Shown in pieces: positions 1 through 64,000 of a DNA stretch of 64,000 bases. Numbering within the stretch: position 1 is the first letter of the stretch; the number at the start of each line of letters is the position of its first letter. A program made the position numbers and the translations under genes. This stretch comes from Sulfobacillus sp. (GTDB taxonomy: Bacteria > Bacillota > Sulfobacillia > Sulfobacillales > Sulfobacillaceae), in the NCBI GenBank assembly GCA_027343695.1, contig DAHWKJ010000083.1:1-64000 (forward strand), read 5' to 3'. The notes beneath the pieces are model-generated. The model had not been told where the DNA came from and did not search any database. It saw only the letters and a list, made by a program, of their open reading frames with translations.

Positions 1-2
1 AT

Positions 3-350
3 GGCCGGGCCCGGCAAATGTTAGACGGGGAGACCCCGGATCCCATGGAACTCGACGAGACCTGGAGCGATTATCTCGGAGGGGATTATGCCGTGTGCTT
101 GTGGGCCGTCACCCCGGAAAATATTGCCTGTAAAGGCCATCTGATCACCGTGATTCGGGCATTGCTCCGGTCTCCGAAACGGGATGCTCGCTCGTGGCAG
201 CAACGACTGCGACACGCCGTCTCGGCTTTGGACCGGTTGGAGAGGCCCTTCGCCGCCGGGGACCAACTGCGCTTTGGCGCCGTATCCTCGCGGATGCTCT
301 ACGTCGATGCGCCGAAAGCCTATTTTCCGGAAGCGTTTCAGGCGGAATAG
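3..350 (+). CDS. hypothetical protein, C-terminal part (frame open to window edge)
   Basis: ORF 18..350; same frame is open upstream to base 3, so probably truncated by the window. Confidence 0.4.
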   Translation, partial: GRARQMLDGETPDPMELDETWSDYLGGDYAVCLWAVTPENIACKGHLITVIRALLRSPKRDARSWQQRLRHAVSALDRLERPFAAGDQLRFGAVSSRMLYVDAPKAYFPEAFQAE

Positions 351-680
351 GGACGATGACGACCGGGTGGCTGCGCCTTTTCGGCCGCACAGAAATAGGT
401 TCGATATTAAAACTATGAATGTAACGAATCACCTGCTAATGGGGGCGTTAGTACATTAGCACTCGTCCCTGATCCACTCATTTTGGTCGAATATCCCTGT
501 CTCGATACATGGCGCCGATCAACACGCAACGTCCCGGTTTTGTTCAGCCTCAGAAGCCGTTGATCCATCACAAAATACTGATACCCATTTTTAGAAGGCT
601 TCAGTTGTTCCATGCATTGAGTACCGCTATGAATGGAGTTCAAGGTCGGAGCGCCAGAGAAAACCTCCCCACGGTAAGGC

Positions 681-1289
681 TTATGAGTTCTCTTCCGCCG
701 ACTCCAGACGGGTTCGTAACGCCTTCAATTCTTGACCAATTCCTTGCATTTCTTGTTCGGCTATCCCCAAGAACTTAGTGAGTTCTGTCTGGCGATCCTG
801 ATCGACTTCCATCACGTGGCGGACCTCATTATAGAGGTCTAAAGCGCGGTCAAGTTCCTGGCGCAGATTTTGCACCCGGTCGGTCAACTCCGCTCGACGA
901 TGACGCTCTTCATCTTTCACCACCATTGGTGCCAAGCTTTGAATCAGCTCCAAATCGTCCGTTGAAACCCTGATGGCGATGACATCATTGCTCTTGCCAG
1001 AGGCAGCCTCTATCCAAAGCAGCGGATCGGGCACCGGCACCCCATTAATGAAACCCTGCCACGGAGCCAGCGGGATCTCAATCCGCCGATGCACGGAAAT
1101 CGCCATAGCCAGCCCCGAGGCATCTCCAATTTGACTCACAAACCGTACCCGGTTTGGATTCGCTAACAGAAAACCCACAGCGATTTGCACAGCTGGTGCC
1201 GCAATAGAAATTCTCGCTAAATGGGTCAAAATCCGTCGGACATCAATGAGGAATTCTGACACAGGTATTCTCCCCCTATTTTCGAGCAC
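681..1289 (-). CDS. hypothetical protein with C-terminal coiled coil
   Basis: 202-aa ORF; heptad-like Leu/Glu/Arg-rich C-terminal half. Confidence 0.6.
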   Translation of the reverse strand: MLENRGRIPVSEFLIDVRRILTHLARISIAAPAVQIAVGFLLANPNRVRFVSQIGDASGLAMAISVHRRIEIPLAPWQGFINGVPVPDPLLWIEAASGKSNDVIAIRVSTDDLELIQSLAPMVVKDEERHRRAELTDRVQNLRQELDRALDLYNEVRHVMEVDQDRQTELTKFLGIAEQEMQGIGQELKALRTRLESAEENS

Positions 1290-1400
1290 AAAGAGACCGT
1301 CAAAACATCCTTCCTAGAATACCACCATCCTCGCGTCCGATGTCGATCAAATGCGTCCTAACTGCTACCATGAATGTAATCGTGAACCAAGCAGGGAGAC

Positions 1401-2534
1401 TTGTCTATGAAATATATCGGGGTAATGTCTGGAACTTCCTTAGACGGGATTGACGCGACGATGGTCGAAGTGCCTGAGACAGAAATTCTTCCGCTGCCTA
1501 TCCACGTGTTGGGCCATCAATTTATAGAATGGGACTCAAAGCTTCGCCGCGATCTGTTGGCGTTAGCGGACGGCACCCCCTTCGCAGCCCAATCCATAGT
1601 GAAGATGTCCCAAGCGATATCCCAAGCGCATGTCGCCATCATCCTGCGCCTTCTTCAAGCCACCGATAGCCATCCCAGTGACATTGTAGCGGTCGGTATG
1701 CATGGACAAACGGTGTGGCACGAACCGCCACAGCGCGACCATTTGGGCTATTCTTGGCAACTAGGATCGCCGAGTTGGGTGGCCAATCGCACCCGCATCA
1801 CGACCGTAGGAGACTTTCGACTAAGCGATCTAGCGTTAGGTGGCCATGGAGCCCCTCTGGCCCCATACGCACACCGCCTATTATTCTACAACCCGTCTCG
1901 CCGGGTCGGGGTACTGAACGTTGGGGGCATTAGCAATGTAACCCTGATCGATCCCCACTTGTCATGCCCACCTGTGGCCAGTGATTTAGGCCCCGGCAAC
2001 ATGATCATCGATGCCCTATGCGCCTACTATACAGACCACCGCCAACAAATGGACCAAGACGGCGCCATGGCCTCACGAGGACATCTGGATCGTGCACTGT
2101 TAGAGACACTTCTAGCCGAGCCGTTCTTCCACCAAGATCCTCCTAAGTCTACAGGTCGGGAGGCCTTCGGATCCCATTATGCTGCGAGGTTTTTGCATCT
2201 TCCTCCCGATGACGCCGTCACGACCGCATCGTGGCTCACGGTCCATAGCATTGCAAAAGGAATCACAAGGCTGGGGGCTCCCGACCTACTGTACGTAGCG
2301 GGTGGAGGCGCCAAGAATCCCTGGATCTTAGAGCATCTCCAAACCGCATTACCTGACGTGCCGGTAAAGACCACCGAGGTCCTCGGCATCGCGGTCGATC
2401 AAGTGGAAACCGTGGCATTTGCCCTCTTGGCACGGGCCGCCGTTCACAAAGAAGCCGCCAACCTTCCAACCGTTACCGGCTCTCGCGGATCCGCCATACT
2501 GGGCACGGTGGCTGAGGTGTCTCGGGAAACCTGA
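1401..2534 (+). CDS. anmK: anhydro-N-acetylmuramic acid kinase
   Basis: MKYIGVMSGTSLDGIDA N-terminus, DLGPGNMIID and GGGAKNP motifs; likely start at 1407 (MKYIG). Confidence 0.95.
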   Translation: MSMKYIGVMSGTSLDGIDATMVEVPETEILPLPIHVLGHQFIEWDSKLRRDLLALADGTPFAAQSIVKMSQAISQAHVAIILRLLQATDSHPSDIVAVGMHGQTVWHEPPQRDHLGYSWQLGSPSWVANRTRITTVGDFRLSDLALGGHGAPLAPYAHRLLFYNPSRRVGVLNVGGISNVTLIDPHLSCPPVASDLGPGNMIIDALCAYYTDHRQQMDQDGAMASRGHLDRALLETLLAEPFFHQDPPKSTGREAFGSHYAARFLHLPPDDAVTTASWLTVHSIAKGITRLGAPDLLYVAGGGAKNPWILEHLQTALPDVPVKTTEVLGIAVDQVETVAFALLARAAVHKEAANLPTVTGSRGSAILGTVAEVSRET

Positions 2535-2847
2535 AAATCTCTTCGGCTTCAATTTTATTTTTGGCATATTAAGGGATCCCATGCTTTTTGAGTGCTAGCC
2601 CAAGCGCTATTGGGCATAATGTTGGTAACATCCGCAAATCGCCCAATCGTCCAATAACCGGCAAGTTGATGGATTACAGACCGGACCATAGCATGTTTTT
2701 ATCTTAAGAGGGAGCAGGAAAATGCCCGTCAACCGCGAATAATATGATACGGCTGACAATCGCCGTCACAGGGGTGGCGGTTGTTCTATATAATGGGGGT
2801 ATAGCCAGCCCAACCTGAAGTGTGGGTACAGAAAGGAGCGGCGTCGA

Positions 2848-3702
2848 ATGAAATCGCTAACCGAACGAGAAATCCGGGCACTTATTCACCTATTAGGGGA
2901 TGACGATATCAAAACCGCGCAGATTGCACGGAAGACGCTCCTGGAATCCCGTCACGATGCCGAGCCATTCTTGGAGGAAGCGCGAGATTCTTTGGATCCG
3001 CACGTGCGGACCCGGGTCTATAGCATCTTAGAGCGTCTACGGCTCGATGAATTAGGCCAACGATTCGACCAATTTTCTTCGATGCCCTCGGCGTGGTTGG
3101 ATCTTGAGGAAGGCGCATTTCTTATCGCCGAATCCGGATACCCCAATATCAATCGTGCCCACTACCGAGAGATGTTGGACAACATTGCCGGGGATTTTAA
3201 GACCCGTTGGGACGAAAAGGGATTGACGCGGGGCCGAGAGCTGATCGAAGCGCTCAACGAATATTTTTTTAACGAACTCGGTTTTACCGGAAATCACACC
3301 ACGTATTACGATCCCGACAACAGCTATCTCAACCAAGTCCTGGATCGACGTATTGGAATCCCAATCAGCCTGTCAATGGTCTATCTGTTAATCGCGCGTC
3401 GCCTCAGGATCCCCGTTATCGGCATCAGTATGCCGGGTCACTTCCTGCTCCAATATAACGACAGCCTCTTCATAGACGCTTTTCAAAAAGGACAACTATT
3501 GAATCGGGGAGAGTGTGTCCAATACTTGATGAATAACGGTTTTGGATTCCATCCCGCCTACTTGAGTCCAACGCCCACCCGCTTCATGTTGGTGCGCATG
3601 CTGACTAATCTCATTCAAATCTATAGCACGCAAGACCCCGATCGGGCCGATTCACTCACCAGTTTTCGCGATATGTTGACCCAATCCTATGCAAAAGTCT
3701 GA
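2848..3702 (+). CDS. SirB1-family / transglutaminase-like core protein
   Basis: NxYFFNELGFTGNHTTYYDPDNSYLNQVLDRRIGIPISLSMVYLLIARRL...GISMPGHFLLQY is typical of the Transglut_core2 family; upstream GGAG RBS. Confidence 0.85.
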   Translation: MKSLTEREIRALIHLLGDDDIKTAQIARKTLLESRHDAEPFLEEARDSLDPHVRTRVYSILERLRLDELGQRFDQFSSMPSAWLDLEEGAFLIAESGYPNINRAHYREMLDNIAGDFKTRWDEKGLTRGRELIEALNEYFFNELGFTGNHTTYYDPDNSYLNQVLDRRIGIPISLSMVYLLIARRLRIPVIGISMPGHFLLQYNDSLFIDAFQKGQLLNRGECVQYLMNNGFGFHPAYLSPTPTRFMLVRMLTNLIQIYSTQDPDRADSLTSFRDMLTQSYAKV

Positions 3703-3727
3703 TTCATCAAGGCCTCGCGATACGGGA

Positions 3728-4450
3728 TTAGCCGGCATTCACCAGACCGGCGAGATACGGGAGCACGTCATAAATTGGTCCGGTTAATACGCGATGCAAG
3801 AGGTCCGGTGCCAACTCTCCCTCACCCACCCACCAGGTCTGCATTCCGACGGCCAGGGCAGGGCGGATATCCTCTTCAGGGTCGTTGCCCACCATCAGCC
3901 AGTGCCGAGGATTAATATTGAATCCGGTGGCTGCCTCTTGATAGTAAGCTGGGTGTGGTTTGGACGCATGGACAATCTCAAAACAGGAGATCCAATCGAA
4001 GGGAAACCCTTCGAGTCCCGCCCAGCGCAATCGCTCTTCAATCGCCACACGAGGAAATAGGGGACTCGTGAGTAAGGCAATCTTCAGGCCTAATTCCCGA
4101 ATGTGAGCCAAAAAACCCATCATACCAGGTATGGGTCTTCCGAGGTACTGTAACTTCGGAAACTGATCGCGGTAATACTCTTCAAATACTGTTTGGACCG
4201 CCTCGGGATCTAGTCCGGTACGTGCCTGCAAGTGTTCATAAAAAGCATCGGCCAAGAGACTCGGTTCATGATTTTGCGACACGATCCACCGAGTGGTGGC
4301 CATAACGTCTTGAGACAACGTCTCGGCGATGCCTAGACGCGGTGCAATCCACCGATCTACGTCAGCCAAATAGGTCGGGATAAATTGGTTGGATAGCCGG
4401 AGCAGCGTGCCATCGAGATCGAGCCCAAGGGCCAGAATGGTACTTTTCAT
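3728..4450 (-). CDS. HAD-superfamily hydrolase
   Basis: LGLDLDGTLLR, ALLTSPLFP, KPHPAYYQEA, MVGNDPEEDIRPA HAD motifs. Confidence 0.9.
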   Translation of the reverse strand: MKSTILALGLDLDGTLLRLSNQFIPTYLADVDRWIAPRLGIAETLSQDVMATTRWIVSQNHEPSLLADAFYEHLQARTGLDPEAVQTVFEEYYRDQFPKLQYLGRPIPGMMGFLAHIRELGLKIALLTSPLFPRVAIEERLRWAGLEGFPFDWISCFEIVHASKPHPAYYQEAATGFNINPRHWLMVGNDPEEDIRPALAVGMQTWWVGEGELAPDLLHRVLTGPIYDVLPYLAGLVNAG

Positions 4451-4547
4451 AAGAACTAATCACCTTTCTGTCGCCGGATATCAGCGGTATGTTGAGGACC
4501 TTTCTCTATGATACACTCTTCTTAACTCGGGAAGGAGACTCCTTATC

Positions 4548-5129
4548 ATGCGACTGACGGCCGATGGTCTAGTTTTGGCAGGAGGAAGGTCGCGTCGGAT
4601 GGGGCAAAACAAGGCAGACCTTCCCTATGGTTCATCAACCAGCTTGGTCCAACATGCTCGTGATGTCCTAGAGGCTGCCGTTTCCGGAATGGTATGGGTG
4701 TCCCGTCCCCTGACCTGGAATGACCCGACCGAAAACGATATTCCTGATGCGGTAGCGGCCCAGGGTCCGTTACACGGCATTTGGCAAGGGCTTACGCGTA
4801 CTCACCATGAATGGCTCGCCGTCGTGGCCGTGGATTGCCCGAATGTTCCACCTGAACTATATGAGACCTTATATCGTGCAAGGCGTGCGACGGATCGCGT
4901 ACTCATCCCCTATTATGGCGCAGTGGCCCAGCCTTTGGCTGCTCTATGGTCCAAAGCTCTCACTGATGCTATTGCCAAAGACCTACAGGCTGAACAATTT
5001 AAGGTCCAAACCCTACTGGATCGCGTAGCGACTCACTATATCAAGGTGCGCCAACCTGATTGGTTAGTGAATCTCAATACGCCGGGAGACTGGGAAAATT
5101 GGCGGCAGACCACGGGAGGTCGGCCATGA
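4548..5129 (+). CDS. mobA: molybdenum cofactor guanylyltransferase
   Basis: LVLAGGRSRRMGQNKADLPYG nucleotidyltransferase motif; adjacent to mobB/moeA. Confidence 0.9.
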   Translation: MRLTADGLVLAGGRSRRMGQNKADLPYGSSTSLVQHARDVLEAAVSGMVWVSRPLTWNDPTENDIPDAVAAQGPLHGIWQGLTRTHHEWLAVVAVDCPNVPPELYETLYRARRATDRVLIPYYGAVAQPLAALWSKALTDAIAKDLQAEQFKVQTLLDRVATHYIKVRQPDWLVNLNTPGDWENWRQTTGGRP

Positions 5130-5650
5130 CCGTATGGCACGTAGCGGGAAATTCCGGACTCGGCAAAACACTTTTACTAGAGGCTTTAATCCCTCAGTTA
5201 TCTGGCACCGTTAGAGTCCTGAAACATAGCCATCATGCACTAGAGCGCGACGCCGTGGGAACCGATACGGCTCGTTTAAGCCAAGCCACTTCCACCGTCA
5301 GAATTCATGAAGACGGCCTAGTATTACGCGGTAAACGTCCTGACTTCGTAGATTTCGTCACCTGGTATGCCTCTCAATGCGACCATTTGCTGATCGAAGG
5401 CTTAAAGTTCCTGAATACGCCAAAGATCTACCTCTCCCGCGATCCCAACCAACCCCACATTACGGTTGGTACGCTGGTCGGCCCCAAGCGTCCGACGTCT
5501 TTAAATGTCTTTTGGATAGCCGCAGATTTGCCTTTAACCCGTAGCAGTGCCACGGATATCGCTTGCGAACTCGTTAAAGAAGCGACGGAGGCCACCTTCA
5601 CCTGGGATGTCCTGATTCAAGCCCTGAAGACGTTTACAGGTGACAGCTAG
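5126..5650 (+). CDS. mobB: molybdopterin-guanine dinucleotide biosynthesis protein B
   Basis: MTVWHVAGNSGLGKTLLLEALIPQL P-loop, KHSHH motif; ATG overlaps mobA stop (ATGA at 5126); ORF track start 5060 is too long. Confidence 0.88.
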   Translation: MTVWHVAGNSGLGKTLLLEALIPQLSGTVRVLKHSHHALERDAVGTDTARLSQATSTVRIHEDGLVLRGKRPDFVDFVTWYASQCDHLLIEGLKFLNTPKIYLSRDPNQPHITVGTLVGPKRPTSLNVFWIAADLPLTRSSATDIACELVKEATEATFTWDVLIQALKTFTGDS

Positions 5651-5754
5651 GACCCCCTGTATACGGCCTACTGGGGCCGATCACGCGCGTAGTTAAGTTG
5701 CCATACGCCAACGTTTCAGAGTACCATAAACCATGCAACTCCAAAAAAGGGACG

Positions 5755-7011
5755 ATGGTTATGGCCCACACAACGGTTTCAGAAGCACTAGACCAACTAT
5801 TTCAAGCCACTAATCCGCTCTCTGAAGTTGAGTCGGTAGCGCTTGACGCAAGTCTCGGCCGAACCTTGGCAGCCGACCTTGCAGCACCGTTTGCGGTTCC
5901 GCGTTTTGACCGTTCCGCCATGGATGGCTATGCCATTCGGGCCCAAGATGTACCTGGCACCTTGGTGCTCACGGGATCTATGGTGGCAGGACAAAGCGAC
6001 GGGCCCCGGTGCGAACCCGGCCAGGCTATCCGTATCCTCACGGGAGCGCCCATTCCTGATGGTGCCGACGCCGTCATCGAACAAGAGCAGGTCCATCGTC
6101 TGGATCTGCAAATCCAGATCCCCTTAACCATCCGGAAGGGCCGCAATATCTCAAAAGCAGGAAGTGAGTTGGGCTTGGGGGACCATGTTCTCCGTCGCGG
6201 GCAGCGAATCGGCCCCACTGAAGTAGCCATGATGGCGGCAATCGGCCACGAACACGTCATGGTGTTCCGAGCTCCCCATGTCTTGTTAATCACTACGGGC
6301 GATGAGTTAACCTTGCCCGGAACGCCGCTCTCCCCTTCTCATATTTACGATGTCAACCGGTTTCTCCTTGGATCCTGGCTCCATGCCGCGGGTGCGGTGG
6401 TGACTACCCTAGCGATTATTCCCGATCAGGCTGGCCAGTTCATCAGGAGGCTCCATAAGGCCCTCGCGGCCGAACCTTTTGATTTGGTGGTGTCAAGCGG
6501 TGGTGTTTCCGTGGGCGATCGAGACGACGTAATTCATGCCTTAACCCAAGACACCGAACTGCTGTTTTGGCGAGTGGATATGCACCCGGGGAAATCGGTG
6601 GCAGGCGCTCGCTTTGAAGGCACCCCGATTCTTGCTCTTTCCGGTAATCCGGGGGCTGCCATGACCTCGTGGTTAATCCTCGGGGCCCCCCTGTTGGCGC
6701 ACCTTAACCATGGTGAAATTTATCAAGAACGGATCCGAGGCCGGCTTTTACAAAGCTTTAACAAGTCTACACGAGAAACCCGATACCTCCGGGTACGCAC
6801 CTATTCCGATGACCGAGGTCTGCACTTAGACTGGAATCTTCCCCAGCAGTCCGATGTGCTAGGGTCATTTAGCGCTGCAGACGCCTTTGCAATCATCCCC
6901 AATTCGAGTCCTGCCATCGGTGCTGACACGATGCTCGACGGCCTTCGAACCGGGGGACTGGGTCCCATGAGTATTACCTGGAACCCAAAGGATCGTGACA
7001 CAAAGATTTAA
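5755..7011 (+). CDS. moeA: molybdopterin molybdenumtransferase
   Basis: FDRSAMDGYAI, ILTGAPIPDGADAVIEQE, SGGVSVGDRDDV, SGNPGAAM motifs; start likely 5755/5761 rather than 5698. Confidence 0.93.
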   Translation: MVMAHTTVSEALDQLFQATNPLSEVESVALDASLGRTLAADLAAPFAVPRFDRSAMDGYAIRAQDVPGTLVLTGSMVAGQSDGPRCEPGQAIRILTGAPIPDGADAVIEQEQVHRLDLQIQIPLTIRKGRNISKAGSELGLGDHVLRRGQRIGPTEVAMMAAIGHEHVMVFRAPHVLLITTGDELTLPGTPLSPSHIYDVNRFLLGSWLHAAGAVVTTLAIIPDQAGQFIRRLHKALAAEPFDLVVSSGGVSVGDRDDVIHALTQDTELLFWRVDMHPGKSVAGARFEGTPILALSGNPGAAMTSWLILGAPLLAHLNHGEIYQERIRGRLLQSFNKSTRETRYLRVRTYSDDRGLHLDWNLPQQSDVLGSFSAADAFAIIPNSSPAIGADTMLDGLRTGGLGPMSITWNPKDRDTKI

Positions 7012-7017
7012 GAGAGG

Positions 7018-7866
7018 ATGATATCCATGCCCGACCTACCCCAAACATTTGACGCCATTGCGCACCAATTTTCTGGGCAATTTGTTGTTTACGCCGAACA
7101 CATGGCAACCGGAGAAGTTATTGAATATGGGATTCCCCATCCCATGGAGACGGCGTCTGTGATTAAACTCCCCATTATGATTACCGCAATGAAACAGGTC
7201 GAAGAAGGCACATTAAGTCTCGATCAACTCGTCACCATGGAATCCTCCGACATCGTCGCGGGATCCGGTGTGCTACAAAATCTTTCAGAGGGATTACGCC
7301 TCTCCTTGCGCGATGTCATGATGCTCATGATCACGGTCAGCGATAACACGGCAACCAATATGGTAGTCCGGTTGGTGGGACTCGAACCCATCAATGCCTT
7401 CATGGCCGCACTCGGAGCCCATGATACCGTCATTAAGAAACCTATCGACTTCACGTTACCCCCACCCATCGGGCTCTCTACCCCGAAAGACCTAGTCACC
7501 TTGCTTCGGGGCATCTATCACCGGACCCTGGTCAGTGCCAAAGCCAGTGAGTGGATGTGGGATGTACTGACTCGGCAACAATACAACACCGTCCTGGCTC
7601 GGAGTCTACCCTATCACCTCCTCGAAGAGGGAGATGACGAACCCGCCACCATAGTGATCGGAAGTAAGAGCGGGTCAGTGGAAGGCGTCCGGAATGATGC
7701 CGGTATCTTCACCACGCCATGGGGCGACTACGCAGTGGCTATCATGAGCGAGGGGTGTCAGGACCTAAGGTTTCATGTGGACAACGAGGCACATCGCATC
7801 CTTCCGGCAGTGAGCCGGGCCGTCTTAGAGCACTTTGCGCCCAAGGCTTTAACCGACTCCGACTAA
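7018..7866 (+). CDS. class A beta-lactamase-fold serine hydrolase
   Basis: SVIK (SxxK), SDN in VSDNTATN, KSG in GSKSGSVEG; no recognisable ExxLN omega-loop motif. Confidence 0.85.
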   Translation: MISMPDLPQTFDAIAHQFSGQFVVYAEHMATGEVIEYGIPHPMETASVIKLPIMITAMKQVEEGTLSLDQLVTMESSDIVAGSGVLQNLSEGLRLSLRDVMMLMITVSDNTATNMVVRLVGLEPINAFMAALGAHDTVIKKPIDFTLPPPIGLSTPKDLVTLLRGIYHRTLVSAKASEWMWDVLTRQQYNTVLARSLPYHLLEEGDDEPATIVIGSKSGSVEGVRNDAGIFTTPWGDYAVAIMSEGCQDLRFHVDNEAHRILPAVSRAVLEHFAPKALTDSD

Positions 7867-8201
7867 CGAAGGAGGGCTTGCCACGCTTCGGGATCAAATC
7901 CCACCATGATGGTATTTCCAGTCCGCCAGAGGGGACGCCGGATAAGGCGTGGCTCTCTGGCCATCGCTGCAATCCAATCCGTGTCGGAATCCGCCTGATC
8001 TCGAAGCTCTCGATACTTGGGGCTCTTGGTGGATAAGAGTTTTCCGACGCCTCCCACTTCATTCGCCAAGGCCTGCACTTCAGCCGGGGACAGGGGAGAT
8101 TCAATCAGGTCATGCTCGGTTACCGAGATATTGTGGTCCGCGAGCCACGCTCGCGCTTTGGCACAGGTACTTCACCGCCGGTAACAGTATAAGTCCGGCA
8201 T
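7863..8201 (-). CDS. ArsC/Spx-family thioredoxin-fold protein with in-frame TGA at redox position; candidate selenoprotein
   Basis: Read through TGA (8172-8174): MPDLYCYRR-U-STCAKARAWLADHNISVTEHDLIESPLSPAEVQAL...EPRLIRRPLWRTGNTIMVGFDPEAWQALLR. GGGGG RBS-like run just upstream; the ORF track shows only the 71-aa tail 7863..8078. Confidence 0.7.
8139..8155 (-). promoter_or_regulatory. candidate bacterial SECIS hairpin
   Basis: CGCGAGC-GUG-GCUCGCG: perfect 7-bp stem, 3-nt loop starting with G, loop begins 23 nt after the TGA. Confidence 0.6.
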
Positions 8202-8206
8202 GGGTG

Positions 8207-8692
8207 TTACCCCCTTCGCACATTTTTGTTACAGGATTGACAAATACCAAACAACTTGAGTTCGTGGTCCATCACTTTAAATCCCCGCTGCTTAAGAATA
8301 CGATCTTCTAAAGAGTCCAGAAGATCTTCGTTAAACTCGTCGACTTTTCCGCACCGTAAACAGACCAAATGATGGTGCCGATGCAGTTCCTCCTGGTTAA
8401 ACTCGTATCGCGCTTTCCCGTCGTTAAAGCTAATGCGCTGGAGGATGTCCAAATCGGTTAACAACTCCAGTGCACGATATACGGTCGCCAGGCCAATGTC
8501 AGAAAACTCTCTTTTGACCAAACGATGAATTTCCTCAGCAGACAGATGCTCGCCCGGATGCTCAGCAAATATCCGGATCACCACTTCACGCTGAGGCGTG
8601 AGGCGTTTTGACCCTTCCTCCAGTTTACGAAACACTGAGGACAGTTGTGGCACGCTCAATCTCACCCTTACTTTTGAGGTTCTAGTAGACAT
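8207..8692 (-). CDS. Fur-family transcriptional regulator (Fur/PerR type)
   Basis: LTPQREVVIRIF, HLSAEEIHRLVK, LATVYRALELL, HRHHHLVCLRCGKVDEF, CQSC motif. Confidence 0.93.
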   Translation of the reverse strand: MSTRTSKVRVRLSVPQLSSVFRKLEEGSKRLTPQREVVIRIFAEHPGEHLSAEEIHRLVKREFSDIGLATVYRALELLTDLDILQRISFNDGKARYEFNQEELHRHHHLVCLRCGKVDEFNEDLLDSLEDRILKQRGFKVMDHELKLFGICQSCNKNVRRG

Positions 8693-8744
8693 AGTCTACC
8701 ACGAACCGCATCGCGCCCGCACGTTCTAAGCCACTTAGAGATTC

Positions 8745-9701
8745 CTATCCCAGAGTATGGCTCAGCCCAGCCATTTGAACCCATAGCCGATTTTCCGCTT
8801 GATCGAACACCTTGGACTGCGGCCCATCAATTACCTCAGCGGTAACTTCCTCACCACGATGCGCCGGCAAGCAATGGAGAAATATGGCTTGCGGTTTGGC
8901 TAATTTCATGAAGTTCCGGTTAATCTGAAAGCCTTGCATAAGGTGACGTTTGCGATCCAAATCCCCCTCGTCTCCCATGGACACAAAGACATCCGTCGTT
9001 ACCACATCCGCCCCAAAGAGAGCCCGTTCGGGATTATCGGTGATGGTGATTGACCCCCCAGTCAGTGACGCCTCCCCACGGGCCCATTCCACAATTTGCG
9101 GTAACGGTTGGTACTCTATAGGGGTCGCAATCGTGATATCCATTCCAAGTTTGGCCCCAATGACCATATACGAATGGGCCATGTTGTTGCCGTCTCCTAG
9201 ATAGCTGACCTTGATTCCCGACCATCCCCCAAGCTCCTCGCGAATCGTCATGGCATCTGCCAAGATCTGAAAAGGATGCGCACGATCGGTCAAGGCGTTA
9301 AACACCGGAACCGTCGCGTGACGTCGTAAGGCTTGGACCGTTTCGTGCCGGTGAGCCCGTACCACGATCCCGTCCACGTATCGCGACAGCACGCGAGCCG
9401 TATCTTCCAAAGACTCTCCCCGCCCTAACTGGCTACTCCCCCAATCCAGCGAGACCGACTCCGCGCCTAACATGCTAATCGCCACTTGGAAGGAAACCCG
9501 GGTTCGCGTGGAAGGGAGTTCAAATAGAAGCGCCACATGCTTACCCGCGAGTACTCGCCGGGATTGCACAGTCTCTCGATTGCCCTTCATCCATTGAGCC
9601 GTATTCAATATTTGCTTGATTTCTTCGGGAGTCCATTCCATCATCGATACGACAGACCGACCTTTTAACGCGGGTAAACTAACCGTCAGTTGCTCCACCA
9701 T
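8745..9701 (-). CDS. argF: ornithine carbamoyltransferase
   Basis: FELPSTRTRVSFQVA, HPFQILADAMTIRE, FLHCLPAHRGEEV motifs; start MVEQLTV at 9701. Confidence 0.95.
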   Translation of the reverse strand: MVEQLTVSLPALKGRSVVSMMEWTPEEIKQILNTAQWMKGNRETVQSRRVLAGKHVALLFELPSTRTRVSFQVAISMLGAESVSLDWGSSQLGRGESLEDTARVLSRYVDGIVVRAHRHETVQALRRHATVPVFNALTDRAHPFQILADAMTIREELGGWSGIKVSYLGDGNNMAHSYMVIGAKLGMDITIATPIEYQPLPQIVEWARGEASLTGGSITITDNPERALFGADVVTTDVFVSMGDEGDLDRKRHLMQGFQINRNFMKLAKPQAIFLHCLPAHRGEEVTAEVIDGPQSKVFDQAENRLWVQMAGLSHTLG

Positions 9702-9716
9702 AACAACCACCTCCAG

Positions 9717-9750
9717 TGCAATAATATACACTTATAAGTATTGTTATGCA
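9717..9750. promoter_or_regulatory. candidate operator upstream of argF (ArgR-like imperfect palindrome)
   Basis: TGCAATAATATACACTTATAAGTATTGTTATGCA with perfect ACTTATAAGT core (9730-9739). Confidence 0.4.
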
Positions 9751-9907
9751 ATCATTGATAAAATCCGCGCGAGAATTTATCAGATGGGTCGATGTGGACG
9801 TTATGGGATGGTTGATGGCGCTGCGGAAGAGGGTGCGTTGACGCGGGCGCCTCCAATGGCCTTAGCATCCCAACACCTGCGAACAGGAACACAGCGATTT
9901 TAGGAGG

Positions 9908-10364
9908 ATGAATCGCGTGACTACCCCCGTCAAGTTTCTCGAAGGCGCCGCCATCTATCTCAGGCCCCGGCAGCTGGACGACGCCGACTGGTTGTACCAG
10001 AGCCTCAATAACGACGGGGAAGACCGTCGATTGGGGGGACCCCGATGGCTTCGACCCGCGAGCAGATCATCGCGAACATTCAGCTGTTGGCCGAAGAACC
10101 GTGCCGTGGTACGGCAGGACGATAAGGTCCTCGTGGGGGGCGTCGTGCTGGATCAGATTGATGGGCGCTTACGGAGTGCGGATTTCCACATGTTCATTGA
10201 CCGCGACGTACACCAGGCGCGACTATGGCACAGAGGCCACGCGCATCATGTTAAAGTACGGCTTCGGGATATTGAACACCATGCCCGCTTGGCGCCCGTG
10301 GCAAAATTACCCCAAAATCGTCCAAAGCGCTGGTAGATCAATTCGGCATGGCCGGCCTTACTAG
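9908..10364 (+). pseudogene. frameshifted GNAT acetyltransferase remnant
   Basis: IYLRPRQLDDADWLYQSLNND, then frame shifts: KVLVGGVVLDQIDGR.RSADFHMFIDRDVHQAR (frame 1) continues as DYGTEATRIMLKYGFGILNT in another frame. Confidence 0.7.
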
Positions 10365-10500
10365 CGGCCCCTAATCTGGCTGTGATCTCTTGAGCAACAA
10401 ACGCCATCATAAAGGTTAGCACTACAAATGGAATGAAAAATCCAATACCAAACCGCGACCCGGTGACCACATACGATAACATGCTTGGTGCATCGTTTTC
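10300..10500 (-). pseudogene. N-terminal fragment of an NRAMP-type divalent metal transporter
   Basis: ENDAPSMLSYVVTGSRFGIGFFIPFVVLTFMMAFVAQEITARLGAASKAGHAELIYQRFGRFWGNF, then NRAMP similarity stops at the GNAT remnant. Confidence 0.6.
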
Positions 10501-10822
10501 GCCCAGCAGAGACGAATCCATTGATGACGGTTCCGTGCCTCGAGGACACGAAATCGGTCTCTGGCCCGGGACACATTTTCTCGTCCGGCAACGGACTCTT
10601 TGGATGCCATCAATATCAACGTCCTCTGCGATTTTTTCGCTAAGACCCAAAATGTTAGTCTTAGGCAATATCACGATACGAATAGTGGCAGAGAAGTGGG
10701 CATATAGATGGATCCCTGATTTCCCAAGACACCCGAATCCCTCACAAAGCCTTGCGTCGGCCTATTAATGATGGTATGTTGTGTATGCAAGTTTTTCGCA
10801 ATAAGAGCGGAGGTGAGATCTG

Positions 10823-11719
10823 GTGCCTAATATTTGGGACCCCCATATGGGAATTGTTTGGACCACCGCCTTGGTCACTGCGTTTCTTCTGGGGATGGTT
10901 CATGGCATCACCCCGGACGAACACACCTGGCCTATCACTTTTAGCTATGCCATCGGCAGTTATTCCACCCGCCGAGGCCTAGTGGCCGGTCTCACCTTTT
11001 CCGCGGCATTCACCCTGCAGCGCGCAATTGCGAGTGAACTCGCTTATCTGGCCTTCGATAAATGGTTCACCTTAGGATCCAAGGTTGATTACATCGTCTA
11101 TCTTATCGTAGGAATTGCCATGGTTTGGGCGGGCCGTTACATTTTTCGTGGCAAACATTGGCATCTTTCACTACGAAAGAAGGCGCGAACCCATGAAAAA
11201 CCTGTAGAAACCGAATCCATTCGCGCCCCGAAAGCTTGGATGCCTCTCGTGCATGGCTTCATCGCAGGGTGGGGCTTCGGAGCTTTTGCCATCATCATCT
11301 ACACCGTGTTGGCGCCCTCGATGCCTTCGGCATTTTGGGGATGGGTCCCCGGAGCCCTGTTTGGCCTAGGTACTACGGTGATGCAGGCACTTGCCGGCGC
11401 CCTATTTGGATTCATTAGTCAACGCTTGGGATTGCCTCCGGAGGCTACACAAAAAGTGGCTCTGGTCACTGCGAGTCGCACCCTCACTTGGGGTGGAGTA
11501 GCGTTCGTCGCCGGAGGTATTTTTGGTCTGACGCTGCCTCACTTGGCCAATTTTGGCATCAATACGGGAATTCATGTACACAACTTGCACCAACTTGGCA
11601 TTGCCTTTGTTTTAGTGGTGGTAACGGTCATGGGAATCGGGATTACCACCCTCGTTCAACAGACGCGGTATTGGTCACGACAACAAAAAATGTCGCCGCC
11701 ATCCGCACTATCCCACTAA
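10823..11719 (+). CDS. multi-TM membrane protein, possibly metal transporter
   Basis: GTG start with GGAGGTGAG RBS; hydrophobic helices; HGITPDEHTWP motif recalls HxxxPDHxx of NiCoT/UreH-like transporters; followed by a fur-family gene. Confidence 0.75.
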   Translation: MPNIWDPHMGIVWTTALVTAFLLGMVHGITPDEHTWPITFSYAIGSYSTRRGLVAGLTFSAAFTLQRAIASELAYLAFDKWFTLGSKVDYIVYLIVGIAMVWAGRYIFRGKHWHLSLRKKARTHEKPVETESIRAPKAWMPLVHGFIAGWGFGAFAIIIYTVLAPSMPSAFWGWVPGALFGLGTTVMQALAGALFGFISQRLGLPPEATQKVALVTASRTLTWGGVAFVAGGIFGLTLPHLANFGINTGIHVHNLHQLGIAFVLVVVTVMGIGITTLVQQTRYWSRQQKMSPPSALSH

Positions 11720-11731
11720 GGCTAGGAGGAA

Positions 11732-12202
11732 GTGGAACGGATGCTCAGTCCAGAAAATGTGTCGCGGCCCGAAGAGGAGCTGCGACAACTTTTGCACGCG
11801 CGGAATCTACGCGTCACACCGGATCGACTACGGGTCTTCCGTGCCCTGGCCGACGCACCAAAACCGTTGTCCATGGTTGCCCTCATTCATCTTGTGGCGT
11901 ATGACGGAGTCAATCAAGCCACGGTATACCGAACCCTCGAACAGTTTCTAGCGATGGCGGTGGTGCATGCCGTGCTGCTCCATGATGGAGTGGTAGCCTA
12001 CGAACTCGTACCGCCGTTCGCAGCCCACCACCATCACTTTATTTGCCTAGAATGTGGCCATGTCGAAGATCTAGCCGCAGAGCGTGTCGACACGGCGTTG
12101 ACGCATAGCTTAGAAGGGTTAGGCCTACACGTTATGGGCCACAAGGTCGACCTCTATGGCCTCTGTAAACCGTGTGCGGAATCCGCCGCCAACAGAGATT
12201 GA
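11732..12202 (+). CDS. Fur-family transcriptional regulator (possibly Zur/Nur-like)
   Basis: LRVTPDRLRVFRALAD, NQATVYRTLEQFL, AAHHHHFICLECGHVEDL, GLCKPC. Confidence 0.9.
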   Translation: MERMLSPENVSRPEEELRQLLHARNLRVTPDRLRVFRALADAPKPLSMVALIHLVAYDGVNQATVYRTLEQFLAMAVVHAVLLHDGVVAYELVPPFAAHHHHFICLECGHVEDLAAERVDTALTHSLEGLGLHVMGHKVDLYGLCKPCAESAANRD

Positions 12203-13308
12203 ACGCCTTTGTAGAGGACGTCGACCCCCAGCGGTAAGGCGGCTTCGTTGACCAAAAAATGTGGCGAGTGATGCGGGAATATTTCTCCGTCCGGCGCACA
12301 TCCTAAAAACAGGAAGGCACCTGGGCGATGATGAAGATAATAGGCGAAGTCCTCCCCACCCATTGACGGGTGGTCATCTTGAAGCGTTACGGTGCCTTCG
12401 AGCGCGTTAGCCCATTGTTCGGCGGATCGAGCGTCATTCACCACCACGGGGTAGCCTTTGATATAGACCAGTTCGGCCTCGGCATCGTAAAGGCGCGCCG
12501 TCGTTTTCGCAATATGCTGGATCTCCTGTTGAATCAGGGCTTGCGCCGCGGTAGAAAACGTGCGTACGGTACCCGTTACTTCGGCCGATTCTGCAATAAT
12601 GTTAAATGTCGTGCCGGCTTGGATCGTACCACAGGTGACCACCGCCGGCTCAAAGGCTCCAATCCGACGCGAGACGATCGTTTGTAAATTCACCACAATT
12701 TGCGCTGCAATCAATACCGCGTCTTTGGTGGATTCAGGTTGGGAACCATGCCCACCGCGGCCTTTAATCCGCACAATAAAAGAATCCGCATTGGCCATCA
12801 TGGGACCGGGAGCGACGCGAGCCGTACCCACGGGATATTCCGACCATAGGTGAAGTCCCAGAATCTGGTCGACCCCATCTAACACGCCCGCGGCAATGAG
12901 GTCCTGTGCTCCACCAGGCGGCAACTCCTCGGCTGGTTGAAACAGCACCCGTACCCGACCTGTCCAGTGATCTTTTTGTGCCACCAGCCGCGCGGCAGTA
13001 CCTAGAAGAATAGCCATGTGGCCATCGTGGCCGCATGCATGCATCACCCCTGGGTGATTTGAGGAAAACGACAACCCCGTATCCTCAAGCAACGGCAAGC
13101 CATCGATGTCGGCACGCAGTGCCACCGTGCGCCCGGGACGCAAGGAATCGATATCGGCCCAAATTCCGGTTTTATGCACGACCGGGTCCAAGCCCATGGC
13201 GTGCAAGGCATCCATCAAGTAGGCATGAGTCTTAGTTTCTTGAAATCCGAGTTCCGGAATCTGATGTAGTGCACGACGATGTGCGATGACTTCCTCTTGC
13301 CATGTCAT
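12154..13308 (-). CDS. M20-family amidohydrolase (N-acyl amino acid / hippurate hydrolase type)
   Basis: HRALHQIPELGFQE, MHACGHDGHMAILLG, FQPAEELPPGGAQ, SMGGEDFAYYL. Confidence 0.93.
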   Translation of the reverse strand: MTWQEEVIAHRRALHQIPELGFQETKTHAYLMDALHAMGLDPVVHKTGIWADIDSLRPGRTVALRADIDGLPLLEDTGLSFSSNHPGVMHACGHDGHMAILLGTAARLVAQKDHWTGRVRVLFQPAEELPPGGAQDLIAAGVLDGVDQILGLHLWSEYPVGTARVAPGPMMANADSFIVRIKGRGGHGSQPESTKDAVLIAAQIVVNLQTIVSRRIGAFEPAVVTCGTIQAGTTFNIIAESAEVTGTVRTFSTAAQALIQQEIQHIAKTTARLYDAEAELVYIKGYPVVVNDARSAEQWANALEGTVTLQDDHPSMGGEDFAYYLHHRPGAFLFLGCAPDGEIFPHHSPHFLVNEAALPLGVDVLYKGVQSLLAADSAHGLQRP

Positions 13309-13321
13309 TGTGATCCACCCC

Positions 13322-14221
13322 TTAAATAATCCGATGTCCTAACGCTGATGCGATGAGGTTGGCAGCCAATTCTCCGGTCCGGTTATGTTCGTCTAATATC
13401 GGATTCACTTCAACCATTTCCATGCTGGTTAAAACGTCCCCTTCCGCCAGCAATTCCAGGGCTAAGTGTGCTTCCCGATCGGTTAAGCCGCCACTGTAGG
13501 GCGTCCCTGATCCCGGAGCATATAGCGGATCCAACGCGTCGATGTCAAAGCTACAGTGGACCCCGTCCGTATCTTTCTTCACGATTTCAATGGCGCGTGC
13601 CATCACCTCGCGCATACCATAGCGATCGATTTCGTGCATGGAAAACACCGTCGTCCCGCTCTGTCGCAAGGCTTCCGCCTCGGGAGCATCTAATGTTCGG
13701 ACACCCACGTAGACAATTTTCGCAGGGTCTACAAAGTGTCCATGATAGGCGGTCATGAGCGTCTTGTGTCCTAGTCCTACCGAGGTCGCCACCGGCATCC
13801 CGTGGATATTCCCCGATGGTGAGGTGGCGTCCGTGTTGTAATCGCCGTGGGCATCAAACCACAGTAATCCCAATCGCGATTGCCGTCGCAAAAGCCCTGC
13901 AATGGTGCCAATGGCAATACTGTGGTCGCCCCCCAACACCAGCGGAAAAGCCCCTTCTTCCAAGGTCTTTTCAACGGTCCGAGCGAGAATTCGGCTCACC
14001 TTCACAATCTCATTCAGATACTTCAGATGCGTGTCTGGATTGGATCGACTTTCCGGCACCGGCACCGGCAGATTCCCCACGTCGGACACCGTATGCCCCA
14101 CCTGTCGAAGTTTCTCATGGAGCCCGGCGTACCGAATGGCACTAGGACCCATGTCGACGCCGCGGCGGTCGGCCCCATAGTCTAAAGGTACCCCGATTAT
14201 CCGTATCGTTTTGGTCTGCAT
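13322..14221 (-). CDS. rocF: arginase
   Basis: GVDMGPSAIRYAGL, GGDHSIAIGT, WFDAHGDYNT, SFDIDALDPLYAPGSGTPYSGG, EVNPILDEHNRT; start MQTKTIR at 14221. Confidence 0.95.
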   Translation of the reverse strand: MQTKTIRIIGVPLDYGADRRGVDMGPSAIRYAGLHEKLRQVGHTVSDVGNLPVPVPESRSNPDTHLKYLNEIVKVSRILARTVEKTLEEGAFPLVLGGDHSIAIGTIAGLLRRQSRLGLLWFDAHGDYNTDATSPSGNIHGMPVATSVGLGHKTLMTAYHGHFVDPAKIVYVGVRTLDAPEAEALRQSGTTVFSMHEIDRYGMREVMARAIEIVKKDTDGVHCSFDIDALDPLYAPGSGTPYSGGLTDREAHLALELLAEGDVLTSMEMVEVNPILDEHNRTGELAANLIASALGHRII

Positions 14222-14295
14222 AACGTCCCCCTTGTAATTCACATTTTCTCGTAGTCCCCATCTTTCCAGTCCTTCTCTATTATAGCCGTTCCTGG

Positions 14296-15000
14296 TTAAT
14301 CACGTACCAGCAGGTGGGTCGGCGGGGGCGTCTGGAGATCCTTCTCCGGCCACCGTCCTTTCAAAAACCAACGTTCTGTCCCCACGAAGATGTACCATGC
14401 AATGTCCCTTTGATATTGCGTGGTCATGAGGAGCGCTTCATCTCGAGGATTGGAGATAAATCCGAGTTCGACGTTCACCGCGGGCATTTTGGCATAGCGC
14501 AGCACATATTGGTTAATCCGAGTGACGCCTCGTCGTGTATGCGTCCAATACTGCAGCTCTTCTTGGATGTCATGCGCGAGATGATAGCTACCGGCCCCGC
14601 CCCAATAAAAGGTCTGGGGTCCCCGATACGCGCGGTACCCAGAATTACAATGGATATCGATCAACACGTCCCCATGTGTACGGTTAATCCACTCAACACG
14701 TTGAGAAACGCGAAACTTCTTATGCCGGGGAATGTCGTGAGGATTTGACCACGACAGGCGCACACGGGCTCCGGCACGTTGAAACCATGCCTTCAAGGCC
14801 AATGCCACCTCGAGGTTAATTCGATCTTCGGTGGCCCGTATGCCCCGCGCCCCGGGATCAAATCCTCCATGTCCTGGGTCGATAATGACCGTGCGCCCCG
14901 CTAACAGACCCCCTTCCATCGGAAACGACGGCGCTTGCACCGGGTATGCCCATCCCATAGTCAACATCAGTCCGAGGCACGCTAGCCACTTCCACACCAT
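14296..15000 (-). CDS. N-acetylmuramoyl-L-alanine amidase (Amidase_3)
   Basis: VIIDPGHGGFDPGARG, DVLIDIHCNSGYR, VELGFISNPRDEALL; N-terminal signal-like helix; start uncertain (15000-15051). Confidence 0.9.
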   Translation of the reverse strand: MVWKWLACLGLMLTMGWAYPVQAPSFPMEGGLLAGRTVIIDPGHGGFDPGARGIRATEDRINLEVALALKAWFQRAGARVRLSWSNPHDIPRHKKFRVSQRVEWINRTHGDVLIDIHCNSGYRAYRGPQTFYWGGAGSYHLAHDIQEELQYWTHTRRGVTRINQYVLRYAKMPAVNVELGFISNPRDEALLMTTQYQRDIAWYIFVGTERWFLKGRWPEKDLQTPPPTHLLVRD

Positions 15001-15329
15001 CTCTCGATTCATCCTCCTTGCTACGATGCATGCGGTGGTCACGCTCTTCACGACGATAGGATAGGATAATCGACCACATTTTAGTCTCTACGTGATGCCG
15101 TGACCGGCGGTTTTGATCGAGTATCAGGCTCCATCCCGTATAGCTCGCGTCGTATTCAACAGCCGTCTAATTCGCGATTTCGGATCTCTGACCTGACACT
15201 GTTGGCAAAACGACCAGTTCGCTCTGACTATGGTGCATTTGACTTCAATTCAAATTTATTAGTGCATCAAGTAAATGCTATAACTCATTCAATTGACTTG
15301 TGATACATTAGAACTAGGAGGGATGAACG

Positions 15330-16667
15330 ATGGTCGGGGTTAAGATTCGCGATTTACGGAAAAAATTGGGGCTCACCCAAGAACAATTGGCTGGTCCCGA
15401 ACTGACTAAAAGCTATGTGAGTCAAGTCGAACTCGGCCGAATTCACCCATCCCATAAAGCATTAGCCATCATTGCCCACCGCTTAGGCAAACCCTTAGGG
15501 TACTTTGTAGAAAATGGTGACGACATGCGCACCATCGAGGTGTTACTCAAAGCCGTGCAGGCGCTATGGAATACCGGACGTTTGGAAGATGGGATGTTAG
15601 GTTTGCAAGAAGCCTATATGCTTGCTGCACGGACCGGCCGCGACGATACGCTAGCGCGCATCAAAGCCACCATGGGACGGATGGAGATGACCCAAGGCAA
15701 TTTGGTCGCCGCGTTATCCCACCTAGAAGAAAGCCTCACCATGATTCATCCAGACGAGCATCCGATTCAAGCCGTAGAAATTGCCAATACGTTGGGGATG
15801 GTAGCGGCCCGCAATGGTTCTTTCCATAAGGCGATGAACTCTTTTCAGCAGTCATTAGAATATGCCCGCCGGTTACCAGACCATGCCGCCGACATTCGAG
15901 CGGAGTCTGCCCAGCACTATGGAGATTTTTGTTACAGCCAAGGTGAGTGGATTTCGGCGTTAGAGCTATACCGCGAAGCATTGGCCGGCCGGGAACATCT
16001 GATATCGCCCGGTCGCCAAGCTGAACTCTACGGACGGATGGCCTCGACCGAATGGCAAATCGGCCACCAAGATGAAGCCCTGGCCGCCATCGACCACGCG
16101 CTGTCAAGGGTCTCGCACGTCACCCAATCCGATGAACGCGCCACCATCGAAGGTGATTTGGGACGAGTCCTGATCGCCACAGGGCGCTATCACGAAGCCC
16201 ATCAATTACTTGTCCAAAGCCTGGAAGTATTTGACCGTCTACACTTCCAAGAAGGTCAAGCCGTGATTCTCGAAGCCCTGTTACAATTGGGGGCTAGTGA
16301 ACCGAGCCAGGAGTGGCTGACGCAATATAGTGACCGCGTGTTTCGAGCCGAAAACGTGTGGCCATGGCTCCGAGTCAAAGTCTACGCATTACGGCTGCTG
16401 GCCCGTCGTGCAGTTCGGGAACGGCAACTCCCCATAGCACGAGATTACTTAACCCAAGCCCTAGCATTAGCCGCACCGAATGCTCGACACGAAATCGAAT
16501 GCGAAAATTATCTGGTCCGTGCTCAATTAGGCGAACGCGATGCGGTCGAGCAACTGTGGTCCCATGTGGTCGATCCCCTGTTGAAAAAATCTCAGCCCCA
16601 CCAGTTCACCCCCAAACTCCCCAAGATCTCTCCCCCACCCTTATCCCTAATCGGCTCGGTGTCGTAA
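15330..16667 (+). CDS. XRE-type HTH regulator with TPR repeats
   Basis: KIRDLRKKLGLTQEQLAGPELTKSYVSQVELGRIHPS HTH followed by TPR-like helices; AGGAGGG RBS. Confidence 0.9.
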   Translation: MVGVKIRDLRKKLGLTQEQLAGPELTKSYVSQVELGRIHPSHKALAIIAHRLGKPLGYFVENGDDMRTIEVLLKAVQALWNTGRLEDGMLGLQEAYMLAARTGRDDTLARIKATMGRMEMTQGNLVAALSHLEESLTMIHPDEHPIQAVEIANTLGMVAARNGSFHKAMNSFQQSLEYARRLPDHAADIRAESAQHYGDFCYSQGEWISALELYREALAGREHLISPGRQAELYGRMASTEWQIGHQDEALAAIDHALSRVSHVTQSDERATIEGDLGRVLIATGRYHEAHQLLVQSLEVFDRLHFQEGQAVILEALLQLGASEPSQEWLTQYSDRVFRAENVWPWLRVKVYALRLLARRAVRERQLPIARDYLTQALALAAPNARHEIECENYLVRAQLGERDAVEQLWSHVVDPLLKKSQPHQFTPKLPKISPPPLSLIGSVS

Positions 16668-16682
16668 AAACCCCCACCCTAT

Positions 16683-16712
16683 AAAAAAGAGCCCCGTCTG
16701 GGGCTCTTTTTT
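16683..16712. terminator. bidirectional intrinsic terminator (ends XRE-TPR gene and rplM-rpsI)
   Basis: AAAAAAGAGCCCCGTCTGGGGCTCTTTTTT perfect stem flanked by A6/T6. Confidence 0.95.
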
Positions 16713-16715
16713 GCA

Positions 16716-17108
16716 CTACCGCTTCGAAAATTGTGGTGCTTTTCGAGCTTTCTTCAGCCCATACTTACGCCGTTCCTTCATACGTGCATCTCGCTTAAGA
16801 AATCCTAAGCGCTTCAAAGAACCACGGAAGTTTGGGTCCACTCCCAGCAGAGCACGCGCAATCCCATGACGCACGGCACCAGCTTGGCCCGAAACGCCGC
16901 CCCCCTCGACACGAACCAGGACATCGAAGCGACCTTCTACATCAGCCGACTTCAAAGGGCCGACTACAACCATTCGCATGGTGGCGACCGGAAAATAATC
17001 TTCAAAGCTTCGACCATTTACCACCAATCGGCCGGATCCTGGTACTAACCGCACACGAGCCACGGCATTCTTCCGTCGTCCAGTACCCCAAAACTGTGCT
17101 GTTGCCAT
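16716..17108 (-). CDS. rpsI: 30S ribosomal protein S9
   Basis: [17 protein letters not shown]...[19 protein letters not shown]. Confidence 0.98.
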
Positions 17109-17542
17109 TATGCGTTAACCTCCCAAATCTCCGGCTGTTGAGCCTGGTGCGGGTGCGCATCAGATCGATAGACCTTAAGCTTACGATACATGTCGCGACC
17201 CAGTCGATTATGCGGCAACATTCCCCGCACCGCCTTCTCTAAAACGAACTCGGGCTTACGTAACATCAACTGGCGATAAATGGTCTTTTTGAGGCCACCT
17301 TCATGACCTGAATGATGGTAATAAATCTTTTGATCTAATTTATGCCCTGTTAAGAGGACCTTTTCTGCGTTAATGATAATGACGTTGTCACCGGTATCCA
17401 AATGGGGGGTATAAATCGGCTTGTGCTTCCCACGTAACAACGTTGCCGCTGCGGTGGCTACCCGCCCAAGGGGAATGCCCGATGCATCAATCACGTACCA
17501 CTTTCGCTCAAAATCCTTGGGGCGAGCCATATACGTGGTCAT
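17108..17542 (-). CDS. rplM: 50S ribosomal protein L13
   Basis: [27 protein letters not shown]...[12 protein letters not shown]; start MTTYMARP. Confidence 0.97.
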
Positions 17543-17694
17543 CCAAATCCCTCCTACGAAATGGGTCGGCTGAGACCGCCGAAACCCGAACAGCAATATT
17601 CTACTAGGTTTGGCTAGTTGCTGTCAAGACAAATGGCCACGGCACCAGGAATGCCACATAAACCCATCCGTTCTGGTCGCCGCTCGGCTCCTGT

Positions 17695-19383
17695 CTATGA
17701 TTGCTTCGCGAGCCATTCTCGCAAGACACCTTTTTGCACCTTGCCGCCCGGACCTAATGGGAGTTCCTCGACAATCTCCACGCGTTCCGGCCACTTGAAC
17801 TTGGCCACCCCTCGTCGGTCAAGATACTCCGCGAACGATGTCACTGTCGGACGAGCCCCGGTCCCCACTACCACAAACGCGCAAACTCTTTCCCCCAAAA
17901 CCGGATCGGGCATTCCCACGATGGCTATGTCCCGCACATCTGGATGCGTACCCAAGAGGTCTTCAATCTCTTTAGGGAAGATGTTCTGGCTCCCCCGAAG
18001 GATCATGTCTTTCTTGCGACCCACAATGCGCAAATATCCCTCAGCATCGTACATTCCGAGATCCCCAGTATGTTGGTAACCTACCCATCGGTCATCGGCG
18101 GATCCCGCTTCATGATAAGTCTCCCGACTCTCAGCGGGTGACTCCCAATAACCATGGTGGATATTCCAAATCAGGATTTCGCCTACCTGTCCTGCCGGCA
18201 AACGCGACCCGTCGGGGGCAATAACCGGCACGTCGAATCCCTCTAAGGGCACGCCAGCCGCCGACAGCACCCGCTCTTTGGTTAATTCGGTCGCAATGGG
18301 GCTCATACAGCCGCCGACCTCAGAGGTTCCATAGACGTTGAACGACTTAATGTTGCGGCGCCATAGTTTATCCAATACTTCGAACGACATCGGAGCGCCC
18401 GAATAACTGACCTGCCGCAAATGTTCCAGTGCTGCGTGTTCGAACGCGGGGTTGGTAACAACCCGCGTTATTAAGGCAGGATTCCATACCCACAGGGTAG
18501 CAGATTCTTCTTCTGTGATACGTAAGACCGCCTCTTCGTCAAACTCGGTGAGATAGATAGAGCGGCCCCCGGTATAGAGCGGCACATGTACTCCCCACAA
18601 GCGACCGGAACCGCCACTTAATGGTCCAATCAAGATTCGGGTATCATATACGGTATGTCCGGCACGTTCAGCTATTCCTACACTGTGCACGTGAAACCAG
18701 TCGAGTGTCGTCCGTTGCGATAACTTCGGAACCCCAGTCGTGCCCGAAGTGGGCAATAACTCATGGACCGCAAGCGGACTCGGTCGCAACCAATCCAAGT
18801 CATCGAGGGAAAACTCTTCCCAAATTTTTTGATCCAACCAACTATCCCAATGAATGACATCCTCCGCATCAGAGGGTTCACCGGGAAGATCCACAATCAC
18901 GAGTTGCATTCCTGGCACGAACTCGCGCCCTTCGCGGTACCATTCAAGAAATTCTCGGCCGTGCCAACGCGGCACGATAATTGCCAGATCGGGGGCAAGT
19001 TTTCTTATGGCGCCAATCGTTTCTGCCTTACCTAGATCCACATTGAGTCCTGCATGCAATGCCCCCAATTTAGAGGTGACCCAATCCACATAGGTACTCT
19101 CCAAGATACTGGGTAAGTGCGACATAACCGTCGCCCCGGGCCTCAACCCGTGACGTAACATGGACACAATCAGGGTATTCACTTGGTGGTACGCTTCTTG
19201 CCAGGTCCGGCGCCGTCGTAATGAGTAGTCGACACCGCAGTAGGTGTCCGTGAGGGCTTCTCGCGAACCGTAAAGCCTCGCGTTACGTTGCAATAAATCC
19301 CACTGTACAAAGCCAAAATGTCTACCACCTAGAGCTTTAGACTTCTTAATGTGATCGAATCGAAATAGGCTATCTTGTAGCAC
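17695..19383 (-). CDS. AMP-forming acyl-CoA synthetase / ligase
   Basis: LLPTSGTTGVPKLSQ, FNVYGTSEVGG, YQHTGDLGMYDAEGYLRIVGRKKDMILRGSQNIFPKEIE. Confidence 0.95.
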   Translation of the reverse strand: MLQDSLFRFDHIKKSKALGGRHFGFVQWDLLQRNARLYGSREALTDTYCGVDYSLRRRRTWQEAYHQVNTLIVSMLRHGLRPGATVMSHLPSILESTYVDWVTSKLGALHAGLNVDLGKAETIGAIRKLAPDLAIIVPRWHGREFLEWYREGREFVPGMQLVIVDLPGEPSDAEDVIHWDSWLDQKIWEEFSLDDLDWLRPSPLAVHELLPTSGTTGVPKLSQRTTLDWFHVHSVGIAERAGHTVYDTRILIGPLSGGSGRLWGVHVPLYTGGRSIYLTEFDEEAVLRITEEESATLWVWNPALITRVVTNPAFEHAALEHLRQVSYSGAPMSFEVLDKLWRRNIKSFNVYGTSEVGGCMSPIATELTKERVLSAAGVPLEGFDVPVIAPDGSRLPAGQVGEILIWNIHHGYWESPAESRETYHEAGSADDRWVGYQHTGDLGMYDAEGYLRIVGRKKDMILRGSQNIFPKEIEDLLGTHPDVRDIAIVGMPDPVLGERVCAFVVVGTGARPTVTSFAEYLDRRGVAKFKWPERVEIVEELPLGPGGKVQKGVLREWLAKQS

Positions 19384-19796
19384 TTGGGTCCCTCCTTAAA
19401 AATCATTGTGGCATGCGTTCGCCATAACCCGAGGATTTTCCTTCTGGGAGAACGCCGTGGGCGGCAAAAAAATACTGATAAGGCTCGTGGAAAGTGATCC
19501 CCATGCGGGTGACCATCAGAGTCGAACCAAGACGAAATGATTCCACGCCGGATAGACACGTGCGAAACGCCTGATGGGGAAACCATTGCTCTCAGGAGGC
19601 CTCATCAGAAGGTGACCTCAAGACCCCGTTTATCCCCACCTCAATCAGAGCCCGGTCGCGTTCATATAGAGCGTCCGTATAGGTGCCAGCCCCTACGATT
19701 TCGAGATACAGAGAGATTTCATCGGAGTATATCCTTCACACATTTGGTACGATGTCAGTATTCTGGGGATTATCCCCAAGCACAAGGAGACCTTCT

Positions 19797-20726
19797 ATGC
19801 CAGAAGTACTTGCAGTCATCGGTAACCTGACCGAACAATGGCAACACCGTATCAAAGAGTCCAGACCCGACCTTACGATGGTATTTTATTCAGAGCCCCA
19901 CGATCTGGAGAATCATCTCGATCCACGCATTACGATATTAGCGGCCGGTGGTGGGCGCGTCACCCGCGCCATCTGCGAAAAATTGCCTCACTTGCGATGG
20001 CTTCAAACCTTCTCGGCCGGAGTCGATGGGGTGGTCCAGGACCTCGCCCCGCAGGTCACCATTACCTCAATGAAAGGATTAAACCAGGTTGCCGTGGCGC
20101 AACATGCGATGGCATTCCTACTGGGTTTGACGCGACTCGCGCCGAATCCCCCCTCCACGCCTCGCTCCCACCTGGTCCCCCTACGTACGTTAGAGGGTAT
20201 GCGACACCTGATTGTGGGATATGGACACATCGGCCGACAAATTGGAGAATATAGCTTGCATTTCGGGATGACCGTAGAAGGCATCAGCCGTAGGGCCAGG
20301 CCGGACCAAAACGTCGCGACCTGGTCTGAATTAGATCGGCGAATTGGGCAAGCCGATGTGATCACCTTAGCCTGTCCATTGACCGCAGAAACCTCGGGAC
20401 TTATCGATCGCAATCGGCTGCAGCGCATCAAGCCCGGCGCGTTTCTCATTAATATCGCCCGAGGAGAAGTCGTCGACCAAGATGCCCTGGTTGAATCGTT
20501 GACCGCAGGACATTTAGGAGGAGCCGGGCTCGACGTCACCACTCCCGAACCCTTACCCTCCGGACACCCCCTGTTGCAGTTTCCTAATGTCCTCGTGACG
20601 CCCCATGTGGCCGGAAACCTCCCCGACTACATGGATCGGGCCGCGGCCTGGCTAATTGACAATCTCGAACGGGATCGGGATGGACGCCCTCTCTTAAATG
20701 TGGTGAACCGTTCCGATGGTTATTAG
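19797..20726 (+). CDS. D-isomer-specific 2-hydroxyacid dehydrogenase
   Basis: LIVGYGHIGRQIGEY, TLACPLTAETSGLIDRNRLQRIKPGAFLINIARGEVVDQDAL, LVTPHVAGN; start at 19797 with AAGGAGA RBS. Confidence 0.93.
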   Translation: MPEVLAVIGNLTEQWQHRIKESRPDLTMVFYSEPHDLENHLDPRITILAAGGGRVTRAICEKLPHLRWLQTFSAGVDGVVQDLAPQVTITSMKGLNQVAVAQHAMAFLLGLTRLAPNPPSTPRSHLVPLRTLEGMRHLIVGYGHIGRQIGEYSLHFGMTVEGISRRARPDQNVATWSELDRRIGQADVITLACPLTAETSGLIDRNRLQRIKPGAFLINIARGEVVDQDALVESLTAGHLGGAGLDVTTPEPLPSGHPLLQFPNVLVTPHVAGNLPDYMDRAAAWLIDNLERDRDGRPLLNVVNRSDGY

Positions 20727-21532
20727 CCGTTGCGCTTTAACGTCCCGCGATGCATCGCCCAACGTTCTGCCGTTTGAAAAATGATCAACCCAACGGGAAC
20801 CAAAATGAACCCAGACAAAAAAAGCTCGAGGGAGATGCCTAACAGTGACGCAAGGGGTCTCCCCCCCAAAATGGCTTGGCGGGATGCCTGCAAGGTGTAG
20901 GTGGCCGGAGATCCGTAGGACATCCATCGTAGCCAACCCGGCAGCACCGACACCGGATAGTACACCCCCGAGACCAACAGCAACACCCCTTGAATGATTT
21001 GGGTAGCCTGTGCCCCACGCTCGGTAGACAAGAGCGGGAGCACGGCACCCATTAAACCGAGTCCAATAAAGGGAAGCGCTGATGCCGTCAGGACGAGAAG
21101 GGCTCCAATCCAATCAGCCCGTTGAATCGAGACGTGGAAAAACATCATCACTACCGCCAAAATAATGACAGTGCGGACAAGTCCATATAAGACGGCATAA
21201 AGACAGACCCCCATCAAGTAGGTTAGACGATGGATGGGTGCCATAAAACTATATTCGATAGTCCCCTCCCAGCGTTCCCACGAAACCGCATTGGAAATTT
21301 CCTGAAAAAGAATCGAGAGAAAGTTCCATAGCAAGGCGCCAATAGCCAAGAACACCACCGTATGGGCACGCTGACTAGGCGGCAAGGAGAGTCCAATGAG
21401 CCCAATGGTCAACGTGTTTATCACGTTATAGAATAGAAATACGACTTCCCAGCCGGCGTACCGCCGGATCAAATGAAAATTACGGCGTACAATAGACCCC
21501 AGTGCGCGTGCTTCACGTTCGACGGCAATCAT
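20723..21532 (-). CDS. ABC-2 type transporter permease
   Basis: six-TM hydrophobic ORF directly downstream of ABC ATPase. Confidence 0.9.
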   Translation of the reverse strand: MIAVEREARALGSIVRRNFHLIRRYAGWEVVFLFYNVINTLTIGLIGLSLPPSQRAHTVVFLAIGALLWNFLSILFQEISNAVSWERWEGTIEYSFMAPIHRLTYLMGVCLYAVLYGLVRTVIILAVVMMFFHVSIQRADWIGALLVLTASALPFIGLGLMGAVLPLLSTERGAQATQIIQGVLLLVSGVYYPVSVLPGWLRWMSYGSPATYTLQASRQAILGGRPLASLLGISLELFLSGFILVPVGLIIFQTAERWAMHRGTLKRNG

Positions 21533-21561
21533 CTAATAACTCCCCTTGAGCCTCAATTTAA

Positions 21562-22383
21562 TTAAGACGATTCTTCCACATCATTCTCTAAGTCCCGACC
21601 CGTTAGTCGGAAAAAGGCGTGCTCCAAACCCTGGCCTTCGCCCCACTTGGCCACTAATTCATCAGGCGATGCGTATGCGACAAACTGCCCCTCGTCAATA
21701 ATGGCAATCTGATCGCAAAGCCGTTCGGCTTCAGGCATGTCATGCGTTGTGATTAGAATCGTCGCATCGTGCTCCTGACGAACCTGCAACACAAAGTCTT
21801 GCACTTCACGGCGAGAAGTCGGGTCTAATCCCGTAGTCGGCTCATCCAGTAACATCAACGTTGGAGACGTCAAGAGCGCCCGAGCTATCGCGATTTTTTG
21901 CTGTTGACCGCGTGACAGATTTTCTAGGGGCACCACGAGTTTTTCGCGGGCCAATCCCAGACGTTCAAGAATACGAGTAGCGTCCTTCTGCGCTTGATGA
22001 TTCGGTACGCCATAGAGCCCTGCCGCATAGGCCAAGTTCTCCCGCGCTGTGAGCTTTTTAAAAAAGCTTGCTTCCACCGATACCCGATTGATCAGGCGCC
22101 GCACCTTCATGCGATGCTCCAAGACATCCAAGCCAAACACCCGGATAGTGCCCTCGTCCGGAATCAGGAGTGTCGCCATCATCCGGATCAAGGTCGACTT
22201 ACCGGACCCGTTGGGTCCCAGTACTCCCAATATCTGATGACGAGGAAGCACCAAGTCAATCCCCTTGACCGCGTGGGTAATCGTTGCCGTGCGATGCCAC
22301 TTATTGCGCTGTATCACTTTAAAGGTCTTACCGACCCCACGACATTCGATCGCTGCAACCCCTTCCGAAATCTTTACAGACAA
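21562..22383 (-). CDS. ABC transporter ATP-binding protein
   Basis: GPNGSGKST Walker A, LSRGQQQKIAIARAL signature, LMLLDEPTTGLDP Walker B; TTG start behind AGGGGGCG. Confidence 0.95.
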   Translation of the reverse strand: MSVKISEGVAAIECRGVGKTFKVIQRNKWHRTATITHAVKGIDLVLPRHQILGVLGPNGSGKSTLIRMMATLLIPDEGTIRVFGLDVLEHRMKVRRLINRVSVEASFFKKLTARENLAYAAGLYGVPNHQAQKDATRILERLGLAREKLVVPLENLSRGQQQKIAIARALLTSPTLMLLDEPTTGLDPTSRREVQDFVLQVRQEHDATILITTHDMPEAERLCDQIAIIDEGQFVAYASPDELVAKWGEGQGLEHAFFRLTGRDLENDVEESS

Positions 22384-22411
22384 ACCTAGCGCCCCCTAAA
22401 AATCCCCAAAT

Positions 22412-22438
22412 AAAAAACCGACCGGACATTCCGGTCGG
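22412..22438 (-). terminator. intrinsic terminator/attenuator upstream of ABC operon
   Basis: minus strand CCGACCGGA-ATG-TCCGGTCGGTTTTTT, 9-bp perfect stem plus T6, 29 nt before the ATPase start. Confidence 0.9.
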
Positions 22439-22457
22439 CACGCGTGAACTCCTGATC

Positions 22458-22532
22458 CTACCTGAGAGGCAGAGTCCATCTGTGCCGAGCCCATCCAACC
22501 AACCCGGAATCAAAGCGAATGGCCATACGCAT
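22458..22532 (-). CDS. 24-aa leader peptide MRMAIRFDSGLVGWARHRWTLPLR
   Basis: ATG with AAGGGGGAG SD about 8 nt upstream, ends just before terminator; absent from ORF track because short. Confidence 0.65.
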   Translation of the reverse strand: MRMAIRFDSGLVGWARHRWTLPLR

Positions 22533-22548
22533 GACGAACTCCCCCTTT

Positions 22549-22568
22549 CTAATAATGGTAATTATTAG
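22549..22568. promoter_or_regulatory. inverted-repeat operator in promoter region of ABC operon
   Basis: CTAATAAT-GGTA-ATTATTAG perfect 8-bp arms; TTGACA (minus) at 22591-22596 upstream. Confidence 0.6.
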
Positions 22569-22701
22569 TAGAGCATGGGCCAGGCCGCCGTGTCAAGTGT
22601 TTTTTCAGGAATCGCAACGGTTATCGTCCGTACCATATTCCGCGGCCAAGAATCACTTTCTTTCTCCTATCGCCGACATCTTGTGATAGGATGATGGCAC
22701 T

Positions 22702-23547
22702 ATGCCAAATACTTTTGCAGAAGCACTGGATACTCTCCTCGCTGACCTCTTGGAAACGGTACCACTCCGCTATCGATGGCTGTTGCTACAAACCCTCTAT
22801 ACGGGGTCTAGCCGTCGCCAAGGAATCAGTAAACTCGCCCTGCAGCCGGGATCGCAAGGCCTTGATGTGGGATGCGGATTTGGCGCCATGGCCATGGAAA
22901 TTGCAACGGCCTGGTCCTGCACCGTAGATGGGGTCGATTGCGACTCCACCATGTTAGAAATGGCCCGATCGCTGAGTGCGCCCATGACCTGGTTACAGGA
23001 TCGGGTGCATTGGATATCCGGGGACATCCTAGCACTGCCTTATCCTGACCATAGCCAAGACTTTGTCTGTACCCGATTTGTCCTCCAACATGTATCCGAT
23101 CCGAAAAGAGCCATTCAAGAAATGTATCGGGTGCTGCGCCCGGGCGGCTTTGTCTATATTGAAGATATCGATGAGGGCATGGTCCTGCAGTATCCCGCTC
23201 CACCACCGGAATGGAGTCTGGTACTCGACGCGTTCTCCCGATTGCAACAAGCCCGCGGAGGAGATCGTCAGATTGGCCGTAAAATTCCAGTGTGGCTGGC
23301 TCAAAGCGGGTTTGAGGTGCAATCGATTGAGCCGCAATGGATGGCTCAGGTAACTCGACCCGAGCCCAATGGCCCCGCTATCCAATGGGAAATCGAACGG
23401 GTCGCGCTCGAGTTAGATGCGCTCTATGCGGCCCAATTGCTGACTCCGGAAGAGTGGCAAAAGGGCCATGCCAGGTTCCGTGATCCGATCGCAGACATTT
23501 CGTTCCAATCCAATGCGTCCCTACAAATCCGAGCCCAGCGCGCTTAA
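22702..23547 (+). CDS. class I SAM-dependent methyltransferase
   Basis: GLDVGCGFGAMAMEIA motif I, DFVCTRFVLQHVSDPKRAIQEMYRVLRPGGFVYIED. Confidence 0.92.
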   Translation: MPNTFAEALDTLLADLLETVPLRYRWLLLQTLYTGSSRRQGISKLALQPGSQGLDVGCGFGAMAMEIATAWSCTVDGVDCDSTMLEMARSLSAPMTWLQDRVHWISGDILALPYPDHSQDFVCTRFVLQHVSDPKRAIQEMYRVLRPGGFVYIEDIDEGMVLQYPAPPPEWSLVLDAFSRLQQARGGDRQIGRKIPVWLAQSGFEVQSIEPQWMAQVTRPEPNGPAIQWEIERVALELDALYAAQLLTPEEWQKGHARFRDPIADISFQSNASLQIRAQRA

Positions 23548-24401
23548 AAATCCTTCTGCATCGATGTAATCGACAGCGAAAATTTCTCCCAACGTCGATC
23601 TTCGGTGGCATTGTTTTCTGCCAGCATCATCAACTGATCGACGGATACCGGAAATCCCGGTAGGTTTTGCCCGACCTTCGCCAGACGCATCATGAGGCCA
23701 TACGGAATGTGCCATGGGGTAATGTGAGGCTTCCCTATGGCTTTTGCCACCCGGTCGTATAGCGCATTTAAGGTAAGCGTCTCGGGCCCACCCATTTCGT
23801 AGGTCTGCCCAATCGTCTCGGGGGTATCGACACACAACGCCAGAAAGTTTGCGACATCCCCACGAAAAATCGGTTGGAACAAACTGGTACCAGGGCCTGG
23901 AATAGGTGTCACCGGAAGTTTTACTTGGCTCTGTAACATCTTAAAAAATGGTGCGCCTCCGCCAAATAACAAAGAGGGGCGAGTAATGGTGTAGTGTAGC
24001 CCCGTTGTGTGGGTAATCAGGTCTTCGGCAATCCATTTGGTTCGATGGTAGCGTGCCTTAGCACCCGGCCTGGTTCCCAGTGCCGACATATGAATCAGGC
24101 GATGCACATGGGTCGCAGACATCGCGGTGATAATTCGCCGAACGGTTTCTACATGCATGACGTCGAAAGTAATGTTCTCCGCCGGAACCTCTTTGATAAT
24201 GCCCACTAAATTAATGACAGCATCTGCGTCGATAAAAGGGGTCACCAAATCCATATCCCGGACATCACCGGGCACGAGCCGCGCTCCATCCAGCACTCTC
24301 CCGTGCCGGGCAATCACTTTCACCTGATGCCCTCGGGATAACAAAGCTGCTTGTACGGCGGACCCGACATATCCGGTCCCCCCCACCAGTACCACATTCA
24401 C
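23544..24401 (-). CDS. NAD(P)-binding NmrA/NDUFA9-like SDR protein
   Basis: VVLVGGTGYVGSAVQAALLSRGHQVKVIAR, INLVGIIKE, MSALGTRPGA. Confidence 0.9.
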   Translation of the reverse strand: MNVVLVGGTGYVGSAVQAALLSRGHQVKVIARHGRVLDGARLVPGDVRDMDLVTPFIDADAVINLVGIIKEVPAENITFDVMHVETVRRIITAMSATHVHRLIHMSALGTRPGAKARYHRTKWIAEDLITHTTGLHYTITRPSLLFGGGAPFFKMLQSQVKLPVTPIPGPGTSLFQPIFRGDVANFLALCVDTPETIGQTYEMGGPETLTLNALYDRVAKAIGKPHITPWHIPYGLMMRLAKVGQNLPGFPVSVDQLMMLAENNATEDRRWEKFSLSITSMQKDF

Positions 24402-24432
24402 GCCCGTTTCCCCCTATCCCCCAATACCGCTC

Positions 24433-24999
24433 TTACTCGCGAAACACGTCACCGCCAGCATCATAAGTCCGTTCCGGCTTCTGGTCACGGGCATTCACAG
24501 CGCGTGCGAGGACAAACAACAAGTCGGAGAGCCGGTTGACATATTTTAAGTTGGCCGGAGAAATCTCCTCGTCCTCCATGAGTGCTACCATCCTGCGCTC
24601 GGCACGGCGAACCACGGTGCACGCTACGTGCAGTGCGGCCGCTCCAGAATTCCCACCCCGCATCACGAATTTTTTTATCGTGTCCGCTTCCGCTTTGAAC
24701 CCGTCAATGATGGGTTCAAGGTTACTCGCGGCATCGTCTGGGGTTCGAGGCGTATATTTGGCACCCGGTGGAGCCGCCAGATCGGCCCCCACATCCCATA
24801 GGCGTTGCTGTACACCAGCCAGCACCTCTAAAATGTCCTCATCTCGTGCGGGATTGAGATAGCTCATTGCGAGCCCGATAAACGCTCCCGCTTCGTCGAC
24901 CGAACCATAAGCCTCGACTCGCACATCATGTTTCCCCCGACGTTGCCCGCCGATCAAGCTGGTCTTGCCTTTGTCGCCACCTCTGGTGTAAATCCGCAT
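24433..24999 (-). CDS. cob(I)yrinic acid a,c-diamide adenosyltransferase (PduO type)
   Basis: MRIYTRGGDKGKTSLIGGQRRGKHDVRVEAYGSVDEAGAFIGLA, NRLSDLLFVLARAVN. Confidence 0.95.
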   Translation of the reverse strand: MRIYTRGGDKGKTSLIGGQRRGKHDVRVEAYGSVDEAGAFIGLAMSYLNPARDEDILEVLAGVQQRLWDVGADLAAPPGAKYTPRTPDDAASNLEPIIDGFKAEADTIKKFVMRGGNSGAAALHVACTVVRRAERRMVALMEDEEISPANLKYVNRLSDLLFVLARAVNARDQKPERTYDAGGDVFRE

Positions 25000-25204
25000 C
25001 GTTTGACGACTCCTTTACCTTAGATGTGTCCATTCGACGTGATACGGGGTCCGCAAACCACGCACAATAGATGGGATATCTCTTAAGCGTGGGGATCATA
25101 ACGATTGTACCCCACTTTACGAAGCTTCGGCAGCATCCTCTCCGGAATTCCCAAGTCTCCAGTCTCCACATGATAAGATTGCTATAGCGGTTGAGAATCT
25201 TAGA

Positions 25205-26611
25205 ATGAGGAGCGGGAATAAGGCCATGCAGATCCCCAGAATTATCGTCGCCGGTAGCCATAGCGGAGTCGGGAAAACCACAGTCGCATTAGGTTTAATG
25301 GGTGCGTTACGCGCACGGCATTTCATTGTGCAAGGATTTAAGGTGGGCCCTGACTATATTGATGGGACCTACCATACCGCGGTCACCGGGCGGCCTTCAC
25401 GCAATCTGGATAGTTGGATGGCGGGTCCCCAAGGGGTGCAGGAGGTTCTGAGACGGGGGGGACCCGGCGCTGACATTTCTGTCATCGAAGGCGTCATGGG
25501 GTATTACGATGGCAAAGATTCTAAAAGCATTGCCGGCAGCACCGCCGCCCTCGCCGACTTAACCCGCACCCCAGTTATCTTGGTCATAGATGTCGCCGGG
25601 ACATCACGCAGCGCTGCGGCCATCGTCAAAGGGTTTCAAAGTCTTGATACCACCCGTCGCATCCGTGGAGTCATCGTCAACCGAGTGGGAAGCCCACGCC
25701 ACTATGAGATGGTCCGCGACGCCATCGAAGAGGTAACGGGCATTCCAGTGCTCGGATATCTGTCCGCGCACGCCATGCTCAACATGCCCGAACGGCATTT
25801 AGGACTGATTCCGGCCATTGAACGAGGAGAACATCGAACCTTGCTAGATGGCATCATTGCGTCGGTCCGTGACACGATCAATTTGACGCGAGTCATCGAT
25901 ATTGCCCGTGAGGCCCCTCCGATCTCCGATCTGAACGCGACGGATAACAGTAAACGATATGCCCACCCCAAGGTCGCCATCGCAGTTGCCAAGGATAGCG
26001 CCTTCAATTTTTACTACCAAGAAAATTTAGAGTTACTCATCGAGGCTGGAGCCGAGATCCAAGCATTTAGTCCATTGGCAGGAGACCGTATTCCAAAGGA
26101 TGCCGACGCCTTATACATGGGGGGAGGATTCCCCGAGGAATTCCTAAGGGAGTTAAGTAACCCGACCCTGCTCCAAGACTTCCGCCATCGAATCGTAGCT
26201 GGTCTACCAACCGTTGCCGAGTGCGGGGGATTCATGTTTCTCGGCCGCTCGGTGGCGGACACTCAAGGGCACGTCTATCCGATGGTTGGGGCCGTCCCCG
26301 TGACGACGGCCATGCAACCTCGGTTGGCTGCTCTCGGTTATCGAGAAATCGAATCCCAAAGCTCGAATCCGTTACTGGAATCTGGTGAGCATGCACGAGG
26401 TCACGAGTTCCACTATTCCCGGGCCTCCTACGACTTCGACCAGAATCGGGCCTATCGTCTCTCTCATCATGGCAACCTCACCCTCGATGGCTTTGCAACG
26501 CGTTCCCTGGTAGCCGGCTATGTCCATCACTATTTTCTGTCAAATCCTCTGATGGCTCAGCGCTTCGTCGCATCGGCTCTGGCTTATCAGACCCGTAAAT
26601 CTCGCGTCTAA
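25205..26611 (+). CDS. cbiA: cobyrinate a,c-diamide synthase
   Basis: IIVAGSHSGVGKTTVALGLMGAL, VIEGVMGYYDG, YMGGGFPEEF, AECGGFMFLG, GHEFHYSR. Confidence 0.94.
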   Translation: MRSGNKAMQIPRIIVAGSHSGVGKTTVALGLMGALRARHFIVQGFKVGPDYIDGTYHTAVTGRPSRNLDSWMAGPQGVQEVLRRGGPGADISVIEGVMGYYDGKDSKSIAGSTAALADLTRTPVILVIDVAGTSRSAAAIVKGFQSLDTTRRIRGVIVNRVGSPRHYEMVRDAIEEVTGIPVLGYLSAHAMLNMPERHLGLIPAIERGEHRTLLDGIIASVRDTINLTRVIDIAREAPPISDLNATDNSKRYAHPKVAIAVAKDSAFNFYYQENLELLIEAGAEIQAFSPLAGDRIPKDADALYMGGGFPEEFLRELSNPTLLQDFRHRIVAGLPTVAECGGFMFLGRSVADTQGHVYPMVGAVPVTTAMQPRLAALGYREIESQSSNPLLESGEHARGHEFHYSRASYDFDQNRAYRLSHHGNLTLDGFATRSLVAGYVHHYFLSNPLMAQRFVASALAYQTRKSRV

Positions 26612-26754
26612 AGGCGCCACAGCCTACTACCTAGAATAACAGAGGAGCTGATGTCCATTGACTTCTTAGTTCCCTCATTCACGGGATCGACCGAGGCCTG
26701 ATCTTCGGTGATTAACCGACAGAGCAGGGATCGACGCTCAGTCGGTCGCGTCAT
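26608..26754 (-). CDS. candidate small protein (48 aa)
   Basis: MTRPTERRSLLCRLITEDQASVDPVNEGTKKSMDISSSVILGSRLWRL; GGAGG RBS 26761-26766. Confidence 0.35.
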   Translation of the reverse strand: MTRPTERRSLLCRLITEDQASVDPVNEGTKKSMDISSSVILGSRLWRL

Positions 26755-26837
26755 CGTGATCCCTCCGTGCGTATCCCCAAATGACGGTCGGCGAGCACCA
26801 ACCATCATTTGGAATATACCTCATCCAAGATTCCGGA

Positions 26838-27512
26838 TTAGCGAATTGTAATCCTAACCTCACAGCTTTCTCCCGGTAATAACGCGTATCCCGCGGTATT
26901 AATCGACAAGATGACCGGTATCCGTTGCGTCACTTTGGTATAAGTACCCGACGTGGCCGCGGTAGGAATCAGGGAGAAGAATGATTGAGTGGTCGGTTGG
27001 ATGGCTTTCACGGTGCCGGTAAAGGAGACCCCAGGATGCGCATCGACATAGATGGTCGCCGTTTGACCCACGCTCACATGGCGAATCTTGCTCTCTGGAA
27101 TATTAGCCACCACCGTTACCTGGCTCAACTTCACTTCCGTGAAGAGCGCGGTTCCCGCTCCAACGATTTGACCATTGGCGGCCGAAACGGTTGCAACGGT
27201 CCCACTCGCTGGCGCCACGATATTCACCGTGGACGTGCCCGCGGTCGACGACTTCCCGGACTTCGATGCGCCCGCCACAGTCTCGTGGGCAATGATCTGC
27301 CCTTTGGTCACCCGCTCTCCGACATAGACATTAAGTCCTTGAATGGTCCCTGAAGCTAATGCCGGCACGGGTATCGTCGGAGCGGATATCGCACCATCTT
27401 GCGTGCTCACGTAATTGTAACTCTGGTTCCAGTAATACGCGCCCAATCCTCCAATCAGGATAACGGCCACGAGGATCAGAATATTGATTAGGATTAAGCG
27501 ACCTTGTTTCAC
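26838..27512 (-). CDS. HlyD/EmrA-type membrane fusion protein
   Basis: one N-terminal TM, lipoyl-like repeats (VPALASGTIQGLNVYVGERVTKGQIIA / NIVAPASGTVATVSAANGQIV). Confidence 0.88.
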   Translation of the reverse strand: MKQGRLILINILILVAVILIGGLGAYYWNQSYNYVSTQDGAISAPTIPVPALASGTIQGLNVYVGERVTKGQIIAHETVAGASKSGKSSTAGTSTVNIVAPASGTVATVSAANGQIVGAGTALFTEVKLSQVTVVANIPESKIRHVSVGQTATIYVDAHPGVSFTGTVKAIQPTTQSFFSLIPTAATSGTYTKVTQRIPVILSINTAGYALLPGESCEVRITIR

Positions 27513-27580
27513 GTTGTTCTCTCCCTACGTGTTTAGTTAGTGTGTTGCGGTATACCCTCATCATGAATCGGTATTACTGG

Positions 27581-29137
27581 CTACTCTGCGGCCATTGCCC
27601 GAGGAGCATTGCCCTGGGTCCGGTATGTCTTTAGCGCCAGTGACAACACTGCCCCGACCACAATGAAGACAGCCGCGGCCACGAATACGTCGTCGACTCC
27701 CATCACAAACGCCTGTTGTTCAATCATTCCATAGAGCGTCGTCACCGTAATATGCAATGCCGGAACGCCGGGAATTCCTTCACCCGCAATCATCCCTTGC
27801 AATCCGCGAAACAATTGCATGGCGCTCCCAGAGGTCGGGGTGTAGGCCGACGCTAACATCTGGGCGTGCATACTCGACTGATGTTGCAATAAAGCAGTCA
27901 GACCCGCGAGTCCAAAGGATCCGGCAACGCGCTGCATGATGTTATTAATGGCCGAAGCTCCCCCGACGTGTTCTGTTGGGACGGCAGACATCCCCGCGGT
28001 CGTGACCGGCATCATCGCCATACCCATTCCGAATCCTCGTAGAGTAAGCCACAAAATGACTTGACCGACCGACGTGTCGACCGACAGGTTGTGCAACAAG
28101 TAGGTGGTGACCGCTAACAGCGCCATCCCTGTAAACACCAGTGCTCGAGCCCCGATCTTATCGTATATGCGCCCGGAAATAGGCATCATGACCGCCGAAG
28201 CGAGGGCAGCTGGCATCATAATGAGCCCGGTCTTCATGGCCCCAAACCCCACGATGGTTTGCAAAAACAACGGTACATAAAAAATACCGGAGTACATTGC
28301 GACGGTCACCAGGATTACGAGAACATTCGACAACCCAAAGGATCCAAACCTAAAGACACGGAGGTCCAATAATGGATGTTTGGCTCTGAGCTCCCACAGC
28401 ACAAACATGACTAATAAAAACCCCGAAGCGGTTAAAAGTAGGACAATGGGTTCCGAGCTCCATCCCCAAGTCTCCCCTTCTGACAGGGCCAGTAGCAATC
28501 CAAACAGACCTCCAGCGGTCAAAATGAATCCGATGAAGTCAAATCCTCCGGTTTTAATCTGAGGAAATTTTGGTACATACATGTACGCCAACAAGACCCC
28601 TACAATCCCAATCGGAACGTTAATATAGAAGATCAAACGCCAGTTCACGTACTCGACCAAGTAGCCCCCCAAAGTCGGACCGATGGCTGGCGCCACAATA
28701 ATGGCCAACCCCCAAAACCCCATCGCGGTCCCGATCTGTTGACGCGGGACAATGCGGTACACCATGGCCATCGTAATCGGCATAATAAGACCACCGCCCA
28801 AGGCCTGCACCACACGAAATACCGTCAGTACGTTAAGGCTCCAGGACAACCCTGACAACGCTGAGCCGATCGTGAAAATAACGAGCGCTGCCATATAAAC
28901 CGTCCGATACCCAAATCGGTCGCCTAGGTACCCTGCAGCGGGTACCACCACCCCCAGCACCAACAGGTAGATCGTCACCACCCATTGCACTTCCGCCGTA
29001 TTCACAGAAAACACGCTTTCGAGCTTTGGGATGGCGATATTCACAATGGAACTATCGAGGATTGCCATAAAGGCACCAATCACTAAAACGGCCAGTGCCA
29101 CACCCCAATGCCTTTGTGTTTGACTCGCATCCGCCAT
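27581..29137 (-). CDS. DHA2-family (EmrB/QacA) MFS drug transporter
   Basis: FMAILDSSIVNIAIP, WVVTIYLLVLGVVVPAAGYLGDRFGYR, 14-TM profile. Confidence 0.95.
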   Translation of the reverse strand: MADASQTQRHWGVALAVLVIGAFMAILDSSIVNIAIPKLESVFSVNTAEVQWVVTIYLLVLGVVVPAAGYLGDRFGYRTVYMAALVIFTIGSALSGLSWSLNVLTVFRVVQALGGGLIMPITMAMVYRIVPRQQIGTAMGFWGLAIIVAPAIGPTLGGYLVEYVNWRLIFYINVPIGIVGVLLAYMYVPKFPQIKTGGFDFIGFILTAGGLFGLLLALSEGETWGWSSEPIVLLLTASGFLLVMFVLWELRAKHPLLDLRVFRFGSFGLSNVLVILVTVAMYSGIFYVPLFLQTIVGFGAMKTGLIMMPAALASAVMMPISGRIYDKIGARALVFTGMALLAVTTYLLHNLSVDTSVGQVILWLTLRGFGMGMAMMPVTTAGMSAVPTEHVGGASAINNIMQRVAGSFGLAGLTALLQHQSSMHAQMLASAYTPTSGSAMQLFRGLQGMIAGEGIPGVPALHITVTTLYGMIEQQAFVMGVDDVFVAAAVFIVVGAVLSLALKTYRTQGNAPRAMAAE

Positions 29138-29163
29138 GGCATTTCCCTCCCTTCTTCGTTGAC

Positions 29164-29772
29164 TTAAATATGAATCTTAACGGTAGCATTTTCCCCGTCG
29201 CGTAGAGCGGTCGGCGGATTCATTAGGGTCACTGTCACTGGAACCCATTGTCTGGCTTTCGCAAAACTACCGACCTGCAGCAAGGGAGACAAGGTTGCTA
29301 ACGTCACCGCACCGATATGGGTCACTACCCCTCGGTAGTGGGTGCCCGGGTCTTCGGATAGACCCACCGACACGGTTTGCCCCACCGACACTTTTCTCGC
29401 CTTAGATTCCGGCACCTCCGCCACAACCGTCGCCCGCTTCATGTTGACCAGGGCACCAAGATCTTCCCCGGATGTCACGAACGACCCTCGGGTGACGGCC
29501 AAGTTCCCGGCAATGCCAGACGCCGCAGCACGAATCGCTATCCCACCCGACTCTTGAAACAATAGTTGGTTTTTGTGCACCTGCTGTCCCGTTGTCACCT
29601 GTACCGCGATGATTTGACCCGTCTCGGGCGCCTTTATCCACACATAAGGTGACGTCACGGAAGCGTAGCCGCTCGACACATAGTTTGCGTTTTCATAGGC
29701 GTACCAGCCCGCGATGCCTCCCAGGGCAATGATTCCAATCAGAGCCACCAACGTTAAAATCCAACGTGGCAT
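29164..29772 (-). CDS. second HlyD/EmrA-type membrane fusion protein
   Basis: N-terminal TM, biotinyl/lipoyl-like domain (KAPETGQIIAVQVTTGQQVHKNQLLF), VPESKARKVSVGQTVSV. Confidence 0.87.
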   Translation of the reverse strand: MPRWILTLVALIGIIALGGIAGWYAYENANYVSSGYASVTSPYVWIKAPETGQIIAVQVTTGQQVHKNQLLFQESGGIAIRAAASGIAGNLAVTRGSFVTSGEDLGALVNMKRATVVAEVPESKARKVSVGQTVSVGLSEDPGTHYRGVVTHIGAVTLATLSPLLQVGSFAKARQWVPVTVTLMNPPTALRDGENATVKIHI

Positions 29773-30608
29773 TATGGCGCCTCCTCCACTCGCATGGTGT
29801 CATAACCCATTTCCAGCAACAGGATCTCCTCCATGCGTTCCTCCAAGTCCCGCAATTTTTCAAAGCGCATCCGTTCCGCTAGAGAGCGCCGATAAGGGTC
29901 CTCGTAGTCGGCTAGGATATCCGCCCAATGAAGCGATTCTGCCTCCAAGGCCTCTTTTTCCCGGCGCAATTCAAGGATGCGGTCGTCCAGCTCCTCCGTC
30001 GTGTGCGCCTTTACATAGCGGTCAAGACGAAAGCTCGGCGCCTCCCCGTTCGCCCAGGCGTCAAACCCCTGACTCAGAATAGCCAGATCACAGAGGCGTC
30101 GGAGTTGTCTCGGCCGTTCATCTTTAATGGCATCACCACGGCTACCTTCGTGCAGCACTAATTCGGCCAGGGTTGCGGCGCGCGTTTCTGCTTCACGTGC
30201 TCGATATCGCCAGCGCGACCGTAGCACCACGTCATGTAGCAAAGATTGCGTGGCTAAAAAGGACCCATCGGCCGATGACAATGCGGCGGTGCCACCGTGT
30301 TGCAACTCCGGGAGCGTTTCTTCCTCCGTGTTGCTGAGAGCGGCGAGTGCCGAATGATCGAGAGCCGTCCCCACACCATCCACCGGCGCTGGCAATCCGG
30401 CATCTTCCGGCTCCGGTCTTTTGTCATCAACCTCTGGAACTCGCCCCCGGGACTTCCTCCCCAAAAGCAAAGTTAATATCAAAACCACCAGCCCGACGCC
30501 GAATGCTACCCCGGCGAACATATGGGGAACATTTGAGGATGACAGCAGGTAGAGACCCACCAGTATCGCAATGAGCGCTTCAAGTATCCCCGCAATCAAC
30601 AGGCCCAA
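29772..30608 (-). CDS. hypothetical membrane protein (two N-terminal TMs, charged helical C-terminus)
   Basis: ORF end coincides with hlyD start; coiled-coil-like tail. Confidence 0.7.
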   Translation of the reverse strand: MGLLIAGILEALIAILVGLYLLSSSNVPHMFAGVAFGVGLVVLILTLLLGRKSRGRVPEVDDKRPEPEDAGLPAPVDGVGTALDHSALAALSNTEEETLPELQHGGTAALSSADGSFLATQSLLHDVVLRSRWRYRAREAETRAATLAELVLHEGSRGDAIKDERPRQLRRLCDLAILSQGFDAWANGEAPSFRLDRYVKAHTTEELDDRILELRREKEALEAESLHWADILADYEDPYRRSLAERMRFEKLRDLEERMEEILLLEMGYDTMRVEEAP

Positions 30609-30625
30609 AATGACCCCCCTCTTTC

Positions 30626-31054
30626 CTACTTATCGTCGGTTTCCATTCCGTCTGCCACACGTTCTAGAATTTGTATCAAATTTTCCAAGTCCGGTTCTTG
30701 TAACGGCGAAAACAACTGCTGGATCTGCCGATGTCGCTCCACCTGCTTGGCAGCCATCCTCTCACGCCCGTTTTCCGTGAGTTCCACCCACACCACGCGT
30801 CGATCGGCCTGTGACCGTCCCCGCTCCACCCATCCAGCATGAACCAACCGGTCCACCATCCCCGTGGCGCTGGCCATGGACACCCCAAGATGTTCAGACA
30901 AAGTCCCCATCGGCATCGATCCATCATGGTACAGTGTCGCCAACGCGGAGAACTGTCCGAAGGTTAGGGAATCATCGTGCATTTTGCGAAATCGGCGTGC
31001 TATCCGAGAAAATATCTGTTCCAGTCCATCTATCATCTCGTCCCGATTTGTCAC
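30626..31054 (-). CDS. MarR-family transcriptional regulator
   Basis: winged-helix MGTLSEHLGVSMASATGMVDRLVHAGWVERGRSQADRRVVWVELTENG; GTG start. Confidence 0.93.
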   Translation of the reverse strand: MTNRDEMIDGLEQIFSRIARRFRKMHDDSLTFGQFSALATLYHDGSMPMGTLSEHLGVSMASATGMVDRLVHAGWVERGRSQADRRVVWVELTENGRERMAAKQVERHRQIQQLFSPLQEPDLENLIQILERVADGMETDDK

Positions 31055-31067
31055 TTTGATTCACCAC

Positions 31068-31079
31068 CTAGATATTTAG
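31068..31079. promoter_or_regulatory. candidate MarR autoregulatory operator
   Basis: CTAGATATTTAG near-palindrome 14 bp upstream of marR start. Confidence 0.35.
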
Positions 31080-31191
31080 TCTCACGTAATATTAGCCATC
31101 AGTAATTTTAATCGGATCATCTTTGGCTGTCAATCACCTAAATTCCCTATTCCCACGAATAATTTCTGGCGGATAGTCTTCCCCAAAACGC

Positions 31192-31217
31192 AAAAAGCCA
31201 CCCTCGAGAGGTGGCTT
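31192..31217 (-). terminator. intrinsic terminator of proline dehydrogenase gene
   Basis: minus strand AAGCCACC-TCTCGAG-GGTGGCTTTTT. Confidence 0.8.
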
Positions 31218-31247
31218 AACGGCGATATGGGTCTCCATTCTCGTGGT

Positions 31248-32159
31248 CTACCGGTTGATTAAAGCCCTAGCAAAAAACAGTAAGTTAGCCGGCCGTTCCG
31301 CAATGCGTCGCACGTAATAGGCATACCAATCCTGTCCAAAGGGAACGTAAACCCGACATTTATACCCTTCGCGCGCTAGTTGCTCCAGAACCGGTAACTT
31401 CACTCCATACAGCATTTGAAATTCGAATCGGTCCCGCGGGATATCCAGATGATGGATAACTTTTAAGACGCGGCCAATAATGGCCTCATCGTGGGTCGCA
31501 ATAGCGGTATAATTGCCCAATTCCAGCGATTGTTTCACCAGCTCAACATAGTTGTCATCCACATCAGGCTTGGAAGGAAACGCCACCGATACCGGCTCTT
31601 GATACGCTCCCTTCACGACACGAAAATTTTTAGGCGGATCCGAGAGCTGTTTCAAGTCGTCCTGGGTCCGGTATAAATAGGCTTGTAAGACTAGTCCGAG
31701 ATGGCCGGGAAATTGGGTCCAAACCTCCTGGAAAAGTGCTACGGTCACACTAGTAAATGGTGAATCTTCCATATCAATCCGCACAAAATTCTTGGTTTCC
31801 TGGGCTTTTTGGGTAATCGCTATTAAGTTCTGACGGGCCAAATCTTCGGATAACGCCAAGCCCATCATGGTGAGTTTCAATGAAACATTCGCCTTAACCT
31901 GGGAACTCGCAATGCGGTCCAACATGGTCAAATAGCTGTCACGCGCTTGACTCGCCTCTCGTTCCTCGGTCACCGATTCCCCCAAATGGTCGAGCGTCAC
32001 CAGAATTCCCCGCCGATTCAAATCACGGGTAACTTGGATCGCAGAGTCCAGACTGTCACCCGCTACAAATCGGGCGGCGCCCAGTTGCATCCCATACCGC
32101 TTCACCACAGACGATACGGCTCGATTATTACCTAATCCTAGTACCATTTCCCGAAACAC
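31248..32159 (-). CDS. proline dehydrogenase
   Basis: GILVTLDHLGESV, VSLKLTMMGL, VRIDMEDSPFT, VKGAYQEP, IATHDE, FQMLYGVK, RVYVPFGQDWYAYYVRRIAERPAN. Confidence 0.94.
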   Translation of the reverse strand: MFREMVLGLGNNRAVSSVVKRYGMQLGAARFVAGDSLDSAIQVTRDLNRRGILVTLDHLGESVTEEREASQARDSYLTMLDRIASSQVKANVSLKLTMMGLALSEDLARQNLIAITQKAQETKNFVRIDMEDSPFTSVTVALFQEVWTQFPGHLGLVLQAYLYRTQDDLKQLSDPPKNFRVVKGAYQEPVSVAFPSKPDVDDNYVELVKQSLELGNYTAIATHDEAIIGRVLKVIHHLDIPRDRFEFQMLYGVKLPVLEQLAREGYKCRVYVPFGQDWYAYYVRRIAERPANLLFFARALINR

Positions 32160-32938
32160 CGTTCATCCTCCTCTCCATTGTCCGATGGCTGTAATGACTC
32201 CGGGCGAATGTCGATGCGCTCTAGGGTCAGACCGCAGGCCGGAGCCAGTTTTTTGATCCTATTGTAAGGAGTCGGACAGTCCAACGCTTGTTTTAACGCC
32301 CGCAACGATCCCGTTTTCGCCGCTTCCATCATTGCGGCCACCATTAACCGCACCATATGATATAAAAACCCGTTCGCACCCACCCGGTAAATCCATAAAC
32401 GGCCTTCTTGACTCATCTCCCATGAGCTAGTATACACATCTCGCTGTGTGGTTTTAGCGGATGAGCCCTCTGACCGAAATCCGGAAAAATCATGCATCCC
32501 TTCAAAGAGCTGGGCCGCCGCTTGTAAGTGATCCCACCCCAGAAATGCGTCCACCCGATGGACATAGCGTGCCCATCGGGCCGGCACCGGTCCCCGCCAA
32601 ATTTGATAGCGATAAAATTTTGATGCGACCACCCGACGCGGATCCCACCCCACCGGCACCCAGGCGACGTTTTGGACCCGAATCGACACCGGTAGACGCT
32701 GGTTTAAAACCCAGCTCAGGCGATCCAACGGAATGATGGATGAACCGGTCCACACTACAATTTGTTCATCGGCATGGACGCCACTGTCAGTACGGCTCGC
32801 GCCAATGATCCGCCCGGCACCTAGCAAAGCCCCCAAGTGAGATTCCAACGCCGATTGTATTGTAATGTACTGGCTCTGACTCTGGAACCCATGAAATTCG
32901 GTCCCGTCATAGGAAATTCTTAGCGCTACATGGGCCAT
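32138..32938 (-). CDS. truA: tRNA pseudouridine(38-40) synthase
   Basis: LRISYDGTEFHGFQSQ, ASRTDSGVHADEQIVVW, GANGFLYHMVRLM. Confidence 0.96.
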   Translation of the reverse strand: MAHVALRISYDGTEFHGFQSQSQYITIQSALESHLGALLGAGRIIGASRTDSGVHADEQIVVWTGSSIIPLDRLSWVLNQRLPVSIRVQNVAWVPVGWDPRRVVASKFYRYQIWRGPVPARWARYVHRVDAFLGWDHLQAAAQLFEGMHDFSGFRSEGSSAKTTQRDVYTSSWEMSQEGRLWIYRVGANGFLYHMVRLMVAAMMEAAKTGSLRALKQALDCPTPYNRIKKLAPACGLTLERIDIRPESLQPSDNGEEDERCFGKWY

Positions 32939-33615
32939 CCATGCACCTCCAGTCCAATCACCAAAACCCAGCCGAGGACGACCATCGCATCACGCCAAGT
33001 GGCTTGAGACGTAGGCGGGAGATGAGAAGGACGCCAGCCACGACTCCAGAGTGCCTCCGCCACATCGTCACTGCGTAATAATCCTTCGACTAACACCGGC
33101 CGTAAAAAACTAAAAGGACGCCAACGCCGTGTGCTGGCCAACGCTTGGCGCATTCCTTGATCCTTGCGGATTCGTTGCACATCATCCACCACACGCGGTA
33201 AAAATCCCAGCCCCAGGAGCATCATCAACACCCCGTAACCCACGGCAGCGCGTCGACCTACCAGTTTTTTAAGACCATGCTCGAGCGCACTCAACATGCT
33301 TAATAGCGATCCGTGTCCATAAACTAAACCGATCCCCAGGATCATCAGGGAGAATCGTGCCGTCGTCATCAGTGCCCTGTCCCAATAGGGCACGCCCGGA
33401 TGATGATTGAAGGCTTGGAGGGCACCAAACACAACACCTCCTAAAAGAGCCCGCAGCAAGCCCCGCCAACTTCCAACCCAACTGAACACTCCCCCAATGA
33501 GGATTCCCCACCCGATAAGCCATGATGGCGACGCCAGATATAGGGCAACGACACCCACCACCAATGAGAGCATCCGGGTTAACGGATGAATGGCATCTCG
33601 GCTCGATTCTTGCAT
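32926..33615 (-). CDS. ecfT: ECF transporter T component
   Basis: TM-rich ORF between truA and the two ecfA-type ATPases; VAEALWSRGW motif. Confidence 0.88.
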   Translation of the reverse strand: MQESSRDAIHPLTRMLSLVVGVVALYLASPSWLIGWGILIGGVFSWVGSWRGLLRALLGGVVFGALQAFNHHPGVPYWDRALMTTARFSLMILGIGLVYGHGSLLSMLSALEHGLKKLVGRRAAVGYGVLMMLLGLGFLPRVVDDVQRIRKDQGMRQALASTRRWRPFSFLRPVLVEGLLRSDDVAEALWSRGWRPSHLPPTSQATWRDAMVVLGWVLVIGLEVHGWPM

Positions 33616-34352
33616 AGCCGTATCACCTCGCTACGTGCCTGATCGCTATTGACCCATGCTGCTGGAGCCACCGGCGCCCCATTATCTAAGAGTCGCCGCC
33701 ACAACGCTTCGAGCGAGGACTCTGGAGGTGGGCCATGCCGATACCAGAGCTCTCCCATCGTCCCCCAGCTAAGCCCTCGATCACACCACCAGCCCCACTC
33801 CGCGTGAACCAAAAGCCATCTCCAGGAATGACTGGCGACCAAGACCGTCGCGGTATTCGCCCACTCGCCGAGCTTGGTCCCCAACAGCAATCGATGTTCG
33901 TGGTCTAGCCCTTCGAGAGGTTCATCCAAGAGATATACCTCGGGCGACAAGATCTCCATCGACGCCAACGCTAGCCGACGTTGCATTCCTCCGCTCAATT
34001 CAAAGGGTGCCGCCGTTCGGTAGTCCTCAAGATGCCAATCCACCAATAACTGCTCAGCCTTGGCGACCAGCACAGAACTCAGATTCTGTCTCCATGATTT
34101 ACGAAACGGCCAGACCATCTGATCCCACACCGTCGCCTCCGTTAATTGGAGCCGCGGATTTTGCATGACCAAGCCGATGCGAGGACCATGAGATTTATTA
34201 CCCCACGCAACCAGTTGACTCAAGAACTGGCTCTTGCCTGACCCGTTAGGGCCAGAAAGTCCCCAAACTCCTGGCCCTGGTATTGCCCAATTAGCAACCT
34301 GCCAGCCCGCATGGGGCACCGTCACCGTGCCGACTTGCCAGGCCATATCCAC
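33579..34352 (-). CDS. ECF transporter ATPase
   Basis: GPNGSGKS, ELSGGMQRRLALASME, VYLLDEPLEGLD. Confidence 0.9.
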   Translation of the reverse strand: MDMAWQVGTVTVPHAGWQVANWAIPGPGVWGLSGPNGSGKSQFLSQLVAWGNKSHGPRIGLVMQNPRLQLTEATVWDQMVWPFRKSWRQNLSSVLVAKAEQLLVDWHLEDYRTAAPFELSGGMQRRLALASMEILSPEVYLLDEPLEGLDHEHRLLLGTKLGEWANTATVLVASHSWRWLLVHAEWGWWCDRGLSWGTMGELWYRHGPPPESSLEALWRRLLDNGAPVAPAAWVNSDQARSEVIRLCKNRAEMPFIR

Positions 34353-35095
34353 TCACTCACCTCATCAATCGACTCCGGTCGATATCCGTCACCAAAGAGC
34401 CCTGTCAAAAACCTATCCCACTCGCGGTCTTTGTCCGTCGTCGGCAGGGAGTCTTTTACCCATACCCCGTGATCCAGCACCACGGTCCGATCCGCCACCG
34501 CCAGCCAGCGGGGGTTGTGCCCCAAAATCATCAACGTCGTCCCCGTATCCCGGAGATTTTGAATCCACGTCATGAGGCGTTGCATGGCAGGCCCGTCCAA
34601 CATGGTCTCCGGCTCGTCCAAAATAATCACCCGGGGATCTTGAGCCCACACCGCAGCAAGCGCCACCTGATGTTGCCAGCCCCCGGATAGGGTGTGAATC
34701 GTGTGGTTTCGTAGTGGTCCCAGGTGAAATCTATCGATGGCTCCGGCGGTTTGATGGACCACTTGCGCCAGCGTTGCTGAAAGCCAGCGGGGGCCAAGAC
34801 TCACATCCTCAGACACCGTGGTCCCAACCATTTGTGTGAGGGGATTTTGTTGTACCCACCCGATGTACCCCGGTGGCCATTCCGTTATATCTAGGCCTTC
34901 CCCATTGGTCACGTGGCCCGCTGTCGGATGGATCACCCCGCTCAGCATCCGGGCTAGAGTCGTCTTGCCCGAGCCATTGGGTCCTGTAACAAAAACGCAC
35001 TCGCCCTCCTGAATCGTGAGATCCAGGGGGCCGAGTGCGGGTTGCAATTGGGACGGATAGGAGACAACCACCCGCTCCAATATAATTGCCGCCAT
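34322..35095 (-). CDS. ECF transporter ATPase
   Basis: GPNGSGKTTLARMLSGVI, TLSGGWQHQVALAAVW, VIILDEPETMLD. Confidence 0.92.
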   Translation of the reverse strand: MAAIILERVVVSYPSQLQPALGPLDLTIQEGECVFVTGPNGSGKTTLARMLSGVIHPTAGHVTNGEGLDITEWPPGYIGWVQQNPLTQMVGTTVSEDVSLGPRWLSATLAQVVHQTAGAIDRFHLGPLRNHTIHTLSGGWQHQVALAAVWAQDPRVIILDEPETMLDGPAMQRLMTWIQNLRDTGTTLMILGHNPRWLAVADRTVVLDHGVWVKDSLPTTDKDREWDRFLTGLFGDGYRPESIDEVSEWIWPGKSAR

Positions 35096-35440
35096 TTATA
35101 CCAGTTCAAGGATGGCCATCGGTGCGGAATCCCCGCGACGATAACCGGTACGCATAATCCGCGTATAGCCACCTTGACGCTCGGTGTACCGCGGTGCGAT
35201 AGTCGTAAACAATTTGGTGACCACGTCCTCGTCCCAAATATACGCAAGCGCTTGACGGCGTGACGAAAGGTCGCCGCGCTTACCGAGGGTAATCATGTGC
35301 TCCACTACGCGATTAACTTCCTTGGCCCGGGTCACCGTGGTTTCAATACGTTCCTCCCGCAACGTTGAGGTCACGAGATTACGCAACATGGACCGACGAT
35401 GCCCGCCGAGCCGTCCAAGCGAGCGATGCATTCCTGGCAT
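35096..35440 (-). CDS. rplQ: 50S ribosomal protein L17
   Basis: [35 protein letters not shown]. Confidence 0.97.
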
Positions 35441-35480
35441 GTTTCTCTACACTCCCTTACTACCCGCTAACTCCAGACAC

Positions 35481-36428
35481 CTACTCTTCGGAAGGCCGAA
35501 GTCCGAGTCCTAAAGTTACGAGTTTTTCTTTAACTTCTTCTAGCGATTTTTTTCCTAAGTTGCGAACCTTCATCATGTCATCGTCGCTCTTGGCCGTGAG
35601 TTCACCCACGGTATTAATACCCGCCCGCTTTAAGCAGTTGAACGAGCGCACCGAGAGGTCAAGCTCTTCAATGGGCATCTCTAACAGTCTGTCGCGTTTG
35701 TCCTCATCGCGTTCCACTCCGATTTGAACGCCCTCCACTCCATCGGTCAGTTCGACAAAGAGTCGAAGATGATCCGATAAAATCTTGGCGCCCATGGACA
35801 CCGCTTCTTCCGGGGTAAAAGACCCATCGGTCCACACCTCGAGTGTCAAACGATCGTAGTCCGTGATGTGCCCGACCCGAGTGTCCTCGACGCGCCAATT
35901 CACTTTTTGCACAGGACTAAAGATCGAGTCCACCGGAATCACGCCGATCGCCTGATCGGGATGCTTATTCTTGTCGGCTGGAACATAACCACGGCCCTTG
36001 GCCACAGTAATTTCCATGGAGAGCCGACCACCCTCATCCACCTGCGCAATATGGTGCGACGGATCTAGAATGTCAACATCCGCATCCGCGATGATATCCG
36101 CCGCGGTGACTTCGGCAGGCCCTTCTTTGTCAATCCGAATCGTGTGGGGTTCATCTTCCCACAACTTCAATGCCAACCGCTTCAGGTTCAAGATGATGTC
36201 GGCGGTATCTTCGACAACGCCGGGGATAACCGAAAATTCGTGGAGGACCCCGTCAATTCGTACCGATGTCACCGCCGTCCCCGGCAAAGATGACAACAGT
36301 ATGCGGCGCAAAGAGTTTCCCAGGGTAATGCCATAGCCACGATCTAACGGCTCTACCACAAACTGCCCGTAGTTCGGTTCCTTCACATCATCCACTCGAC
36401 GAATTTCCGGTTTCTCAATTTCGGTCAT
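35481..36428 (-). CDS. rpoA: RNA polymerase alpha subunit
   Basis: [14 protein letters not shown]...[29 protein letters not shown]-terminal CTD helices. Confidence 0.98.
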
Positions 36429-36434
36429 TCACAG

Positions 36435-36451
36435 GGCCTGCAATGCAGGCC
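36435..36451 (-). promoter_or_regulatory. hairpin between SD and start codon of rpoA
   Basis: GGCCTGC-ATT-GCAGGCC perfect 7-bp stem; SD AGGGGG at about 36456-36461, ATG at 36428. Confidence 0.6.
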
Positions 36452-36480
36452 TTCGCCCCCTTTCACATCCTAACCCGAGC

Positions 36481-37107
36481 CTAAACGCGCGAGTACCACT
36501 CGACGATTAGCTGCTCTTGGACCGGTGCATCAATCTCTTCCCGATTTGGCATTCTTACCACAGTGCCGCGCAATGCTTCCGCGTCCACCTCAAGCCATGC
36601 CGGAATTCCACGCGAAGTGCTTTGAGCCATTTCTTTGAAGCGGGTCTTTTGCCGGCTTGCTTCCCGGACCTCGACGACATCGCCTGTTTTAACCGAATAC
36701 GAAGGAATATCCACTCGTCGACCATTCACTTGGAAGTGACCATGTCGTACCAATTGGCGTGCTTCCGGCCGCGAAGAGGCTAGTCCCATACGATACACGA
36801 CGTTATCTAAACGTCGCTCCAATGATTCAAGCAAAGCCTGTCCAGTGACGCCTGTTTGCTTCGAGGCCTTTCCGAAATACCGTGCAAATTGACCCTCCAT
36901 AATACCGTAGGTTCGGCGGGCTTTTTGCTTTTCCCGCAACTGCACTCCGTATTCAGAAAGTTTACGACGCCCCTGGCCATGTTGCCCTGGCGGATATGCC
37001 CGCCGCGAAACCGGACACTTGTCCGTAAAGCACTTTTCTCCCTTTAGATATAATTTAACGCCCTCGCGCCGGCACAACCGGCAAACGGGTCCTGTGTATC
37101 GAGCCAT
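36481..37107 (-). CDS. rpsD: 30S ribosomal protein S4 (Cys-containing form)
   Basis: [44 protein letters not shown]. Confidence 0.98.
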
Positions 37108-37131
37108 GTGTGCGCCTCCTTCCTTTCTGGG

Positions 37132-37524
37132 TTAAACTCGTCGCCGCTTAGGTGGACGACAACCATTGTGTGGAATCGGGGTGACATCTTTAATCAAGCT
37201 CACCTCGAGGCCCGCGGCTTGTAGTGATCGAATCGCTGCTTCACGACCCGAGCCCGGTCCCTTAACCAAAACTTCTACCTCTTTAACCCCGTACTCCATC
37301 GCCCCTTTGGCGGCAGTTTCGGCGGCCATTTGCGCTGCAAACGGTGTACTCTTGCGTGATCCTTTGAATCCAGACTGCCCTGATGATGCCCACGATAAGG
37401 TGTTGCCTTGCGGATCGGTAATCGTCACGATCGTGTTATTAAATGTGGAACGAATATGCGCCGTGCCATGGTCTACATGACGACGATCCCGACGCTTGGT
37501 GCGTGTGACGCGACGTGGTGGCAT
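37132..37524 (-). CDS. rpsK: 30S ribosomal protein S11
   Basis: [22 protein letters not shown]...[13 protein letters not shown]. Confidence 0.98.
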
Positions 37525-37547
37525 ACTGCGTGAATCCCTCCCCTATC

Positions 37548-37919
37548 TTATTTTTTCCGTCGGTTGCCGACGGTGCGGGCCGGACCTTTACGGGTTCGAG
37601 CGTTGGTCTTGGTGCGTTGACCCCGGACGGGCATTCCACGGCGATGCCGTAGGCCTCGGTAACTGCCGATATCGATGAGCCGCTTGATGTTCATCTGCAC
37701 CTCTCGATGCAAATCTCCCTCCACGCGGTAATCACGGTCAACAATTTCACGGATCCGAATCACTTCTTCTTCCGTCAAATCGCGCACCCGGGTATCGGGA
37801 TCGACTTTGGCGTCCACCAAAATCTTTTGGGAGGTCGGCCACCCGATCCCAAAGATATACGGCAGTGCCGCTTCAATCCGTTTGTCACGCGGTAAATCAA
37901 TTCCTGAAATTCGAGCCAT
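37548..37919 (-). CDS. rpsM: 30S ribosomal protein S13
   Basis: [26 protein letters not shown]...[25 protein letters not shown]. Confidence 0.98.
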
Positions 37920-37937
37920 CAACTTGCCTCCTGTCTC

Positions 37938-38051
37938 TTAACCTTGTGCTTGTTTGTGCTTGGGATTCTCGCATATGACCATCACGCGCCCATGTCGTTT
38001 GATCACCTTGCACTTTTCGCATATCGGCTTGACCGACGCACGAACCTTCAT
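37938..38051 (-). CDS. rpmJ: 50S ribosomal protein L36
   Basis: [37 protein letters not shown]; too short for the ORF track. Confidence 0.97.
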
Positions 38052-38091
38052 GATTACCCCTCCTTAACTTCTGAGCTCACGCTGGGCACTG

Positions 38092-38310
38092 TTATTTATA
38101 TCGATACGTGATGCGGCCACGTGTGAGGTCATAGGGCGACAGTTGCACCGTAACCCGATCACCCGGTAAGATCTTGATAAAGTGCATCCGGATCTTCCCT
38201 GACACATGGGCCAGCACCTTATGCCCATTGGGCAGCTCCACCCGGAACATGGCATTCGGCAACGGCTCCACGACGGTACCTTCCACTTCTATCGCATCCT
38301 CTTTGGCCAT
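38092..38310 (-). CDS. infA: translation initiation factor IF-1
   Basis: [53 protein letters not shown]. Confidence 0.98.
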
Positions 38311-38416
38311 CCAGTTCCCTCCCTTCCTTGAGATAGTACCGAAAAAAACCTCTAAAGCCTATAATTCCCAAATCACCAGTAACCTAGCCGACACTATCCG
38401 ATCCATTTTAACGGAT

Positions 38417-39172
38417 TTATGCGTAAATTGCAGTTAAAATTTCTGGACCAGTTTCATCCAAAAAAATCGTATGCTCGAAATGCGCCGACAGACTCCCATC
38501 CCGAGTCACCACGGTCCACCCATCATCCAGGACGTCTACGTCGTGCGACCCCATGTTAACCATGGGTTCAATGGCCAGGGCCAACCCGCTTTTCAACAAG
38601 AGCCCCCGACCTGGCGTGCCATAGTTCGGAACTTGGGGCTCTTCGTGCATTTGTCGACCGATGCCATGCCCTACAAAATCCCGCACCACGGAAAATCCGT
38701 GTTGTTCTACGTGCTCTTGGACTGCATGGGAGATATCGCCCAGATGCCCGCCCGGTACCGCCATCGCAATCCCCTTGTACAACGACTCTTCGGTGACCGT
38801 CAGAAGCCGCAAAGCCTCTTCGTCCGGCGCCTCTTCCAAAAAAAACGAGAGTGCCGCATCCCCTACAAAGCCTTGTACGGTCGCCCCTAAGTCCAGGCTC
38901 ACCAAATCTTGGGAGCGGAGCCGCCGGGACCCAGGAATTCCATGCACCACCTCATGATTCACAGACACGCACACGCTGGCTGGATAACCCCGATATCCCT
39001 TGAACACTGGAATCGCCCCGCGGTTGCGAATCTCCCGATCCGCCACCACATCCATCTCCTGAGTACTCATGCCCGGTCGGCATGTGGCTTTTAATACCTG
39101 CAGCACTTCAGCCACCACACGACCCGCCATACGCATTTTTTCACGGTCTTTGGCGCTTTTCAGCTCAATCAT
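38417..39172 (-). CDS. map: methionine aminopeptidase type I
   Basis: SVNHEVVHGIPG, LDLGATVQGFVGDAA, VVRDFVGHGIGRQMHEEPQVPN. Confidence 0.97.
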   Translation of the reverse strand: MIELKSAKDREKMRMAGRVVAEVLQVLKATCRPGMSTQEMDVVADREIRNRGAIPVFKGYRGYPASVCVSVNHEVVHGIPGSRRLRSQDLVSLDLGATVQGFVGDAALSFFLEEAPDEEALRLLTVTEESLYKGIAMAVPGGHLGDISHAVQEHVEQHGFSVVRDFVGHGIGRQMHEEPQVPNYGTPGRGLLLKSGLALAIEPMVNMGSHDVDVLDDGWTVVTRDGSLSAHFEHTIFLDETGPEILTAIYA

Positions 39173-39827
39173 GGGATCCTCCTTTGACGGCTTGGATGGT
39201 GGCGGCGGTCACCGACACCGGGTCTTGATTCCCGTCGACCGTCGCTAGTAGCCCAGCCTGACGATAAAACGAAACCAGCGGCTCCGTTTCTTCATGGTAA
39301 ACCGCAAGCCTCACTTTCACCGTCTCCAACTGATCGTCATCCCGCTGAATCAGAGACCCGCCACAAAGGTCACAGATGCCCTCGACGTGGGGCGGATGGT
39401 ACTGCACGTGATAGTTCGCCTTACAGACACTACAGGTGCGTCGTCCCACCAGCCTTTGCACTAGAGCATCGGTCGGTACCTCGATCAAAACCACCCGATC
39501 GAGCCGTTCATGGCGGGCCGCTAACAGTGCATCCAATGCCAGACCTTGGGGCACCGTACGCGGAAACCCATCGAGGACAAAGCCTTGACTCTCTAACACA
39601 TCGGGTTGCGCAATCCTATCTTTCAGCATGGCTTCCGTGATGTTATCGGGTACCAGCCGGCCGCTCTGCATGTATTCTTTGGCCGACTGACCCAATTCGG
39701 TATTGTGTGCCAAGTGATATCGAAAGAGGTCTCCAGTCGATATATGCACAATCTGCCAATGTTGAGACAATTGGTTGGCCTGGGTCCCCTTGCCCGCGCC
39801 CGGTGGTCCCAAAAGCACCAGTCTCAT
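39165..39827 (-). CDS. adk: adenylate kinase (zinc-type lid)
   Basis: LLGPPGAGKGTQANQL, LDGFPRTVPQ, CSVCKANYH...CDLCGG lid Cys4. Confidence 0.98.
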   Translation of the reverse strand: MRLVLLGPPGAGKGTQANQLSQHWQIVHISTGDLFRYHLAHNTELGQSAKEYMQSGRLVPDNITEAMLKDRIAQPDVLESQGFVLDGFPRTVPQGLALDALLAARHERLDRVVLIEVPTDALVQRLVGRRTCSVCKANYHVQYHPPHVEGICDLCGGSLIQRDDDQLETVKVRLAVYHEETEPLVSFYRQAGLLATVDGNQDPVSVTAATIQAVKGGSHD

Positions 39828-41116
39828 CAGCGGCCGCCGCCCTTCATAAATCCTTGATAATTCCGCATCAACATCTGCGCCTGCATCTGCTTCAAGGTAT
39901 CGAGCGCGACGCCCACAATAATCAACAACGAAGTCCCGCCGAAGTAAAGGTTTACGCCCATTCCCATGGTGACAAAGCTTGGGAGCACCGAAACAATGCC
40001 TAAGAACAACGCCCCAATCAAGGTCAGGCGTCCGCTCACCCGAGCCAGATATTCGGCTGTAGGTTTGCCTGGCCGAATTCCCGGGATGTACCCTCCACCA
40101 TTCTTGAGGTTGTCGGCCACATCGTCGACCTTAAACACCACGTCGGTATAAAAGAACGTAAAGACCACCACCAAAATAAACTCCACCGCAATATATAAAG
40201 GGGAGGTAAAACCAAAATAGTGTTGCATCCAGGTGACCCATCCGCCCTTAAAAAACTGCGCCAAGGTATACGGTAAGATCAACAACGAAATCGCAAAAAT
40301 TACTGGAATTACGCCGGCTTGGTTAACCCGAATCGGCAAATGGGTCGACTGCCCCTGGTACATCCGGCGGCCAACAACTCGCTTGGGGTACTGTACGGGA
40401 ATCTTGCGCTGTCCTTCGTTGACGTAGACCACCGCCGCAATGATAATCACGGCAACAATCAAGAAGATGATCATCTTGGGCCATGACAACACGCCCGCCG
40501 TAATATACTTGAACAAGGTTTCAATCCCAAACGGTAATCGCGAGATAATACCGAAGAGTACCAGCAAGGAAATCCCGTTACCAATCCCCTTGTCAGTAAT
40601 TTCTTCCCCCACAAACATCAACAACATGGACCCGGTCAGCAGCAGTAGGGCCGTAAGCAGCATGGTCCCAATATCATGGTGCACATAGGCAAACACACCA
40701 TTGGATGAATAGTTGTAAAGGTAGTAGGCGATCCCCAGTGACTGAAGCGAGCCTAGGCCGAGTGACAACCACCGCGTCACCTTGGAGATCTTTTTCTGGC
40801 CTTCTTCGCCTTCTTTAGACCATTCCTCCACCGAGGGAATGACCACCGTCATTAACTGCATAATAATACTGGCGTTAATGTAGGGGATGATGGACAGAGC
40901 AAACACCGACAATGTCGCCGTCGCCCCGCCCGAAAACAAGTTAAGAAGGGCAAAAATGGTGGCACCTTTGGTAAAGAGACTTTGAATAACCGCCGCATGG
41001 ATGCCCGGAATGGGAATGTGGGCCCCCACCCGAAACACCACCAGCATCAGGAAGGTGAACAGGATGCGCTTGTTGAGATTTGAGCCACGGAAGGCGCCCA
41101 TCGCATTTTGCGCCAC
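39827..41116 (-). CDS. secY: preprotein translocase SecY
   Basis: SecY 10-TM profile; IPIPGIHAAV, TDKGIGNGISLLVLFGI, GGGYIPGIRPGKPTAEYL. Confidence 0.98.
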   Translation of the reverse strand: MAQNAMGAFRGSNLNKRILFTFLMLVVFRVGAHIPIPGIHAAVIQSLFTKGATIFALLNLFSGGATATLSVFALSIIPYINASIIMQLMTVVIPSVEEWSKEGEEGQKKISKVTRWLSLGLGSLQSLGIAYYLYNYSSNGVFAYVHHDIGTMLLTALLLLTGSMLLMFVGEEITDKGIGNGISLLVLFGIISRLPFGIETLFKYITAGVLSWPKMIIFLIVAVIIIAAVVYVNEGQRKIPVQYPKRVVGRRMYQGQSTHLPIRVNQAGVIPVIFAISLLILPYTLAQFFKGGWVTWMQHYFGFTSPLYIAVEFILVVVFTFFYTDVVFKVDDVADNLKNGGGYIPGIRPGKPTAEYLARVSGRLTLIGALFLGIVSVLPSFVTMGMGVNLYFGGTSLLIIVGVALDTLKQMQAQMLMRNYQGFMKGGGR

Positions 41117-41117
41117 C

Positions 41118-41555
41118 CTATATCACCTCAGCGCGTCCTGATAACGCTTCAATTTTTTCTTTGGCAGATTTGGAGTACGCATTAACCTGGACCACTAGGG
41201 GCCGGTCCAACTCACCCTCTCCCAACACTTTAACCGGCAAGTTCCGTCGCACCAAGCGACGCTCTTTTAAAAGCTCAATGGTCACCGTTGTGTTCGGCTC
41301 AAATATGGCCAGCGACCCTAAATTCACGACTTCATACTCCACTCGAAATGGATTCACAAAACCGCGCTTGGGCAGACGGCGTTGCAACGGCATCTGACCA
41401 CCCTCAAAACCCGGACGAATCGAGCCGCCCGACCGGGCCTTTTGACCTTTGTGCCCCCGGCCAGCCGTTTTGCCTAAGCCAGAGCCAAGTCCACGGCCGC
41501 GCCGTGTCTTGGTTTTACGGGACCCGGGATTGGATGCTAAATCATGTAATCTCAT
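41118..41555 (-). CDS. rplO: 50S ribosomal protein L15
   Basis: [33 protein letters not shown]. Confidence 0.97.
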
Positions 41556-41752
41556 CGCGCCGCTGCTCCTTCCGTCGAATCTTCCACCTTCACTAAATGC
41601 CGCACCTTATGCAACATTCCGCGAATCGATTCGTTGTCTTCGTGCTCCACCGTTCGCCACATCTTAGTGAGCCCCAGGCGCTTGACGGTATCTCTTTGAT
41701 CGTGGGCATAACCAATGGGGCTTTTAACCAGCGTGACCTTGATTTTAGCCAT
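41552..41752 (-). CDS. rpmD: 50S ribosomal protein L30
   Basis: [31 protein letters not shown]. Confidence 0.96.
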
Positions 41753-42275
41753 GGTGAGCGCCCCCCAAAACCTGTTGAATCGTCAGCCCACGCAAACGGG
41801 CACGATGCTCGGCACTGTGCAACTGCTTAAGCCCGTTCATGGTTGCCGCGACCACGTTATTAGGGTTAGCGGTACCAATCGACTTGGTCAAGACATCCTT
41901 AATGCCCGCCGCTTCCAATACGGCACGCACCGGGCCCCCTGCAATCACCCCAGTACCAGGCGAGGCGGGTTTTAGGAGCACGCGTCCGGCACCAAATTCA
42001 CCGATTACCTGGTGGGGAATCGTCGATCCCAGCCGTGATATCCGGACCATGTGCTTTTTGGCATCTTCCATTCCCTTACGGATCGCTTCGGGAATTTCCG
42101 CGGCCTTGCCAAGTCCTACTCCAACACGCCCGTTTTCGTCGCCCACGACTACCAGTGCGCTAAAACTGAACCGACGTCCACCCTTAACCACCTTTGCTAC
42201 GCGGTTAATGGCCACGACTTTTTCTTTAAACTCACTTGCTCCGCGATCTTGTCCTTGAAATTGTGGCCGTGCCAT
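41745..42275 (-). CDS. rpsE: 30S ribosomal protein S5
   Basis: [39 protein letters not shown]. Confidence 0.98.
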
Positions 42276-42290
42276 GTCGTTCCTCCTGAC

Positions 42291-42656
42291 TTAAAATTCG
42301 AGTCCCGCTTCACGAGCTCCGTCGGCCAAGGCTTGGACCCTGCCGTGATACTGGTACCCTCCACGGTCAAAGACCACTTTGGTGACCCCCACACTCTTGG
42401 CCCGTTCCGCCACCAGTTTCCCTACGGTCCTGGCCTTGGCAACCGTAAGCCGTCCCGGTTCACCTTTAATTACGGGTTCTAATGTTGAGGCTGCAGCGAG
42501 CGTGCGGCCTGTGCTATCGTCAATAACCTGAGCATAAATGTTCAAATTTGACCGATAGACATTAAGGCGCGGCCGTTCCGTGGTTCCCTGAACCCTGCCT
42601 CGAATCCTGAGATGCCGATGCTTACGAGCCGCGTTCCTGTCAAATCGCTTATACAC
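42291..42656 (-). CDS. rplR: 50S ribosomal protein L18
   Basis: [29 protein letters not shown]...[24 protein letters not shown]. Confidence 0.97.
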
Positions 42657-42666
42657 TAGCTATCCC

Positions 42667-43206
42667 TCACTTCTTCCCAGTCTTTCCAACCTTGCGAATG
42701 ATGCGTTCGCCCTTGTAGTGAATCCCTTTGCCCTTGTAGGGTTCCGGGGGTCGTACACCGCGAATTTTGGCGGCAATTTCTCCTACCAGTTCCTTGTCAA
42801 ACCCGTTCACATAGATATTGGTGGGATTAGGCACTTCAAAGTCAATCCCAGCCGGCGGCACAAATTCCACCGGGTGGGAATAGCCCACCGCCAATACCAG
42901 TTTCGTCCCTTGCTTGGACGCTCTGTAACCCACACCAGCCAATTCCAGATGGCGTTGGAATCCCTTGGAAACCCCTTCTACCATGTTGGCCACTAAGGTC
43001 CTCGAAAGTCCCCATTGTGCGCGTGCCCGCCCACTATCGTCCACCGGTGTAATGGTGACCACGGCATCCGTAAGGTCGACATGCACATCACGCTCTAGGG
43101 TGCGCTCAAGGGATCCCTTGGGTCCTTTGACGTGGACGTAACTTCCCTCAACCTTGACCTCAACCCCCGCAGGCACTGCGATGGGCTGTTTCCCAATCCG
43201 TGACAT
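42667..43206 (-). CDS. rplF: 50S ribosomal protein L6
   Basis: [33 protein letters not shown]...[14 protein letters not shown]. Confidence 0.98.
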
Positions 43207-43242
43207 TGTTATCCTCCTCTATCATGCTTTAGGACGCCAGGT

Positions 43243-43641
43243 CTACCAGACGTAGCAAAGCACTTCGCCACCCACCCGAGTTTCTCGAGCTTGTTTCTCG
43301 GTCATGATGCCGTGCGACGTCGACAAAACAGCAATACCGAGTCCCCCTAACACGCGCGGCAACTCATCTTGTCCAGCGTAGACCCTAAGGCCGGGACGAC
43401 TAATCCGCTTCAAACCACTAATGACGCGTTCGCGGTCAGGCCCATACTTCAAGTACAGCCGAAGCATGCCGTGCTTACCATCCTCAATCAATTCTACATC
43501 CCGGATAAATCCCTCTTGCTTTAAAATGGCTGCTATGGCCCGCTTCATGCGAGAGACCGGTACATCGACAAAGTCTCGATACACCGTGTTGCCATTACGA
43601 ATCCGGGTCAACATGTCCGCTATTGGATCTGTCACTGCCAT
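43243..43641 (-). CDS. rpsH: 30S ribosomal protein S8
   Basis: [14 protein letters not shown]...[33 protein letters not shown]. Confidence 0.98.
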
Positions 43642-43656
43642 CCTCCTTTCCCCGAG

Positions 43657-43842
43657 TTACCAGCTGGCCTTACGAACCCCGGGGATTTCCCCTTGATGGG
43701 CGAGTTGCCGAAAACATAGGCGACACAATCCAAAATCGCGAATATACGCATGGGGTCGCCCGCATAATTGGCACCGGTGGTACTTGCGCACCGCATACTT
43801 GGGGGTGCGTTTTGCCTTGGCAATCATGGACTTTTTAGCCAC
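43657..43842 (-). CDS. rpsZ: 30S ribosomal protein S14 type Z
   Basis: [61 protein letters not shown]. Confidence 0.98.
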
Positions 43843-44407
43843 GAGCCACCTCCTTTTTTTGGGGCGTGAAGGGCATCCCCAACATACTTAAAAGCATCTG
43901 CGCTTCCTCATCGGAGTTCGCACTGGTGACCAAGGTAATATCCATCCCACGGAGCTTCTCCACCTTGTCGTAGTCGACCTCCGGGAAAATGATTTGCTCT
44001 TTGACTCCGAGCGTGTAACCGCCCCGGCCGTCAAAACCCTTAGTCGACAGCCCACGAAAGTCTCGCACGCGTGGCAGTGCCATAAAAAACAATTTTTCTA
44101 CAAAGTCGTACATCCGTTGGCCCCTCAAGGTCACTTTCGCGCCTATCGGCATGCCTTCACGCAACTTAAACGATGCAATCGACTTTTTAGCTCGTGTCAC
44201 TAAGGGCTTCTGCCCCGTGATTTGAGTCAGGTCATGGACTGCTGCATCCAAAAGTTTAGGATTCCCTACCGAATCCCCTACCCCCATGTTGACCACTACT
44301 TTCACCACTTTGGGCACTTGCATGGGGTTTTTATACTTAAACCGCTCCATGAGGGCTGGGACGACTTCTTTTTCGTACCGGTCCTTGAGCGCCGACTCAA
44401 TAGCCAT
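43835..44407 (-). CDS. rplE: 50S ribosomal protein L5
   Basis: [39 protein letters not shown]. Confidence 0.98.
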
Positions 44408-44435
44408 GATGTCCCCCTGTTCTTCTCGGCAGAGC

Positions 44436-44750
44436 CTAGATCGTCGCTCCGCACTGTTTACATACGCGAACCTTTTTGCCGGTGTCTAGAATCTTGTGTC
44501 CCACGCGGGTCGCCTTTTTGCATGACGAGCATACTAGCATCACATTGGACACATGAATCGGGGCCTCTTTGGTAATAATGCCCCCTTGGGAAAACTCCGG
44601 TGTGGGCTTTTGATGGCGTTTCACCAGGTTGATTTTCTCCACCACCACACGGTCTTCCCGGGGAATCGACCGGATGATGTCACCCTCTTTGCCCTTTTCT
44701 CGTCCCGCGATGATTTTCACGCGATCGCCTTTTTTTACGTGCACTGCCAC
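44436..44750 (-). CDS. rplX: 50S ribosomal protein L24 with C-terminal Cys4 ribbon
   Basis: [21 protein letters not shown]...[34 protein letters not shown]. Confidence 0.97.
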
Positions 44751-44786
44751 ACCCCCTTCCTGGTTCTAGGCCTCTCCTCTCGACGC

Positions 44787-45158
44787 CTAAAGAACTTCAG
44801 GCGCTAGAGATACAATCTTCATGAACTCCCGTTCACGCAACTCTCGAGCAACCGGTCCGAAAATCCGGGTCCCTCTCGGCTCGTGGTCATCGCCGCGCAA
44901 AATAACCGCTGCGTTCTCATCGAACTTAATGTAGGATCCGTCAACCCGGCGCTGCCCAGTCTTGGTTCGCACGATCACAGCCTTAACCACGTCACCCTTT
45001 TTCACCATACCCCCGGGTGATGCCGACTTGACCGCGGCCACGATGACATCCCCGATATTGCCATAACGTCGGAACGACCCACCTAAAACGCGAATGCACA
45101 TGATTTCCTTGGCACCCGTATTGTCAGCGACCGCTAACCGTGTTTGCGGCTGAATCAT
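44787..45158 (-). CDS. rplN: 50S ribosomal protein L14
   Basis: [28 protein letters not shown]. Confidence 0.98.
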
Positions 45159-45191
45159 AACTCTCCCTCTTTCTGTCGCCCGTGATGTGCG

Positions 45192-45455
45192 TTAGTCTTC
45201 GGCTCGACTGAGAACCTGAACCACGCGCCAACGCTTTTCTTTAGATATCGGGCGGGTCTCTTCGATCCGCACCCGGTCGCCGGTATGATACTGATTCTCT
45301 TCGTCATGTGCCTTGTAGCGTTTGGTGCGGCGCATGGTACGACCATAAATCGGATGCCGGACTAGCGTCTCAACGGCCACGACTACGGTTTTTTCCATCT
45401 TATCGCTCACCACAGTTCCCTCGCGCAACTTGCGCTTCCCTGCATGCTCTGCCAT
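45192..45455 (-). CDS. rpsQ: 30S ribosomal protein S17
   Basis: [44 protein letters not shown]. Confidence 0.97.
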
Positions 45456-45466
45456 GTTCTACCCTC

Positions 45467-45670
45467 CTACTTAAGACCCTGTTTACGGTCGTGTTCCGTC
45501 ATAATCGTGTGTACCCGGGCAATATCTTTTTTGACTTGACGAATCCGCATCGGGTTTTCTAGCTGGGAGGTGGCATGTTGAAAGCGTAGCCGAAAGAGCT
45601 CCTCTTTAAGGTTCTTCAACTGGGTTAACAATTCATCCTGATTGAAATCCCGAATTTCTTTAGGCTTCAT
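45467..45670 (-). CDS. rpmC: 50S ribosomal protein L29
   Basis: [55 protein letters not shown]. Confidence 0.96.
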
Positions 45671-46091
45671 GCGCATTCTCTCCTGACTCTTCCCGTCGCA
45701 CAAACCGCGTGTGAATCGGAAGTTTGTGGGCCGCGCGGCGCAACGCCTCTTTGGCTACATCTTCCGGTACCCCGGAAAGCTCGAACATTATTCGTTGCGG
45801 CTTTACTACCGCAACCCAAAACTCCACGTTGCCCTTCCCACTCCCTTGCCGCGTCTCCGCAGGCTTTTTGGTGACGGGTTTGTCGGGGAATATCGTGATC
45901 CACACCTTACCACCGCGGCGAATATATCGAGTGAGCGCTACACGTGCCGCTTCAATCTGCCGGTCGGTGATCCATGCCGGCTCCAATGCTTGGAGTCCGT
46001 ACTCCCCAAACGTTACCCGATTACCACGATGGGCAGTCCCCTTCATGCGGCCCCGGTGCATCTTGCGATACTTAGTCCGCTTGGGTTGCAT
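45660..46091 (-). CDS. rplP: 50S ribosomal protein L16
   Basis: [42 protein letters not shown]. Confidence 0.98.
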
Positions 46092-46777
46092 CATGATCTA
46101 GCGCCTCCTTCAGAGCCTTGAGCCACCGTCGGCCTACGCTTTAAGCCCGGTAACACTTGGCCCTTGTAGATCCACACCTTGACGCCAATGATTCCGTACG
46201 TCGTGTGCGCCTCGGCAAATCCGTAGTCGATATCGGCTCGCAACGTGTGCAACGGAATCGACCCTTCCCAAGTCCACTCGCGACGCGCAATTTCGGCGCC
46301 TCCCAAGCGACCACTGACCATCACCTTAATCCCTTTGGCGCCCTGGCGCATGGCTCGCATGACGGCTTGCTTCATGGCCCTCTTAAAGGCAATCCGTTTT
46401 TCCAGCTGCGACGCAATCGATTCCGCAACCAATTGGCCGTCCGCTTCCGGATTCTTCACCTCAAGAATATTCAGGTTCACTTGCTTGGTGGTAAGGCTTT
46501 CCAAATCCTTCCGTAGTGCGTCAACCCCTACGCCACCCTTACCGATCACCATACCGGGCTTACCGGTGTGCACCGTGACTTTCAGTTTGTTGGCAGCACC
46601 CCGTTCGATTTCAATCCGGGAGACCCCCGCACCATAGTGGCGGCGCTTGACAAACTTACGAATTTTAAAGTCCTCACCAATGAGCTCTGGCGTTGTCTTG
46701 CGGGTACCGAACCAACGAGAGTCCCAATCTTTGACGATGCCCAGTCGTAGCCCCTTGGGATGTACTTTCTGACCCAT
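46091..46777 (-). CDS. rpsC: 30S ribosomal protein S3
   Basis: [23 protein letters not shown]...[21 protein letters not shown]. Confidence 0.98.
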
Positions 46778-46788
46778 TGTGTCCCCCC

Positions 46789-47157
46789 TTACCCGCGATG
46801 CCGCGGTCGTAGTACGACCGAAACGTGACTCGATCGCTTAAGAATTTGGAATGCCTGCCCGCGGCTTCTCGGATGAATCCGCTTCAGCGTTGGCCCGCCG
46901 TCCACCCAGATTGCGTGCACATACAAATCTTGCACATCGAGATCGTGATTGTGCTCCGCATTGGCTGCGGCACTCCGAATGACCTTGGCAATCACGCTCG
47001 AGGCACGTTTCGGTGTGTGATTAAGAATTGCCAACGCATCCCGAAGATTTTTGCCCCGGACTAAGTCGACCACCACCCGTACCTTTTGGGGAGCGATGCG
47101 GACATTCCTCACATGCGCCCGCGCCTCGGCGACGGGTTCTGTCTCTAGTTGCATCAC
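46789..47157 (-). CDS. rplV: 50S ribosomal protein L22
   Basis: [24 protein letters not shown]...[17 protein letters not shown]. Confidence 0.97.
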
Positions 47158-47165
47158 TGGCCCTC

Positions 47166-47450
47166 CTATTTCAGACCGCTGGAGCGTTCTGTCTTATCTC
47201 CATGGCCCCTAAATGTGCGGGTCGGGGCAAACTCGCCCAGTTTGTGCCCAACCATTTCCTCACTCACGTACACCGGTACGTGACGCCGTCCATCATGCAC
47301 CGCTATGGTGTGACCCACCATGTCGGGTAAAATAGTCGAGGCCCTCGCCCACGTCTTGATCACACGCTTCTCACCCTTGGTGTTCTGCGTTTCTACTTTC
47401 TTCATCAGGTTGGGATCCACGTAGGGTCCCTTCTTAATTGACCGACTCAT
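47166..47450 (-). CDS. rpsS: 30S ribosomal protein S19
   Basis: [19 protein letters not shown]...[32 protein letters not shown]. Confidence 0.98.
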
Positions 47451-47462
47451 GTTATCCCTCCC

Positions 47463-48290
47463 CTACTTTCTACGCCGCACAATCAAACGATTGGAAGCCT
47501 TATGCTTCTTACGCGTCTTCGGACCTAGTGCCGGCTTGCCCCACGGTGTGACAGGGTGTTTACGCCCCACCGGCGACTTGCCTTCACCACCACCATGGGG
47601 GTGATCAACGGGGTTCATCGCCACACCACGCACCGTGGGCCGCTTCCCTAGCCATCGATTCCGACCCGCCTTACCAATGGTGATATTTTCGTGTTCGACG
47701 TTACCCACCTGACCGATAGTCGCCTTGCCTGTTACGGGTACGCGACGCAACTCACCAGAGGGTAGTCGTAACAACGCCAGCTTGCCTTCCTTCGCCATTA
47801 ACTGAGCCGAGGCACCTGCCGAGCGCGCCATTTGAGCACCACGGCCTGGTTTCAGTTCAATATTGTGTACCACCGTTCCAACCGGGATATCTGACATCGC
47901 GAGGGCATTACCGGGCTTAATGTCCGCCGTAGGTCCGGCCATCACCGAGTCACCAGGCTTTAGGCCCAACGGCGCGATAATGTAAGTCTTTTCTCCATCT
48001 TCGTATTGCAACAGCGCAATGCGACTGGTACGAAATGGGTCATATTCAATGGCCAATACGGTAGCAGCCATTCCCTCTTTGGCGCGCTTAAAGTCGATCT
48101 TTCGGTAGACGCGTTTGGTTCCGCCACCCCGGTGCCGTACGGTAATGCGACCAGAGTCGTTACGTCCAGCCTTGCGATGTCTCCCTTCAGTCAGGGATTT
48201 TTCGGGCTTGGTTTTGGTGATTTCTTCAAACGTTGAAATCGTCATTTGCCGGACCCCGGGGGAGGTCGGTTTCAGTTTACGAACGGGCAT
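47463..48290 (-). CDS. rplB: 50S ribosomal protein L2
   Basis: [15 protein letters not shown]...[32 protein letters not shown]. Confidence 0.98.
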
Positions 48291-48309
48291 GCTTCATCCT
48301 CCTCCTACC

Positions 48310-48597
48310 TCAGACTCCTTCAAACAACTCGATGCTGTCTCCATCCCTTAAGGTCACAATGGCCTTTTTTCGGTCTGGAGTATATCCGACCGAATTGCCC
48401 CGGCGCTTTTCTTTACCGCGGCGCCATAAGGTGTTGACCTTGACAACCTTCACCTTAAAAATTTCCTCGACCGCGTTGCGAATCTCAATCTTGTTCGCGT
48501 CACGAGCCACCTCAAAGGTGTACTTGTTTAGCGCCATCGCATCGGTACTGGCTTCCGTGACAATCGGACGAAGAATAATGTCGTACGCTGTTTTCAT
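48310..48597 (-). CDS. rplW: 50S ribosomal protein L23
   Basis: [10 protein letters not shown]...[31 protein letters not shown]. Confidence 0.97.
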
Positions 48598-49220
48598 CGG
48601 CCAAACACCTCTTCTACGGCTTGTACTGCGCTTTGGTCAAAGACCAGGCGGTGATACTTCAGTAAATTGTACACATTCAAGCTTTGGGCGGTGGTCGCCT
48701 TCATGTCTTGAAAATTCCGTGTCGACAGTTTTAAATGCGCCTCCGGTGTCGCCGTTACAAACAACACATTGGTTCCCAGATCCAACTTCGACACCAGATC
48801 CACGACTTGTTTGGTTTTCGCTTCCGGCAACGCCAAATTCTGAACCACGGTGAATTCCTGATCCCGAAGTTTGGCGCTGAGCGCTTGGCGCAACGCAGCC
48901 CGCCGCATCTTGCGCGGAAAATCGAGCGAAAAGTCTCGGGGATGCGGTCCAAACACCACCCCACCATGCCTCCAATGCGGAGCCCGCGTGGTTCCGGCCC
49001 GTGCACGCCCGGTACCCTTTTGACGCCATGGTTTCCGTCCACCACCCCGAACATGGGCCCGGGTTTTGGTTTGAGCTCGCCCCGCACGCTGGTTGGCCTC
49101 AAAAGCCACCACCGCCTGGTGCAACAACGACAGGTTAATCGGCGCTGCAAAAACCTGCTCGGAGAGTTCCATCTCGCCGACTACTTGGCCGTTAAGGTCA
49201 TATACATTTACTGTCGGCAA
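48594..49220 (-). CDS. rplD: 50S ribosomal protein L4
   Basis: [47 protein letters not shown]. Confidence 0.98.
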
Positions 49221-49221
49221 T

Positions 49222-49872
49222 TTACTTCCCTCCCTTTTTGTTGCGCACCGATTCCCGAATCATCACCAACGACCCCTTAGGGCCCGGCACTGCTCCACGA
49301 ATCAATACTAAATTGCGATCCTTATCGACTCTCACCACATTTAACCGTAACACCGTAATCCGCCGATGACCCATGTGGCCCGGCATCTTACGCCCCGGGT
49401 GTACTCGGCCACCGCCCCCTGAAGTTCTCGACCCCAAGGATCCTACACGACGGTGATACTTCGAACCGTGGCTCATTGGACCCCGGTGAAATCCCCATCG
49501 CTTAATGACTCCAGCAAATCCTTTACCTTTGCTAGTTCCCGTCACATCAACAATATCGCCCTCGGTAAAAGCCTCTTCGATGCGATGTTGACGACCCGGT
49601 TCTAGGTCCATGGCCCCTGGCAGCCGAAATTCCCGTAAAAATCTCAACGGGGTCAAGCCTCTTTGCTCAAAATCCTTACGAATTGGTTGCGTTACTTTGT
49701 GTGGCCGTATAGGACCCACCCCAAGTTGCACCGCTTCATAACCGTCCTTCTCGCTGGTCCGCAATCGAACCACCGTGTTCGGCTCGGCATGAATCACGGT
49801 AACCGGTATGGCCCGGCCTGTTTCGTCAAACACTTGCGTCATGCCGACTTTTGTGCCAATAATTCCCTTCAT
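49222..49872 (-). CDS. rplC: 50S ribosomal protein L3
   Basis: MKGIIGTKVGMTQVFDETGRAIPVTVI; start at 49872 not 49926. Confidence 0.97.
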   Translation of the reverse strand: MKGIIGTKVGMTQVFDETGRAIPVTVIHAEPNTVVRLRTSEKDGYEAVQLGVGPIRPHKVTQPIRKDFEQRGLTPLRFLREFRLPGAMDLEPGRQHRIEEAFTEGDIVDVTGTSKGKGFAGVIKRWGFHRGPMSHGSKYHRRVGSLGSRTSGGGGRVHPGRKMPGHMGHRRITVLRLNVVRVDKDRNLVLIRGAVPGPKGSLVMIRESVRNKKGGK

Positions 49873-49885
49873 AATACCCTCCCGA

Positions 49886-50194
49886 CTACAGCTTAATCTC
49901 GATGTCCACCCCGGCCGGAAGGTCAAGACGCATTAACGCATTTACGGTCTTTTGACTAGGATCCATAATGTCAATCAAACGCTTGTGAATGCGGCGTTCG
50001 AATTGCTCGCGGATATCCTTTTCTCCGTTGGGTGCAGTCAATATGGTGTATATCGTCTTTTCCGTTGGCAACGGTACCGGACCAGAGACGGCAGCGCCAT
50101 TGCGCCGTGCCGTCTCCACGATCCGAACCGCCGATTGATCGAGCACTTCATGATCAAAGGCTTTGAGCCGAATGCGAATCTTTTGCTGGGCCAC
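49886..50194 (-). CDS. rpsJ: 30S ribosomal protein S10
   Basis: [41 protein letters not shown]. Confidence 0.98.
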
Positions 50195-50215
50195 CGTAGA
50201 TTTCCTCCTCGTTGA

Positions 50216-51418
50216 TTAGGCCAAAACCGCTGTAACGACGCCGGCGCCCACAGTACGACCACCCTCACGAATGGCAAAGCGCAATCCTTCTTCCATGGCG
50301 ATTGGTGCAATCAGCTCTACTTCCATTTGGATGTTGTCACCAGGCATCACCATTTCCACGCCTTCCGGAAGATTGACGACTCCGGTCACATCGGTCGTAC
50401 GGAAGTAAAACTGAGGCCGATAGCCATTAAAAAACGGTGTGTGACGTCCCCCTTCATCCTTGGACAACACATAGACCTCGGCTTTGTACTTGGTGTGCGG
50501 GTGAATGCTCCCGGGCTTGGCTAACACCTGACCCCGTTCTACTTCTTCCTTGTCCACGCCGCGCAACAGACAACCCACGTTGTCTCCCGCCACCGCCTGA
50601 TCCAAGGTCTTCCGGAACATTTCAACGCCGGTCACCACGGACTTCTTGCCCTTCTCGACTAGTCCGACGATTTCAATTTCCTCTCCCACCTTGACGGTCC
50701 CACGCTCAACACGACCGGTCACAACGGTACCACGTCCGGTAATCGAGTGCGTGTCTTCCACTGGCATCAAAAAGGGCTTGTCGGTGTCGCGCTCTGGGGT
50801 AGGAATGTAGTCATCGACCGCATCCATGAGTTCCCAAACCTTACCGCACCATTCACAGTCACGCTTACCGCATCCACATTCCAACGCTTTCAGGGCCGAG
50901 CCTGCAACGACAGGAATATCGTCACCAGGGAATTCGTAACTCGAAAGCAGTTCACGGACTTCAATTTCAACCAGCTCCATGAGTTCCGCGTCGTCCACCA
51001 TGTCGGCTTTGTTCAAAAACACCACGATGTTCGGCACACCCACTTGGCGGGCCAACAAGATGTGCTCGCGAGTCTGGGGCATCGGACCATCAGCCGCCGA
51101 TACCACTAAAATCGCACCATCCATCTGGGCTGCCCCAGTGATCATGTTCTTAACGTAGTCCGCGTGACCTGGGCAGTCCACGTGAGCATAGTGGCGCTTT
51201 TCGGTCTCGTACTCCACGTGGGCGGTCGCGATGGTAATTCCGCGTTCGCGCTCTTCAGGAGCCTTGTCAATTTGGTCATACGCCGTGAACTCTGCCTTAC
51301 CTTGGGTCGAAAGAACGCGGGTAATTGCCGCTGTCAGGGTCGTCTTACCGTGGTCCACGTGTCCGATAGTGCCCACGTTGATGTGGGGCTTATTGCGCTC
51401 ATACTTCTTCTTGGCCAT
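50216..51418 (-). CDS. tuf: translation elongation factor EF-Tu
   Basis: [20 protein letters not shown]...; contains [13 protein letters not shown] insertion. Confidence 0.99.
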
Positions 51419-51463
51419 TGCGAATGAATCCTCCTTAATAAATAGGTTTCCGAATCCGTGCCC

Positions 51464-53539
51464 TTACTTCCGAGCCTTAATGACTTGTTCCGTGACATGT
51501 CTCGGGGCTTCTTCGTAGTGAGCAAATTGCATGGTGTAGGTACCGCGTCCCTGAGTGCGCGAACGCAAGTCGGTCGCATACCCAAACATCTCAGCCAGCG
51601 GGACGAATCCACGAATCACTTGGACTCCTCCAATACGCGGCTCCATTCCTTCAATACGCCCTCGCCGGCTATTGAGGTCACCAATGACGTCGCCCATATA
51701 TTCCTCGGCAACCACCACTTCGACCGCCATCACTGGCTCGAGCAGCACGGGGCTGGCTTTTTGCGCTGCAGCCTTGAACCCCATGGATCCCGCAATTTTA
51801 AACGCCATTTCACTCGAGTCGACTTCGTGATACGACCCATCAAATAGCGTTGCACGCAGGTCAATCGTTGGATATCCCGCTAAAACACCGGTATCGAGCG
51901 CTTCGCGAATCCCTTGCTCAACCGCCGAGACGTATTCTCGCGGAACCACACCTCCAACAATCTTGTTGACAAACTCGAAACCGGCACCGGGTTCCAGCGG
52001 GGCAACCCGAACCCACACATGACCATACTGTCCGCGGCCACCGGTTTGGCGGATAAACTTCCCTTCCGCCTCCACCTCTTTGCGAATCGTCTCTTTGTAG
52101 GCAACCTGTGGCTTACCCACGTTAGCCTGCACCTTAAATTCGCGCAAGAGGCGGTCCACAATAATTTCAAGATGGAGCTCGCCCATTCCCGCAATAATGG
52201 TTTGGCCGGTTTCTTGGTCAGTAAACATCCGAAAGGTCGGATCCTCTTCGGCCAGCTTGGCCAATGCCGTCCCCATCTTATCTTGGTCTGCCTTAGTTTT
52301 CGGTTCAATTGCCACCGAAATCACGGGCTCCGGAAACACCATCGACTCCAGCACGATCGGATGTTGCTCGTCCGCCAGCGTGTCGCCTGTAGTGGTATCC
52401 TTCAAACCAACCGCCGCCGCAATGTCTCCGGTATACACGGTGGTAATCTCCTCGCGGTGGTTGGCGTGCATCTGAAGAATGCGCCCGATCCGCTCCCGAC
52501 GGCCCTTGGTCACATTGTAGACATAAGACCCGGAACTTAAGGTTCCCGAGTAGACCCGGAAGAAGGCCAGCTTACCGACAAACGGATCGGTCATAATCTT
52601 AAACGCCAGCGCTGAAAACGGTGCATTATCGTCGACCTCTCGGTAAACCTCTTCCGCACCATCCACGCTATGGCCGCGAACCGCACCCACGTCCATCGGG
52701 GATGGAAGGTAACTCACCACCGCATCCAACAACGGCTGGACTCCCTTATTGCGGTACGAGGAGCCGCAGACCACAGGAACCATCTTGCTCGCTAAGGTAC
52801 CTACTCGAATCGCTGCCCGCAACTCATCTAGCCCGATTTCTTCGCCTTCCAAGTACTTTTCCATGAGCGCATCATCGGTGTCCGCGCAGGCTTCGACCAA
52901 CATTTGACGGCGTTCCGCACAAATCTCCTGAAGGTCTTCCGGAATCGGCTCAAATTCACCCCGGGTCCCGAGGTCATCTTGATAGAAGTAGGCTTCCATA
53001 CGAAGCAGATCCACGATGCCACGAAAACTATCTTCAGCCCCAATCGGCCACTGAATCGCCACCGGATTGGCCCCCAAGCGGGAACGAATCTGATTGATGC
53101 ACATTTCAAAGTCCGCCCCAACGACGTCCATCTTATTAATGTAGGCCAGCCGCGGCACTCCATATTTATCCGCTTGCCGCCACACCGTTTCAGACTGCGG
53201 TTCAACCCCGCCCTTCGCGTCAAAAACGGCGATAGCGCCATCTAGCACGCGCAAGGACCGCTCTACTTCGACTGTAAAGTCCACGTGCCCGGGCGTGTCG
53301 ATAATGTTAATCCGATGTTCCTTCCATTGAGCAGTCGTCGCGGCCGACGTAATCGTAATGCCCCGCTCTTGCTCTTGAACCATCCAGTCCATCGTTGCCG
53401 CACCGTCATGAACCTCGCCGAGCTTATGCACTCGTCCCGTATAGAACAAAATGCGTTCGGTCGTGGTTGTTTTACCCGCATCAATGTGGGCCATAATCCC
53501 GATATTGCGAGTCTTTTCTAAAGAGAACGCGCGAGCCAT
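51464..53539 (-). CDS. fusA: translation elongation factor EF-G
   Basis: [47 protein letters not shown]. Confidence 0.99.
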
Positions 53540-53557
53540 GATCTACGGAACTCCCTT

Positions 53558-54028
53558 CTACCAGCGGTAATGCGCAAAAGCCCTGTTTGATTCAGCCATG
53601 CGGTGAATTTCGTCACGCTTTTTGACGGCGCCCCCCGCGCTTTGCGAGGCATCAATAATCTCAGCAGCCAATCGTTCTTGCATGGTTCGTTCACCACGAG
53701 CCCTCGAATAGTTGACGAGCCAGCGCACCGCCAAAGACGTACGCCGGGTTGCCCGAACTTCCATCGGAACTTGGTACGTAGCACCACCCACACGCCGCGG
53801 ACGCACCTCAAGCAATGGGGTAACATTTTTCAAAGCGCCGTCAAAAACTTCCATCGCATCTTTTCCGGTTTTTTCGGCCACAATATCTAACGCGCCATAG
53901 ACAATCCGTTCGGCCAAACTTTTCTTTCCGTGTTGCATCACCTTGTTGATGACTTGGCCCACCAAGGGGCTACCATAAATGGTGTCCGGTGGCACTTCAC
54001 GGGGAGTAATCGATCCTCGCCTTGGCAT
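53558..54028 (-). CDS. rpsG: 30S ribosomal protein S7
   Basis: [44 protein letters not shown]; start at 54028. Confidence 0.97.
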
Positions 54029-54038
54029 GAATTCCCTC

Positions 54039-54425
54039 CTACTTCTTCCCTGCTGCCTGGTTCTTCTTGGCGCCGTACTTTGAACGTCCTTGTTGACGCT
54101 TTTGCACACCGCCGGTGTCTAAAGTACCCCGGATAATGTGATAGCGAACACCCGGCAAGTCCCGCACCCGGCCTCCACGTACCAAAACCACGGAGTGTTC
54201 TTGTAAATTGTGCCCAATCCCAGGAATATACGCGGTGACTTCTTCCCCATTGGTGAGTCGCACACGCGCAACCTTCCTGAGCGCCGAATTTGGCTTCTTG
54301 GGGGTTACGGTTTTGACACTGACACACACCCCACGCTTTTGTGGGTTGCTGTGTAACGCCGGTGCCGTAGACTTCTTGTGCGATTTCTTACGCCCATGTC
54401 GGATTAACTGGTTAATCGTCGGCAC
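54039..54425 (-). CDS. rpsL: 30S ribosomal protein S12
   Basis: GTG start: (M)[23 protein letters not shown]...[17 protein letters not shown]. Confidence 0.97.
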
Positions 54426-54429
54426 GGCA

Positions 54430-54714
54430 TCATCCCCCTTCTTTAACCTGAGTTCCCGGTAGCGGTATGACAGCAGCACACGCCGCCCCCACCTGAATCC
54501 CGCATAAACGGCCTAACTCAACCATAGTGTCAATATAATAGAGCGGAACGTGGTGTGCTTGACTGGATGACACGACCTCTTTCACCACTTTTGGGTCGGC
54601 AGCCGTGGCCACGTAGACGCGCACCGCGTTACCTTGAGCAATCTTTTTCAAAGTCTCTCGTGCTCCGACAACGCGCTGCCGGGGGTCCCGAAGGATGTTG
54701 GTTTCCATCTTCAT
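54430..54714 (-). CDS. ribosomal L7Ae family protein
   Basis: [34 protein letters not shown]..., located upstream of rpsL as in Firmicutes. Confidence 0.92.
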
Positions 54715-54750
54715 ATCCTCCCGGCTAAACAGGCTGAGACACACTCGAAC

Positions 54751-54779
54751 ATTTTATCATCGTGAAGGGAGCGTGTCAA
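54751..54779 (-). promoter_or_regulatory. sigma-A-type promoter for L7Ae-rpsL-rpsG-fusA-tuf
   Basis: minus strand TTGACA (54774-54779) - 17 bp - TAAAAT (54751-54756). Confidence 0.8.
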
Positions 54780-54799
54780 CGCGCACGCTCCCTTGATCT

Positions 54800-57700
54800 T
54801 TATCGGTAGAGTTCGGTCTCCGTTTGCTCCAAATTGTCGCTCTGGTCCGAGGTAATCACCACGTTGCGGTAACGGGACATTCCTGTTCCCGCCGGCACCA
54901 ACTTGCCGATGATCACGTTCTCTTTCAATCCCAGCAACGGATCCCGCTTACCTTTGATCGACGCTTCGGTCAGCACCCGGGTGGTTTCTTGGAAGGATGC
55001 TGCCGACAGGAACGAATCCGTCGCCAGCGATGCCTTAGTGATTCCCAAGACCACCGGTTTGGCTACTGCCGGTTGCAATCCCCTAGCCATCACATCCGCG
55101 TTAGCATCCTCAAAGTCAAATCGGTCCACCAAAGCCCCCGGTAACAAGGCCGTGGCTCCGGCCTCATCCACCTTGACCTTGCGCATCATTTGGCGGACCA
55201 TCACTTCAATGTGCTTATCATTGATGTCCACCCCTTGGACCCGGTATACGCGTTGCACTTCATGCAACAGGTATTCCTGCACTCCATGCGGTCCTAGAAC
55301 CCTCAGTAAATCGTGCGGGTTGACCGAGCCCTCGGTAAGTTCTTGACCCTCTGCCACTTCATCACCTTCGCGGACCTTGATCCGAGACCCAAAGGGGATC
55401 GCATACGCCTGGGCTTGAGCTTCACCTTGGGTGTCACTCGACACCACAATTTCTCGACGTCCTTTGTTTTCTCCCAGATGAGCCCTACCTTTGGCCTCCG
55501 CGATGATAGCTTGGCCTTTCGGCTTTCTCGCTTCAAAGAGTTCCTCGACACGCGGTAACCCTTGGGTAATATCGTCTCCCGCCACACCACCCATGTGGAA
55601 TGTCCGCATGGTCAGCTGGGTTCCGGGCTCCCCAATACTTTGCGCCGCGATGATACCCACGGCCTCGCCTACCTCCACAATGTGGCCGGTGGCCAAGTTG
55701 CGGCCGTAACAGGCCACACACACCCCGAATCGAGCTTGGCAAGTGAGCACGGATCGCACGCGAACCTCTGTGAATCCGGCATCGACGATGGCGGTCGCGT
55801 CATCTTCCTCAATCATGTCATTGGTCTGGATGATTGTGGCTCCTGTTTGTGGATGCACCAAAGTCTCTGCCGCCACACGCCCCACTAACCGTTCGTATAA
55901 GACCTCAATGATCTGGCCGCCATCTTTGACATCCGAGACCAATGTCCCCCCGGTACTTCCACAGTCGAGTTCGCGTACAATAACGTCTTGAGCTACATCA
56001 ACCAGACGCCGGGTCAGATAACCTGAGTCGGCGGTTCTCAAAGCTGTGTCCGCCAATCCCTTCCGCGCTCCATGAGTGGACGTGAAGTACTCCAATACGG
56101 TCAGCCCTTCACGGAAGTTCGCCCGAATCGGCAGCTCGATAATACGACCCGAAGGGTCCGCCATTAATCCGCGCATACCAGCTAACTGCGATATCTGCTG
56201 AACGTTACCACGAGCACCAGACGCCACCATCATGTAGACCGAGTTGGTCGGATCCATTTTCTCCATTAAGGCTTGCGTAACCCGCTCTTTAGCTCGGGTC
56301 CAGATCTCGATGACGCGTTCATACCGCTCATCAGCCGTGATAAGACCGCGGCGGTACTGGCGAGCCAGTTGGATGACTTCATCCTCGGCTTCCTGGAGGA
56401 TCGCCCGTTTGGCTTCGGGAATATGAATGTCAGACACCGCGATCGTGACCCCGGCTCGCGTCGCGAAGGCAAAGCCTAGCGCCTTGATTCGGTCTAACAC
56501 TTCTGCTGTAATCTGATTCCCAAACATCCGAAATGTATCGGCCACGATGACCGCCAAGATCTTACGGTCTACCACCTTGTCGATGAAGCGCAGTTCTTTC
56601 GGCAACGCGTCGTTAAACAGGAATCGGCCCAGCGTGGAGGTCCTGCGCTCGCCGTCATAGCGCATCGTCACTTTGGCATGCAGGTCCAGCACCCCAGCAT
56701 GATACGCGAGCTCGCCTTCTTTCAGATCGCTCAAAAACATGCCTTCGCCCTTCACCTTTTCTAGCTCCATGGTGAGGTAGTACGAACCAATAACCATGTC
56801 CTGGGTCGGTGTGACCACGGGACGACCGTCTTTCGGGTTCAGAATATTTTGCGACGATAACATCAAAACCCGGGCCTCAGATTGCGCTTCTGCAGACAAC
56901 GGTACATGCACGGCCATCTGGTCGCCATCAAAGTCCGCATTATAGGCTGTACACACCAGCGGGTGGATCTGAATGGCGCGCCCTTCCACTAATACCGGTT
57001 CGAACGCTTGGATTCCCAATCGGTGCAAGGTAGGGGCTCGGTTTAGCAGAACGGGGTGTTCCCGAATAACATCCTCCAAAACATCCCACACCTCAGGCCG
57101 TACCCGTTCCACCATCCGCTTGGCGGACTTAATGTTATGCGCATAACCTTCATTAACAAGCTTTTTCATCACAAACGGCTTAAAAAGCTCCAGGGCCATT
57201 TCCTTAGGCAGTCCACACTGGTGCATTTTGAGCTTGGGCCCCACCACAATCACGGATCGGCCGGAATAATCCACGCGCTTTCCAAGAAGGTTTTGGCGGA
57301 ATCGCCCCTGTTTGCCTTTGAGCATATCAGACAAAGACTTCAAGGGCCGATTGCCAGGCCCCGTTACGGGACGACCACGGCGGCCATTATCGATCAAAGC
57401 GTCGACGGCTTCTTGTAGCATGCGCTTTTCGTTTCGCACAATAATGTCCGGCGCACCCAGGTCCAGTAGCCGCTTTAACCGATTATTGCGGTTGATCACC
57501 CTTCGGTACAGGTCATTCAGGTCGGAGGTCGCAAATCTACCCCCGTCGAGTTGCACCATCGGGCGCAAATCAGGCGGAATCACGGGAATGACATCGAGGA
57601 TCATCCACTCCGGCCGATTTCCAGACAGCCGGAACGCTTCGACGACTTCCAATCGGCGAATGGCTCGAATCCGACGCTGGCCGCTCGAACTTGTCAGCTC

Positions 57701-58279
57701 CTCACGCAATTCCACAGCCAGGCTCTCGAGGTCAAGTTCCATTAAGAGTTCCTTGACCGCTTCCGCGCCCATTGCCGCGCGGAAGTGCACGCCATACTTT
57801 TCACGGTACTCACGATACTCCGATTCCACCAACAACTGCTTTTTCATCAACGGTGTGGTTCCCGGTTCGATCACCACATACGAAGCGAAGTACAAAACCT
57901 TCTCCAAGGCTCGAGGGGACATATCCAATATCAGCCCCATCCGCGATGGAATGCCTTTGAAATACCAAATATGCGATACCGGAGCGGCCAATTCAATATG
58001 ACCCATCCGCTCCCTACGCACCTTAGAACGCGTGACTTCTACGCCACAGCGGTCACACACCACGCCTTTATAGCGCACACGCTTATACTTACCGCAGTGA
58101 CACTCCCAGTCCTTTTGAGGTCCGAAGATTTTCTCACAAAAGAGCCCTTCACGCTCGGGTTTTAGTGTGCGATAGTTAATGGTTTCGGGCTTTTTCACTT
58201 CGCCCTTGGACCATTCCCGGATTTGCTCAGGTGACGCTAGGGCAATCCGCATCGAGTCAAAGTTATTGACATCCAGCAT
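54800..58279 (-). CDS. rpoC: RNA polymerase beta' subunit
   Basis: [24 protein letters not shown] zinc motif, [12 protein letters not shown] catalytic motif. Confidence 0.99.
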
Positions 58280-58299
58280 TCAACCAGTCCCCTCCCGGA

Positions 58300-61200
58300 T
58301 TAGAACTCGTCTTCGTCTTCTTCTTCGACCTCAGAATCGGTGCTTTCCGAATCTTGGTCTTCCTGAGCCGTGTCTACCTGCGGTCCCTTGCGTAAAAAGG
58401 CATACGCGGTTTCCGCCTCACGATCGAAGTTCATCCCCGCACCCGGCTCAAATGATTCCGGCCGACCCCCCACGGAGTCCTCCATCAAGCGATGGAGATC
58501 TTGCCCCTCTGACTCCTCCGTGTTCTCGGGCAGTAACTCAAAGGGTCGCCCATCATTAACGGGTTCATCATCGAGCTCACGCAGCTCAATCTCTTCATCG
58601 AGCTCGTTAAGAATCTTCACGTCTAAACCAAGACTCTGAAGTTCCTTAATGAGGACCTTGAAGGATTCGGGCACCCCAGGTTCTGGGACATTTTCCCCTT
58701 TCACGATCGCTTCATACGTCTTCACGCGGCCTACAATGTCATCGGATTTTACGGTGAGCAACTCTTGGAGCGTGTAGGCGGCCCCATAAGCCTCTAGCGC
58801 CCAAACCTCCATCTCTCCAAAACGCTGCCCCCCGAACTGCGCCTTACCACCAAGCGGCTGTTGGGTGACCAACGAGTATGGGCCGGTGGAACGAGCATGG
58901 ATCTTGTCATCCACCAAGTGCGCCAGTTTCAGCATGTACACAATCCCCACCGTAATTTCACGGTCAAACGACTCCCCGGTGCGGCCATCGTAAAGCACCG
59001 TCTTGCCGCTTTCCGGAAGATTGGCACGTCGCAACATCCCCAACATGTCCTTTTCTCTGGCGCCATCGAAGACCGGCGTCGCCACTTTAAGTCCCAAAGC
59101 CCGAGCTGCCCAACCCAGATGTGTTTCCAGCACCTGCCCAATATTCATGCGGCTAGGCACGCCCAGTGGGTTTAAGACAATCTCGACGGGGGTTCCATCG
59201 GGTAAGAACGGCATATCTTCCTCAGGGAGAATTCGCGAAATGACTCCCTTATTCCCATGACGTCCGGCCATCTTGTCGCCTTCGGAAATCTTTCGCTTTT
59301 GGGCGATATACACTTGCACCAACTGGTTGACGCCCGGCGACAACTCGTCGCCTTGTTCTCGCGTAAAGACCTTGACGTCCACAATAATCCCCGACTCCCC
59401 ATGGGGTACTCGCAGCGAGGTGTCTCGGACTTCCCGCGCCTTTTCTCCAAAAATCGCCCGCAATAGACGTTCTTCCGCTGTTAGTTCGGTTTCGCCCTTC
59501 GGAGTAACCTTGCCCACCAAGATGTCGCCAGGACGGATCTCAGCTCCAATCCGGATAATTCCGCGGTCGTCAAGGTCTCGAAGCACCTCTTCCCCCACGT
59601 TGGGGATATCCCGGGTAATTTCTTCCGGACCCAACTTGGTGTCCCGCGCATCGCATTCATACTCTTCAATATGAATCGATGTAAACACGTCATCCTTCAC
59701 CAACTTCTCGCTGAGCAAAATCGCATCTTCGTAGTTGTAACCTTCCCACGGCATGAAAGCCACCAATACATTGCGACCCAGCGCCAACTCTCCCTTATCG
59801 GTTGAGGGCCCATCGGCAATGACATCGCCAGCGCGAACCCGCTGTCCTTTACGAGCGATAGGCTTTTGATTGATGCAGGTGCCTTGGTTGGACCGGGTAA
59901 ATTTGAGCAACTTGTGGGTCGAGATGGTATGGTCATCGTTCTTAATGACTATCTGGTCGGCTGCCACCCGATCGACAATCCCGTCTTTTCCCGCAATCGC
60001 CACCACCCCAGAATCCCGAGCCGCTTTGCCTTCCATACCAGTTCCTACCACAGGAGAATCGGTGACCAGAAGCGGCACCGCCTGGCGTTGCATGTTGGCC
60101 CCCATCAAGGCTCGGTTGGCGTCGTCGTGCTCCAAAAACGGAATTAACGCGGTCGCAATGGACACCACCTGTTTTGGAGACACATCCATGAAGTCCACTC
60201 GATTGGGGGTTTCCTCCAAAATTTCGTGACGCGACCGCACGGTCACTCGTTCAGCCAGAAAGTGCCCGTCTTCCGCCAATGGTTCGTTGGCCTGGGCGAT
60301 AACGGTGTCATCTTCTTCATCGGCCGTCAGGTAGACAATATCCGCGGTGACCATCCCTTGTTCCTTGTCCACTCGCCGATACGGAGTTTCGATAAACCCA
60401 AATTCATTAATCCGGGCAAATGTCGACAAAGAACCAATCAGCCCGATGTTGGGTCCTTCAGGGGTTTCAATCGGGCACATCCGGCCATAATGGGAATGGT
60501 GCACGTCACGGACTTCGAATCCCGCACGTTCTCGCGACAGTCCCCCCGGTCCTAATGCTGAAAGTCGACGCTTGTGCGTAAGCTCGGCCAACGGATTGGT
60601 CTGGTCCATGAACTGAGACAACTGTGACGATCCAAAAAACTCTTTGACCGCTGCCACCACGGGGCGAATGTTAATCAGGGCTTGGGGCGTAATCGATTCC
60701 ATATCTTGAATGGTCATCCGCTCCCGGACCACCCGTTCCATCCGGCTCAAACCCACTCGAAATTGATTCTGCAACAATTCTCCCACCGAACGCAGCCGCC
60801 GGTTCCCCAAGTGGTCAATGTCATCCGTGGTTCCAATGCGTTCAAAAAGTGTCATCATGTAGTTTAAACAGGCGACAATATCGTCGCGCGTAATGGTTTT
60901 GTTGCCGGTCTCAGGAAGACCGTTCGACACCACGAGGACCTGCTGTCCGTTGTGCAGTTCGACTAAGATTTGGTGGACATGGGCGGCATCGAGCATTTCT
61001 GCCGTGACGCGGTCGATGTGATCCCCTTCCCGAACCAAAATCTCTCCAGTTTCCGGGTGCACTACAGTCTCTTTGGCAGTGGTTCCCACGACCCGGCGCC
61101 TCAACCCCAGCTTTTTATTGATCTTGTATCGACCAACGCCTGCAAGGTCGTAACGCTTGGGTTCGAAAAACAGCGACTGCAAGAGGCTCCGCGAACTCTC

Positions 61201-61938
61201 CACGGTAGGAGGTTCACCCGGGCGCAAGCGCCGATAAATTTCGATCAAGGCTTCTTCTTCATTTTTTGTGGTGTCTTTCTCTAACGTGGTACGAATTCGC
61301 GCGTCGTCCCCTAACATCTCGATAATTTGCGCATCCGTACCAAAGCCCAAAGCCCGCATTAAAATGGTTGCAGGCAATTTACGCGTCCGATCAATCCGCA
61401 CCGATAGAACATCGTTGCTATCTGATTCAAATTCCAACCATGCTCCCCGATTAGGAATAATCGTGGCGAAAAAGAGAGGCTTGCCGGATGCGTCGAGCTG
61501 TTCACCAAAGTACACCCCAGGCGAGCGCACCAGTTGGCTCACGATGACCCGCTCGGCTCCATTAATAATAAATGTGCCCTTATCCGTCATAAGCGGAAAG
61601 TCGCCCATGAACACGTCTTGTTCCTTAACCTCTCCGGTTTCTTTGTTAATCAGCCGGACCCGCACATGTAAAGGGGCGGAATAGGTTACGTCGCGCGCCT
61701 TACACTCCTCAACGCTATATTTTTCGGGCTTCAGCGCATAGTCTACAAACTCGAGAATCAGGTTCCCCGTAAAGTCTTGAATCGGAGAAATATCCCGAAA
61801 CATGTCTTTAAGACCCTCTCGCAAAAACCACTTGTAGGAGTTCTGCTGAATCTCGATGAGGTTCGGCATGGTCAAAACCTCGTTGATGCTAGCGAAACTC
61901 AGGCGTTCAGGACGCACACTCTCCAGGGGATACGCCAT
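58300..61938 (-). CDS. rpoB: RNA polymerase beta subunit
   Basis: [47 protein letters not shown] rif-region; acidic C-terminal tail. Confidence 0.99.
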
Positions 61939-62030
61939 CCACTGTCAGCTCCTTGTTCTCCGATTTGGTTTCCTAAAAATGACATGGGATGAATTGGCTT
62001 ATAAAATATGGCAAGTTTAAACAGTATCAC

Positions 62031-62076
62031 AAGCCCACCCTCAGGTCAAGGGCAATCGCGACCTGAAGGAGGGCTT
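62031..62076 (-). terminator. rplL-rpoB intergenic attenuator/processing hairpin
   Basis: AAGCCCTCCTTCAGGTC ... GACCTGAGGGTGGGCTT, about 15 of 17 positions paired plus one wobble, no T-tract. Confidence 0.65.
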
Positions 62077-62095
62077 CTGTGTTACTGTCTAAGCC

Positions 62096-62485
62096 TTATT
62101 TCACTTGCGCCGTGGCGCCAGCTTCCTCAAGCTTAGCTTTTGCCGCTTCGGCATCCGCCTTAGCGATCTTTTCTTTAACAGGCTTGGGAGCTCCATCGAC
62201 CAAAGCTTTGGCTTCGGTCAAAGATAGGCCCGTCAATTCACGTACGGCTTTAATGACTTGGACCTTCTTGTCGCCAGCGCCAGTTAAGATGACGTCAAAC
62301 TCTGTCTGTTCAACCTCTTCCGCCGCACTCGCGCCACCTGCTGCCGCAGGAGCAGCTGCCGCCACGGCGACCGGGGCTGCCGCGGTCACGCCAAACTCCT
62401 CTTCCAATGCTTTAACCAACTGCGACAGTTCAAGCACGTTCATGCCCTTTACTAACTCAATAATTTCTTCGACCTTTGCCATCAA
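62096..62485 (-). CDS. rplL: 50S ribosomal protein L7/L12
   Basis: Ala-rich hinge; [47 protein letters not shown]-like C-terminal domain. Confidence 0.98.
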
Positions 62486-62510
62486 TCTTCCTCCTCCGAG
62501 ACCCTGGAAA

Positions 62511-63041
62511 TTACGCCGGATTCTCTTGTTCTTTTTGGATGCGCACCTGGTCCAAGACCCGCGCTAAGTTGCCTAACGGAGCATTTAATACCCATGCCAG
62601 CTGTTGAATCGGGGCATTGAAGGTTCCCACCACTTTACTGAGGAGCACCTCACGACTGGGCAAATCTGAAAGTTCACGAACTCCTCGCGCATCGAAGGCT
62701 TGTTTGCCTAAGATGCCCGCTTTGATTTCAATCTTTCGCAGTTCCCGCGCTGCCTGCGACATCATCTTGGCAGGAGCTACGGGATCGTCGTACGAAAAAG
62801 CGACCGCAGTCGGTCCTTTTAAGAACGGGTCTAGTCCTTCGATCCCCACCTCGTTGGCCGCCCGTTGAATCAGAGTGTTTTTGATGACTTTGAGCGTCAC
62901 ACCGCTTTTGCGCAATTGGGCTCGTAACTGGCCGAATTGTTGCACGGTAATCCCACGGTAATCTGCGAGCACCACACCTTGAGCACTCTCAAGGTTTTGG
63001 CGCGTCTCTTCAATAACCGCCGCTTTTTGGGGTGTTGGCAT
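62511..63041 (-). CDS. rplJ: 50S ribosomal protein L10
   Basis: [37 protein letters not shown]. Confidence 0.97.
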
Positions 63042-63176
63042 TGGTTCACCTCCTCAAAAAAAATAACCTCAACCCGAAGACAGGGAGAGGAAATGGCATC
63101 AAATCCATTCCAAATTTCTACCTGGATGGGAGATTAAGCCGCGATGCGGCACCCATCGTCTTGGGCTACGAGGATG

Positions 63177-63206
63177 ACCATACCATATTGAGAAGAAGAC
63201 CGTCAA
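63177..63206 (-). promoter_or_regulatory. candidate promoter of rplJ-rplL-rpoBC
   Basis: TTGACG (63201-63206) - 18 bp - TATGGT (63177-63182), giving a leader of about 130 nt. Confidence 0.55.
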
Positions 63207-63375
63207 GGAAATTTGCCGCTCGTCAGAGATGCCTCACAACACGACGAGGGCGACGTGCGGGGTGACGACCGCGGGACAACATCCCGGGCAATTTGGGCCG
63301 GGCTCCGAGGATCACCCGACGCAAAGCGCATGATGTGCCGATATTCGGCCGCGTTCGTAGCCCCTACCGGATAGC

Positions 63376-63912
63376 CTAGGCCCGGTCCCCGGGCCACGTA
63401 CGGACCGCTTGCCAGTGCGAACCCTCACGCTGCACTTGGTACACATCGGGATGGGTCAGATGGGCCCAAGTCTTGAATCCTACCGTCGGGTCGAGGTGGT
63501 GCAGCAAGAGCGTCAGGAGGTTTCCATGCGTAACCAGGACCACACGGTCCTGCGGCGCTTCCACGGCATCCTGCCAAGCCCCTATGGCCCGCTCCGCGGC
63601 GGTGCGGCTCGACTCGCCGCCCGGGAAGGTGAGGCCAGGATTGGTAAAGGTGGATTGCAGGGCCTCAAGCCAATTGTCCAACGGTTGCCCCGACAACACC
63701 CGCTCAACCAACCGGTCATCGGTTTCCACCGGGAGGCCTAGTTGGGCGGCCAACGGTTCCAAAGTCATCCGTGCGCGCCGATAGGGACTAGTGATGAGCC
63801 GTTGGGGTTGGCGCGGCACCAAGAACTTCGCAAGATCCTCTGCTTGCTGCATTCCCCGGGGCGTCAACGCGGCGTCGGGATCCTGGCCGAATGCCGCCGC
63901 ATGGCGGACCAC
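63376..63912 (-). CDS. histidine phosphatase family protein
   Basis: VRHAAA, TSPYRRARMTLEPLA, VVLVTHGNLLTLLL; true start may lie upstream. Confidence 0.88.
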   Translation of the reverse strand: MVRHAAAFGQDPDAALTPRGMQQAEDLAKFLVPRQPQRLITSPYRRARMTLEPLAAQLGLPVETDDRLVERVLSGQPLDNWLEALQSTFTNPGLTFPGGESSRTAAERAIGAWQDAVEAPQDRVVLVTHGNLLTLLLHHLDPTVGFKTWAHLTHPDVYQVQREGSHWQAVRTWPGDRA

Positions 63913-64000
63913 CCATAACTGTTTGATGTGATTGGCTCCTTTCCTAAGAATTCCAAAATAGCGGACACGGCATCGCGGTGCGTGGTCCGGATCCCATCGG

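Follow-up and report, generated by a model that had tools for sequence, protein, structure and literature searches.

The attenuator of the Escherichia coli trp operon follows a three-state logic in which an RNA leader pairs as segments 1:2, 2:3 or 3:4. The same logic is predicted upstream of an ABC exporter operon in the stretch of 64,000 nucleotides of Sulfobacillus DNA analysed here (the window). Unlike in trp, no sensor codon is repeated in the leader, the Shine-Dalgarno (SD) sequence of the leader forms part of segment 1, and an exporter is the target. In Bacillus subtilis, the bmrB-bmrCD attenuator is induced by ribosome-targeting antibiotics, and our locus is probably of the same kind, a ribosome-mediated attenuator preceding an ABC exporter (PMC4191407). 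However, BmrCD, which is heterodimeric, belongs to a different exporter family from the DrrAB-like pump found here, and the bmrB leader comprises 53 amino acids with terminator structures inside its ORF (PMC4191407), whereas our leader has 24 and the terminator follows its stop codon; unlike in bmrB, the leader's own SD is here the predicted anti-antiterminator arm. The B. subtilis vmlR leader likewise combines a leader ORF, an anti-antiterminator, an antiterminator and a terminator, with stalling leading to readthrough, but its uORF has three codons (Met-Ile-Asn), its SD lies in a single-stranded region and its target is an ABCF ribosome-protection factor rather than a transporter (PMC9226507). 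The mef and ermK leaders act by transcription attenuation, and Mef(E)L of mef(E)/mel and ErmDL/Erm(K)L share with many relatives of our locus a short leader with an Arg-X-Arg stall motif (PMC4335068, PMC8298421); the window leader, in contrast, lacks an N-terminal Arg-X-Arg, and the targets also differ. The 'ABC-leaders' of Naville and Gautheret are attenuators predicted in bulk before ABC operons, including one lactobacilli multidrug export operon; no leader peptide is described for them, and they come from other taxa (PMC2965389). A partial literature search found no paper on the attenuator of the present operon. The attenuation mechanism is of a known kind, and what differs here is the target family, the taxa and the leader SD as anti-antiterminator arm, an arrangement that could, if confirmed, set this attenuator apart as a variant.

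We propose, with considerable confidence, that the locus is a four-segment ribosome-mediated transcription attenuator in which an early stall in the leader leads to transcription of the ABC exporter, the likely signal being a compound that impairs elongation. The elements are as follows.

22567..22596, minus strand: putative promoter TTGACA-N18-TCTACT, inferred from sequence, with a weak -10 and an 18-nt spacer
22539..22548, minus strand: leader SD AAAGGGGGAG, from sequence, with an SD at the leader start in all 42 loci
22533..22542, minus strand: segment 1, the SD 3' half plus spacer GGAGTTCGTC, predicted anti-antiterminator 5' arm, from co-variation with the leader 3' end and SD accessibility
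22458..22532, minus strand: leader ORF MRMAIRFDSGLVGWARHRWTLPLR, 24 codons plus stop, from sequence, relatives and pS versus pN
22471..22480, minus strand: segment 2, the part predicted to pair with the SD region, GATGGACTCT, from co-variation
22472..22488, minus strand: predicted antiterminator 5' arm TCGGCACAGATGGACTC, within the leader ORF, from folding and co-variation
22435..22451, minus strand: segment 3, predicted antiterminator 3' arm GAGTTCACGCGTGCCGA, overlapping the terminator 5' arm, from folding and co-variation
22412..22439, minus strand: intrinsic terminator GCCGACCGGA-ATG-TCCGGTCGGT plus T-run, hairpin of -17.8 kcal/mol
21562..22383, minus strand: ABC ATPase with TTG start, DrrA-like (Pfam PF00005; TIGR01188)
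20723..21532, minus strand: ABC-2 type permease, weakly DrrB-like (Pfam PF01061; TIGR01247)
22702..23547, plus strand: divergent class I methyltransferase gene adjoining the leader region of the ABC operon

An earlier sequence-only reading had proposed an SD-led 24-codon leader, a terminator and a pair of complementary heptamers, and every one of these lies on the minus strand where that reading placed it, with the SD at 22539-22548 and the ORF at 22458-22532. The complementarity between TCGGCAC (22482-22488) and GTGCCGA (22435-22441) is exact. The T-run of the terminator and its distance of 29 nt to the ATPase TTG start (22383) are likewise as proposed, whereas its stem, put at 9 bp, counts 10 pairs, one of them G-U. 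Promoter-like hexamers at equal spacing can also be read, with similar sequence, in the related genomes G001 and G011; a consensus promoter scan did not list the TTGACA-N18-TCTACT pair. A perfect 8-bp palindrome, CTAATAAT-TACC-ATTATTAG (22549-22568, minus strand), separates the leader SD from the putative promoter and is possibly an operator; as a part of the switch it was dropped, being at most partly kept in G001 and G011. An Rfam scan matched no family at the attenuator locus; elsewhere in the window it matched the ribosomal protein L10 leader RF00557 (63052-63183; 45.3 bits, barely above the gathering score). A DNA-similarity search of the genome (2.88 Mb, 107 contigs) found no second copy of the attenuator element.

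Segment 2, the leader 3' end, is the common partner of two predicted helices. In the antiterminator (2:3), TCGGCAC-aga-TGGACTC pairs with GAGTTCA-cgc-GTGCCGA (22472-22488 with 22435-22451). The hairpin GGACTC..GAGTTC across the leader stop, previously taken for a separate second structure, proved to belong to the same antiterminator, since TGGACTC/GAGTTCA stacks on TCGGCAC/GTGCCGA. An alternative register, which combines GGGCTC/GAGTTC and GGTTGG/CCGACC, has the same energy as the first (-33.2 kcal/mol each), and either takes up the 5' arm of the terminator hairpin, whose own energy is given above. The anti-antiterminator (1:2), which the earlier reading overlooked, pairs the SD region (22533-22542) with the leader 3' end (22471-22480); by inspection, it recurs in other genera as GGAGATCCCA/TGGGATCTCC (G030), GGTCGTTGAA/TTCAACGACC (G058) and CCGAAATG/CATTTCGG (G012). 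Some of the SD is taken up in helix 1:2, and the SD is accordingly predicted to become less accessible (0.30 instead of 0.51) after the leader end has been transcribed, a drop found in 15 of the 18 genera.

From these parts, whose recurrence, co-variation and thermodynamics are computed directly, we infer translation, stalling, termination and readthrough as steps of a likely mechanism with segment 1 as the leader SD region, segment 2 as the leader 3' end, segment 3 as the post-stop RNA and segment 4 as the terminator 3' arm. During normal translation, the ribosome at the leader stop would cover segment 2, so that the 3:4 terminator forms and the operon is off. If the leader is untranslated, 1:2 would form, hiding the leader's own SD and leaving segment 3 free for the terminator, so that the operon is again off. 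With a ribosome stalled early, at codons 2-9 in the window, segment 2 would be exposed and segment 1 blocked or crowded; helix 2:3 could then form before RNA polymerase makes segment 4, thereby pre-empting the terminator and allowing transcription of the ABC exporter. Elongation impaired by a compound that targets the ribosome, and that the pump helps to clear, would be the likely signal.

Folding of the complete RNA was uninformative as a test of this switch; at equilibrium the terminator wins almost everywhere, nearly regardless of ribosome position, implying that the switch must be kinetic and decided before segment 4 is made. We therefore placed a ribosome at each codon (leading edge at +16) and folded the RNA beyond it in pre-terminator transcripts, whose 3' end lies in the terminator loop. 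In the window, a ribosome at codons 2-9 leaves the terminator 5' arm pre-paired with a probability of 0.70-0.98, the fold as a whole reaching -27 to -33 kcal/mol; this weakens to -12.7 kcal/mol at codon 12 and to about -2 kcal/mol at the stop, near which the antiterminator is lost. Most of the relatives shown follow a similar course, with a pairing probability near the stop that is not always zero because short local pairs remain.

The conservation of the locus was examined in 154 genomes of the class, which yielded 54 orthologous ATPases at the cut-off used, and the upstream DNA of all 54 was inspected. The ABC locus has its named relatives in Sulfobacillus and in related Bacillota MAGs. By reading, 42 of the 54 loci (18 genera) carry an ORF of 12-34 codons with its own SD, followed by an intrinsic terminator and then the ATPase. 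No attenuator was found on reading five others (G006, G014, G009, G010 and G017), five read ambiguously (G048, G052, G086, G110 and G127) and the contigs of the remaining two end too early. Within genera, leaders are equal or nearly constant in length and free of indels, whereas between genera the peptides cannot be aligned; it is the architecture and the pairing potential that, judged from sequence, are kept between genera, not the peptide. The nearest relative, with 83% identity over the leader region, has the same 24-codon leader without indels at 79% identity, and against G001 pS exceeds pN (0.35 versus 0.19), a comparison of few changes that is weak alone. Conservation of the leader alongside the terminator, which the sequence-only reading had set as a test of its proposal, thus extends to position, frame and length of the ORF, but not to peptide sequence.

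Both switch helices are supported by co-variation. For each locus, segments were taken without using any predicted structure (SD region from -18 to +4; the terminal 51 nt of the leader; the 45 nt that follow its stop codon), and the duplex energies of cognate segments were set against those of segments combined across genera, averaged per genus, in 20000 permutations; the tests comprised the 41 distinct leaders of the 42 loci, with duplex segments and class-wide ORF picks (from listed candidates) chosen by hand. For 1:2, genera averaged -23.0 kcal/mol, compared with -16.9 cross-genus (sd 0.77), and for 2:3 they averaged -36.1 compared with -31.4 kcal/mol (sd 1.08), values that 0 of the 20000 permutations reached in either case. 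Dinucleotide shuffles, which control for base composition, gave combined z-scores across the 18 genera of -9.85 (1:2) and -4.83 (2:3). Locally the signal varies, 2:3 being weak and not significant against controls in g14, g3, g21 and g86, and 1:2 not being found in most of g53. In the 2:3 stem of the six closest sequences, three pairs are altered on both sides and 82% of cells pair, compared with 18-44% when the partner is slid; a shuffle control, modest with only six sequences, gave 6/500 for the covariation score and 58/500 for the number of doubly changed pairs. For 1:2, a bulge moves the register by one position from g1 to g11, which ruled out a strict column alignment, and the cross-genus permutation was used instead. 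The recurrence of the layout, together with co-variation well above the cross-genus and shuffle controls, indicates more than chance. Ribosome-mediated attenuation is well supported by the kept position and frame of the leader, by the co-varying helices and by folding that follows the ribosome.

The leader peptides hint at a possible inducer. Arg/Lys-X-Arg/Lys, a macrolide/ketolide arrest site that ErmDL, Erm(K)L and Mef(E)L also contain (PMC8298421, PMC4335068), occurs within residues 2-10 of 17 of the 41 leaders (41%), compared with 7% among 238 ordinary ORFs taken from these loci; weighted, this amounts to 8.4 of 18 genera versus 2.95 in shuffled leaders (0/5000). An antibiotic signal is plausible. 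The window leader (MRMAIRFD...) has no such motif in residues 2-10, which include the inducing stretch; an RHR is present at codons 16-18, on segment 2, which a stall there would mask. The same attenuator might instead sense shortage of an amino acid or charged tRNA, e.g., arginine, given the Arg-rich N-terminal codons; at leader positions 2-8, 27% of residues are basic, compared with 12% of the rest and 11% in control ORFs. We consider this unlikely, however: unlike leaders of the trp or his type, these conserve no run of a single codon, peptides of different genera cannot be aligned, the leaders of G012 and G032 have no Arg in their first ten residues, and an exporter would be an odd target. 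Pro-rich leader C-termini (SPP, TPP, TPR-stop) were also considered as an arrest motif and set aside; they coincide with segment 2, so that a stall there would mask it and keep the operon off. The alternation of CCG and CTG at the leader C-terminus of close relatives (TPP/TLP) counts against such a motif as well.

Similar layouts occur upstream of the ATPase in four Thermomicrobia-type loci (L051, L054, L055 and L059), with leaders of 43-45 codons, the ends of which pair with the 5' arm of the terminator that follows. All four leaders examined contain RLR (VRLRMPG, WLRLRDAG, ARLRMREL and GRLRVPG), and they share a C-terminal [IR]-[SR]-[LV]-P-G; they may be homologous to the attenuators of the class or separate in origin. 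In the Fraserbacteria relative L046, a 15-codon ORF ending RLDRLR-stop, followed by a terminator-like hairpin, lies upstream of the ATPase, and ribosome position made little difference to its folding.

Two further explanations would dispense with ribosome-mediated attenuation. The short ORF and terminator could form a separate small gene, with the ABC operon transcribed from its own downstream promoter, as the near-independence of the full-RNA equilibrium terminator from ribosome position would allow and for which the 150-250 nt between terminator and ATPase in some relatives (G018 and G024) would give room; yet the gap in the window is just 29 nt, the co-varying 1:2 and 2:3 helices would be left purposeless and the peptide sequence is not kept between genera, making this account quite improbable. 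We give still less credence to a riboswitch or protein-bound attenuator with an incidental ORF, for although alternative terminator/antiterminator folds are common to riboswitches and aptamers have been considered for other 'ABC-leaders' (PMC2965389), the locus has no Rfam match, a conserved unpaired core was not seen across genera, and 42 loci retain the SD-led ORF, which stays in frame and varies little in length within genera.

The ribosome-mediated attenuator would govern an operon that, with its ABC ATPase (PF00005) and ABC-2 permease (PF01061), qualifies as an ABC exporter. The ATPase scores 231.7 bits against NCBIfam TIGR01188 (DrrA; cut-off 312.45) and the permease 43.7 bits against TIGR01247 (DrrB; cut-off 223.05), so that the pair is related to the DrrAB daunorubicin exporter, with both scores well under the curated cut-offs. 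Among solved structures, the ATPase matches general ABC ATPases, and the permease has no sequence match. 'Drug exporter', and with it a drug as the exported substrate, is therefore a guess from remote relatedness to DrrAB. Of the antibiotic-induced attenuation of drug-export genes originally suggested, we retain the attenuation and not the terms 'antibiotic-induced' and 'drug-export', the pump being DrrAB-like below cut-offs and the window leader having no macrolide-type stall motif in its inducing stretch. A methyltransferase and a 2-hydroxyacid dehydrogenase flank the operon in g1 and g11, and in g9 the methyltransferase remains beside the ABC pair where the attenuator is absent; the methyltransferase may share a function with the ABC pair. 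In the MAG locus L034 (G018), the permease ORF is broken into two overlapping frames at about 4218-4221, by a frameshift or an assembly error.

More tentatively, and with somewhat more doubt than belief, we consider a class-wide attenuator family, with similar layouts in the Thermomicrobia-type relatives, in which the leader SD serves as anti-antiterminator arm. An idle leader would lock both its own translation and the exporter, only early arrest by a tunnel-binding drug (at Arg/Lys-X-Arg/Lys in many lineages) would open the switch, and the peptides would drift while the RNA switch is kept. If the proposed switch is right, a class of bacteria that are mostly uncultured and have received little study would have retained an antibiotic-type translation sensor, placed on an exporter family with no counterpart in the literature found. 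The roughly 40 natural leader variants of one switch would then make the rules linking leader sequence to stalling directly testable, and the environmental bacteria of this class would be predicted to meet ribosome-targeting compounds.
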